Virus record (IMG/VR): IMGVR_UViG_3300031986_000021
Location: 1-39,556 of that record
Reading direction: 5' to 3' (one strand)
Source of the DNA: a virus
DNA length: 39,556 nucleotides
Numbering within the stretch: the first letter of the stretch is position 1; each line of letters begins with the position of its first letter. Made by a program: the position numbers and the translations under genes. Shown one piece after another: positions 1 to 39,556 of this stretch. Under the pieces are notes generated by a model. The model ran no database searches. It was not told where the DNA came from and worked only from the letters and a program-made list of their open reading frames with translations.

Positions 1-102
1 ATGCTGCTAATCGGCAAGCGCATTGGCCAGATCGCTAAGGCCCATCCATATGTCGGCCTCCACGCGAGGCTTTCCACCTCAAACGCGTCCCCTGCAGCGA
101 AT

Positions 103-1665
103 CTATTCAACGGCAAGGATTTGGATTTCGCCAATAGGGCTGTTAGCCTCTTGCTGGATCAACGATTGCCTTGACGTATTTGTCCGCACCGTTCCGGATA
201 TCTTGCACCCGGCTAAGCGCATTCGGGCTACAGCGTTGTTCGATGGCGGAGAGCCAATTAATGTAAGATCGTCGAATATCAGCTCGCTTTCGAATGCCAC
301 CACGGCCCGGGACCGACTCCCGCAGATTATCGTACCGGCAATCTGGATGCCGGTCGGCGCGACTTCACGTCCGGTAGTGCCCATGATTCCGGCCGCCTGC
401 ACGCAAATCCCGACCGGATTAGTGCTGTTAGAACGACTGAGATCCACCGAATCGAACTGAACTCGGATGTCCCTGCTTCCAGAGGAAATCTGCACCATGC
501 CGTTTTCCGCGCCTGGACTGCCGACGACACCGCGCTGTAAGTTGGTGTTTGACCCCGAAACCTTTACGCGAATGTCACGACTTGCGTCTTCGATATGAAC
601 AAGCTCATAGCCTATGCCCTCCCCCGCCACATCGATATCCCAGTCGTCGCAATTGGCCATTCCCACTGCCCATTGCCCGATTTCGCGCGCCACCAGATTG
701 CTTATCCGCCCGTGCGACGCTCCTCCAGCAGACAGCCGGAAAGGTTCGGCTGACTTGGAAGAAAAGATTGCAGCGTTGCTAAGAACCACCTGGCCGGATC
801 TATCCGTTCCGGCAACCCGTGTTCCTGCAGGAAACGCCTCGCAACGGACAGGCTGCCCCTTTTTCAGCGCTGTCGCCGCTATGATACCGCCGGCGGGATC
901 GGTAACCCTGTAAAGAATTGACGAGCCCTCCTTTGTTTCAACAAACAAGAGGCCAGGCGCGTTTATCTCTATTACCTCTGTGCAATCGACGCCTGTGCAA
1001 TCAATGAAGTTCAGGTACTGATAGCTTGCAGTGTCGGATGTCTGGCGGAAGAATCCGAAATCCAGTCCCCGAAAATGACATTGCTCCATACTGAAATGTT
1101 CAAGATCCACTCCGATCGGAATCACACCGTAGTGTCCTGATCGACCGCCTTGGCCGACAAAGGCGGTTTGCCGAATTGTCGTATCACGGGAATTGCCGGT
1201 GATAGCGACGCCAGCAGTCCAACCCGGTAGCGCAGACTCGCAACGAATTTCGAGGCCGTCGATCTGAATGCCATCGCCGGCGATCGCTAGTCCATAGAAT
1301 GCTGAGAGCTTTCTCCGCGAAATACCAAGAATTGAACGGCCCGACTCGCCAAGGATTTTCTGTCCATCAGTCAGCACCAGAGGTTGGGCGCCTCGAAAAG
1401 CGCCTTCGTCGTACATTTTGAAAACACCTGGCGGAACATACAAGGTCCCGGACGGTCCGATCGCAGAGAGCGCCCTTCGAAAGGCCTCAAAATTATCGGT
1501 AGTTCCGTCTCCAACGCCACCAAAGTCTGTCAGGCTCGGCGTTATCTGGCCCTCGGCGGCAACACTGGACGACACGGCAGCAGCGATGGTTGTTGCCGCT
1601 AGAACCTCTCGCCTAGAGAACTTTGTTGATTGTCTCAGGTTGAATGAGCCACTAGGATTTTTCAT
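103..1665 (-). CDS. Tat-exported right-handed beta-helix (pectate-lyase-like) protein, tailspike paralogue
   Basis: This 520-residue protein begins with a twin-arginine signal (SRREVLA near residues 17-23, then an Ala-rich hydrophobic stretch ending near SVAAEG). The body opens with a typical pectate-lyase-3 segment (DFGGVGDGTTDN, a row of short repeats afterwards) and should fold as a right-handed beta-helix that binds or cleaves polysaccharide in the periplasm or outside. Along almost its whole mature length it aligns by eye with the prophage tailspike at 16156-18432: FRGLDFGF against FRNLDFGW, QWAVGMANC against QWAIGVANC, RAVVAFES against RAVVAFDS. It lacks the tailspike's N-terminal virion-docking part and its C-terminal domain. 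The start is supported by a CAGGAG ribosome site. It lies outside attL, so it is a host gene or a relic of another element. Catalytic residues and substrate are not identifiable. Bases 1-102 downstream show no supportable gene. Confidence 0.8.
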   Translation of the reverse strand: MKNPSGSFNLRQSTKFSRREVLAATTIAAAVSSSVAAEGQITPSLTDFGGVGDGTTDNFEAFRRALSAIGPSGTLYVPPGVFKMYDEGAFRGAQPLVLTDGQKILGESGRSILGISRRKLSAFYGLAIAGDGIQIDGLEIRCESALPGWTAGVAITGNSRDTTIRQTAFVGQGGRSGHYGVIPIGVDLEHFSMEQCHFRGLDFGFFRQTSDTASYQYLNFIDCTGVDCTEVIEINAPGLLFVETKEGSSILYRVTDPAGGIIAATALKKGQPVRCEAFPAGTRVAGTDRSGQVVLSNAAIFSSKSAEPFRLSAGGASHGRISNLVAREIGQWAVGMANCDDWDIDVAGEGIGYELVHIEDASRDIRVKVSGSNTNLQRGVVGSPGAENGMVQISSGSRDIRVQFDSVDLSRSNSTNPVGICVQAAGIMGTTGREVAPTGIQIAGTIICGSRSRAVVAFESELIFDDLTLIGSPPSNNAVARMRLAGCKISGTVRTNTSRQSLIQQEANSPIGEIQILAVE

Positions 1666-1789
1666 CGATATAACGCTCCTGAAGCGGCATCCCGCACCGC
1701 TGCAATTACGTGCCGTTCATGTATGGTGAATGACTCGGGAACTCGGCGCGAGCGAATATCCTCCGCGCGGAACCGCAGACAAAGACATT

Positions 1790-1810
1790 TGGAGCGGGTA
1801 GCGGGAATCG
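1790..1810. other. attL: left copy of the 21-bp tRNA-derived repeat
   Basis: The 21 bases starting TGGAGCGGGTAGCGGG are identical to 39525-39545. Read on the minus strand they are the end of a tRNA gene (second half of the T-arm, 3' acceptor strand, discriminator T and CCA). Here the upstream T-stem half is not continued, so this is the displaced 3' fragment left by integration rather than a working tRNA. Confidence 0.85.
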
Positions 1811-2010
1811 GCTTTCAGCGTACCTTGATCGTCGGCCGCGCCTAAACCGCCGCTTGCTGGGCGGCGCGGCTACATTCGATTCCCACATTTAGCATCGAAC
1901 CGCATCACGCTGGTCTGCGCACCGGCACGCACTCGCTTTTTCGTTCGCACTCTCGTTTTTGGCACTTTCCCGTCAATGGCCTGACCAAAGGGGGGTGTGT
2001 AGGGAAGTGT

Positions 2011-2252
2011 CTTACATTTCTCACATTGGCGGTTTTCTGCGGGTTTCCAGTCTCACATTTTCCTTACATCGGTCTTATAATATTAGAGAGATTCAATCTT
2101 ACATCTCACATTATATTATTAAACAAAATCAATGACATAAGAGTCGGGCCTAGCAGATGTAAGACGGGATCAGAGTGCAACTCTGATATACAAAAACACG
2201 AATTTTCAATGCTTTGCCTAAGTCATCCGAGGGCATGTAAGGAATGTAAGAC
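2011..2252. repeat. Iteron-like cluster of CTTACAT / TCACATT motifs
   Basis: The heptamer CTTACAT occurs on the plus strand at 2011-2017, 2063-2069 and 2098-2104 and inverted (ATGTAAG) at 2157-2163, 2235-2241 and 2244-2250. TCACATT lies beside the plus copies at 2021-2027, 2053-2059 and 2106-2112, giving composite units such as CTTACATCTCACATT (2098-2112). The surroundings are much more AT-rich than the rest of the window. Six copies in about 240 bases are far beyond chance. A replication origin, a recombination directionality region or a regulator-binding array are all possible; position next to att is the only context. Confidence 0.6.
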
Positions 2253-2413
2253 GGTTCCGCACCCCTCCCCCTCCCCCGGCTGCAGCGCCTGCCCTTCCCC
2301 ATGCATCACGATTGAAAAATAAGGCGAAAGCGGAGCGTGGGGGCGAGCGCGGCGCGTGGGGGTCGGGGACAGGCTCCCTTGCCGATCTGTTCCGTTTCTG
2401 TTCTCACGATGGG

Positions 2414-2842
2414 ATGAAGGGACGAGTCGGCACCATTGAAGACATCGCTTGGCGCGGGCACAGGCTGCGCCTGTGGTGCTTCGGGTGCGGTCGCTCGCGA
2501 GATCTGGACGAGGGCAAGGTGCTTCAGCTGTTCGTCGATCGCGGCTGGCCCCTGGAGCTGGGCGCGGCGCGGCATCGCTTCCCATGTAGCCGCTGTCGGT
2601 CATCTATCGACGTGATGATATTGCCGGCGCGGCCGCTTCCGCCATCGGTGGCGCCGAAGGCGCGGGAGATAAGTTGGGCGGAGCAAGTTGCCGGTTTTTT
2701 CCACGCCAGCCGGGCGATATCCAAGGCGAAGCGGAAGATCGAAACACCGGCTATGGCGAAGGCCATCGCGTCGTTGGAAAAGAAGATGGGGCCGGGAAAT
2801 CATCCCGACCCCAAGCGAAAGCGTATCGAAGACTTAGACTAG
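2414..2842 (+). CDS. Hypothetical Cys-rich protein
   Basis: This protein of 142 residues has two CxxC pairs (WCFGCGR and FPCSRCRS) about 50 residues apart, which suggests a zinc-binding fold, followed by a basic C-terminal tail. The open frame extends upstream to a TTG at 2312, but the extra residues are low-complexity Gly/Arg with no ribosome site, so the ATG at 2414 is preferred. It ends 6 bases from the end of the convergent Dam methylase. In the circular phage genome it sits between att and cos, the region where P2-type phages carry non-essential genes. Function unknown; a DNA-binding role is only a guess. Confidence 0.6.
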   Translation: MKGRVGTIEDIAWRGHRLRLWCFGCGRSRDLDEGKVLQLFVDRGWPLELGAARHRFPCSRCRSSIDVMILPARPLPPSVAPKAREISWAEQVAGFFHASRAISKAKRKIETPAMAKAIASLEKKMGPGNHPDPKRKRIEDLD

Positions 2843-2848
2843 AGCCGA

Positions 2849-3664
2849 TCAGTTCGAAATGATCAGCTCGGGGAAGATCCGCCCCTTGTCGTTGCCCCCG
2901 ATCGAATATCGAACCCCAACCTCGGTTATGGCAAAAACGGCGAACAGCTCGCGGATCTCGGGCGTATCGTTGATAGAAAGGATGAAGCGACCTTTGATTG
3001 TCGCCAGCAGCGTCGCCATCTCGGCAAACTCGTTGCGGCCGAACATGCCGGGGCCATAGTCGCCCTCACTGCCGTGGTAGGGCGGGTCGAGGTAGAAAAG
3101 CGTCCCCTGCCGGTCCCATCGGCGGACGAACGTTGCCCAGGGCAATCGCTCGATCGTCACCGATGCCAGCCTGTCGTGGATCGCCTCGAGCATCGGCTGA
3201 AGCTTGGTGATGTCGAAGCGTGCGGCATTCCCGGGTGACACACCGAAATGGCGTCGTGCCACCGTCCCTCCGAAAGCTGTCCGCTGCATGTAAAGGAAGC
3301 GCGCCGCGCGCTGCATGTCGGTCAGCGTCGCTGGGTCAACATCGGCCAGCCTTTCGAACTCCGCCCTGCTGCTGATCTGAAACCGCATCATCTCAAGGAA
3401 CGCGACATAATGGACCTGCAGGATGCGAAAGAAATTGTGCACCTCCGCCGACCAGTCGTTGATGACTTCGGCCTTCGGCTTGACCTTCCTGCGGAAAAAC
3501 ACGCCTCCCATGCCGACGAATGCCTCCGCATAGGTGACATGCGGCGTTGCGGCGATCAGTTCGGTAAGCTGCCCTGCCAGGCGCTTCTTGCCTCCGATAT
3601 AGGGGGCCGCGGGCTTGGCGGGCGCGACCGCCGTCATGCCGTTCAGTGGACTCGACTCTCTCAT
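2849..3664 (-). CDS. Dam-type (D12 class) DNA adenine N6-methyltransferase
   Basis: The 271-residue protein carries the ordered motifs of the alpha/D12 methylase group: YIGGKKRLAG (motif X, residues 22-31), AFVGMGGVFF (motif I, SAM binding, about 48-57) and YLDPPYHG (motif IV, catalytic DPPY at 193-196). It should methylate adenine N6 in a short DNA site, often GATC in this family, though the specificity cannot be read from sequence. The start is set by AGGGAA upstream. No partner endonuclease is visible, so it is an orphan methylase, plausibly protecting phage DNA from host restriction or marking it for replication or packaging. It lies just beyond the candidate cos site, separated from portal gene Q. 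Confidence 0.92.
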   Translation of the reverse strand: MRESSPLNGMTAVAPAKPAAPYIGGKKRLAGQLTELIAATPHVTYAEAFVGMGGVFFRRKVKPKAEVINDWSAEVHNFFRILQVHYVAFLEMMRFQISSRAEFERLADVDPATLTDMQRAARFLYMQRTAFGGTVARRHFGVSPGNAARFDITKLQPMLEAIHDRLASVTIERLPWATFVRRWDRQGTLFYLDPPYHGSEGDYGPGMFGRNEFAEMATLLATIKGRFILSINDTPEIRELFAVFAITEVGVRYSIGGNDKGRIFPELIISN

Positions 3665-3782
3665 CTTTGTTCCCTACTTGTTCCCGCGCCGAGTCGGCAG
3701 GCGGGATGATCCGGCACCCTGTTTCCATGGGCAGGGATCGTTGGACGTGGCGGCCGCTGCCGTCGGTTGGGGGCGCGTAGGA

Positions 3783-3805
3783 CCGCCCCTTCCCCCGCCG
3801 TCGCC
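3783..3805 (-). other. Candidate cos (packaging) site
   Basis: On the minus strand this reads GGCGACGGCGGGG followed by GAAGGGGCGG, close to the cohesive-end sequence of P2 and 186 as I recall it (GGCGAGGCGGGGAAAGC in P2). It lies immediately downstream of the portal gene, exactly where P2 places cos relative to Q. A 7-bp inverted repeat (CCCGCCG/CGGCGGG) overlaps it and could alternatively be part of a terminator, but no T-run follows. The exact nicking positions are not determinable. Confidence 0.5.
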
Positions 3806-3819
3806 GGCGGGCGATCTGA

Positions 3820-4845
3820 TCAGGCGGCGGCCCCGCCATTCCCCTTCGGCTCATAGGCGCGGAACGCGAACGCTGGGACGCCCAGGCGGTCGTTCATCCG
3901 CAGGAATCGGCTGATGATCGGGGCGATCTCGTTGGGGAAGAATACGTCCATCGCGCGGCCGACGTCTCCGAAGCCGCCGTTGTTCTGCGGCACGATGCCG
4001 AGCAGCTGCGGCGGCACGCGGTGCGCGGCCAGCATGTCGTCGCGCGTCATGGTCTTAATGTTCGAAAATTCGTCCTTCGCGGCCACTTCGGACAGCGGGA
4101 TGACCTGCACCCCGTCCTTCTTGCCATTGGGGATGTTCAGAAACACGTTTTTAAAGTTGCCGCGCCCTTTGGCGTTCTTCAGCTGATCCTTGACGTTGTC
4201 CTTCGTCTCCTGGTCGGCCAGCGCCTCCGACAGATAGAAGATGAAGCCCGCATGCGCGCCGTTGAGGTAATATCGACGGCGGAACAGCGTCGCATTTTCG
4301 TTGAGCAGGCCCGATTGCAGCGCCGCCAGCCATTCCGGCACGCCATAGATCTCCTGAAGCACGTCGGGCTGCTGCAGCTGGTGCAGCTTGCCGTCGCGGA
4401 ACTGATGCTCAACGCCGATCGGGCCTTGCACGAAAAAGGCGGTCCCCGGCTGCACCCCCATACGCGTCCAGGCAGCCAGGCTATGCCGGAACGACATCGC
4501 CCGCCCGCCCAGATTGTCGATCTGCTCAAGGTAGCCATTGCCCATCTGCAGGAAGTCGAGCGCGAACCGCTCGAAATTGTCGCTGTCCAGCCAGCGAGTC
4601 GGCGTGAAATGCTCGACCAGCAAATTGACCTTGAGGCCGATCGCGCTGCGATGGTGCGACGACATGTTGAACGACTTGCCCAGGCTGACCATCGGCAGCG
4701 GCGTCTCGTACCACCGGCTGTTGTGCCAGATCTCGAAATAGGTCCACAGGTCGCGCGCGCCGATGACGCTGTCGGGCTCGCCAAAGGTAAAAACCATCGG
4801 CCCGGCGCCCGCGGTCGTTGCGTCGATCGTCGTCAATTCGTTCAT
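3820..4845 (-). CDS. Q: Portal protein, P2 gpQ family
   Basis: At 341 residues it is almost the length of P2 gpQ (about 344) and matches the PBSX/P2 portal family, with the characteristic SSHHRSAIGLKVN, DFLQMGNGYLE, HQLQQPDVLQEIYG and PPQLLGIVPQNNGGFGD segments. Twelve copies should form the ring at the capsid vertex through which DNA is packaged and ejected. It is transcribed leftward with the terminase gene directly upstream (17 bases apart), as in P2, and AAGGATC provides a ribosome site. The late motif at 6771-6796 probably drives both genes. Its end abuts the candidate cos site. Confidence 0.95.
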   Translation of the reverse strand: MNELTTIDATTAGAGPMVFTFGEPDSVIGARDLWTYFEIWHNSRWYETPLPMVSLGKSFNMSSHHRSAIGLKVNLLVEHFTPTRWLDSDNFERFALDFLQMGNGYLEQIDNLGGRAMSFRHSLAAWTRMGVQPGTAFFVQGPIGVEHQFRDGKLHQLQQPDVLQEIYGVPEWLAALQSGLLNENATLFRRRYYLNGAHAGFIFYLSEALADQETKDNVKDQLKNAKGRGNFKNVFLNIPNGKKDGVQVIPLSEVAAKDEFSNIKTMTRDDMLAAHRVPPQLLGIVPQNNGGFGDVGRAMDVFFPNEIAPIISRFLRMNDRLGVPAFAFRAYEPKGNGGAAA

Positions 4846-4862
4846 GGCAGGATCCTTTGCCG

Positions 4863-6725
4863 TCAGTCGAAGAAGAAGGCCTCACCCTGTCCAGCGGCGG
4901 GTTCGCTGCCATCGAGGGGCTCGACCAAGAGGGAGTGGAGAATTGAGAAGGCGATGTCGGCGTGGCCGATCTCGCCATTGCGGGCGGCGACATAGGTCAC
5001 CTGTTTTCCCGATTTCGTAATCGCGGGGCGGATCGCCATGAAGGCGGCCATGACGTCGGTCCAGCCGGCGTCGATCTCGATGCGGCCGTTGCGGAAGAGG
5101 TTCTGGCCCTTCATGACCATCTGCGCTTTGGTAAGCACCGAATATTCGATCTTCCGCGCAGTCGGGAACCACTTGCGAACGATTTCCCACACGGCCAGGC
5201 CATGGCCCGTCGTGTCGATTGCGATATCGACGACATTGTAGCGTTCGGCGACATCCTTGATGAGCTGTGCCTGACCCTCATAATCCAGGCCGTTGGCGCG
5301 GTTCTTCTCGAGCACGCGGAACTTACCGCCCGCCTTCTCGGGGAGGGCTGTGACCGACAGGGCGGCATCGTCGCGCCCCTGCTTGTTCGGATCATAGCCA
5401 ATGGAAACCGGCTTCTCACCAAATGGCCGACGCCCAGCGATGCCGATCTCCGCGGGTTTGAAGTCTTTCCATGTGTAAAAGCTGTCCACCCGGGCAGACG
5501 CGATCATCGACCAGGGAAAGCTGCTCGCCGTGTCGTCGATGAATTCGCACTCATACAGGTTCGCGAACTCGTCTTCGCTCGCCTCCTGTCGCAGCTCGTC
5601 AATATCGAACAAGAAATCCATGCCGCCCGCGACGGCGTCGTGGAGCGTGACGATATGGCACCAGCTGCCATCCGGCATCATCGCGCCGCTTTTCAGGTTT
5701 CGCTTTGAAACGTCGAACGAACGCTGCTTTGCCTTGGGCTTGCCGCGGTTCCACTCTTCCCCCGACCAAAAGGCATAGGCCTCGTGCGTGATCGTGCTGG
5801 GCGTCGAGAAATAGGTGCGCTTGTAAATCTTGTGCGTCGCCATGGCGCTGGCGACCTTCTTCAGCTCCGAAAACCCGTGGACCCAGAAGAATTCATCGAA
5901 ATATAGGTCGCCATGCTCGCTCTGCGCCGTGCTGGCATTGGTCGAAAAGAAGTACAGGCCAATCGGCTCGCTGCCATCGCCCATGTCGAGCATGATCGGG
6001 TCGCCCTTAAGGTCGACGCCGGTGACCTTTTTGACCCACGCGACGATGTAGCGACGGAAGACCAGCACCTGTCGCTTCGATGCGGACAGGAAAATTTGAT
6101 TGCGCCCCTCACCGGCAAGGAAGGACTCGCGAATCTTCATCATCGCTTCGCGGGCGAAATACCAGGTAGCGCCAACCTGGCGCGATTTGAGGTTCTTGCG
6201 GGTGCGTTCGTGCCGTTTGCCCCACCAAATTTTCTGGTGAGCGACGTTGTTTTTGTGAAAATCCTCCTCGAGCGCATCCCACTGTTCTTCGGTCAGGAAA
6301 TTCTTGCGCTTTTCGGCGCGCTTCGCCTTGGCGGGGCCGTCGTTGCGGCGGTTGATATTGGGGTTCAGGTCGGCTTCGGTGCCCTCTTCGGTCCCATATT
6401 TGCGGATCCGCGCCATGCGCTCGAGCTGGCGGCCCATGAAGTCGATGCGCTTCATGTCGCCTTCGGTCAGCTTTTCGCCCTTGTCGAGCATCGCGGCCAT
6501 GCGAACTTCGATGCGATCCTCGATAATTTTGACGGTGTGCGCGGTCCCCCACTCGCCGCGGCGCTTCCAACTGCGCACCGTGGGATGCGGAACGTCCAGC
6601 TCGGCTGCGATCTGCTTCAGCGTCCACCCGCGCCAGTACAGCGAACGCGCCTCGCGTTCCGGATCCCGGTCGATTTCGACGGGACCGGGGATCTTTCCGG
6701 GGATGGGGGCATCGGCAACGGGCAT
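4863..6725 (-). CDS. P: Terminase large (ATPase) subunit, P2 gpP family
   Basis: With the start chosen here the protein has 620 residues (P2 gpP about 590). An N-terminal helix-turn-helix (LKQIAAELDVPHPTVRSW, about 36-53) is followed by an ATPase with a Walker-A-like SRQVGAT (about 181-187) and Walker B DLYFDEFFW (acidic pair about 277-278). The C-terminal half carries nuclease-type acidic motifs (GYDPNKQGRDDAALS, DIAIDTTG). It translocates DNA into the prohead with gpM. The frame remains open to a TTG at 6794, but that would start inside the late-promoter motif; the ATG at 6725 lies 45 bases past that motif, the same spacing as genes J and V. No Shine-Dalgarno is visible, consistent with a leaderless mRNA. 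Confidence 0.94.
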   Translation of the reverse strand: MPVADAPIPGKIPGPVEIDRDPEREARSLYWRGWTLKQIAAELDVPHPTVRSWKRRGEWGTAHTVKIIEDRIEVRMAAMLDKGEKLTEGDMKRIDFMGRQLERMARIRKYGTEEGTEADLNPNINRRNDGPAKAKRAEKRKNFLTEEQWDALEEDFHKNNVAHQKIWWGKRHERTRKNLKSRQVGATWYFAREAMMKIRESFLAGEGRNQIFLSASKRQVLVFRRYIVAWVKKVTGVDLKGDPIMLDMGDGSEPIGLYFFSTNASTAQSEHGDLYFDEFFWVHGFSELKKVASAMATHKIYKRTYFSTPSTITHEAYAFWSGEEWNRGKPKAKQRSFDVSKRNLKSGAMMPDGSWCHIVTLHDAVAGGMDFLFDIDELRQEASEDEFANLYECEFIDDTASSFPWSMIASARVDSFYTWKDFKPAEIGIAGRRPFGEKPVSIGYDPNKQGRDDAALSVTALPEKAGGKFRVLEKNRANGLDYEGQAQLIKDVAERYNVVDIAIDTTGHGLAVWEIVRKWFPTARKIEYSVLTKAQMVMKGQNLFRNGRIEIDAGWTDVMAAFMAIRPAITKSGKQVTYVAARNGEIGHADIAFSILHSLLVEPLDGSEPAAGQGEAFFFD

Positions 6726-6770
6726 GGCGTGCAGCCATGCCCGCTTATCGTCCGCCCGCGCGCCTGCCCG

Positions 6771-6796
6771 CCCCTGTAAGGCGCGGCGATACAAGG
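6771..6796 (-). promoter_or_regulatory. Late-promoter activator box (copy 1) before terminase gene P
   Basis: Read leftward, the motif is CCTTGTA-N11-TACAGGGG, a near-palindrome also found at 13221-13246 and 19237-19262. It ends 45 bases before the ATG of gene P. P2 late promoters have a TGT...ACA dyad centred near -55 that is bound by the zinc-finger activator Ogr, and an Ogr-like gene lies at 29616. Its near-symmetry means it could also serve the rightward O-to-S operon, for which no other copy is seen. Confidence 0.75.
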
Positions 6797-6809
6797 CAAG
6801 CGCGTTGCA

Positions 6810-6843
6810 TGATGACGTGTTTTTGAGCCCTTAGGCGTCATCA
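6810..6843. repeat. Perfect 8-bp inverted repeat upstream of gene O
   Basis: TGATGACG at 6810-6817 pairs with CGTCATCA at 6836-6843 across an 18-base spacer. It lies between the divergent P and O genes, around where a rightward start site 55 bases from the box centre would fall. It could be an operator or an RNA hairpin in the O leader; no T-run follows, so a terminator is unlikely. Confidence 0.4.
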
Positions 6844-6907
6844 CCGAACGCCGGAACCGCTCACCGTCGTCCAGCTCGAACCTGATCACGCCGATGGAGC
6901 AGTCCCG

Positions 6908-7753
6908 ATGAATTTCAAGCGCACCAAGCCGTTTCTGCTCGCCACCGCCGGTTCGACCGTCGATGGCCGCACCATCGACGAAAACATGATCCGGGAAATG
7001 GCGAAAAGCTATGACCCCAAAACCTATGGCGCGCGGCTGAACATCGAACATATTCGCGGGATTTCGGGCGAAAAGCCGTTCCGTGCCTATGGCGACGTCG
7101 CCGAGCTGTCGGTCGGCGAAGTCGATGTCAATTTCAACGGCAAGACCGAAAAGCGGGTCGCGCTCTACGGTTCCTTCGACGTGACCGAGGACGCCCAGGC
7201 ACTCAATTCCGCCCAGCAAAAGGTCTTTCCGTCAATCGAGATTGAACCCAACTTCGGCGGCAAGGGCTTTGCCTATCTGATGGGTTGCGCGCTGACCGAC
7301 AGCCCGGCATCGATCGCCACCGAACGCCTGGCGTTCAATGTCACCCGACCCGGCGCACTGACCTTCAGCCGCGACGAAGGCGCCGTACTGGAATTCGCCG
7401 ACGGCAAGGGCGACGTCACCCCCGAAGGCGGCAGCTTCCTTAAGGCGCTGACCGGCATCCTCGAAAAATTCGCCGGCAAGCCGGTCGAAACCCCGGCGAA
7501 CCCGGTTGTCCAGCCGCCGGTCACCACCCCCGGCACGATCGACATGGCGGCGCTGACCGGCCTGTTCGGCGAATTCGGCAAGACGATCGAGGGTGCGATG
7601 CAGGCGCATGCAGCGGCCGTCACCGCCGAAATCGACCGGGTCGACCTGAAGGTGACCAGCCTTGCCAAGGAGTTCGAAGGCACGCCCGCGCCGGATCAGC
7701 AGCGCCGCCCGCTGGCCAACGGCAACGCCAATTTCACGAAAACGGCCTTCTGA
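6908..7753 (+). CDS. O: Capsid scaffolding protein and prohead protease, P2 gpO family
   Basis: This 281-residue protein matches P2 gpO (about 284) in length and layout. The N-terminal half is the serine protease: Asp19 (TVDGR), His48 (NIEHIRG) and Ser109 (VFPSIEIEPNF) correspond to the Asp19-His48-Ser107 triad described for P2. The C-terminal half, with a Pro-rich linker followed by helical stretches (MAALTGLFGEFGKTIEG and beyond), is the scaffold that guides assembly of the capsid protein and is removed on maturation. It is the first gene of the rightward head operon; GGAG eight bases before the ATG supports the start. Confidence 0.95.
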   Translation: MNFKRTKPFLLATAGSTVDGRTIDENMIREMAKSYDPKTYGARLNIEHIRGISGEKPFRAYGDVAELSVGEVDVNFNGKTEKRVALYGSFDVTEDAQALNSAQQKVFPSIEIEPNFGGKGFAYLMGCALTDSPASIATERLAFNVTRPGALTFSRDEGAVLEFADGKGDVTPEGGSFLKALTGILEKFAGKPVETPANPVVQPPVTTPGTIDMAALTGLFGEFGKTIEGAMQAHAAAVTAEIDRVDLKVTSLAKEFEGTPAPDQQRRPLANGNANFTKTAF

Positions 7754-7802
7754 CCGCCACGCCACACCCGCGCCCTTTATCTGACGCCAAGGAAGCACTC
7801 CG

Positions 7803-8927
7803 ATGCACAAAGACACCCGACTCCTCTTCGCCGCCTATGTTTCCCAGATCGCGCTGGTGAACGGCCTTGCCGCCGATGATATCGAAAAGAAATTCACCGT
7901 CGCGCCTCACCCCGAGCAGAAGCTCGAGGAAGCGATCAAGGAAAGCAGCGAATTCCTTCAGGCGATCGCGATCGTCCCCGTCATCAACCAGTCGGGCGAG
8001 AAAGTCGGCATCGGCACCACGCGCACCCTCGCTGGTCGCCGCAACACGGCCGCCGGCAACGCCCGCAACCCGACCGACCCGACCGATTCGGATCTGCTCG
8101 ACGAATATCTGTGCAAAAAGACCGATTTCGATCATGCGATCCGCTACGAAAAGATCGACGCGTGGCGCCACCGGCCCGAATTCCAGACGCTGGTCGCCGG
8201 TGCAATTGCAAAGCAGCAGGGTCGCGACCGTATCATGATCGGATGGAACGGCACGTCGGCGGCGGTTCAGACCGACCGGGCCGCCAATCCCCTGCTGCAG
8301 GACGTCAATCTGGGCTGGCTGTACAAGATCCGCACCAATGCGCCTACGCAGGTGCTCGATGACGGCGACCTGACGGTCTATGCGAATGCCGCCAACAATC
8401 CGGGTCTGAAGAAGATCTATGTCAAGCCGGGCGTCACCCTCTATGACCCCGTGCTGGACAACAAGGTCGCGGCAGAGGCCGACTATGCCTCGCTCGAGGC
8501 GCTGGTGCTCGATGCCAAGTCGCTCATCCCGGAATGGCATCGCCAGAATCCCGAACTGGTGGTCATTATCGGCCAGGATCTGCTCGACGAGAAATATTTC
8601 ACGATCGCGCAGACCACTGGTGCCACGGCAACCGAGGTCGAGGCGACCGACCGTATCCTGCGCTCGACGAAGCAGATCGGCGGCCTCCAGGCTGTAGCGG
8701 TCCCGTTCTTCCCCGCGACGTCGATCATGATCACGACGCTCAAGAATCTGGCCATCTATGTCCAGGAAGGCAGCCGCCGCCGCCTGGTCCGCGACGAACC
8801 GAAACTCGACCAGATCGAGAACTACGAAAGCGTCAACGAGGCCTATGTGGTCGAGGATTATGAGCTCGTCGCCTTGGTCGAAAACATCGCGATGGGCGAA
8901 GCACCGGCACGTCCCGCCGCCCCGTAA
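7803..8927 (+). CDS. N: Major capsid protein, P2 gpN family
   Basis: The 374-residue product (P2 gpN about 357) has the family's typical N-terminus (TRLLFAAYVSQIALVNGL), central KTDFDHAIRYEKIDAWRH and C-terminal EDYELVALVENI segments. It forms the icosahedral shell, HK97-like in fold by family knowledge, after cleavage by gpO. AAGGAAG precedes the ATG. It follows O by 49 bases and is followed by a hairpin-rich gap before M. Confidence 0.96.
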   Translation: MHKDTRLLFAAYVSQIALVNGLAADDIEKKFTVAPHPEQKLEEAIKESSEFLQAIAIVPVINQSGEKVGIGTTRTLAGRRNTAAGNARNPTDPTDSDLLDEYLCKKTDFDHAIRYEKIDAWRHRPEFQTLVAGAIAKQQGRDRIMIGWNGTSAAVQTDRAANPLLQDVNLGWLYKIRTNAPTQVLDDGDLTVYANAANNPGLKKIYVKPGVTLYDPVLDNKVAAEADYASLEALVLDAKSLIPEWHRQNPELVVIIGQDLLDEKYFTIAQTTGATATEVEATDRILRSTKQIGGLQAVAVPFFPATSIMITTLKNLAIYVQEGSRRRLVRDEPKLDQIENYESVNEAYVVEDYELVALVENIAMGEAPARPAAP

Positions 8928-8951
8928 AACCACCCAGAGAGGGCATTGAAG

Positions 8952-9024
8952 CCGGGGCTGCCGTGATGAGCGGTTCCGGAAGAGCCCCGGACAAAAGGGG
9001 CAGCGTGTCATCACCGCGCTGCCC
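8952..9024 (+). other. Two consecutive hairpins between capsid gene N and gene M
   Basis: CCGGGGCT (8952-8959) pairs with AGCCCCGG (8983-8990), and GGGCAGCG (8998-9005) with CGCTGCCC (9017-9024). Neither is followed by a T-run, so simple intrinsic termination is unlikely. They may stabilise the capsid mRNA, mark a processing site or reduce downstream transcription, which would fit the higher need for gpN. Confidence 0.5.
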
Positions 9025-9045
9025 GCCTAAAAAGGAGCCCCGCTC

Positions 9046-9795
9046 ATGACCAGCCTTGCCAAACGCCGCCGCGAAGCCATCCTTGCCCAACGCGCCGCCG
9101 AAGCCGCCGGTGCATCGATCGCCGGTGTCGCCGCCGCCATGCCCGAAGACGGCGAAGCGACTAGCGAATATCGCGTCCTGCTCGCCGTGCTGCACGAAGA
9201 TTTGCGCCAGCTGTCGGAAACCCAGTCGGTCTCCGCCCGCAACCCGCTGAAGGCCGAAATGGCGGTCAAATATCATGCGTGGATCCGCGGCGCGCTCGAG
9301 GCCGGCGAAGCGGGCAACGCCGCCCAGGACGAAATCGTCACCACCAACATGATCTGGGCAATCGATTATCGCGATATCGACATGGCGATCAATCTGGGCA
9401 CCCACGTCCTGACGCACGGCCTGACCCTGCCCGAACGCTACAACCGCACCCCGGCGTGCCTGATCGCCGAGGAAATCGCCACCGTCGCCATGGCCGAACC
9501 CGGCGCGGTCACGCTCGAGCAACTGCAGCGCGTCGCCGCGCTGACGGAAGAGCGCGACATGCCCGACCAGGCGCGAGCCAAATTGTTCAAAGCCCTGGGT
9601 CGCGCCAGCGCCGCGTCCGCCGCCGCATTCGACCCACAGGCCGACAATGCGGTGGCGGGCGGCAAGGCCGCGCTGCTCGAAGCCGCGATCGGCGCCTTTG
9701 GCGAAGCGATCAAGCTGCACAAGGATTGCGGCGCGAAGACCGATTTGCGGAACGCAGAAGCCGAGCTGAAGAAACTCGCCCCGCCCGCCACGTAA
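9046..9795 (+). CDS. M: Terminase small (endonuclease) subunit, P2 gpM family
   Basis: It has 249 residues against about 247 for P2 gpM. The family pattern is visible: a basic, Ala-rich N-terminus (SLAKRRREAILAQRAAE), then helical segments including EYRVLLAVLHEDLRQL and MIWAIDYRDIDMAINLGTH. With gpP it recognises and cuts cos during packaging. AAAAAGGAG lies before the ATG. The gene sits between N and L as in P2. Confidence 0.93.
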   Translation: MTSLAKRRREAILAQRAAEAAGASIAGVAAAMPEDGEATSEYRVLLAVLHEDLRQLSETQSVSARNPLKAEMAVKYHAWIRGALEAGEAGNAAQDEIVTTNMIWAIDYRDIDMAINLGTHVLTHGLTLPERYNRTPACLIAEEIATVAMAEPGAVTLEQLQRVAALTEERDMPDQARAKLFKALGRASAASAAAFDPQADNAVAGGKAALLEAAIGAFGEAIKLHKDCGAKTDLRNAEAELKKLAPPAT

Positions 9796-9903
9796 CCAGC
9801 TCGCCGCACGGCGCTCGGGGGGCGGTGAAGGTTCGGCGTGCCTGTCATGGGCGCCACGTCGCACCTGATCCCCACCCCCCGTAAACACAGAAAGGAGGCA
9901 GAG

Positions 9904-10401
9904 ATGAGCGACCTGATTTCCACCCCGCCGTCCCCTGCCTCCCCCGTCAACAGCCAGGTTGTTGCCGACGGCTGGTTTCCGCCCATCAAATGTGACGACG
10001 TGCGCGATACGATCCGGATCGGTGAAGGGATCGTCACCCACGCCCGCCTGGTCGCCGCGATCAAGGGTGCCATGCTCCAGGCGTTTCGACAGCTGTCCAA
10101 CTGGCGGTCGGCGCATGCGGACATGGGGGTCGCCGAGCTGGCCGATGTTCCCGACGACATAACAATCGACGGCGAACCCCGCGCCGTCGAGCTGTGGAAC
10201 CGCGTCATCCGCTATTATGTGGCGGCCGAGCTGGCCGACGGGCATCGCGACCTGGTCGCGACCGACCAGCAATCGCAGCGCAGCGACGAAAAGCGGCTTT
10301 CCGCTGACGACTATCGCCGCATGGCGCACCACGCCGTCGCCGACCTGGTCTCGATCGGCGTCGATACGCCGGTGCAGCGTAATCATGCGGAGCTGATCTG
10401 A
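9904..10401 (+). CDS. L: Head completion/stabilisation protein, P2 gpL family
   Basis: The 165-residue protein (P2 gpL about 169) shows the family's DGWFPPIKCDDVRDTIRIGEG near its start and the ...RMAHHAVADLVSIG helix near its end. It closes the packaged head and connects to the tail. The ATG at 9904 is chosen because AAAGGAGG precedes it; an upstream ATG in the same frame at 9838 lies in structured non-coding sequence. Its TGA overlaps the ATG of gene X (TGATG), indicating translational coupling. Confidence 0.94.
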   Translation: MSDLISTPPSPASPVNSQVVADGWFPPIKCDDVRDTIRIGEGIVTHARLVAAIKGAMLQAFRQLSNWRSAHADMGVAELADVPDDITIDGEPRAVELWNRVIRYYVAAELADGHRDLVATDQQSQRSDEKRLSADDYRRMAHHAVADLVSIGVDTPVQRNHAELI

Positions 10402-10610
10402 TGCAGGCGATCGCCCAGGCGGGCGAAACGCTCGATGCGATCTGCTGGCGGATGCTCGGCACCACCGCTGGCGTCACCGAACAAACACTTCAGCTCAACG
10501 GCGGCCTCGCCGCGCTGGGTCCGCGGCTGCCCGAGGGCACGATCGTCGAACTTCCCGAAATCGGCGAGGCCGCGCGACCACGGCGGGAAACCGTCCAGCT
10601 GTGGGACTGA
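10401..10610 (+). CDS. X: Tail protein, P2 gpX family (LysM-like)
   Basis: This 69-residue protein is essentially the size of P2 gpX (about 67). It resembles a LysM module: AQAGETLDAICWRMLG at the start, LNGGLAALGPRLPEGTIVELP at the end. In P2, gpX is needed for tail assembly. It overlaps L by one base and is followed by the lysis cassette, the same order as P2. Confidence 0.92.
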   Translation: MQAIAQAGETLDAICWRMLGTTAGVTEQTLQLNGGLAALGPRLPEGTIVELPEIGEAARPRRETVQLWD

Positions 10611-10626
10611 CCAAAGGAGCACGACC

Positions 10627-11064
10627 ATGCGCAGCATGCCTGCCCGCGGGGGAAAAGAGACGATGAAACTGGATCCATTCTATCTGCTTGGCGCTTACGG
10701 CGTCGTCGGCGTCGCGGCAGTCGATCGGAACCCTGCGCACGCCCTGGAATTCATCTTTGCGCTGATCAGCGGCGGGCTGGTCGCCCTGTGCTTTTCGCTG
10801 GTGAAATCGCGCCAGCGCAAGGCCGACGGCATCGACACGTCGCTGTGGGCCATGATCGGCCTGTTCGGATCGACCGGGCTGGCCTTTGTCCTCGCGCCCG
10901 CTCTGGATGGGCGCACCATCCCGCTGGTCGGGATCACGCTCAACCAGCCGCTCGCCGCCTTCCTGATCGCCGTCGGCGGCACCCCCTTCATCGAATGGAT
11001 GCTGACCGGCGAAGCCTTTGGGATGTTCCGCCGCTGGATCGACAAGCGGGAGAAAGACGCATGA
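10627..11064 (+). CDS. Putative holin (multi-spanning membrane protein)
   Basis: With the ATG at 10627, preceded by AAAGGAG, the protein has 145 residues and about four hydrophobic segments (YLLGAYGVVGVAA, ALEFIFALISGGLVALCF, WAMIGLFGSTGLAFVLA, PLAAFLIAVGGTPFIEWML), ending in a charged tail RRWIDKREKDA. It overlaps the endolysin gene by ATGA, and P2 has its holin gene Y in the same place after X. These features suggest a holin that permeabilises the inner membrane at lysis. I do not recognise the specific family, so the call rests on topology and position. Confidence 0.75.
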   Translation: MRSMPARGGKETMKLDPFYLLGAYGVVGVAAVDRNPAHALEFIFALISGGLVALCFSLVKSRQRKADGIDTSLWAMIGLFGSTGLAFVLAPALDGRTIPLVGITLNQPLAAFLIAVGGTPFIEWMLTGEAFGMFRRWIDKREKDA

Positions 11065-11624
11065 AGCCCGAAATTTCTAAGATGATCGATGGCATCCTCG
11101 ATCGCGAGGGCGGCTTTGTCGATCATCCTTCAGATCCGGGTGGCGCGACCAATTGGGGCATCACCCAACGCGTCGCGCGCGCCAACGGTTTTCAGGGCCA
11201 TATGAGCCAGCTTTCGAAAGCGTCGGCGCGCGAAATTTATTATCGCCAGTATATCGTCGGGCCGGGCTTTCTGGGGATCGCAGAAATAGACCCCACGGTT
11301 GCCGAAGAGGTGATCGATAGCGGCGTCAACTGCGGTCCTGACCGCGCCGCCCGCTGGTTTCAGACGGCGCTCAATCTCTTCAACCGCCGCGGCACCGATT
11401 ACGCCGACATCGGTGTTGACGGCGACATCGGCGGCAAAAGCCTGGGCGCCTTTCGGTCACTGATCTCAAAGCGAGGTGCTGCAGGCGCGCGCGAGCTGAT
11501 GATCGATGCGCTCGATGGCTTGCAATTCGGTCACTACGCCAACTTGGCGCACGGCAACCAGAAATTCGAAGATTTCATGCCGGGGTGGGTGCGAACGCGC
11601 ATCGGCAACGCCCGGTCCGACTGA
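11061..11624 (+). CDS. Endolysin, glycoside hydrolase family 108 (muramidase)
   Basis: The 187-residue protein has the GH108 signature near its N-terminus, DREGGFVDHPSDPGGATNWG, with the catalytic Glu at about residue 16 in the EGG motif. The C-terminal half contains the peptidoglycan-binding-type segment GVDGDIGGKSLGA. It should cut the glycan strands of peptidoglycan at lysis. There is no signal peptide, so release depends on the holin-like protein encoded just upstream, with which it overlaps by four bases. Confidence 0.92.
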   Translation: MKPEISKMIDGILDREGGFVDHPSDPGGATNWGITQRVARANGFQGHMSQLSKASAREIYYRQYIVGPGFLGIAEIDPTVAEEVIDSGVNCGPDRAARWFQTALNLFNRRGTDYADIGVDGDIGGKSLGAFRSLISKRGAAGARELMIDALDGLQFGHYANLAHGNQKFEDFMPGWVRTRIGNARSD

Positions 11625-11651
11625 TCCCCGCCAATCCTTCAGGAGTTTGCT

Positions 11652-12035
11652 ATGCGCCTTTTCAGAGGTTTCACGATCGCCATCTCGCTTGCGCTTTGCG
11701 CCTGCGCCCCGGGACAGTCCGCGATCGGGGGCTTGCCGGCGGCACCCGCCGAACTTGCCGACGGCACCACCCTCGACGAACAGACGGCGCTAGGCATCGA
11801 ACTCGCCTATCAGGCGGCGGCTTTTGCCGTCCTGACCGCGACCGATGCCGGCCTGATCCGCGGCCCTGTCGCCGACCAGGTCGCCGCGTGCGACCGTGCG
11901 GCGCACAGCGCCGTCGTCGCGCTGCGCAGCGCCTATGACGCCGGCAACGCCCGAAGTTACAGCGACGCAGCAAAGATAGCACGAAAGGCGGTGGCGGCTC
12001 TGCTCGCGGCCCAGACAGGGGAGTGCATCCGATGA
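11652..12035 (+). CDS. Small lipoprotein in lysis cassette
   Basis: The N-terminus is a lipoprotein signal: basic MRLFRG, hydrophobic FTIAISLAL, lipobox LCAC with the modified Cys near residue 18. The mature part is about 110 residues, Ala-rich and helical. An AGGAG site precedes the ATG. Its position after holin and endolysin makes an outer-membrane spanin subunit conceivable, but it is longer and less Pro-rich than usual Rz1 proteins and no clear inner-membrane partner is seen. Function unproven. Its TGA overlaps the next gene's ATG. Confidence 0.7.
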   Translation: MRLFRGFTIAISLALCACAPGQSAIGGLPAAPAELADGTTLDEQTALGIELAYQAAAFAVLTATDAGLIRGPVADQVAACDRAAHSAVVALRSAYDAGNARSYSDAAKIARKAVAALLAAQTGECIR

Positions 12036-12238
12036 TCGACTTCGACAAGCTGCTCACCATCATCGAAACCGCGGGCAAGGTGGGACCGGCATTCTTCGAC
12101 CTGGCTGAACTGGCGATCGCGACCTTCACCGGCGGATCGCAGGACACGCTGCGCGATGCCCTGGCCACGGCGCGGCTTCGCTCCGACGAACTGCACCACG
12201 ACGTCCAGGACGCGCTGGCCGACGCGGCCAAGACCTGA
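12032..12238 (+). CDS. Small hypothetical protein in lysis cassette
   Basis: This 68-residue acidic, helical protein (starts MIDFDKLLTIIETAGK) has no signal or clear membrane segment. The ATG at 12032 is preferred over the in-frame GTG at 12023 because GGGGAG lies at good spacing before it. It overlaps the lipoprotein gene by ATGA and so is translated with it. No family is recognised; a role in lysis control is only suggested by position. Confidence 0.65.
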   Translation: MIDFDKLLTIIETAGKVGPAFFDLAELAIATFTGGSQDTLRDALATARLRSDELHHDVQDALADAAKT

Positions 12239-12253
12239 TCGGCGGCGGCGCGC

Positions 12254-12751
12254 ATGAAAAAACCCGACCTGTTGCGCGCCGCCTTGGTCGCCACCGTCCC
12301 CGCGCTCGCCCGTGATCCCCAATCGCTGATCATGTGGATCGACCAGGGCAGCATCGCATCGCCGATGACGCCCAGCTTTGCCTTTGCTTACAGCTACCAG
12401 CTGAACATCCTGCTGCTGGGCTACGGCGATCATCAGGCGCCGGTCGCGATCGCCATGCTCAAGTGGCTGCGCGTCCAGCAACCCGACCTGCTGCAACCGA
12501 ACAAGGACGCTATCGCGTTCGAGGTCGATTTTCTCGACAGCGCGACGGTGGATCTGCAATTCAAGCTGCAATTGACCGAACAGGTGCGCGCCGAGCTCCG
12601 CCCCGATGGCGGTTTCGACATGAATTTCATGGCCGAACCGGACCCGCTGTTCACCTATGACCTGGGCATCGGCGGCGTCGATCCGGTGCCGCCGCTGACC
12701 AGCATCTGGTTCGACGGCGAAAGGCTGTTGCCCGACGCGCCGCTGCCATGA
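12254..12751 (+). CDS. R: Tail completion protein, P2 gpR family
   Basis: At 165 residues (P2 gpR about 155) it shows the family's MKKPDLLRAAL start and the SYQLNILLLGYGDH...AIAMLKWLRVQQPDL region. gpR acts late in tail assembly, at the end joined to the head. It overlaps gene S by four bases (ATGA), and the R-S pair follows the lysis genes as in P2. Confidence 0.93.
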   Translation: MKKPDLLRAALVATVPALARDPQSLIMWIDQGSIASPMTPSFAFAYSYQLNILLLGYGDHQAPVAIAMLKWLRVQQPDLLQPNKDAIAFEVDFLDSATVDLQFKLQLTEQVRAELRPDGGFDMNFMAEPDPLFTYDLGIGGVDPVPPLTSIWFDGERLLPDAPLP

Positions 12752-13206
12752 TCGAGCACAATCTCGATCGCCTTCAGCCTTTCCTTGCGCGCATGACCGA
12801 CGCGCTGTCGCCGCGAGAACGCAAAGCCTTGCTGACCAAGATCGGCCAGTCCCTGCGCCGGTCAAACAGTGCCCGCATCGCCGCCAATACCCAGCCCGAC
12901 GGCACCGCGATGGCACCGCGCCGCCCGCGCCCTGGCACCAGCAAGCGCGGCAAGATGTTCCGCCGCCTGCGCCAGGCGCGCATCCTCAAGGTCCGCGCGA
13001 CCCCCGACCAGGTCAGCATCGGCTTTGTCGGCCAGGCTCAACAGGTGGCACAGGTCCACCATTTCGGGCAGGAGGACGAGGTTGGCCGAACCCGCGACGG
13101 CCGCACCATCCGCGCCCGTTATCTGGCGCGCGAGCTGCTCGGCTTTCACCCCGACGACGAAGCGCGCACGTTCGAAGCCGTCGAAAAGCATCTCGCGCGG
13201 TCCTAA
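12748..13206 (+). CDS. S: Virion morphogenesis / tail completion protein, P2 gpS family
   Basis: The 152-residue protein (P2 gpS about 150) has LSPRERKALLTKIGQSLRRSN near the start, the basic RGKMFRRLRQAR stretch and the VAQVHHFGQED...PARELLGF-type segment (here RARYLARELLGFHPDDE) typical of the family. It works with gpR in finishing the tail. It is the last gene of the rightward operon that starts at O; the next late promoter box begins 14 bases after its stop. Confidence 0.93.
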   Translation: MIEHNLDRLQPFLARMTDALSPRERKALLTKIGQSLRRSNSARIAANTQPDGTAMAPRRPRPGTSKRGKMFRRLRQARILKVRATPDQVSIGFVGQAQQVAQVHHFGQEDEVGRTRDGRTIRARYLARELLGFHPDDEARTFEAVEKHLARS

Positions 13207-13220
13207 TGACCGCTCGCCGC

Positions 13221-13246
13221 CCTTGTAACGCCCGCCGATACAGGGG
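13221..13246 (+). promoter_or_regulatory. Late-promoter activator box (copy 2) before baseplate gene J
   Basis: The sequence is CCTTGTA-N11-TACAGGGG, followed after a few bases by an alternating GCGCGCGCG run and, 44 bases after the box, by the ATG of J. Box centre to ATG is about 58 bases, so an Ogr-type activator bound at -55 would place the transcript start at the start codon. Confidence 0.78.
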
Positions 13247-13290
13247 AGCTGCCTAGCGCGCGCGCGAAGCATCGGCTTTCGCTGCTCGGC

Positions 13291-14196
13291 ATGCCCATAT
13301 CTTCCATCGCCACGTCGCCTGCCGTCGATCTGTCGCAACTGCCGCCGCCGGCGTTGGTCGCGCAGCCCGACCATGCGACGCGTTTTGCGTCCAAGCTGGC
13401 GCGGTTGGTCACCAGCCTGCCCGCCTTCAGCGCGCTGGTCGAAAGCGATCCGGCGATCAAACTGCTCGAGGCCGACGCCTTTGACGAGCAGCTGCTGGCG
13501 CAGGCGTTCAACGATGCCGCTCTACAGATGCTGATCGCCTTTGCCGACGGCGCCAATCTGGAGCAGCTTGGCGCCCTGTACGGGGTGACGCGGCTGGAAA
13601 TCACTCCCGCCGATCCCGAAACCGCAACCCCCGCGGTGATGGAAAGCGATGCGGATCTGCGCGCGCGGATCCTGCTGGCCCCGCACAGCTTTAGCGTCGC
13701 CGGTCCCGAACGCGCCTATGTCTATCACGCGCTGTCGGCGTCGGCCGACGTACTCGACGCATCGGCGACGTCGCCGACCCCGGGGCAGGTTGTCGTGTCG
13801 GTGCTGTCGCGGACGGGCGACGGAACAGCCCCGGGCGCAACGCTCGACGCGGTCGAAGCGGTGTTGACCGACGACGCGGTCCGCCCGCTGACCGACGAAG
13901 TCATCGTCCAGTCGGCTGACATTGTGTCGTTCGGCATCGACGCCGACCTGTGGCTGTTCGCCGGTCCCGATCGCGACCTGATCCTGGACGCCGCGCGCGC
14001 ATCGCTCGACGCCTATTTGCTCAAGGCGCGCCGCCTAGGGCGCGACATGCCGCGATCGGCGATGATCGCCGCGCTGCACGTCGGAGGTATCCAGCGCGTC
14101 GTCCTGAACGCTCCTGCCGCCGATCAGGTGATGACCCTTCTTCAGGCGGGCTGGGCCGACAGCATCGTCATCACCGACGCCGGGACTGCCGAATGA
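13291..14196 (+). CDS. J: Baseplate assembly protein, P2 gpJ family
   Basis: It has 301 residues against about 302 for P2 gpJ, starting with the family's AVDLSQLPPPALV and continuing with the DNAALQMLIAFADGANLEQLGALYGVTRL region. It forms part of the baseplate wedge. The start at 13291 fits the family length although no Shine-Dalgarno is present; the spacing to the upstream late box suggests a leaderless message. J overlaps I by ATGA. In P2, J follows V and W; here it heads a separate operon. Confidence 0.95.
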   Translation: MPISSIATSPAVDLSQLPPPALVAQPDHATRFASKLARLVTSLPAFSALVESDPAIKLLEADAFDEQLLAQAFNDAALQMLIAFADGANLEQLGALYGVTRLEITPADPETATPAVMESDADLRARILLAPHSFSVAGPERAYVYHALSASADVLDASATSPTPGQVVVSVLSRTGDGTAPGATLDAVEAVLTDDAVRPLTDEVIVQSADIVSFGIDADLWLFAGPDRDLILDAARASLDAYLLKARRLGRDMPRSAMIAALHVGGIQRVVLNAPAADQVMTLLQAGWADSIVITDAGTAE

Positions 14197-14849
14197 GCGT
14201 CCTCCCGCCCGAGCTGCTCGACAAAAGCCTGTTGCCGCCCAACGCGACCGATGCCGAACGCGCGGTGGAGGATGCGATGCGCGCCGACATCGACCTGTCG
14301 GCGATCGGCGATTTGTGGAACCCGGCGACCTGTCCCGTCGTCGTGCTGCCGTTTCTGGCTTGGGGGCTGGCGATCTCGCGGTGGGATCCCGAATGGACAG
14401 TGCCTGAAAAACGGGCCGCGATCGCCGACGCCATCCCCTTTCATCGTCGAAAGGGCACGCGGGCGATTGTTCGCGAGGTGCTGGATCGCTTTCACCCGCT
14501 GCTCCAGATCGCCGAATGGTGGGAAACCAGCCCCCGCGGCGACCCGCACACCTTTGAAATTCGCGCCCCCGCGGCCGACATCCCCGCCAGTTTCCTGACC
14601 AGCGAGACTGCGGCTGCGATCATTCGCGACGTCGCGTCGGTCAAACCGGTTCGCAGCCACTTCACCTTCGTCCAGTCGCTGGAGGCACAGGCGCTGGGGT
14701 GGATGGCCGGCGGTGCCAACCTGGCGACCTTTTCGCGCACCGCGCTCGAGGCCGCGCACGATGATGACCCGATCTGGGCGCAGCTGCTGCAATCCGAGGA
14801 TGGCGAGCCGCTGTCCGACGACGACGGCGAATTTCTGGAGCATGATTGA
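14193..14849 (+). CDS. I: Tail/baseplate protein, P2 gpI family
   Basis: The 218-residue protein shows the gpI signature region NPATCPVVVLPFLAWGLAIS followed by the WTVPEKRAAIADAIPFHRRK segment, which links baseplate and tail fibre. It is somewhat longer than P2 gpI (about 176) because of an acidic C-terminal extension ending SDDDGEFLEHD. It overlaps J and H at each end. Confidence 0.94.
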   Translation: MSVLPPELLDKSLLPPNATDAERAVEDAMRADIDLSAIGDLWNPATCPVVVLPFLAWGLAISRWDPEWTVPEKRAAIADAIPFHRRKGTRAIVREVLDRFHPLLQIAEWWETSPRGDPHTFEIRAPAADIPASFLTSETAAAIIRDVASVKPVRSHFTFVQSLEAQALGWMAGGANLATFSRTALEAAHDDDPIWAQLLQSEDGEPLSDDDGEFLEHD

Positions 14850-15895
14850 TGCCCGCATTGCAGATGCTGATCACCGACGCCGGGCTTGAGGCGATCGTCA
14901 ACGCCCAAGAAGGCGGAACCGACGCGATCCTGATCGATTCGATCGGACTGACCAACACGCCGTTCGTCATGGCGCCCACGTTGACCGCGTTGCCGGGGCA
15001 GTTCCGCGTCATCGGAACTGTATCGGGCCAGGCGGTTGCCGAAAACATCATTCATGTTGTCGCCTATGACCCCGCGCTGGTCGCCTACGATGTAACCGGA
15101 TTTGGGCTTTTCGACGCCGACGACGTGCTGATCGCGGTCTATAGCTCGGCTGCTGACCCGATCCTGTCCAAAGCCGAGCTGGCGACCAGCCTGTTTGCTA
15201 TGGATATCGTCCTTTCGGCCGACGTGGCCGCCGTAATCGAATTCGGTGACGCTCTGTTCTTGAATCCGCCCGCGACCGAGACAGTCTCCGGCGTTGCTGA
15301 AGTCGCCGACAATGTCGAGGCCGATGCGGGTCTTGACGACAGCCGGATCATGTCGCCGAAGAAGGTGAAGCGCGTCCTCGATGCAGCGGTTACGCTGGTC
15401 AACGGTTCTATTGCGGTGCTGGCGGCGATCGTCGATGGCATATCCAACGCGCTGACAGCGCTACTTGCGCGAAGCATCACCGGCGCTGGTCTAGCCACCG
15501 GGGGCGGAGACCTTTCGGCCAGCCGCGTCATCACGGTGCCCAAGGCAACCGGCGGGGACATATCAATCGGGACCGATGACACAAAGGCGCTCACGTCGCT
15601 TGGTTTTGCGACCGCGATGGGCGGGCGATCGCTAGCGCTTCCGGGTTATGTTTCGTTGTTCGGATTTATCATCCAGTTTGGCACCTATTCGGTCGCGGCG
15701 AACAGCAGCACCAGCCCCACATTCCCCGTTACCTTTCCCAATGCCTGCGTGCACACCAACTGCTCCGGCGGTCGCAATGCGACGGGAGCGCAGGACAATA
15801 ATCCCCATGTCAGCGCGATGACGGCTTCGGGTTTAACGATTTTCAGTTCGTCCTCTGCCGCTGTCTCCGGACACTGGATCGCCTTCGGCTATTGA
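14849..15895 (+). CDS. H: Tail fibre protein, P2 gpH-like N-terminus
   Basis: The N-terminal ~150 residues resemble the baseplate-attaching part of P2-type fibres (MLITDAGLEAIVNAQ, VYDVTGFGLFDADDVLIAVY-like segment). The middle has repeats with ITVPKATGGDISIGTDDTKAL, and the C-terminus (GFIIQFGTYSVAANSS through SGHWIAFGY) resembles the receptor-binding knob domain of Stf-like fibres. At 348 residues it is about half of P2 gpH. The ATG overlaps the TGA of I (TGATG). With the tailspike downstream, the phage seems to carry two receptor-binding proteins. Confidence 0.88.
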   Translation: MPALQMLITDAGLEAIVNAQEGGTDAILIDSIGLTNTPFVMAPTLTALPGQFRVIGTVSGQAVAENIIHVVAYDPALVAYDVTGFGLFDADDVLIAVYSSAADPILSKAELATSLFAMDIVLSADVAAVIEFGDALFLNPPATETVSGVAEVADNVEADAGLDDSRIMSPKKVKRVLDAAVTLVNGSIAVLAAIVDGISNALTALLARSITGAGLATGGGDLSASRVITVPKATGGDISIGTDDTKALTSLGFATAMGGRSLALPGYVSLFGFIIQFGTYSVAANSSTSPTFPVTFPNACVHTNCSGGRNATGAQDNNPHVSAMTASGLTIFSSSSAAVSGHWIAFGY

Positions 15896-15907
15896 ACGGA
15901 GCATAAG

Positions 15908-16156
15908 ATGCAGAAATTTTTCAGCCCTTCTATTGGCGGCTTCTTCAGCGAAGATATCCACGGTTGCCGCACGATCGAAAGCGGCGACCCGCCAATCCAT
16001 ATTCCCAATCCCGCCTGCGCCATACCTGCAGACGCAATTGCGATTGACGACGATCATTGGCGTGATCTCATCGAACAAACCTGCGCGGGGCGGCAGATCG
16101 TCGTCATCGACGGCGCCGTCGTCGCTGTCGATATCCCGGTCAAAGGGGAATCCTGA
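15908..16156 (+). CDS. Small tail-fibre assembly (Tfa-like) protein
   Basis: The 82-residue product begins MQKFFSPSIGGFFSEDIHG and ends with a GRQIVVIDGAVVAVD hairpin, resembling the N-terminal part of many tail-fibre chaperones encoded directly after fibre genes. It is shorter than P2 gpG (about 175) and lacks the chaperone C-terminal domain. It probably helps folding or attachment of the fibre, or forms a small fibre-tip component. Its TGA overlaps the ATG of the tailspike gene. Confidence 0.65.
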   Translation: MQKFFSPSIGGFFSEDIHGCRTIESGDPPIHIPNPACAIPADAIAIDDDHWRDLIEQTCAGRQIVVIDGAVVAVDIPVKGES

Positions 16157-18432
16157 TGGCCAAGATCACCGCGCTTCCGCTTGCTGGACCGCTTGATGGC
16201 AGCGAAATGCTGCCGATTGTACAAAGCGGCGAGACACGCCGCATCAATCCTGCCGACCATCTGGCCTATATTGCGCTTGGCGCAGAGCTGGCGCGCGACC
16301 AGGCCGCCGACCTGGTCTTGCCGCAGAATATTTTTATCGACGTCGATCTGGCCGTTGCCGAAGGCGATGTCGAAGAGGACACCATCTTCAAAGTCGTCAA
16401 CACCTCGACTGGCATTGCCGACGTGCGGATCAGGCGCGCGATCGGATCCGACCTTCTGTATCAGGAGGCAACCGCGGCTGCATTGGCCGCCCCTTTCGCT
16501 TCCGAAAATCTGGGTCACGACGACGGCGGCGACGACACGGTACCATCCACGGTAGGGTGGCACCTTCGCCTGGCGCCCATCGATCCCCGTAGCTATGGAG
16601 CGGTTCTGGACGGCGTGGCCGACGACGCCATCCCGCTTCGCCGGTGTTTTGCAGCCGCTGCCGCGACCGGACGATCGATCCGTATCCCCAAGGGTAAGAC
16701 CCTGTTGTTCACGGACCAAAGCACCTTCGACAGCGGCATCGATTTGGCACCGCCTGCCGGGGTGGAAATCTTTGGGGACGGGCCTACCTCCGTTCTGAAA
16801 TTCAGGCGGGTCGCCTATTCCTCTGCCTACGGGCTGGCGATCAGCAACGACAATTTCACGCTTCGCAACCTGACCTGCGTGGTGGACATCAACGGCGGAA
16901 CCGGTTTCGCCGCCGCGATCGCGCTGACAGGGGCCATGCGGAATTTCATGGCGATCGACGTCGCTTTTGAAGGTCTGATCTTGCCCGTTATCGGGGTGCC
17001 GAGCGGCCAATATGCGGTGCTTAACTGGTTCGCCGACGTAGAAAATATCAGCTTCATCCGCTGCGGGTTTCGTAACCTCGATTTTGGGTGGGTCAAAACC
17101 AGCTCTGACCCCTCAACACAGTCGAACTTTCTCTCGACCGACTGCAGAGCAGAATATTGTCAGGAGGTCTTTGAGTTCAATTCCCCGGGACTGTTCAATG
17201 CCGTCGCCGATCTGGGATCGGCGGTGCTGCAGGACATCGATACGGGGACGACGCATCTTTCGGTTGGGCAAAAGATCAAGAGTCCTGCCCTTCCGCCAGG
17301 AACAACGATAATTTCGATCGATGGCCCCGATCAGATAACGGTCAGCGTAGCCGCAAACGCAGACGGGTTGCAGCGGTTTTCGGTCGGTACCATTGCGAAC
17401 ATCCGCATTGGCGGCCTGCATGCCAGGCACATTCTCCAGTGGGCGATCGGGGTCGCGAACTGCCGGGATGTGCAGATCGAAGGTCATTTTGAGGACATCG
17501 CCTTCGAGGCGGTTCATCTCGAGGATCACACCGAAAATGTGGATGTCCGGCTCAGCGGATTTGGCTGCAACAGCGTCATAGGCGTGCCCACATCGCCGGG
17601 GTCGAACAACGGCGCCGTGCAGATCATGTCCGGTTGTCGCAGGGTCTCGGTTACATTCCTTGATTTCGACTTGCGCCATGCTCCCGGTGGCTCGCCGAAC
17701 GCACTTGTGGTGCAGCCGATCATTGGCAACATTGCCGGTTCGACGAACGAACAAGCTGCCAGTTCCGGAATTTCTGTGTCCGGACGGATTGTCGGCCATG
17801 CGGGCTGCCGGGCGGTCGTTGCGTTCGATTCCGACGTTGCATTCCATGATCTGATCGCGATCAGTCCTGACCCGGCATCAAAGATGAGCCCGATCGCGAC
17901 GCTCAAAACCTGTTCTTGGACGGGTCGGATCGAAGTACAGAACCCCGGTACGATTACCGAAGTGAACGACGCATCGCTTGGTCAATGGTCGGAAATTCTG
18001 CTGACAACCTCAGAGGATGGCTTTCCCGATCTCATCTGGGCATCGGGCTTTTTCGGCGCTGCACGAAATGCGCCGCCTCTCTGCTCGAGGGTAACATTCG
18101 TCCTCCCCACGACCGCCGATCCCGATGCCACACCCTGCGTTCTTTGCCCTACCCCGCAAACTCTGATCGGGACGGTCAGCCGAAAATATGTTGGTGGGCA
18201 GCATGCATATGAAGCGGGCGCATTCAACATCAATGGCGGCGAGCTGTCGCCTACTGATGTCTATGTCGAACAGAACAGTATCAATCTGACGCCAGACTCG
18301 GGAGTGCCGCGGCAAACCGACGATGGCTGGGATGTTGACGATGGTCGGCTGCGATTTCGCGCCTATGCCGATCCGGCCATTGATTGTCAGGCGCGTATCA
18401 CCCTGACTGGCGATTTCTTCCCCGCCGTATGA
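16156..18432 (+). CDS. Tailspike with beta-helix domain (putative polysaccharide depolymerase)
   Basis: The 758-residue protein has three parts. Residues about 1-140 form a docking region (ITALPLAGPLDGSEMLPIVQ is typical of phage particle-attachment domains). From about 140 (PRSYGAVLDGVADDAIPLRR, a pectate-lyase-3 opening) to about 600 a right-handed beta-helix is expected. The last ~160 residues form a separate C-terminal domain. The beta-helix aligns with the Tat-exported protein at 103-1665 outside the prophage. The likely role is binding and cleaving a capsule or exopolysaccharide of the host. Catalytic residues cannot be assigned by eye. It overlaps the convergent FkbM gene by 46 bases at the 3' end. 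Confidence 0.85.
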   Translation: MAKITALPLAGPLDGSEMLPIVQSGETRRINPADHLAYIALGAELARDQAADLVLPQNIFIDVDLAVAEGDVEEDTIFKVVNTSTGIADVRIRRAIGSDLLYQEATAAALAAPFASENLGHDDGGDDTVPSTVGWHLRLAPIDPRSYGAVLDGVADDAIPLRRCFAAAAATGRSIRIPKGKTLLFTDQSTFDSGIDLAPPAGVEIFGDGPTSVLKFRRVAYSSAYGLAISNDNFTLRNLTCVVDINGGTGFAAAIALTGAMRNFMAIDVAFEGLILPVIGVPSGQYAVLNWFADVENISFIRCGFRNLDFGWVKTSSDPSTQSNFLSTDCRAEYCQEVFEFNSPGLFNAVADLGSAVLQDIDTGTTHLSVGQKIKSPALPPGTTIISIDGPDQITVSVAANADGLQRFSVGTIANIRIGGLHARHILQWAIGVANCRDVQIEGHFEDIAFEAVHLEDHTENVDVRLSGFGCNSVIGVPTSPGSNNGAVQIMSGCRRVSVTFLDFDLRHAPGGSPNALVVQPIIGNIAGSTNEQAASSGISVSGRIVGHAGCRAVVAFDSDVAFHDLIAISPDPASKMSPIATLKTCSWTGRIEVQNPGTITEVNDASLGQWSEILLTTSEDGFPDLIWASGFFGAARNAPPLCSRVTFVLPTTADPDATPCVLCPTPQTLIGTVSRKYVGGQHAYEAGAFNINGGELSPTDVYVEQNSINLTPDSGVPRQTDDGWDVDDGRLRFRAYADPAIDCQARITLTGDFFPAV

Positions 18433-19187
18433 GCAACCGACAGGAGTCTGCGCACCGATCGCGCGATTTTGCGACGACCTCGCCCGATCACGGTCTTGAC
18501 CGCTGCGACCGCCTGCGCTCGATAGATTTCGGCTCGGCTCAAAAGATCGGCCCTGACGAAAACTTCGTTGGGCGTCGATCGCTTCCAAAGCACATAGCCC
18601 CTCCGCTTCATAAAGCGGCGGTAGGAGCGTTCGATGAAAAGATTCTCCATGATGATGACACCGGGACGATAACGGTCAAAATCCAGCCCCGAAAGCACCT
18701 CGAGCTCCCATCCTTCGACATCAAGCGCAATTAGGTCGATCGAGTTCCATCTAGCCCGCCGTTCCCTAAGCAGCGTGTCGGCGCGGCGCACCTTGACGGT
18801 GATTGTCTTTCGATCCCGGGGAACCTGCATCTCGGCAAATTTACCGCGGATGCCGAGCGACGACCAACTTTCGAAGGACACCGCGCCCTCCCGATATCGC
18901 GCGCCCTTGCAGTCCACGATCGTAAATTCCGCGGCGTCAGCGTCACGATCCGACAGAGCCAGTTCGGCAACATCATTCCCTGCCCGCCGCTGAAGGTCGG
19001 CAAATACCGGATTGGGCTCTACAGCAAGGACATCCCAGCCGCGCTGCCGAAAAGGCCTGCCCAGCGATAGCCAGTCTGGGCGAGCTGCCCCGATTTCCAG
19101 CATCCGGCCATCGGTCTTGTCGGCGAAAAAGCGCCGGGTGACCACTTCGTCAAGTTTTCCTTCTGCACTCATGCTCCCGCATAACAT
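18387..19187 (-). CDS. FkbM-family SAM-dependent methyltransferase (moron)
   Basis: The sequence contains a SAM-binding LEIGAARPDW, the acidic VEPNPVFADLQ strand, and the family hallmark IALDVEGWELEVLSGL followed by RPGVIIMENL. FkbM enzymes O-methylate small molecules and sugars, often on surface polysaccharides. The start at 19187 (MLCGSMSAEGK, 266 residues) is chosen because residues further upstream are basic, non-conserved and run into the late box at 19237; a start at 19172 is also possible. It is antisense between tailspike and V, an insertion not found in P2, and could be expressed in the lysogen. Methylating the receptor of the neighbouring tailspike is an attractive but untested role. 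Confidence 0.85.
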   Translation of the reverse strand: MLCGSMSAEGKLDEVVTRRFFADKTDGRMLEIGAARPDWLSLGRPFRQRGWDVLAVEPNPVFADLQRRAGNDVAELALSDRDADAAEFTIVDCKGARYREGAVSFESWSSLGIRGKFAEMQVPRDRKTITVKVRRADTLLRERRARWNSIDLIALDVEGWELEVLSGLDFDRYRPGVIIMENLFIERSYRRFMKRRGYVLWKRSTPNEVFVRADLLSRAEIYRAQAVAAVKTVIGRGRRKIARSVRRLLSVAHTAGKKSPVRVIRA

Positions 19188-19236
19188 CGCTTCGATATTC
19201 CGACAAAATATCTCGTACCGGAATCTTCCCGCTGCC

Positions 19237-19262
19237 CCTTGTAAGCCGCGATGATACAGGGC
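19237..19262 (+). promoter_or_regulatory. Late-promoter activator box (copy 3) before spike gene V
   Basis: CCTTGTA-N11-TACAGGGC, then a GCGCGCGCG run, then the ATG of V 41 bases after the box, closely repeating the layout before J. It should drive V, W, FI, FII, E, T, U and D. Confidence 0.78.
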
Positions 19263-19303
19263 GACTCTATGGCTTTTCGCGCGCGCGCGGCCTTTGTGCG
19301 GCC

Positions 19304-19870
19304 ATGGCCGCCGCACCTGAAGACATTCCCCTCGACCCCGCCGCGATGATCCGCGTGGGCACGGTTGCGAGCGTCGATCTGGCGTCGGCGCGCATCACCG
19401 TGACTTATGGCGACCCGGACGGCGAGGAAGTGGAATCTCCCCCGCTGCACTGGTGTTTCATGGCATCAGGCGAAACGCGCATCTGGTGCCCGCCGAGCGT
19501 CGGTGAGCAGGGCATCCTCTTTTCCCCCGAAGGCGACATTGCCGCCGCGATCTTCCTGCCCGGCATCACCCGCGACGATTTCCCGCCGGCAGGATCCACG
19601 CGCGAGAATGTCATCGAATTCGCGGATGGTGCGCGCATTGCTTATGATCCAGAGGCCCACGTCCTCACCGCCAGCCTGCCGGCAGGATCCACGGCGAACA
19701 TCATCGCTGACCAGCTCAACATCACGGGCAATATCGCCGTCACGGGGGACGTCACCGTCAGCGGCACGGTAACTGCAGACACCGACGTTGTCGGCGGCGG
19801 CAAGAGCCTGAAGGGTCACAAGCATCTGGGCGTGACCGCCGGTGGCGGCGTGTCGGGCGTGCCGCAATGA
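19304..19870 (+). CDS. V: Baseplate spike protein, P2 gpV family
   Basis: The 188-residue protein (P2 gpV about 211) has an OB-fold type N-terminus (IRVGTVASVDLASARITVTYGD), the WCPPSVGEQGILFSPEGD segment, and a C-terminal beta-helical spike (DQLNITGNIAVTGDVTVSGT) ending in HKHLGVTAGGGVSGVP. The HxH in this tail matches the metal-binding apex of P2-type membrane-piercing spikes. The start lacks a Shine-Dalgarno and stands 41 bases after the late box. It overlaps W by four bases. Confidence 0.94.
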   Translation: MAAAPEDIPLDPAAMIRVGTVASVDLASARITVTYGDPDGEEVESPPLHWCFMASGETRIWCPPSVGEQGILFSPEGDIAAAIFLPGITRDDFPPAGSTRENVIEFADGARIAYDPEAHVLTASLPAGSTANIIADQLNITGNIAVTGDVTVSGTVTADTDVVGGGKSLKGHKHLGVTAGGGVSGVPQ

Positions 19871-20241
19871 TCGGCGTCGATCGCCTGTCGGGTCGCGCCA
19901 TCGACGGCAACGCGCATCTGGCGCAGTCGATCGGCGACATCCTTTCGACCCCGATCGGCACCCGCGTCATGCTGCGCGACTATGGATCGATGATCGCCGA
20001 CCTTATCGACCAGCCCGCCAACAGCATCACCCGCCAGCTGCTGTTCGCGGCGTCGGCCGTCGCCCTGTCGCGGTGGGAACCGCGAATCAAGCTGACCCGC
20101 GTCGGCGTTTCGACCGACAATCGCAGCGGCCAGATCGTCATCGATATCGAGGGTGAGCGGCGCGACCTTCCCGCCGCCAACGACCGCGTCCTGCTTTCCA
20201 TCCCGATCCGGCGGGGCGGCTCCGCCGTCGCCGCAGCCTAA
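19867..20241 (+). CDS. W: Baseplate protein, P2 gpW family (gp25-like)
   Basis: The 124 residues (P2 gpW about 115) contain the T4 gp25-like pattern LAQSIGDILSTPIGTRVMLRDYGS and ...DLPAANDRVLLSIPIRRG. It is a wedge component that nucleates the sheath. It overlaps V by ATGA, and the sheath gene FI follows 13 bases after its stop. Confidence 0.94.
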   Translation: MIGVDRLSGRAIDGNAHLAQSIGDILSTPIGTRVMLRDYGSMIADLIDQPANSITRQLLFAASAVALSRWEPRIKLTRVGVSTDNRSGQIVIDIEGERRDLPAANDRVLLSIPIRRGGSAVAAA

Positions 20242-20254
20242 AAGGAGCCACCCC

Positions 20255-21424
20255 ATGACTGTCAGCCACGGCATCAAGACCAACCTGCTCACCACCGGTA
20301 CCCGCGCGATCGCGCCCGTCGCCACCGCGATCATCGGCATGGTGGCCACCGCCACCGCCGCCGTCGGCCCCGCTGCCGATGCGCTGAACGCCGCCTTCCC
20401 GCTCAACACCCCGGTGCTGGTCACCGACATCCGCGACGCGATTGGCAAGGCAGGCACTGGCGGCACGCTCAAACCCGCGCTCGAGGCGATCGCCGATCAG
20501 ACCAGCCCCGTGCTGGTCATCGTTCGCGTGACCGAGGGAGTCGATGACGAAGCGACCGAGGATGCCATCATCGGGACCATCGGCATCGATGGCGTGGCCA
20601 CCGGGATGCAGGCGCTGCTCGATGCCGAAGTTCAGGTCGGGGTGCGCCCCCGCATCCTGGGCGTCCCGGGCCTCGACAGTCAGGCCGTCGTCGTGGCGAT
20701 GGCAATCGTCGCCCGCAAGCTGCGCGCTTTTGCCTATGCCGCCGCGATCGGTGACACGATTGCCGAGGCGGTGACCTATCGCGACGAATTTTCGCAGCGC
20801 GAGCTGATGCTGATCTGGCCGAACTTCACTGGCGACTTTGCCGGCGACGCCGTTGCCCGCGCGCTGGGTCTGCGCGCCCGCATCGACGAAGAACAGGGCT
20901 GGCACAAGACGCTGTCGAACGTCGCGGTCGATGGGGTCACCGGCATCGACAAGTCGGTCTATTTCGACCTGCAGGACGACTCCACCCCCGCCGGCGTGCT
21001 GAACAGCGCGCATATCACCACCATCGTCCGCACCACCGGCTTCCGCTTCTGGGGCAACCGCACCTGTGTCGATGAAACGCTGCCCGAGTATAATTTCGAA
21101 AGCGCGGTGCGCACCAGCCAGGTGCTGCAGGACACGATCGCCGACGGGCTGGCCTGGGCGGTGGACAAGCCGATGACCGTCAGCTTGGTCCGCGACGTCC
21201 TGGAAACGATCAACGCCGAATTCCGCGCGCTCAAGGCGCAGGGGCGCATCATCGACGGCCGCGCATGGTTCGACCAGGCGTTGAACGAACCGGGCGACCT
21301 GGCGGCGGGCAAGCTGGTGATCGATTATGATTTCACCCCCACCGCACCCGCCGAAAATATCGTGCTGAACCAGCGGATCACCGACAAATATTACGCCGGT
21401 TTCGCCGACCAGCTCAACGGCTGA
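20255..21424 (+). CDS. FI: Tail sheath protein, P2 gpFI family
   Basis: The 389-residue product (P2 FI about 396) starts TVSHGIKTNLLTTGTRAIAP and includes RPRILGVPGLDSQAV, TVRTTGFRFWGNRTC-like and SLVRDVLETINAEFRALKA segments typical of contractile sheaths. The ATG at 20255 follows AAAGGAG; the frame extends further upstream only into W. This protein forms the contracting tube around the tail core. Confidence 0.97.
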   Translation: MTVSHGIKTNLLTTGTRAIAPVATAIIGMVATATAAVGPAADALNAAFPLNTPVLVTDIRDAIGKAGTGGTLKPALEAIADQTSPVLVIVRVTEGVDDEATEDAIIGTIGIDGVATGMQALLDAEVQVGVRPRILGVPGLDSQAVVVAMAIVARKLRAFAYAAAIGDTIAEAVTYRDEFSQRELMLIWPNFTGDFAGDAVARALGLRARIDEEQGWHKTLSNVAVDGVTGIDKSVYFDLQDDSTPAGVLNSAHITTIVRTTGFRFWGNRTCVDETLPEYNFESAVRTSQVLQDTIADGLAWAVDKPMTVSLVRDVLETINAEFRALKAQGRIIDGRAWFDQALNEPGDLAAGKLVIDYDFTPTAPAENIVLNQRITDKYYAGFADQLNG

Positions 21425-21461
21425 CCGCCCCATTTTACGTCTCTAGCGAAAGGATCAGGCC

Positions 21462-21971
21462 ATGGGCCTCCCCCAGAAACTCAAGAACTTCAACCTGTTC
21501 AATGACGGCAACAGCTATCTGGGCGTGATCGAGGAATTCACCCAGCCCAAGATCGCCCTGGCGATGGAGGAATGGCGCGGCGGCGGCATGCTCGGCCCGA
21601 TCAAGGTCGATATGGGGCTGCAGCTGATGGAGGCCGAATGGACCAATGGCGGCCTGGTGCGCCAGTCGATGCGCCAGTTCGGGATCAGCCGTGTCGATGG
21701 CGTCCTGCTCCGCCTGGTCGGTGCCTATCAGGCCGACGACGGCAGCGGCGTCGATCAGGTCGAAATCGTCATGCGCGGTCGCCACGAAGAGCTGGACATG
21801 GGCACTGCAAAGGCGGGCGAGAATACCCAGCACAAGCAGAAATTCCCACTGGCCTATTACAAGCTGTCGATCAACGGCCGCGTCGAAATGGAAATCGACA
21901 TGCTCAACAGCGTCTTCGTCGTCGATGGCGTCGATCGCTATGCCGAGATCCGCAGCGCCATCGGCCTGTAA
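21462..21971 (+). CDS. FII: Tail tube protein, P2 gpFII family
   Basis: 169 residues against about 172 in P2. The start (GLPQKLKNFNLFNDGNSYLG) and the region KQKFPLAYYKLSINGR are diagnostic of the P2 tube family. It stacks as hexamers inside the sheath. AAAGGATC lies before the ATG. A strongly structured 114-base gap separates it from E. Confidence 0.97.
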   Translation: MGLPQKLKNFNLFNDGNSYLGVIEEFTQPKIALAMEEWRGGGMLGPIKVDMGLQLMEAEWTNGGLVRQSMRQFGISRVDGVLLRLVGAYQADDGSGVDQVEIVMRGRHEELDMGTAKAGENTQHKQKFPLAYYKLSINGRVEMEIDMLNSVFVVDGVDRYAEIRSAIGL

Positions 21972-21995
21972 CCCAATTTCGGTCCGGCCTGACGA

Positions 21996-22066
21996 GCGGG
22001 GATGGTCGGCATCGAATAGGGGCGGCGGCGGCCAACGACGCCGTCGCCCCGTCCTCTAATCCCCGC
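21996..22066 (+). other. Large hairpin between tail tube gene FII and gene E
   Basis: An outer stem GCGGGGAT (21996-22003) with ATCCCCGC (22059-22066) encloses an inner stem of 12 bases, 22019-22030 with 22039-22050, with a single mismatch and an eight-base loop. No T-run follows. It probably lowers read-through or stabilises the abundant tube and sheath message, as E is needed in small amounts. Confidence 0.55.
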
Positions 22067-22085
22067 CATTACAAGGAACCCGCTC

Positions 22086-22469
22086 ATGAACACCGCAGAC
22101 CAGGATGCCGTCGCGACGGTCGATGCAGCCGAGACCGCTTCCAAGCCCAATGGAAAGTTTGTCCCGATCACGCTCGATGAACCGATCCGGATCGGCGAGA
22201 CGCTGATCGAAACCGTGACCTTGCGCAAACCGATGGCTGGCGAACTGCGCGGCCTCTCGCTCGACGATCTGGTCAATTCGGACGTCGCCACCCTGCTGAA
22301 GCTGATCCCGCGCATCAGCACGCCGACTTTGACCGAAGAGATCGTCGCGGCCCAGCTGGCACCCGTCGATCTGGGCCAGATGGGCGGAGCAGTTCGCGGT
22401 TTTTTTATGACGAAGGGGCAGCAGGAAATGGTGGAGAAGATGATCGAGGAATCGTCGCAGAGGAACTGA
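22086..22469 (+). CDS. E: Tail assembly chaperone, P2 gpE-like
   Basis: This 127-residue protein (P2 gpE about 91) has the tail-assembly family pattern: GETLIETVTLRKPMAGELRGL and DLGQMGGAVRGFFM. It lies between tube and tape measure, the place of the frameshifted chaperone pair in contractile and lambda-like phages. A seven-T run inside the codons for Gly-Phe-Phe (22400-22406) allows a -1 shift into the following small frame, giving a 170-residue E+E' fusion. An AAGGAACCC stretch precedes the ATG. Confidence 0.92.
   Translation: MNTADQDAVATVDAAETASKPNGKFVPITLDEPIRIGETLIETVTLRKPMAGELRGLSLDDLVNSDVATLLKLIPRISTPTLTEEIVAAQLAPVDLGQMGGAVRGFFMTKGQQEMVEKMIEESSQRN
22400..22406 (+). promoter_or_regulatory. 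Programmed -1 frameshift site in gene E
   Basis: In the zero frame the codons are GGT TTT TTT ATG, giving the slippery heptamer T TTT TTT. After a -1 shift the frame stays open (TAT GAC GAA GGG...) and runs straight into the ATG of the next small ORF and on to its stop at 22597. P2 makes gpE+E' by a -1 shift at a T6G site in the same gene position, so this is a direct analogue. Confidence 0.85.
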
Positions 22470-22597
22470 TGGCCGATATCGCCGCCATCTTTCACTGGCA
22501 ATTGCCGACGCTAGAGGCACTGGACCTTTCGGAGCTGCTCGCATGGCGCCGCCGTGCCGTCACCCGCTTTAGCCGCATGTGGGGCAAGGGCGACTGA
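22469..22597 (+). CDS. E': P2 GpE-type small tail protein (E' extension)
   Basis: This 42-residue frame (MADIAAIFHWQLP through SRMWGKGD) matches the short P2 GpE family, whose hallmark is an early IFHW and a SELLAWRRRA-type helix. Its ATG overlaps the TGA of E, and the whole frame is in register with the -1 frameshift product of E, so it can be made either on its own or as the C-terminal part of E+E'. It is too short for default gene callers. Its TGA overlaps the ATG of T. Confidence 0.85.
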   Translation: MADIAAIFHWQLPTLEALDLSELLAWRRRAVTRFSRMWGKGD

Positions 22598-24924
22598 TGA
22601 GCGGCGCTCTCAACCTTATCGTGAACCTGGTCGGCAGCGACAAGTTGACCGGCCTGTTTCGCAATCTGATCGGCACCGGCAAGACGGCAGGCCAGGTCAT
22701 CAAGGGCATGGCCCGGGAAGCCGCCGGGCTGGAGCGCGAGCTGAAGGACGTGCGGCGCGAAATCGCTGGTGCCAGTGGCAACATCACCAGCCTGGTCAGC
22801 CGCGAACGCGACCTCGAGCGCCAAATCGCACGCACCAACGAACAGCTCGGCAAGCAAAAGCGGTTGATGCAGATAGATGCCACCGCGAACCAGATCCGTA
22901 ACCGCGGCGCCGACCTGCGCGATCGCGGTCGCGACAACGCCGTCCAGGGTGTTTCGCTGCTCGCCCCGCTGATCCTTGCCGGAAAGGCGGCGGGTGATTT
23001 TTCCAGCGGCATGGTGGACATCCAGCTGAAGGCGCAGCTGACCAATGCCGAAACGGCAAAGCTGCGCGGCAATATCGTCGCTGCCGCAGCTGCTGCGCAC
23101 CGCCTGCCCGAAGAAATGCGCGCCGCCGTCGATATCCTGTCGAGCAACGGACTGGATCCACGCCAGGCCGCACAGATGGTGCCGTCGATCGGCAGGCTGG
23201 GAACCGCATTCAAGGTCGATCTGGCCGACGGCGCCGCGGCCGCATACGCTAACCTGTCAAACTTGAAGGTGCCGATCGACCAGACCGGGGCCGCACTCGA
23301 CATCATGGCCGCCGCCGGCAACCGCGGTGCGTTCGAGATCCGCGACATGGCTCGTCATTTCCCCAGCCTCAACGCCCAGATGCAGGCGCTGGGCGAAAGC
23401 GGCCTGTCGGCGGTCGGCAATCTGTCGGCAGCGCTGCAGATCGCCAAGACCGGCACCGGCAGCGCTGACGAGGCGGCGAACAACATCCAGAACCTGCTGA
23501 CCAAAATCAATGCCCCCGCCACCGTGCGCGCGTTCCAGAAGAATTTCGGGGTGGACCTGCCCGCGGCCTTGAAGAAAATGAAGGCTCAGGGCATCGACAC
23601 CTTTGAAGCGATCGCCCTGATCACCCAAAAGGCGACGAAGGGCGACCTTGGCAAGCTCGGCTATGCGTTCGAGGATATGCAGGCGCAGGCCGGGATCCGC
23701 AGCCTGATCCAGAACCTCGACCAATATCGCAAGATCCGCGACGAAGCGATGAAGGGCGGCGGCACAATCGACGCGGCGTTCAAGACTCGGACCCTCAACG
23801 ATTTTAATTCCAAGCTCGAGGCGACAAAGGGTCAGGCCTCCGAACTGATCATCACGCTCGGCACAGCTTTTCTGCCCGTCCTGACGACGACGCTGGGCCA
23901 TTTGAACCGCGGCGCTTCCGCCGTCTCGCGCTGGGCGAAAGAACATCCGCAGGCGACGTCGGTCATCGTGCAGCTGATCGCCGGGCTCGCCATCTTCAAG
24001 ATCGCGCTCGGCGGGATCCAGTTCGCGCTAGGCGCACTGTTCGGCCCGCTGGCTACCGCCTACAAATTTTTCGCCCGCCTGTTCCCCGCCGGTATCATGG
24101 CGTCGCGAGCGATGGGATTGCTGGTCAACGGCGCCATGATGTTCGGCCGTGCCATGCTGTTCGTCGGCCGTGCGCTGCTGCTCAACCCGATTGGCTTGCT
24201 GGTGACCGGTGTCGCGGTGGCGGGCTACCTGATCTGGAAGCACTGGGACCGGATCAAGAGCGCATTCCGGTCGGGGATCTCCTACCTTGGCACCGCATGG
24301 GCATGGCTAAAGGCGAACGGGCGTCGCATGCTGGAGTTCAGCGGCCCGATCGGTAGGGCCGCGCTGGTCATTTGGGACAATTGGGCGACAATCAAGCGCG
24401 CTTTCGGCGGCGCGCTGTCATTCATATGGGGACTGCACACCAAATTCTTTGCCGCGGGCAAGGCCATTGTCGACGGTCTGGTCAACGGTATCAAATCACG
24501 CGCGGCCGCACCCGCGATGTTCATGAAAAATATGACCGTGGCGATGTGGAAACAGACCAAGGATTTTCTGCAGGTCAAATCCCCATCCCGGCTTTTCATG
24601 GCGATGGGGGGCCATGTTGCGCAGGGTCTTGCGATCGGGATCGATCGCGGCGGCCGCGATGCAATCGGATCGATGCGCCGTGTCGCAGGGGGAGTTGCCG
24701 CCGCGGGCGCGATGGCCATCTCCCCGGCGATGGCCGGGGGGCCTCTTCAACCCGCTTCGCGCGCACCGATTGGAGCGACGTCCGCCCAAGCCCCAATGCA
24801 TGTCGAGATACATATCCACGCGCGCGACGGACAGGATCCAAAGGAGATCGCCAAGCAAGTGATGCGCGAGCTCGAAAAGCTGAAGGGCGTCAAGAAACGC
24901 TCCGACTTCGGGGACGATGAATGA
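22597..24924 (+). CDS. T: Tail tape measure protein, P2 gpT family
   Basis: At 775 residues (P2 gpT about 815) it is the tail-length ruler. The N-terminal third is coiled-coil rich (about residues 30-100), followed by the TP901-type core (PEEMRAAVDILSSNGLDPRQAAQM, IDQTGAALDIMAAAGNRGAFEIRDMARHF in two parts) and hydrophobic segments near the centre (LIAGLAIFKIALGGIQFALGA; LLVTGVAVAGYLIW) that may insert into the host membrane. The C-terminal part carries SPSRLFMAMGGHVAQGLAIGI. The start at 22597 overlaps the stop of E'. By analogy with phage TP-J34 this protein could be the target of an Ltp-type exclusion protein. Confidence 0.95.
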   Translation: MSGALNLIVNLVGSDKLTGLFRNLIGTGKTAGQVIKGMAREAAGLERELKDVRREIAGASGNITSLVSRERDLERQIARTNEQLGKQKRLMQIDATANQIRNRGADLRDRGRDNAVQGVSLLAPLILAGKAAGDFSSGMVDIQLKAQLTNAETAKLRGNIVAAAAAAHRLPEEMRAAVDILSSNGLDPRQAAQMVPSIGRLGTAFKVDLADGAAAAYANLSNLKVPIDQTGAALDIMAAAGNRGAFEIRDMARHFPSLNAQMQALGESGLSAVGNLSAALQIAKTGTGSADEAANNIQNLLTKINAPATVRAFQKNFGVDLPAALKKMKAQGIDTFEAIALITQKATKGDLGKLGYAFEDMQAQAGIRSLIQNLDQYRKIRDEAMKGGGTIDAAFKTRTLNDFNSKLEATKGQASELIITLGTAFLPVLTTTLGHLNRGASAVSRWAKEHPQATSVIVQLIAGLAIFKIALGGIQFALGALFGPLATAYKFFARLFPAGIMASRAMGLLVNGAMMFGRAMLFVGRALLLNPIGLLVTGVAVAGYLIWKHWDRIKSAFRSGISYLGTAWAWLKANGRRMLEFSGPIGRAALVIWDNWATIKRAFGGALSFIWGLHTKFFAAGKAIVDGLVNGIKSRAAAPAMFMKNMTVAMWKQTKDFLQVKSPSRLFMAMGGHVAQGLAIGIDRGGRDAIGSMRRVAGGVAAAGAMAISPAMAGGPLQPASRAPIGATSAQAPMHVEIHIHARDGQDPKEIAKQVMRELEKLKGVKKRSDFGDDE

Positions 24925-25478
24925 AGCTCCCGACGAAAATCCCCCTGCCCATCCGCTCGATCGGCCTGCCCTTCGACGGGTGGAAGGCGCGCGTCGATTC
25001 CGCGCGCTATCAGGCGGGTCGGCTGCAGCGGCTAGTCAAGGGTCTGTTCCCCGATCCGCCGCCCGTCCCCGGGCTGGACGCCCCCACCGTCGCCGGACCG
25101 CGCACCTTAATGTCGTTCGGCCTATTCGTCTTTGGCATCGAAACGCTGGCGTATGACAGTTACCAGCGGCGGCGCAGCTGGCGCCACGCCGCCACCGAAC
25201 GCTTCGGCGCCCGACCGGCGCGCCAATATGTCGGCCCCGGCGATGATTTCGTTACCCTGCCCGGCAGCCTGATTCCGGAAATCGCGGGCAGCCTGGGCGC
25301 GCTCGATCGGCTGGTCGAAATGGCCGGGACCGGCGACCCCTATCCGCTGGTCGATGGTGCCGGTCGGCAATGGGGCGAATATGTCCTGGTCAACCTGGAC
25401 GTGACCGGGCGCAACATCATCGCTGGCGGCCTGCCCCGCCGGATCGACTTCACCATCGACCTAGAGCGGGTCGATTGA
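24921..25478 (+). CDS. U: Tail protein, P2 gpU family
   Basis: The 185-residue protein (P2 gpU about 159) contains the family's MSFGLFVFGIETLAYDSYQRRRSW (split here as LMSFGLFVFG and TLAYDSYQRR) and the C-terminal RRIDFTIDLERVD. It terminates the tail tube at the head-proximal end in P2-type phages. It overlaps T by four bases (ATGA). Confidence 0.94.
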   Translation: MKLPTKIPLPIRSIGLPFDGWKARVDSARYQAGRLQRLVKGLFPDPPPVPGLDAPTVAGPRTLMSFGLFVFGIETLAYDSYQRRRSWRHAATERFGARPARQYVGPGDDFVTLPGSLIPEIAGSLGALDRLVEMAGTGDPYPLVDGAGRQWGEYVLVNLDVTGRNIIAGGLPRRIDFTIDLERVD

Positions 25479-25494
25479 TGCCCCGGCCCCGCGC

Positions 25495-26493
25495 ATGAAC
25501 GGCAATCGGGCGGCAGTCCGCCTGTCCCTCGATGACGGCACCGACTTGTCCGACCGAGTCAACCCGCGCCTGGTGTCGCTCTCCTTGACCGAAAAGCGCG
25601 GCGAGGAAGCCGACAGCCTGGAAATCGTCCTGCACAATCACGACGGCCAGCTGGCGCCGCCGCGCAAAGGCGCGCTGCTGCAGCTGGCGCTGGGTTGGGA
25701 AGCTGGCGCCGACGTGACCCCCGGCATGGTCGCCAAGGGGCGGTTCAAGGTGGACGAGGTCGAACGATCGGGACCGCCCGACATCGTCAGCATCCGCGCC
25801 CGCGCCGCCGATCTGGCGGGCACCTATCGCGAACGGCGCCGCAAAATATGGACCGACACGACGCTGGGCGCGATCCTGACCGAAATCGCGGCACGAAATG
25901 ACCTGTCGCCGCGCATCCACCCCGACCTGGCATCCAAACCGATCGCCGCGATCGAACAGGCGGCAAAGAGCGACATGGCCTTTGTCCGCGATCTGGGGCG
26001 CCGCTACGACGCCGTGGCAACGCCAAAGGGCGGCGCGCTGGTCTTCATGCCGATCGGCGCCGACACCACCGCTGGCGGCGCGCCGCTGCCCACGGCGGCC
26101 ATGACCAAGCAAAAGGGATGGACCTGGCGCTTCGCCGCGACCGCGCGCGACGATTATGACGGCGCCCAGGCGCAATATCGCGACCTGGACGGCGGCAAGA
26201 ACGCGACCGTCACCGCCGGGGGCGACAAGCGCAAAAAGCTGCGCCGGGTCTATGCGAACAAGGCCGATGCAGAAGCAGCCGCGCAGGGCGAGGCCAGCAA
26301 GCGTAAGCGCGGTACTTACACCTTTGAATATGAGCTGGCGCACGGCGACCCCGCGCTGATCCCCAACGCCCGCGTCACGTTGTCGGGCTGGGATAGCGAG
26401 ATCGACGGCATAGCCTGGCTGATCGACGAAGCGGTACACACGATCGACGGAAGCGGCGGATTGAAGACCTTGGTTAAGCTGGAAAGCAAATAG
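25495..26493 (+). CDS. D: Late control / baseplate hub protein, P2 gpD family
   Basis: The 332-residue protein (P2 gpD about 387) has the SLSLTEKRGEEADSLEIVL and AIEQAAKSDMAFVRDLGRRY signatures of the P2 D/T4 gp27-like hub. The C-terminus includes GEASKRKRGTYTFEYELAHGDP. It joins the spike gpV to the tube. It is the last gene of the V operon. In P2 the activator gene ogr follows D; here it does not. Confidence 0.94.
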   Translation: MNGNRAAVRLSLDDGTDLSDRVNPRLVSLSLTEKRGEEADSLEIVLHNHDGQLAPPRKGALLQLALGWEAGADVTPGMVAKGRFKVDEVERSGPPDIVSIRARAADLAGTYRERRRKIWTDTTLGAILTEIAARNDLSPRIHPDLASKPIAAIEQAAKSDMAFVRDLGRRYDAVATPKGGALVFMPIGADTTAGGAPLPTAAMTKQKGWTWRFAATARDDYDGAQAQYRDLDGGKNATVTAGGDKRKKLRRVYANKADAEAAAQGEASKRKRGTYTFEYELAHGDPALIPNARVTLSGWDSEIDGIAWLIDEAVHTIDGSGGLKTLVKLESK

Positions 26494-26554
26494 TGCGACA
26501 ACACCTTGGCTTTCGCAGTTGATCCCCCTAATTTCCACACGAAGGTGAGGAAAT

Positions 26555-27001
26555 ATGAGCAACAGCTTTTTCGAGAAGATAAACCAAAAAATCAGCGATA
26601 CCCGCGCAGATCAATCAAATGCGGCCGCCCAGATCGCCACGGCCCGCGCATACTCGGCGGAGCAAATCGCCAACGCGATTCCCGTAGCGAAGGCGTATGC
26701 CGACCAATTGGCTCTTCAAAAGATCAAGGTGCTGATGATTCCCCAGGAACAGAGCATCAGCTTCAGCATGTATTGGGCTGATGGAACAGACCATGGATTT
26801 TGGCTTGTCATAGACGAGCCCACAGGAAAACTGCAGTTCAAATATCACACTACGGACGCTGTGGATCTGCGGCGTTCAAACAGCACAGGCATGGATTTAT
26901 ACAGCAGAGCCAATTGGACTCAGGATATATTCGTGGAGACGCTGGAGCGGGAAATCGAAGATTTCATTGACCAATCTAAGGCGCACGGCGGCCTCGCTTA
27001 A
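26555..27001 (+). CDS. Orphan hypothetical protein after the tail operon
   Basis: A protein of 148 residues with a good ribosome site (AAGGTGAGGAAAT before the ATG). The first ~70 residues are helical and Ala/Gln-rich, possibly a short coiled coil; the rest looks alpha/beta (SFSMYWADGTDHGFWLVIDEP). I recognise no family. Base and codon use are clearly more AT-rich than in the flanking tail genes, a sign of separate acquisition. Its stop codon overlaps that of the convergent ORF ending at 26998. It occupies the ogr position of P2, a usual place for cargo genes. Confidence 0.75.
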   Translation: MSNSFFEKINQKISDTRADQSNAAAQIATARAYSAEQIANAIPVAKAYADQLALQKIKVLMIPQEQSISFSMYWADGTDHGFWLVIDEPTGKLQFKYHTTDAVDLRRSNSTGMDLYSRANWTQDIFVETLEREIEDFIDQSKAHGGLA

Positions 27002-27195
27002 TCGCGTTTCCGTTTTACCTCGCTCCCGACCCAAAAAAATATCTGGCCGAACTCATCTCGCGACGCATGCCCAAGATCGATCGCGGCCGCTATGGCCTCA
27101 ACATGAGGGCGCCAGGCAGTCACTCGCCGCCCGAACACGAAGACTGCATAAAGGGCCGCGCCCGCAATTTTTCGCCTGCCATCGCTGGGCGCCAT
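26998..27195 (-). CDS. Small hypothetical protein at the end of the lysogeny operon
   Basis: A 65-residue frame starting at ATG 27195 (a TTG at 27207 is also possible), beginning MAPSDGRRKIAGAAL and containing FGQIFFWVGSEV near the end. It starts 12 bases after the stop of the Ltp-repeat gene and ends exactly against the convergent 26555-27001 gene, with overlapping stop codons, which supports it being real. No family recognised. Confidence 0.4.
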   Translation of the reverse strand: MAPSDGRRKIAGAALYAVFVFGRRVTAWRPHVEAIAAAIDLGHASRDEFGQIFFWVGSEVKRKRD

Positions 27196-27207
27196 TCCGA
27201 TCAGCAA

Positions 27208-27723
27208 TCAGCAAGCACCCGCCTGCTGCGCTCCGTAAGTTGCCTGGCTTTTCGTGTACTGGTCACCAGAGCTCGACGACAGCTGGTCGATGAGTCCTTT
27301 GCAAGAAAATCCTGACATTTGTAGGTACGTCTTCGCAGATCTTGCAGCTTGTTCGTTCCAGTCCACGACCAAACTATCGACGGCGACAGTCGCGTCTGCG
27401 ACCTCATAACCTTCACCGGCATCCGATGAAAGTTGGCCAATCAAGCCATCCCGTGAAAAGCCTGACATGCTGATGTATTGCTCGGCACTTCTAACGGCGT
27501 TTCGTTGTGGACCGGTCAGCTTGCTTTCCGCTTCCGCCGCCACCGGTTCGTCTGCCCGCACGGGCGATTGATCTTGGCTCGTTGCGACCGCCTGCTGTCC
27601 AGCACCGTCATCGCCACCGACGATCGCTCCCAGAACGGTGATGCCAACCAAAACGCCGACCACGATCAGCAAGCCCTTGCCCAGAAAGCTGCCCTTTTTC
27701 TTTTCAGGCGTGGCGTCGCTCAT
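27208..27723 (-). CDS. Membrane-anchored protein with two Ltp repeats, candidate superinfection exclusion
   Basis: Of 171 residues, the N-terminus is cytoplasmic and basic (PEKKKGSF), followed by one transmembrane segment (about 14-37) and an acidic linker. Two tandem repeats follow: about 76-118 (SAEQYISMSGFSRDGLIGQL) and about 126-168 (SAKTYLQMSGFSCKGLIDQL). These match the Ltp domain, first described in the lipoprotein of Streptococcus phage TP-J34 that blocks DNA injection by incoming phages. Here the anchor is a transmembrane helix, not a lipid. The gene has a GAGGGG ribosome site and starts 16 bases after the CI repressor stop on the same strand, so it should be expressed in the lysogen. 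Family match fairly sure; function inferred. Confidence 0.75.
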   Translation of the reverse strand: MSDATPEKKKGSFLGKGLLIVVGVLVGITVLGAIVGGDDGAGQQAVATSQDQSPVRADEPVAAEAESKLTGPQRNAVRSAEQYISMSGFSRDGLIGQLSSDAGEGYEVADATVAVDSLVVDWNEQAARSAKTYLQMSGFSCKGLIDQLSSSSGDQYTKSQATYGAQQAGAC

Positions 27724-27739
27724 AGTTATCCCCTCGAAA

Positions 27740-28441
27740 CTAGTGCTTCCCGATCGATGCTACGACGCGGCCGATCACAAACATCTCGTCATCATGCGCC
27801 GACTCCGACCCCACATTCGGGTTGTCGCTCTTGATCTTGTAGCTCCCGTCGGCGTTCGCCCATATCCGCTTGACCATGCCAATGTCGGCAACGGCGATCG
27901 ACCACACCTCGTCCTGTTCGTTGATCCTTTTGCGGCGCAGGTCGATGATGACGATCGCCCCGTCCAGCAGGGTCGGCTTCATCGAATCGCCCTTGACCCG
28001 GGCAAACACCAGCATGTCGGGCGGAGCATCGGTGAACTCGCGCAACCAGTCGCGCGGGAAATGGCGAATGGTTTCCGTTATGGCGCCATCGTCCAGATAA
28101 GTGCCCCCGGCGCCCAGCGTCAGGTCGATTTCCTTTACCGCTACCAACCCGCGGCCTGACAAGGCCTCGTCTCCGGTCGATGCCGGAGGTTCGCGAAAAC
28201 TGCGTCGATCATCGTTGACTGTCGCGCCGAGTTCCGGATCATCCGTGGCGCCAGTCAAATAGTCTGGAGTCGTTCGAACCGCCTGCGCCAGCTCGAGCAG
28301 CTTTCCGGACTCTCGCGTCTGACCGCTGATCAGGCGGCCGATCGACGGTTGCTTCAGCCCCACCTTAACCGCCAGCTGGGACTGATTAAGCCCCGCCGCC
28401 GCCATGCGTTCTTCCAGTCGAGAGCCTATGATTTCAGCCAC
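27740..28441 (-). CDS. CI-type lysogeny repressor with S24 autoprotease domain
   Basis: The 233-residue protein has an N-terminal helix-turn-helix (NQSQLAVKVGLKQPSIGRLI, about 19-38) and a C-terminal LexA/S24 domain with the catalytic Ser153 (VKGDSMKPT) and Lys191 (GMVKRI). RecA-stimulated self-cleavage would inactivate it and induce the prophage; a possible cleavage site is Ala111-Gly112 (LGAGG). The start is GTG 28441 with GGGA just upstream. It is divergent from the Cro-like gene across an 82-base control region and probably cotranscribed with the Ltp-repeat gene. Confidence 0.93.
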   Translation of the reverse strand: MAEIIGSRLEERMAAAGLNQSQLAVKVGLKQPSIGRLISGQTRESGKLLELAQAVRTTPDYLTGATDDPELGATVNDDRRSFREPPASTGDEALSGRGLVAVKEIDLTLGAGGTYLDDGAITETIRHFPRDWLREFTDAPPDMLVFARVKGDSMKPTLLDGAIVIIDLRRKRINEQDEVWSIAVADIGMVKRIWANADGSYKIKSDNPNVGSESAHDDEMFVIGRVVASIGKH

Positions 28442-28450
28442 TTCCCGACC

Positions 28451-28523
28451 CTATACGTAAACGAATAACGCCACACGCAACTTTTCCGTTGCATCTATTA
28501 TACGTATATGTATAACCACGTAT
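28451..28523 (+). promoter_or_regulatory. CI/Cro control region with early promoter and palindromic operators
   Basis: Facing the Cro-like gene are TTGCAT (28489-28494) and TATAAC (28511-28516), 16 bases apart, a good sigma-70 promoter whose start would fall at or next to the ATG at 28524. The -10 lies inside the palindrome with arms TTATAC and GTATAA (28498-28515). Related half-sites occur at 28452-28459 (TATACGTA) and 28518-28524 (ACGTATA). A separate inverted repeat GCAAC-N6-GTTGC spans 28477-28492. These are the likely binding sites of the two regulators. Confidence 0.65.
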
Positions 28524-28829
28524 ATGACTGAGCCACTCACCCGATACGAAGCCCTGATCCTCTGCCGGGACGCCGCCGGATCCGACAGCGCCCTTGCCCG
28601 CGATCTGCAAGTGACGCAGCCCCGTGTGTGGCGGTGGATCAACCAGTCGAAGCAAATGCCACCAGAATATTGCAGGGCTGCCGAGCGTCTCTATGGCGTT
28701 CCGAAGGAAAGTCTCCGCCCCGATATCTACCCCCGCGAAACGATGACCGACCAGGCCGCCGAAGACCGCTTTTGCGGCATCGATCTGCGGCAGGGCGAGC
28801 GTCGCACCGCCAAGCAGCGAGCGGCCTGA
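28524..28829 (+). CDS. Cro/YdaS-like transcriptional regulator
   Basis: The 101-residue protein opens with a Cro-type helix-turn-helix (GSDSALARDLQVTQPRVWRWI) and the MPPEYCRAAERLYGVPKESLRPDIYP segment found in YdaS-like phage regulators. It is divergent from CI and first in the early operon, so it should repress CI and favour lytic growth. No Shine-Dalgarno precedes the ATG; promoter spacing suggests a leaderless transcript. Confidence 0.88.
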   Translation: MTEPLTRYEALILCRDAAGSDSALARDLQVTQPRVWRWINQSKQMPPEYCRAAERLYGVPKESLRPDIYPRETMTDQAAEDRFCGIDLRQGERRTAKQRAA

Positions 28830-28831
28830 CC

Positions 28832-29128
28832 ATGGTCGGGGGGCTGCACCAGCATCATCAAATTGGCGGCCACCCTTCCCGGCTGCCGATCCGGTCCGCC
28901 GAGCTCGCAGGTTCATATGCGGCACCGGACTGCGAACAGACCGCGGAGGCATTGCCCCTCTACCCCGCTCCCGCGGCCTGTTCGCCCTTGTCATCACCCG
29001 CCCCCTGCAACGACTGCCCCGGCACCCCTGCCCGTCGCTGCTGCCTGGTCCTTGCTGCCAGCCTGCTCGCCGCGCCGATAGCCGGTAAATTCCAGAACCT
29101 TACCGTCCCGCCCGGAGAAACCGCATGA
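28832..29128 (+). CDS. Small hypothetical protein in early operon
   Basis: A 98-residue frame with many Pro, Ala and Cys residues (CEQTAEALPLYPAPAACSP). It begins three bases after the Cro-like stop and overlaps the next gene by ATGA, the usual spacing in this operon. No family or structure is recognised, and composition is unusual, so it could be a chance frame filling the gap. Confidence 0.4.
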   Translation: MVGGLHQHHQIGGHPSRLPIRSAELAGSYAAPDCEQTAEALPLYPAPAACSPLSSPAPCNDCPGTPARRCCLVLAASLLAAPIAGKFQNLTVPPGETA

Positions 29129-29619
29129 GCGTCGCCCGCAACATTACCCTGACGCCCGAGCAACAGGAACTGAAGGAAGCGTCCCGCGCGCTGGTGAAGG
29201 CTTTCGGCGGTCAGGAAGCCGCCGCCGAATTTCTCGGCACCCGGCAACAGCGGATCAGCGATTGCTGCAGCACCAGCACGGACGCATGGCTTCGTGTCGA
29301 TGAAGTCGAGGCGCTCGAGGCCCGCACAGTCGGCGCGCCAGGCCACCCGAATATCACCTGCCTGCTTTCGCGTCGTCGCGGCTTCGAGCTTGCTGCCATG
29401 CCCCGCACGGCCGCCACGGGACGCGACCTGCTCAAGCTGTATGCCCAGCAGTCAAAAGAAAACAGCGACCTCGCTCAAACCCTGCTCGATGCCAACGCGG
29501 ACGGCGATATTGAGCTGTATGAGGCGGAAGCCATCGACGACGCGATCGATGACGTTATCGCCTGTGCGTTGGCGATGCGCGCCGAAGTCCGCATGATCAT
29601 CCGCGAGGCCCGCCAGTGA
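29125..29619 (+). CDS. Phage regulatory protein, CII/CP76-like
   Basis: The 164-residue protein has an N-terminal segment LVKAFGGQEAAAEFLGTRQQRISDC followed by LRVDEVEALEARTVGAPGHPNITCLLSRRRGFEL, the pattern of the regulatory CII/CP76 proteins found early in P2- and 186-type phages. The C-terminal half is acidic and helical. In 186, CII activates lysogenic transcription; whether this protein does so is unknown. It overlaps the Ogr-like gene by GTGA. Confidence 0.65.
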   Translation: MSVARNITLTPEQQELKEASRALVKAFGGQEAAAEFLGTRQQRISDCCSTSTDAWLRVDEVEALEARTVGAPGHPNITCLLSRRRGFELAAMPRTAATGRDLLKLYAQQSKENSDLAQTLLDANADGDIELYEAEAIDDAIDDVIACALAMRAEVRMIIREARQ

Positions 29620-29990
29620 ACGCCCCGGCCCAACAGCCGCGCAAGCGTAATATCGTCGGCGGCGACGATCCGAACCTGCGTCAGCGCCATTCGATGATCC
29701 CCTGCCCCCATTGTCACGCGCCGTCCTACATCCGCACGTCGGAAATGGTGACGCCGACCAGCAAGGATCTGTTCTGCCTGTGCATGAACCCCGACTGCGG
29801 CTTCACCTGGAAAGCGCAGATGTCGATCGTTTACGGCCTGTCGCCCAGCGCCATTCCGAACCCCCAGCTCGACATCCCGATGGCCCCGCCCAGCGTCACG
29901 CGAAAAACCTATTTCCCGCCGCCGCCAGGCTACGACACCGCGACGCTCGACATGTTCGATAACGACGAACCCTCCGACCAGGCCGCCTGA
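29616..29990 (+). CDS. Ogr/Delta-type zinc-finger activator of late transcription
   Basis: After a 27-residue leader the protein has the Ogr/Delta fold pattern: MIPCPHCHAPSYIRTSEM, then CLCMNPDCGFTWKAQMS, giving a C-x2-C ... C-x4-C zinc site with the conserved RTS. Pro-rich sequence extends it to 124 residues, longer than P2 Ogr (about 72). P2 Ogr binds a TGT...ACA dyad at -55 and recruits RNA polymerase to late promoters; the dyads at 6771, 13221 and 19237 are the natural targets. The GTG start overlaps the preceding stop. Unlike in P2, the gene lies in the early operon, not after D. Confidence 0.85.
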   Translation: MNAPAQQPRKRNIVGGDDPNLRQRHSMIPCPHCHAPSYIRTSEMVTPTSKDLFCLCMNPDCGFTWKAQMSIVYGLSPSAIPNPQLDIPMAPPSVTRKTYFPPPPGYDTATLDMFDNDEPSDQAA

Positions 29991-30017
29991 ACTTCCACCC
30001 CGCTCAAACCCCGCTCC

Positions 30018-30032
30018 CCGGCGATTCGCCGG
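30018..30032 (+). other. Short hairpin before the primase gene
   Basis: CCGGCGA and TCGCCGG are separated by one base within the 74-base gap between the Ogr-like and primase genes. No T-run follows. It may be an attenuator or processing site in the early transcript. Confidence 0.3.
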
Positions 30033-30064
30033 TCCCCCGTCTGCACCCTGACGATAGGTTCCCG

Positions 30065-32752
30065 ATGTCATTTTCTGACAAGATTATTGCCGGTCTCAAA
30101 GCACAGTTTGCCTTCAAGTCGGTGAAGGGCAGCTGGCTGCAGGAGGGGACGTGCCCAGGCTGCGGAAAGAAGGAAGTTTACTGCGCCGCCGACAATCCCC
30201 GCATGGTCAAATGCGGCCGCATCGAAAACTGCGGATGGGAAGACAGCGTCCGCAACCTCCTCCCCGACCTGTTCGAAGACTGGTCAAAGCGCGAGCCCGC
30301 GACCGAAGCCAACCCAACCGCCACCGCCGACGCCTATCTGTCGCACGAGCGCGGGTTGGATCTTCAGGGGATGCGCGGCGCCTATACGCAGGAGCTGTTC
30401 CGCGACCGCGACACCGATCAGGTTTCGGCGACGGTCCGCTTTCCGCTGGCGGGCGACAGCTGGTGGGAACGGCTGATCGACCGCCCCGGGCGCTTCAAGA
30501 AAAAGGCGAATTTCAAATATGGCGGCACTCACCGCGGCCATTGGTGGATGCCGCCGGTGCTCACATGGGAAATCCTCGCGGCCGAAGAAGAGATTTGGCT
30601 CGCGGAAGGGATCTTCGACGCCTGGGCACTGAACCAGGTCGGCATCACGGCGGTCAGCCTGATGTCGGTCAACAATTATCCCGACCTCGCGCTGGCCGAG
30701 CTGCTCAAGGCGATCGCCGCCAAAAACCCCAAGCACCGCCCGCGCCTCGTTTTTGCCTTCGACGTCGGCGCCGCCGGGGTCAGCTACACGCGCAAGTTCG
30801 TGAAAAAGGCCCGCGACGAAGGCTGGACCGACGCGACCGCTGCGCAGGTGCGGCCCGATGGCGAGGGGACAAAACTCGACTGGAACGACCTGATGCTCCG
30901 GCATCATGCTTGGAAGGGCGACCCCGATCACGCCCCGTTCAGCGACAAGATGATCGAGGAATATTTGTGGAACGGCGCGGTGACGATCGCCGAAACAGCG
31001 CGCGCCAAGGCGAAGCTGATCCACAAACATCGCGGCCTGTCGAACTTCACGATGCGCTTCGACAATCGCATGTGGGCCGCCAAGGTGTCTTACGAGGACG
31101 AGGGCGGCGGCGCGAAGGAACAGCGCCTCGACGTCGAGGAAATCGCCAATTGCGCGTTCCGGATCCTTTACATGGAGCGTGACGAGACGCTCGACGAAAC
31201 CAACTATTTCCTTCAGCTCGACTTTCCCGACGGCCAGCCGACCGTAAAGGCGCGCTTCAGCAGCAATGCCTGCGCCGCCGGGGGCGAGTTCAAGAAACGG
31301 CTGATGGCCTTCGCTGGCGGCTGGTCGGGCACCAGCGAGCAGCTCGATCGCCTGATGCGGCAGCAGACCCGGCGGATCAAGAAAGTCGAGCCGCTGCCCT
31401 TCACCGGCTATTCCGAGGCGCATAACGCCTGGGTGTTCGGCGAACTCGCGGTGCGCGACAGCCGCCTCGTCCCGATCAACGGCGAGAAATATTTCGATTT
31501 CGGCAAGGCCGCGGTCAAGCTGCGCACCCCCGAACGCATCCTGTCGATCAATTACAACCCCGATCGCCGCGACTTTCCCTGGATCAAGGATCTGTGGGCC
31601 GCATGGAACGTGCGCGGCTTTGCCACCCTCGCTTTCTTCGTCATGTCGTTGTTCGCGGTCCAGATCCGCAACCGCCACGACAGCCTGGGCTTCCTTGAGA
31701 TCACCGGCGACCCAGGGTCGGGCAAGACCACGATCATCACCTTCATGTGGAAGCTGTTTGGCCGATCGAAATATGAAGGCTTCGATCCGAACAAGGGCTC
31801 GATCGCGGGCGTCGCCCGCAACTTCGTCAAGGTGTCGAACCTTCCTGTCGGCCTGATCGAGGGCAACCGGGACAGCGAACGTGGCGCTCACCGGCGCCAG
31901 TTCGATTGGACCGAGCTGCTTACCCTGTTCAACGGCCGCTCACCGCGCGTGACCGGCGCCCGCACCGGCGGCGCCGAAACGGTGGAGCCGCCCTTTCTCG
32001 GCTCGATCTACCTGATGCAGAATGATCGCATCGACAGCATCCCCGCGGTGCTCGAGCGTCTGATGTCCTTTTCGATCAACAAGGAACATTGGACGGACGG
32101 CAGCGCCGCGGCGGCGCGCCGGATCCAGCGGACCCCGATGGAAGACCTGTCGGGCACGATTGTCCATATCGTGCGGCAGGAGAAGCTGTGGCTCGAAACC
32201 TTCTTCAAGCAATTTGACTACCACGAGCGCGCGATGGCGGACCGCACCGACGGTTTGCACAACGACCGCTGCATCCTGAACCACAGCCAGCTGATCGCCG
32301 CGCTCGAGGCGACGGCCGCGGTCCTGCCCATCGACCGCGAAGTCGGCGACGAAGCGATCGGCCAGACCATTCGCTTCATCGACGGGATGGCGCTCGACCG
32401 CCAGCAAAGCGCCGGCGGCGATCATCCGCTGGTGCAGGAGTTCTGGGACAAGGTCGATTACCTGCTCGACATCGAAGCGCGCGCCGGGACCAAGCCCGAA
32501 GACAGCATCAACCGCTATCGCGACCCCGCGAAGTTCTTCGCGATCAACCTCAACCAGTTCGATCAGCGCGTCCGCAACGCGAACATGACCCCGATGAACA
32601 TGGGCGAAGTGAAGAAGGTTCTGCGCGGATCCCGCCGCCGCAAATTCGTCGCCGACAAAAGCGTGAACGGCCCCGACGGCCGCGGCTCGCACTGCTGGGT
32701 CTTCGAAAACCCCGAAGGCCGCACCCCCAATTCCGCACCGAAAGGAGAATGA
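30065..32752 (+). CDS. Phage primase-helicase with zinc finger, Toprim and P-loop ATPase domains
   Basis: An 895-residue replication protein. The zinc-binding N-terminus has Cys30, Cys33, Cys50 and Cys56 (CPGCGKK ... CGRIENCGW). A Toprim-type segment follows with Glu181 (IWLAEGIFDAWAL) and Asp233 (VFAFDVGAAG). The second half is an ATPase with Walker A GDPGSGKTT (about 547-555) and a downstream QNDRIDSIPAVLERL stretch. It should synthesise primers and unwind DNA at the phage origin, much as P4 alpha or T7 gp4. P2's rolling-circle gpA is absent, so this protein probably starts a different mode of replication. The start is set by AGGTTCCCG before the ATG and the Zn domain. Confidence 0.88.
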   Translation: MSFSDKIIAGLKAQFAFKSVKGSWLQEGTCPGCGKKEVYCAADNPRMVKCGRIENCGWEDSVRNLLPDLFEDWSKREPATEANPTATADAYLSHERGLDLQGMRGAYTQELFRDRDTDQVSATVRFPLAGDSWWERLIDRPGRFKKKANFKYGGTHRGHWWMPPVLTWEILAAEEEIWLAEGIFDAWALNQVGITAVSLMSVNNYPDLALAELLKAIAAKNPKHRPRLVFAFDVGAAGVSYTRKFVKKARDEGWTDATAAQVRPDGEGTKLDWNDLMLRHHAWKGDPDHAPFSDKMIEEYLWNGAVTIAETARAKAKLIHKHRGLSNFTMRFDNRMWAAKVSYEDEGGGAKEQRLDVEEIANCAFRILYMERDETLDETNYFLQLDFPDGQPTVKARFSSNACAAGGEFKKRLMAFAGGWSGTSEQLDRLMRQQTRRIKKVEPLPFTGYSEAHNAWVFGELAVRDSRLVPINGEKYFDFGKAAVKLRTPERILSINYNPDRRDFPWIKDLWAAWNVRGFATLAFFVMSLFAVQIRNRHDSLGFLEITGDPGSGKTTIITFMWKLFGRSKYEGFDPNKGSIAGVARNFVKVSNLPVGLIEGNRDSERGAHRRQFDWTELLTLFNGRSPRVTGARTGGAETVEPPFLGSIYLMQNDRIDSIPAVLERLMSFSINKEHWTDGSAAAARRIQRTPMEDLSGTIVHIVRQEKLWLETFFKQFDYHERAMADRTDGLHNDRCILNHSQLIAALEATAAVLPIDREVGDEAIGQTIRFIDGMALDRQQSAGGDHPLVQEFWDKVDYLLDIEARAGTKPEDSINRYRDPAKFFAINLNQFDQRVRNANMTPMNMGEVKKVLRGSRRRKFVADKSVNGPDGRGSHCWVFENPEGRTPNSAPKGE

Positions 32753-32754
32753 CC

Positions 32755-32988
32755 ATGGTGAGTGAAGTCACGCGTTTTCAAGCTGCAACCGAACCGCCGA
32801 CGATCCACGCGACACAGCGCGACGCCGTCATCGCCGAAATGGCGGTCCTTATGGGCTGCCGCTCCGACGCCACCGAAACGCCGCTGCTCGCGCGCCTGAT
32901 CGTCGATCGCGCGCCGCAGATCATCGCCTGCCTGTCGCAGCTGCCGACCGCCCGTCCCACCCAGCAGGAGAGCATCGATGCCCGCTAG
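32755..32988 (+). CDS. Small hypothetical protein
   Basis: A 77-residue helical protein (EVTRFQAATEPPTIHATQ near the start) with no recognised family. The ATG at 32755 is preferred over 32749 because AAAGGAG sits at better spacing. It overlaps the next gene by 11 bases in the tightly packed early operon. Confidence 0.65.
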   Translation: MVSEVTRFQAATEPPTIHATQRDAVIAEMAVLMGCRSDATETPLLARLIVDRAPQIIACLSQLPTARPTQQESIDAR

Positions 32989-33412
32989 TTCCCATATCCA
33001 CGTCTGCGCTCGCTGTAGCGTCGAACACAACAGTCCCACCACTTACGATCCGCCCGGCTGGATCTGGCGCGCCGGGCGCCTCTATTGCGACGGCTGCGCC
33101 AGCCTGGTGCCCGACGCGATCGACGATGCCACCCCGCACGGCGCGACCGCGCAGGGCTATGCCGCCGAATATCTTCAACAGATCGCCGACACCCTGCCGC
33201 CGACCGAACGCCAGGCGCTGCTGCTCCTGCGCGACGACGGCAAGGGCAATTACGACCGCCGCCTGACCCGCGCCCGCGCGGCGCTGAAACGCAAGGGTCT
33301 GGCCGACAGCCCGATGACCATGGGCTTTGGCCGCAAGATGATCGCGGTGTCGCAAAAGCCCACCGCCCTCGGCCGCGCCGTAGCCGCCCGCCTGCAAAGG
33401 GAGGCCGCGTGA
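32978..33412 (+). CDS. Zinc-binding, winged-helix-like hypothetical protein
   Basis: The 144-residue protein has a CARC and a CDGC pair within the first 40 residues, forming a likely zinc ribbon, then a region resembling a winged helix (LPPTERQALLLLRDDGKGNY, followed by LTRARAALKRKGLAD). This suggests a nucleic-acid-binding regulator of the early operon. Its TGA overlaps the following ATG. Confidence 0.7.
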   Translation: MPASSHIHVCARCSVEHNSPTTYDPPGWIWRAGRLYCDGCASLVPDAIDDATPHGATAQGYAAEYLQQIADTLPPTERQALLLLRDDGKGNYDRRLTRARAALKRKGLADSPMTMGFGRKMIAVSQKPTALGRAVAARLQREAA

Positions 33413-33681
33413 TGACCCGAAAATTCACGGTCACGGTTACGCAGACGATCGAGATCGAGCTGGACGAGGCAAAGTTTGACGGTGCCTTCATGACTGAATT
33501 CCGCAAGTATCATTACCCGTTCTTCGATTTGAAGGATCACGCGGAGCACATCGCCCAGTTACAAGCCCGCGGCATCATCGATGTCGAGCGGACCGTCGAT
33601 TTCATCGAAGGCTACGGGCGATCCGAAGAGATGGGCATCAAGGCCCGCGTAATCGATACCGATATTGAGGTGGCGAAATGA
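33412..33681 (+). CDS. Small hypothetical protein
   Basis: An 89-residue protein with a beta-rich start (RKFTVTVTQTIEIELDEAKF) and a region HAEHIAQLQARGIIDV that is common in small phage proteins of unknown function. It begins on the stop of the preceding gene (GTGATG) and overlaps the next by ATGA. Confidence 0.75.
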   Translation: MTRKFTVTVTQTIEIELDEAKFDGAFMTEFRKYHYPFFDLKDHAEHIAQLQARGIIDVERTVDFIEGYGRSEEMGIKARVIDTDIEVAK

Positions 33682-33947
33682 TCGTCATCCGTGTCGAACT
33701 CTGGTCGGCGATCGACGGTCAAAAAACCGAGATCGCCCGCGCCATGATCCACAACACCGGCGGCGGCCTCAAGGTCGGGAACTATCACGGCGAGACCTAT
33801 CGCGGTCGAAACCGGGGTGCACTTGACCGGGCAATGAACCGGCGAGCGATAATCCGCACTGGCGCTGTAATTGGTCACCGCCGGTTGGATCTGCACGTCT
33901 GGCATCTTGTCGCCAAGATGTTGTCGGCGATGGGATATGGCCAATGA
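33678..33947 (+). CDS. Small conserved phage protein of unknown function
   Basis: The 89 residues start MIVIRVELWSAIDGQKTEIARA and include NTGGGLKVGNYHGETYRGRN. Proteins of this look are frequent in alphaproteobacterial phages, where their role is unknown. Overlaps both neighbours by four bases. Confidence 0.75.
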   Translation: MIVIRVELWSAIDGQKTEIARAMIHNTGGGLKVGNYHGETYRGRNRGALDRAMNRRAIIRTGAVIGHRRLDLHVWHLVAKMLSAMGYGQ

Positions 33948-34168
33948 AGCCGCCACCCGACCCCCGCGCACAGTGCCAGGGCAAACATCCCTGGCCCAGC
34001 AAGGCCGCGGCGATCGAGCATCGCCAGCGGCTCCTGAACCGCCGCCGCAATGCCAAGGCCTGCCACAAGGACAAGGCCCGCGGCGCCTCCGCCCTCCACC
34101 CGTACCGCTGCGACCATTGTCGCCAGTGGCACCTGGGCAACCCCAGCGAAGGAAAGGTTGCGAAATGA
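33944..34168 (+). CDS. Small basic zinc-binding-like protein
   Basis: A 74-residue, very basic protein with Cys and His residues arranged as AQCQGKHPW, CHKDKARG and YRCDHCRQWHLG, consistent with one zinc site and nucleic-acid binding. No family recognised. Overlaps both neighbours by four bases. Confidence 0.65.
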   Translation: MKPPPDPRAQCQGKHPWPSKAAAIEHRQRLLNRRRNAKACHKDKARGASALHPYRCDHCRQWHLGNPSEGKVAK

Positions 34169-34449
34169 GCAAGATCCAAGACCACAGCGATCGCGAGCGC
34201 CCGATCGCCTCCGACGGCCTGACCCAAAAGGAACGGGCGGTCCTTCAGCTGACTGACGCTGGCGTCGACCGCAACACGATCGCCGACAACACCGGCCTTG
34301 CGCTCCACCGCGTCCGCTCGATCCAGCACAACTATGCCGACAATGGTCGCGACGCCTGGAAAGACAGCGCCCGCAATGGAAGCATCCTGCTCGCCCGCGC
34401 AATCAACCGCATGCGCCACCGCCAGCATTTGCAGGGAACGGGCCAGTGA
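34165..34449 (+). CDS. Helix-turn-helix protein (LuxR-type HTH)
   Basis: The 94-residue protein has a single helix-turn-helix of the LuxR/sigma-region-4 look: GLTQKERAVLQLTDAGVDRN followed by TIADNTGLALHRVRSIQ. It is probably a small transcription regulator of the early operon. It overlaps the next gene by GTGA. Confidence 0.7.
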   Translation: MSKIQDHSDRERPIASDGLTQKERAVLQLTDAGVDRNTIADNTGLALHRVRSIQHNYADNGRDAWKDSARNGSILLARAINRMRHRQHLQGTGQ

Positions 34450-34760
34450 GCGCCCCAGTTCAAGGCTTTAAGATCGACCAAATCTTCGGCCAAAGCCTTA
34501 CCGACGTGATGGCAGAGCGCGTCCGCGCCGTCCTCACCTTCGGCCACGACGCGAACGCCGACGACGCCGCGGGCCTCCACGCGCTGGGTGCCAAGGCGAC
34601 GTCGTTCATGCAGATCGCCGACGATCGCGCCACCGGCGGCATCGCCGCCCGCAACCTTCCCGCCGCCCGAAAGAAAGCCGTCCAGGCGGTCGCCATCGGC
34701 CTCGCCTTCATCGACGCCATCGACCGCGAAATCGCCAGAGAGGAAAGCCAACATGGCTGA
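34446..34760 (+). CDS. Small hypothetical protein
   Basis: 104 residues with GTG start, helical and Ala-rich, with FKIDQIFGQSLTDVMAERVR near the start and AARKKAVQAVAIGLAFIDAI near the end. No family recognised. It overlaps the DUF5131 gene by eight bases. Confidence 0.65.
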   Translation: MSAPVQGFKIDQIFGQSLTDVMAERVRAVLTFGHDANADDAAGLHALGAKATSFMQIADDRATGGIAARNLPAARKKAVQAVAIGLAFIDAIDREIAREESQHG

Positions 34761-35901
34761 TAACACCCCCATCGAATGGGCCGACGCGACCGTGAACGCC
34801 ATCAACGGCTGCACCGTCCTCTCGCCCGGCTGCACCAACTGCTATGCGATGAAGCTGGCTGGGACGCGGCTCAAGCATCACGAAAGTCGCAAGGGGCTGA
34901 CGATCGACACAAAGGCCGGTCCGGTCTGGAATGGCACCGTCCGGCTTCATGCTCCCGCCCTGCTGCAGCCTCTGTCTTGGAAGCGCCCGCGCGTCATTTT
35001 CTGGAACGCCCACGGCGACCCATTCCATCCCGACGTTCCCGACGACTGGCTCTGGGAAATGTTCGAGGTCATTCAGCGGACCCGACATCACAAGCACCTG
35101 GTGCTGACGAAGCGATCGGCGCGGATGCGCGAATTCATGGAGAAGCTTACCAAGCTGCCATCCGACATCAACAGCTTCTACGGACTTGGCCCGGACGCGA
35201 AACTTTATCAGCCGATCCGCAACCTCTGGCTGGGCGTTTCGATCGAAGATCAGGCGCGGGCCGACGAACGCATCCCCGATCTGCTCGCCACAATGGCTGA
35301 AGGTCGCTTCCTGTCATGCGAGCCGTTGCTGGGCCCCATCGATCTTTCGCGCATCAACAGTGCGGCCGACGAAGAATGCTTTGATGGCGAAGCAGCGCGC
35401 GGACGCCTCAATGCGCTGACCGGCGCCTATTATGTCGAATGCCCGGAGGACGATGGCAGCTGGGTCGATTGCTGCGGCCCCGACGTCATCCAGCGCGGCT
35501 TCGATCCTACCGCCAGATGGAAAGGCAACGGCCCGATCCACGGCGTGATTGTTGGCGGCGAAAGCGGTTCCGGCGCCCGCCCGATGAACCCGGATTGGGC
35601 GCGCGCGATTCGCGACGACTGCGCGCTTGCCGGCGTCGACTTCCACTTCAAACAATGGGGTTCGCACTCACCCCTTCGTAGCGATCTCATCCCGGTCGCC
35701 CGCAAGAATATCGGTTGGGTGCAGAACGACGGTCGCATCGAATACGACGTCTCGGAAGATCGCGCCTACGAAATGGCGGACGCAGAGCACGAGGCCGACC
35801 GAACCCTGTTCACGATGATGTGCCGTGTCGGCAAGAAGCGAGCCGGTCGCACCCTCGACGGCGTCACGCACGATGCTCTGCCATGGCGGAGGGCGGCATA
35901 A
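34753..35901 (+). CDS. Phage Gp37/Gp68 family (DUF5131) protein, radical-SAM-like cysteine motif
   Basis: The 382-residue protein begins TPIEWADATVNAINGCTVLS and then PGCTNCYAMKLA, the hallmark of the Gp37/Gp68 family, whose clustered Cys residues resemble an iron-sulphur site. Later segments WKRPRVIFWNAHGDPFHPDV and HLVLTKRSARM are also typical. The biochemical role of the family is not established; a radical-SAM-type modification of nucleic acid or protein is a reasonable guess. The C-terminal part VIVGGESGSGARPMNPDWAR is conserved in the family. It is cotranscribed with the next gene (TAATG overlap). Confidence 0.85.
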   Translation: MADNTPIEWADATVNAINGCTVLSPGCTNCYAMKLAGTRLKHHESRKGLTIDTKAGPVWNGTVRLHAPALLQPLSWKRPRVIFWNAHGDPFHPDVPDDWLWEMFEVIQRTRHHKHLVLTKRSARMREFMEKLTKLPSDINSFYGLGPDAKLYQPIRNLWLGVSIEDQARADERIPDLLATMAEGRFLSCEPLLGPIDLSRINSAADEECFDGEAARGRLNALTGAYYVECPEDDGSWVDCCGPDVIQRGFDPTARWKGNGPIHGVIVGGESGSGARPMNPDWARAIRDDCALAGVDFHFKQWGSHSPLRSDLIPVARKNIGWVQNDGRIEYDVSEDRAYEMADAEHEADRTLFTMMCRVGKKRAGRTLDGVTHDALPWRRAA

Positions 35902-37130
35902 TGGGCCGCCCCCTATCCTGGACACCTGCCGAAATCGAATGGCTGCGCCAAAATTATGAGCAGCTCGGCCGCTTCGAAGCAGCCAAGCAGATGGGCCGCA
36001 CCCGTACCGCGATCGGCGTCATGGCCAGTCGGCTGAATTTGCGCACCAGCGTCACCAACCACTCGCGCCAGCCTTCCCTTTCCGGCGCGGATCTCGAAGA
36101 GGCGATCCGCCTCCACGAGGAAGAAAACTGGTCTTTCGAGCGGCTCGGACAGAAATTCGGCTATTGCGAGACAGCCGTATCGAACGCGGTCCTGATCGCG
36201 CTCTGCCCGCGAAAGGGCCACCGCCCCGCTGCCCGCAACGCCTACAGCCGCCTGATGCCCGAAGAGATCGAGCGCATGCGCCTGATGCTCCGCAAAGGGC
36301 TGAAAGGTGTCGATATCCAGCTGCGCATGGGCGTCAGCGCCGCGTGCGTCGCCGAACAGCGGCGCCGGTACCAGGCTGATTTGAAAGCGCGCGACAAGGC
36401 TCCGCTGCCACCGCCAGGCAATGGCGAACGCTACAGCGGCGTCCGTGTGTCCAAGGCCGACCGCAAGCGCGTCGAAGAGCTGCTGCTACAGGGTTACGGC
36501 GGTCCCCGCGCCGCAAAGATGACGGGCGTCAGCAAGACAGTCTGCACGCGTATCCGCGCCGCCTTGGTGAAGCGCCTGGCGCGCAAGGGCCAATGCCTCC
36601 CCGGCTGCGACATCAAGGGCGTGCGACACGCCCAGCGCGCCGGTGCGCGCAACATCGCACCAGAACAGGCCGAAGCGTTGAAGCGACTGCTGATCGACGG
36701 CATTCCCGTCCGCCGCGCGGGAAACCTCACCGGTGTCGGCCACTGCAGCGCCTACAAGATCCGCGACCAGCTGAACGCCGAGCGCGCTGCGCAGGGCAAG
36801 CCGCCGATCGCCAAGACATATGTCAACACCACCGCCGGCAGAAGGGCCGCGAAGGCCGCTCAATGGCTGGGCGGCCCCCGCGACATGGTACGCTTCCGCC
36901 AGCTGATCATCGAACTCGGCTACGACGCGGCGATCGGCGCAATGAAAGCCGAAATCCGCGAACGCGAAGACGCCGCCCGCGCGGCTCGCGAAGCCGAACG
37001 CATCCGCCCCAAGACGTTCGAAGAGCAACTCGCCGCCGTCCGCGCCGGCGCGAAGATCTCTATCCGTCAACCCATCCGCAAAGCCGACCCCGCCTACACC
37101 CTGGGCGGCGTCGCGACAGGCGCCTTATGA
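35901..37130 (+). CDS. Protein with five tandem helix-turn-helix repeats, function unknown
   Basis: The 409-residue protein contains five similar units of about 40 residues, near 7-46, 61-101, 118-158, 183-222 and 251-291. Examples are LLLQGYGGPRAAKMTGVSKT and LLIDGIPVRRAGNLTGVGHC; the first looks SANT/Myb-like (TPAEIEWLRQNYEQLG). Each should form a helix-turn-helix, so the protein may bind repeated or extended DNA. The C-terminal 110 residues are charged and helical. It lies between the DUF5131 protein and a DNA methyltransferase and overlaps both, so it acts in the early phase. No known family is recognised. Confidence 0.75.
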   Translation: MGRPLSWTPAEIEWLRQNYEQLGRFEAAKQMGRTRTAIGVMASRLNLRTSVTNHSRQPSLSGADLEEAIRLHEEENWSFERLGQKFGYCETAVSNAVLIALCPRKGHRPAARNAYSRLMPEEIERMRLMLRKGLKGVDIQLRMGVSAACVAEQRRRYQADLKARDKAPLPPPGNGERYSGVRVSKADRKRVEELLLQGYGGPRAAKMTGVSKTVCTRIRAALVKRLARKGQCLPGCDIKGVRHAQRAGARNIAPEQAEALKRLLIDGIPVRRAGNLTGVGHCSAYKIRDQLNAERAAQGKPPIAKTYVNTTAGRRAAKAAQWLGGPRDMVRFRQLIIELGYDAAIGAMKAEIREREDAARAAREAERIRPKTFEEQLAAVRAGAKISIRQPIRKADPAYTLGGVATGAL

Positions 37131-37816
37131 ACCCGACCGTCGCCATCGGCCCGCACCGCCTGTTCCTGGGCGACGCCTATGCGATCCGCGCCAAGCTCGG
37201 GTGGCAGGACTGCGACCTGTTCGATCCGCCGTACAAAATGCGCGCCGAAGGTGGCGGCCGATACCGCAAAGACCGCCCTCACTTCGACCAGATCGTCAAG
37301 GAAAAGCTGCACCAGGATTTTGACCGCTCTATCATCAACCCTTTGCAGTGCGGAGCGGCCGTCGTCTTCGCCAGCAATGATCAGCTAGCGGACCTGCTCG
37401 CTCATCTGCGCGGCAACTTTCATCGGCATGCTTTACTCGTGTGGCAGAAGCCGAATCCGCAACCTATCGCGAATAAGAGTTATCGATCGGACGTCGAATT
37501 TTATGTTCACGCCTGGCGCCGCGATCATCACCCTATCGGCACCTTGGCGGAAAAGCTGCGCGTGACAACGACGGGCGCCCCGCGTCGCGCTGCGCGCGTC
37601 GACCATCCAACCCCCAAACCTGACATCTTGATGAGCAAGATCGTGGCCAACGTCGCCGGCGCAACCATCTGCGACCCCTTCATGGGCACCGGCTCTACAG
37701 GTGTCGCGGCAATCCGCGCCGGTAAGATCTTCACCGGGATCGAGCACAACCCAAAGCATTTCGAAACGGCCGTCCGCCGCTGCACCGCAGCTTTCCGGGA
37801 GCGCGCCGCAGCGTGA
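37127..37816 (+). CDS. DNA methyltransferase, beta-class (N6-adenine or N4-cytosine)
   Basis: This 229-residue enzyme has the catalytic motif LFDPPY (33-36) before the SAM-binding motif DPFMGTGSTGVAA (183-195), the motif order of the beta class, plus the conserved HPTPKP (160-165). DPPY suggests N6-adenine. The target recognition region between the motifs is short. No endonuclease partner is seen. It is the second methyltransferase of the phage, of a different class from the Dam-type enzyme near cos. Confidence 0.9.
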   Translation: MNPTVAIGPHRLFLGDAYAIRAKLGWQDCDLFDPPYKMRAEGGGRYRKDRPHFDQIVKEKLHQDFDRSIINPLQCGAAVVFASNDQLADLLAHLRGNFHRHALLVWQKPNPQPIANKSYRSDVEFYVHAWRRDHHPIGTLAEKLRVTTTGAPRRAARVDHPTPKPDILMSKIVANVAGATICDPFMGTGSTGVAAIRAGKIFTGIEHNPKHFETAVRRCTAAFRERAAA

Positions 37817-37971
37817 GCCAGGCGGGTCGCCCGGATCCTGATTTGATGCGTTTCGTGCAGGCCCTTGCCCGCGCGACCGCGGCGCGCGACATTGCCGCCT
37901 CCCGCTCCTTACCGAATCGACGCCATGCGCACCGTCATATACGCCCGCTTCTCAAGCAATCTTCAGAATAG
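37813..37971 (+). CDS. Possible small ORF overlapping the integrase start
   Basis: A GTG-started frame of 52 residues (SQAGRPDPDLMRFVQALARA at its start) overlaps the methyltransferase stop by GTGA, the junction type used throughout this operon, and the integrase start by 47 bases. It bridges the otherwise empty 108-base gap. Its first half looks like small helical phage proteins; the second half may simply be out-of-frame integrase sequence. Confidence 0.4.
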   Translation: MSQAGRPDPDLMRFVQALARATAARDIAASRSLPNRRHAHRHIRPLLKQSSE

Positions 37972-39556
37972 CCGGTCGATCGACGATCAGGTCGCGGTGT
38001 GCCGGGAACGGTGCGAAGCCGAAGGCTGGAAGATCGTCGACATCTTCCGCGACTATGCGATCGGCGGCGGCGCGGGCGTTGACGAAGCGCAGCGGCCCGG
38101 CATGTTCGACATGCTCGAGCTGGTCGAGCGTGGCGGGATCGAACAGGTTCTGGCCGACAGCACCAGCCGCATCGCCCGCAACCAGGGCGACGCCCACCAC
38201 ATCCGAGAGCGCATCAACTTCGCCGGCGCACGGATCTTCACCCTCGCTGATGGCGAAATCAACGCCCTGACCGGCGGCATAAAGGGTTTGCTCGACGAAC
38301 AGCAGCGCAAGGATCTCGGACACAACATCCGCCGCGCCCAGCGCGGCCGCGCGTCGCAAGGGCTTTCGCCCGCCGGCATCGCCTACGGCTATCGCAAGAT
38401 TTTGCAATTCGACGAACGCGGCCGCGCGATCAACGGCTTGCGCGAAATCGACCCCGACACCGCGCCAATCGTGACGCGGATCTTCACCGAATATGCATCG
38501 GGCCGATCGGCGCGACAGATCGCGGAGGATCTGAATAGGGACGGCGTAGCCCCGCCGAGCGGCCAGTTCTGGCAGGTCAACACGCTCGCCGGCAGCAGGA
38601 CGCGGCAGGACGGGATACTGCGCAACTGGCTATACAACGGCCAGCTGGTCGTCGGCCGCACGCAAAAGCTGATAGACCCGCGCACCCGCAAAACCCGCAT
38701 TCGCCCACGGCCGCGCGAAGAATGGTCGTTCAACCCGGTCCCGCACCTTCAGATTGTCGACGATGATCTATGGCAAGCGGTAGAGCAGCAGTTCGCCAAA
38801 TTCTCCGATCGGCCGCGTGAACAGGCACGGCGCCCCGCGAAGCTGCTGTCCAAGCTTTGCGTGTGCGGAGAATGCGGCAACTCCTATACCATCGTTCGAA
38901 AGACGCGCTGGGGATGCCGCGGCTTCCGCCAAGGCGGGCCAGCGGTCTGCACGAACAGCCGCACGATCGACAACGTCGACCTCGAGCGGCGCGCCATCAA
39001 CGGCCTGACCGAGCAGCTGCTCGATCCTGACATGGTATCGGCCTTCGTTCGTGAATATCATCTCGACTACACCCGCCGCGCTGGTGAGATCACGGGACGC
39101 GAAGCCGCGATCCGCGCCGAGTTGACGGAGTGCGAAGCGCGAATCGCGCGCTTGGTTGCGGCGATCGCCGATGGCGGCGGCGCGTTCGCCGAGATCCGGC
39201 AAGCCCTCGCCGCCGCGACGACCGAACGCGACGCCCTGCAGGGCGAGCTTGCGGATCTCGATACGTTGCCCGTCGTGGCGCTCCACCCCCAGATCGCCGA
39301 GCGATATCGCGCCATGGTACGCGACCTCGCCACCGCGATGGACAATCCCGAAGCTTTGAAAGTCGCCGCGCCCGAACTGCGCGCACTGATCGACACGATC
39401 CTGATCACGCCCGCAAAGGCCGAGAAAGGCGTGGATATTCAGATCGTCGGCCGCCTCGCCAACATGATCGCGATCGCCACCGGCGCCCCACTGAACACCG
39501 CCGCACCTTCAGGTACGCTAACACTGGAGCGGGTAGCGGGAATCGAACCCGCCTAG
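37925..39556 (+). CDS. Large serine recombinase (phage integrase)
   Basis: The 543-residue protein starts MRTVIYARFSSNLQ, where Ser10 in the Y-x-R-x-S pattern is the catalytic nucleophile. The resolvase domain continues with STSRIARNQGDAHHI and GLLDEQQRKDLGHNIRR, then a recombinase domain (YGYRKILQFDERGRAINGLR), a zinc ribbon (CVCGECGNSY ... WGCRG ... CTNSRTI) and a coiled coil (about 385-460). It integrates and, with a directionality factor, excises the prophage. The last residues (ERVAGIEPA) are encoded by the antisense of the tRNA 3' end and the stop lies inside the tRNA, so integration reconstitutes the gene's end. The upstream in-frame start at 37865 is less likely than ATG 37925. Confidence 0.95.
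   Translation: MRTVIYARFSSNLQNSRSIDDQVAVCRERCEAEGWKIVDIFRDYAIGGGAGVDEAQRPGMFDMLELVERGGIEQVLADSTSRIARNQGDAHHIRERINFAGARIFTLADGEINALTGGIKGLLDEQQRKDLGHNIRRAQRGRASQGLSPAGIAYGYRKILQFDERGRAINGLREIDPDTAPIVTRIFTEYASGRSARQIAEDLNRDGVAPPSGQFWQVNTLAGSRTRQDGILRNWLYNGQLVVGRTQKLIDPRTRKTRIRPRPREEWSFNPVPHLQIVDDDLWQAVEQQFAKFSDRPREQARRPAKLLSKLCVCGECGNSYTIVRKTRWGCRGFRQGGPAVCTNSRTIDNVDLERRAINGLTEQLLDPDMVSAFVREYHLDYTRRAGEITGREAAIRAELTECEARIARLVAAIADGGGAFAEIRQALAAATTERDALQGELADLDTLPVVALHPQIAERYRAMVRDLATAMDNPEALKVAAPELRALIDTILITPAKAEKGVDIQIVGRLANMIAIATGAPLNTAAPSGTLTLERVAGIEPA
39525..39545. other. attR: right copy of the 21-bp tRNA-derived repeat
   Basis: Identical to 1790-1810. Here the sequence continues (AACCCGCC) into a complete T-stem on the minus strand, so the functional tRNA was kept on this side. 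Confidence 0.85.
39525..39556 (-). tRNA. tRNA gene, 3' end only (probably tRNA-Gly)
   Basis: On the minus strand the sequence gives a T-stem GCGGG, loop TTCGATT, CCCGC, then acceptor strand TACCCGC, discriminator T and encoded CCA. An acceptor stem starting GCGGG with a U73 discriminator fits bacterial tRNA-Gly best. The rest of the gene, including the anticodon, lies beyond the window, so the identity is inferred. Confidence 0.7.

Follow-up and report, generated by a model that had tools for sequence, protein, structure and literature searches.

WceF of Pantoea stewartii (PDB 6tgf) is exported by the Tat system, has a tailspike-like β-helix, and cleaves stewartan, which is also the substrate of its known phage relative, the tailspike of phage phiEa1h (∼25% identity; PMC7949094). 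That an enzyme exported by a bacterium can have a body like that of a tailspike is, thus, already known from this pair. The DNA analyzed here (hereafter, the window), which makes up a complete linear IMG/VR virus record (39,556 bases), contains a prophage tailspike, P0002, and a gene for an exported-type β-helix protein, P0001. Like WceF, P0001 has a β-helix, would be a bacterial rather than a virion-bound protein, and is a relative of a phage tailspike, the homology with the tailspike body reaching E = 1e-67. Unlike P0001, WceF comprises a head, a neck, and a C-terminal domain, forms a trimer, and is encoded in an exopolysaccharide (EPS) cluster; a sequence comparison of the two proteins gave no match, and WceF and the phiEa1h tailspike are not known to reside together in a single genome. 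As P0001 is devoid of the head, neck, and C-terminal domains, it would work like WceF at most and was not filed as a member of this type.

Other described systems share fewer features with the locus. The tailspike depolymerases of phages (Sf6, CBA120, HK620, and others) resemble P0002 in consisting of a docking head, a β-helix, and a C-terminal region, and have a matching fold; unlike for these, no match for the P0002 body was found in 50,697 phage records. VexL of Achromobacter denitrificans, monomeric as quoted in a passage of PMC7949094 and likened here by its description, and RbmB of Vibrio cholerae are bacterial β-helix enzymes whose targets are polysaccharides of the capsule or the matrix. 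RbmB appeared in the fold search, a sequence relation between it and P0001 was not detected, and for neither enzyme is pairing with the tailspike of a resident prophage known. TspA, the tailspike of the Rhodobacter gene transfer agent (GTA), degrades biofilm away from the particle (PMC13420450); it is particle-derived and detaches, unlike the product of a Tat-exported gene. What is new in the locus described here is the homology, over the full body, between an apparently exported protein and the tailspike of a resident prophage, together with the repeated co-residence of such pairs. In the open-access literature searched, no description of such homology, occurring twice in one phage group, was found.

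The prophage in the window is P2-like, with portal, terminase, baseplate, and tail genes; it is preceded by a flank of ∼1.8 kb on the left, and the gene at its right end encodes a serine integrase (37925–39556, plus strand; phrog_95, E = 3e-75). A 21-nt direct repeat, for which 0 occurrences are expected by chance, is located at both ends. The attL core (1790–1810; TGGAGCGGGTAGCGGGAATCG) duplicates the 3′ end of a tRNA-Gly, and the attR core (39525–39545) is the 3′ end of the tRNA-Gly itself (minus strand), overlapping the end of the integrase gene, with the remainder of this tRNA gene lying beyond the window. The repeat corresponds to the 3′ end of tRNA-Gly(TCC), which is complete in the nearest relative, the MAG SPHING1 (integrase 94% identical), and is followed there by a DNA polymerase IV-like host gene (named from its translated start). 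Relatives of the integrase occur in Sphingomonadales, several of them sited at tRNA-Gly. Homology between the window and the SPHING1 prophage begins exactly at base 1790, which places P0001, 124 bp away from attL, outside the prophage. The position just outside attL given for this gene in the preliminary description was, thus, borne out by both the repeat and the start of homology. The element at tRNA-Gly is a prophage with flanking att repeats and an integrase, and comparison with the SPHING1 flank agrees. Scanning for promoters and terminators yielded nothing informative.

P0001 (520 aa; 103–1665, minus strand) is an open reading frame beginning with ATG, preceded by a ribosome-binding site (AGGAG) 10 nt upstream; the record ends 102 bp past the gene. 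Its N-terminus (MKNPSGSFNLRQSTKFSRREVLAATTIAAAVSSSVAAEG) contains a putative Tat-like signal peptide (residues 1–37; 1555–1665, minus strand; FSRREVLAATTIAAAVSSSVAA), in which the motif SRREVLA (residues 17–23) is followed by a weakly hydrophobic stretch and an AxA-like end. This assignment was read from the motif alone, a search of P0001 with signal HMMs having given no match, and it suggests that the protein is exported by Tat. The signal is followed by the β-helix body (residues 44–494; 184–1536, minus strand) and ∼26 further residues; phage-like head, neck, and C-terminal domains are lacking. The pectate-lyase-like family PF12708 scored 23.6 bits against P0001, which is below the gathering cut-off of 27, and only the N-terminal cap matched. 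AlphaFold models of both P0001 and P0002 were β-helical and of low confidence (mean pLDDT 57 and 45, respectively), too weak for a meaningful superposition. Foldseek and VIA matches of these low-confidence models were β-helices, among which enzymes and tailspikes were not separable; together with the AlphaFold model, they indicate a right-handed β-helix body in P0001.

P0002 (758 aa; 16156–18432, plus strand) is encoded after the genes for the tail fiber and fiber assembly (tail fiber assembly protein, 15908–16156, plus strand; phrog_188), at the position of the tailspike in syntenic prophages (that of genome G001 and that of Novosphingobium clariflavum). It comprises a docking head (residues 1–142; 16156–16581, plus strand), a β-helix body homologous to P0001 (residues 147–593; 16594–17934, plus strand), and a C-terminal region absent from P0001 (residues 594–758; 17935–18429, plus strand). 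Thus, P0002 extends 165 residues beyond the shared body, whereas P0001 stops soon after the helix; a trimerization or binding domain is proposed for this region, by inference only. The head, or at least its first part, was found in 80 IMG/VR phage proteins, with identities of up to 83% over the first 40 residues and decreasing from there (66–73% over 113–124 residues in two loci, L118 and L119). From this head, which is common to other phages, and from its place among the tail genes, P0002 is a phage tailspike. The body shared by P0001 and P0002 was present in none of the 80 loci, and the syntenic prophages of G001 and N. clariflavum combine the same head with different bodies. As the head is joined to differing bodies, the tailspike is modular, and the body shared with P0001 is one of many alternatives.

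A gene for an FkbM-type methyltransferase (18387–19187, minus strand; PF05050, E = 9e-19; GC3 0.65) overlaps the end of the tailspike gene on the opposite strand. It is missing from the corresponding place in the sister prophage of G001 and is a cargo gene, a candidate for lysogenic conversion by methylation of the coat glycan.

The body alignment of P0001 with the tailspike, reported in the preliminary description, was reproduced by BLASTP over 457 aa (33% identity, 220 bits), and every sequence block quoted there was present. The local alignment score was 575, compared with 43 ± 6 in 200 shuffles. Conservation was highest in residues 313–410 of P0001 (42–48% identity), where conserved acidic residues are clustered (D341, E349, E354, E359, and D360), and the two proteins also have an insertion in common (residues 245–312 of P0001). 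The preliminary description had allowed that the alignment might be no better than that between any two β-helix proteins. In the corresponding control, the best other match of P0001, against β-helix open reading frames fetched from Sphingomonadales, had E = 3e-7 and comprised mostly the N-terminal cap (residues 44–84), the sole part matching other β-helices well; a profile built from the P0001 and P0002 sequences scored at most 28 bits elsewhere. At the sequence level, the relationship of P0001 to the working part of the tailspike is, thus, remote but beyond doubt. No similarity between the two genes was detected at the DNA level, and therefore, any exchange between them would be old.

Three further genomes were then searched for exported relatives of their own prophage tailspikes; the resulting count rests on very few genomes. 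Such a Tat-like/tailspike pair was found in one of the three, that of N. clariflavum, and not in SPHING1 or G005. The prophage of N. clariflavum is syntenic with that in the window and has a different tailspike body, which is 38–39% identical (38% over 307 aa, E = 2e-53) to a Tat-like β-helix protein encoded in the same genome (at about C45:69109–70299, i.e., L207:9110–10300, plus strand). This protein begins with MTSYIRPLRVAETFVGRRGFVAALGG and carries a Tat-like signal with the motif GRRGFVAAL. Its gene is surrounded by genes for glycosyltransferases, a GumK-like glucuronosyltransferase, a chain-length-regulator-type ATPase, and a transporter-like membrane protein; from these glycan-synthesis neighbors, it is located inside an exopolysaccharide cluster. 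The body was present in one of 196 genomes of the genus, its own, where it occurs in both formats. N. clariflavum contains five copies of the tailspike on separate contigs (L201–L204; G009 C13, C100, C49, C111, and C44), with bodies 84–100% alike, which suggests that several related prophages recognize the same receptor.

For the tailspike of G005, no relative was found in its own genome, and the only relative of the SPHING1 tailspike in that genome was another phage tailspike: the tailspike body of the SPHING1 P2-like prophage recurs, at 33% identity, on another phage element (SPHING1 C17, L206:9936–12116, minus strand). This second copy was rejected as a host copy, as its different, tail-fiber-type head marks it as phage-type. 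An all-against-all comparison of the fetched tailspikes with the fetched host proteins yielded one further pair, the members of which stem from different records: an IMG/VR tailspike (L125) is 40% identical over 563 aa to a Tat-like protein (L081/L208). In the sphingomonad contig L208, the gene for the latter (7680–9452, minus strand) is an isolated, low-GC3 Tat-like β-helix gene adjoining tgt. Another sphingomonad genome has a Tat-like β-helix protein within an EPS cluster. By comparison of these sequences, the swap between exported-type and virion formats recurs. Of the domain exchange that had been proposed for the window, common descent and the combination with a docking head in one protein and a Tat-like signal in the other were upheld, as was the format swap itself, which recurs in the other pairs; a recent swap between P0001 and the tailspike gene is contradicted by the lack of DNA-level similarity and by the protein identity of only 33%.

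Genomes were sampled around SPHING1 at the level of order (398), family (398), class (385), genus (80), and phylum (299), the sets being overlapping. In none of these samples, nor in the 50,697 phage records, was a body-level relative of P0001 or P0002 found, and 72,556 plasmids, searched with P0001 only, contained no relative of it. Scans of genome and viral contigs, including IMG/VR, with close-relative patterns (from P0001, P0002, and their alignment) detected no relative either, and degenerate motifs (WA-G-ANC and SPG--NG-VQI) gave chance matches only. Because comparable searches for other bodies did find relatives at 33–39% identity, the search was sensitive enough. The GC3 of P0001 is 0.56, compared with 0.77–0.86 for most prophage genes and 0.64–0.66 for the tailspike module. 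At the same tRNA, SPHING1 carries other genes and no P0001; its flank matching the P0001 side contains a peptidylprolyl isomerase-like gene and not EPS genes. From the low GC3, the absence at the SPHING1 tRNA, and the lack of relatives among the sphingomonads searched, P0001 is probably an accessory gene that was itself acquired, rather than one conserved in the host. Descent from an earlier prophage of this type was rejected, as what lies to the left of attL is not the end of an integrase gene.

The reading we favor, and consider fairly probable, is that P0001 is a WceF-like exported EPS-modifying enzyme and that the homologous body of the tailspike acts on the same glycan. P0001 would be a candidate glycan hydrolase or lyase modifying exopolysaccharide, which would fold in the cytoplasm, leave it via the Tat system, and trim or remodel the polysaccharide of the cell's own coat or biofilm, either in the periplasm or outside the cell. 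In the P2-like prophage, the homologous body behind the tail-docking head would attach to this polysaccharide, or to one much like it, and cleave it upon entry. Body modules would have moved long ago between Tat-exported and virion formats, and a strain with a coat polysaccharide suiting such an enzyme would tend to hold both forms. The same pairing in a second bacterium, N. clariflavum, suggests that the coat sugar processed by the phage is also the target of a related host enzyme. Against this reading count the lack, in P0001, of a head and a C-terminal domain, both of which serve WceF in its trimeric form, the end of the window ∼100 bp past P0001, which leaves any adjoining EPS cluster out of view, the lack of EPS genes in the matching flank of SPHING1, the low confidence of the structure models, the failure to assign catalytic residues, and the finding of a pair in only one of the three other genomes.

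How the two formats came to share a body can be viewed in two directions, both of which are variants of the favored reading, so that the confidence in each overlaps with that in the favored reading itself. It is possible, though less likely than not, that P0001 is a domesticated tailspike, the receptor-binding body of which was left behind by another phage of this host, gained a Tat signal, and now serves the cell; the two genes would then owe their likeness to receptor enzymes common to the phages of a given host. The atypical GC content of P0001, its location at a tRNA gene to which mobile DNA is drawn, and its lack of relatives in the searched sphingomonad genomes are consistent with such an origin. 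So are the Tat-like orphan of low GC3 that adjoins tgt in another sphingomonad and has a body of tailspike type, and the occurrence in SPHING1 of related tailspike bodies on two distinct phages; acquisition from a phage was also proposed by the authors of the WceF study (PMC7949094). However, P0001 has no further phage genes in view next to it, a phage with a closer body was not found in the searches, and the N. clariflavum copy is located inside an EPS cluster. The latter finding, taken with the five tailspike copies of 84–100% similarity, is rather the pattern of a body that was recruited and then spread, as would be expected if the prophage lineage had put the body of an exported host EPS enzyme onto its docking head, and this head is indeed joined to many unrelated bodies. 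Yet identities of 33–39% are too low to name the resident host gene as the donor, an outgroup is lacking, and P0001 is not a conserved host gene, which leaves this direction somewhat doubtful.

We hold it to be unlikely that P0001 is a decoy or defense protein, which removes or occupies a surface glycan and thereby blocks phages, including relatives of the resident one. The homology of the bodies makes a common glycan specificity plausible, and the FkbM methyltransferase beside the tailspike is a further candidate for coat alteration, but neither P0001 nor P0002 had a match in PADLOC, and in N. clariflavum, the exported-type copy sits with EPS biosynthesis genes. An ordinary resemblance of two pectin-lyase-like β-helices, with no special link between them, is highly improbable, common as the fold is, given that the alignment scores 220 bits along the entire body, other helices reaching ∼28 bits, and that the insertion is present in both proteins.

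More generally, temperate phages of sphingomonads and their hosts may hold homologous bodies for the same coat polysaccharide, the one on the virion and the other exported by Tat, so that an exported EPS enzyme would predict, and may supply or neutralize, the receptor-binding enzyme of a prophage; we put this forward tentatively. In phage biology, identification of the polysaccharide cut by a given tailspike is a bottleneck. Should exported homologues residing in the same genome mark the polysaccharide enzyme of the host, the substrate of an orphan tailspike could be read from the EPS cluster, and vice versa, and a route would be given for the exchange of modules between host polysaccharide enzymes and receptor-binding proteins of phages, which the work on WceF had left as a proposal.

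Two further genes of the prophage were recorded. After the tail genes, a 148-aa gene of unusual composition (26555–27001, plus strand; GC 0.51, GC3 0.62) had just a weak match, to a phrog of unknown function. In the early region, a DUF5131 protein (34588–35901, plus strand) matches the PADLOC candidate defense models PDC-M41B and PDC-M30B.
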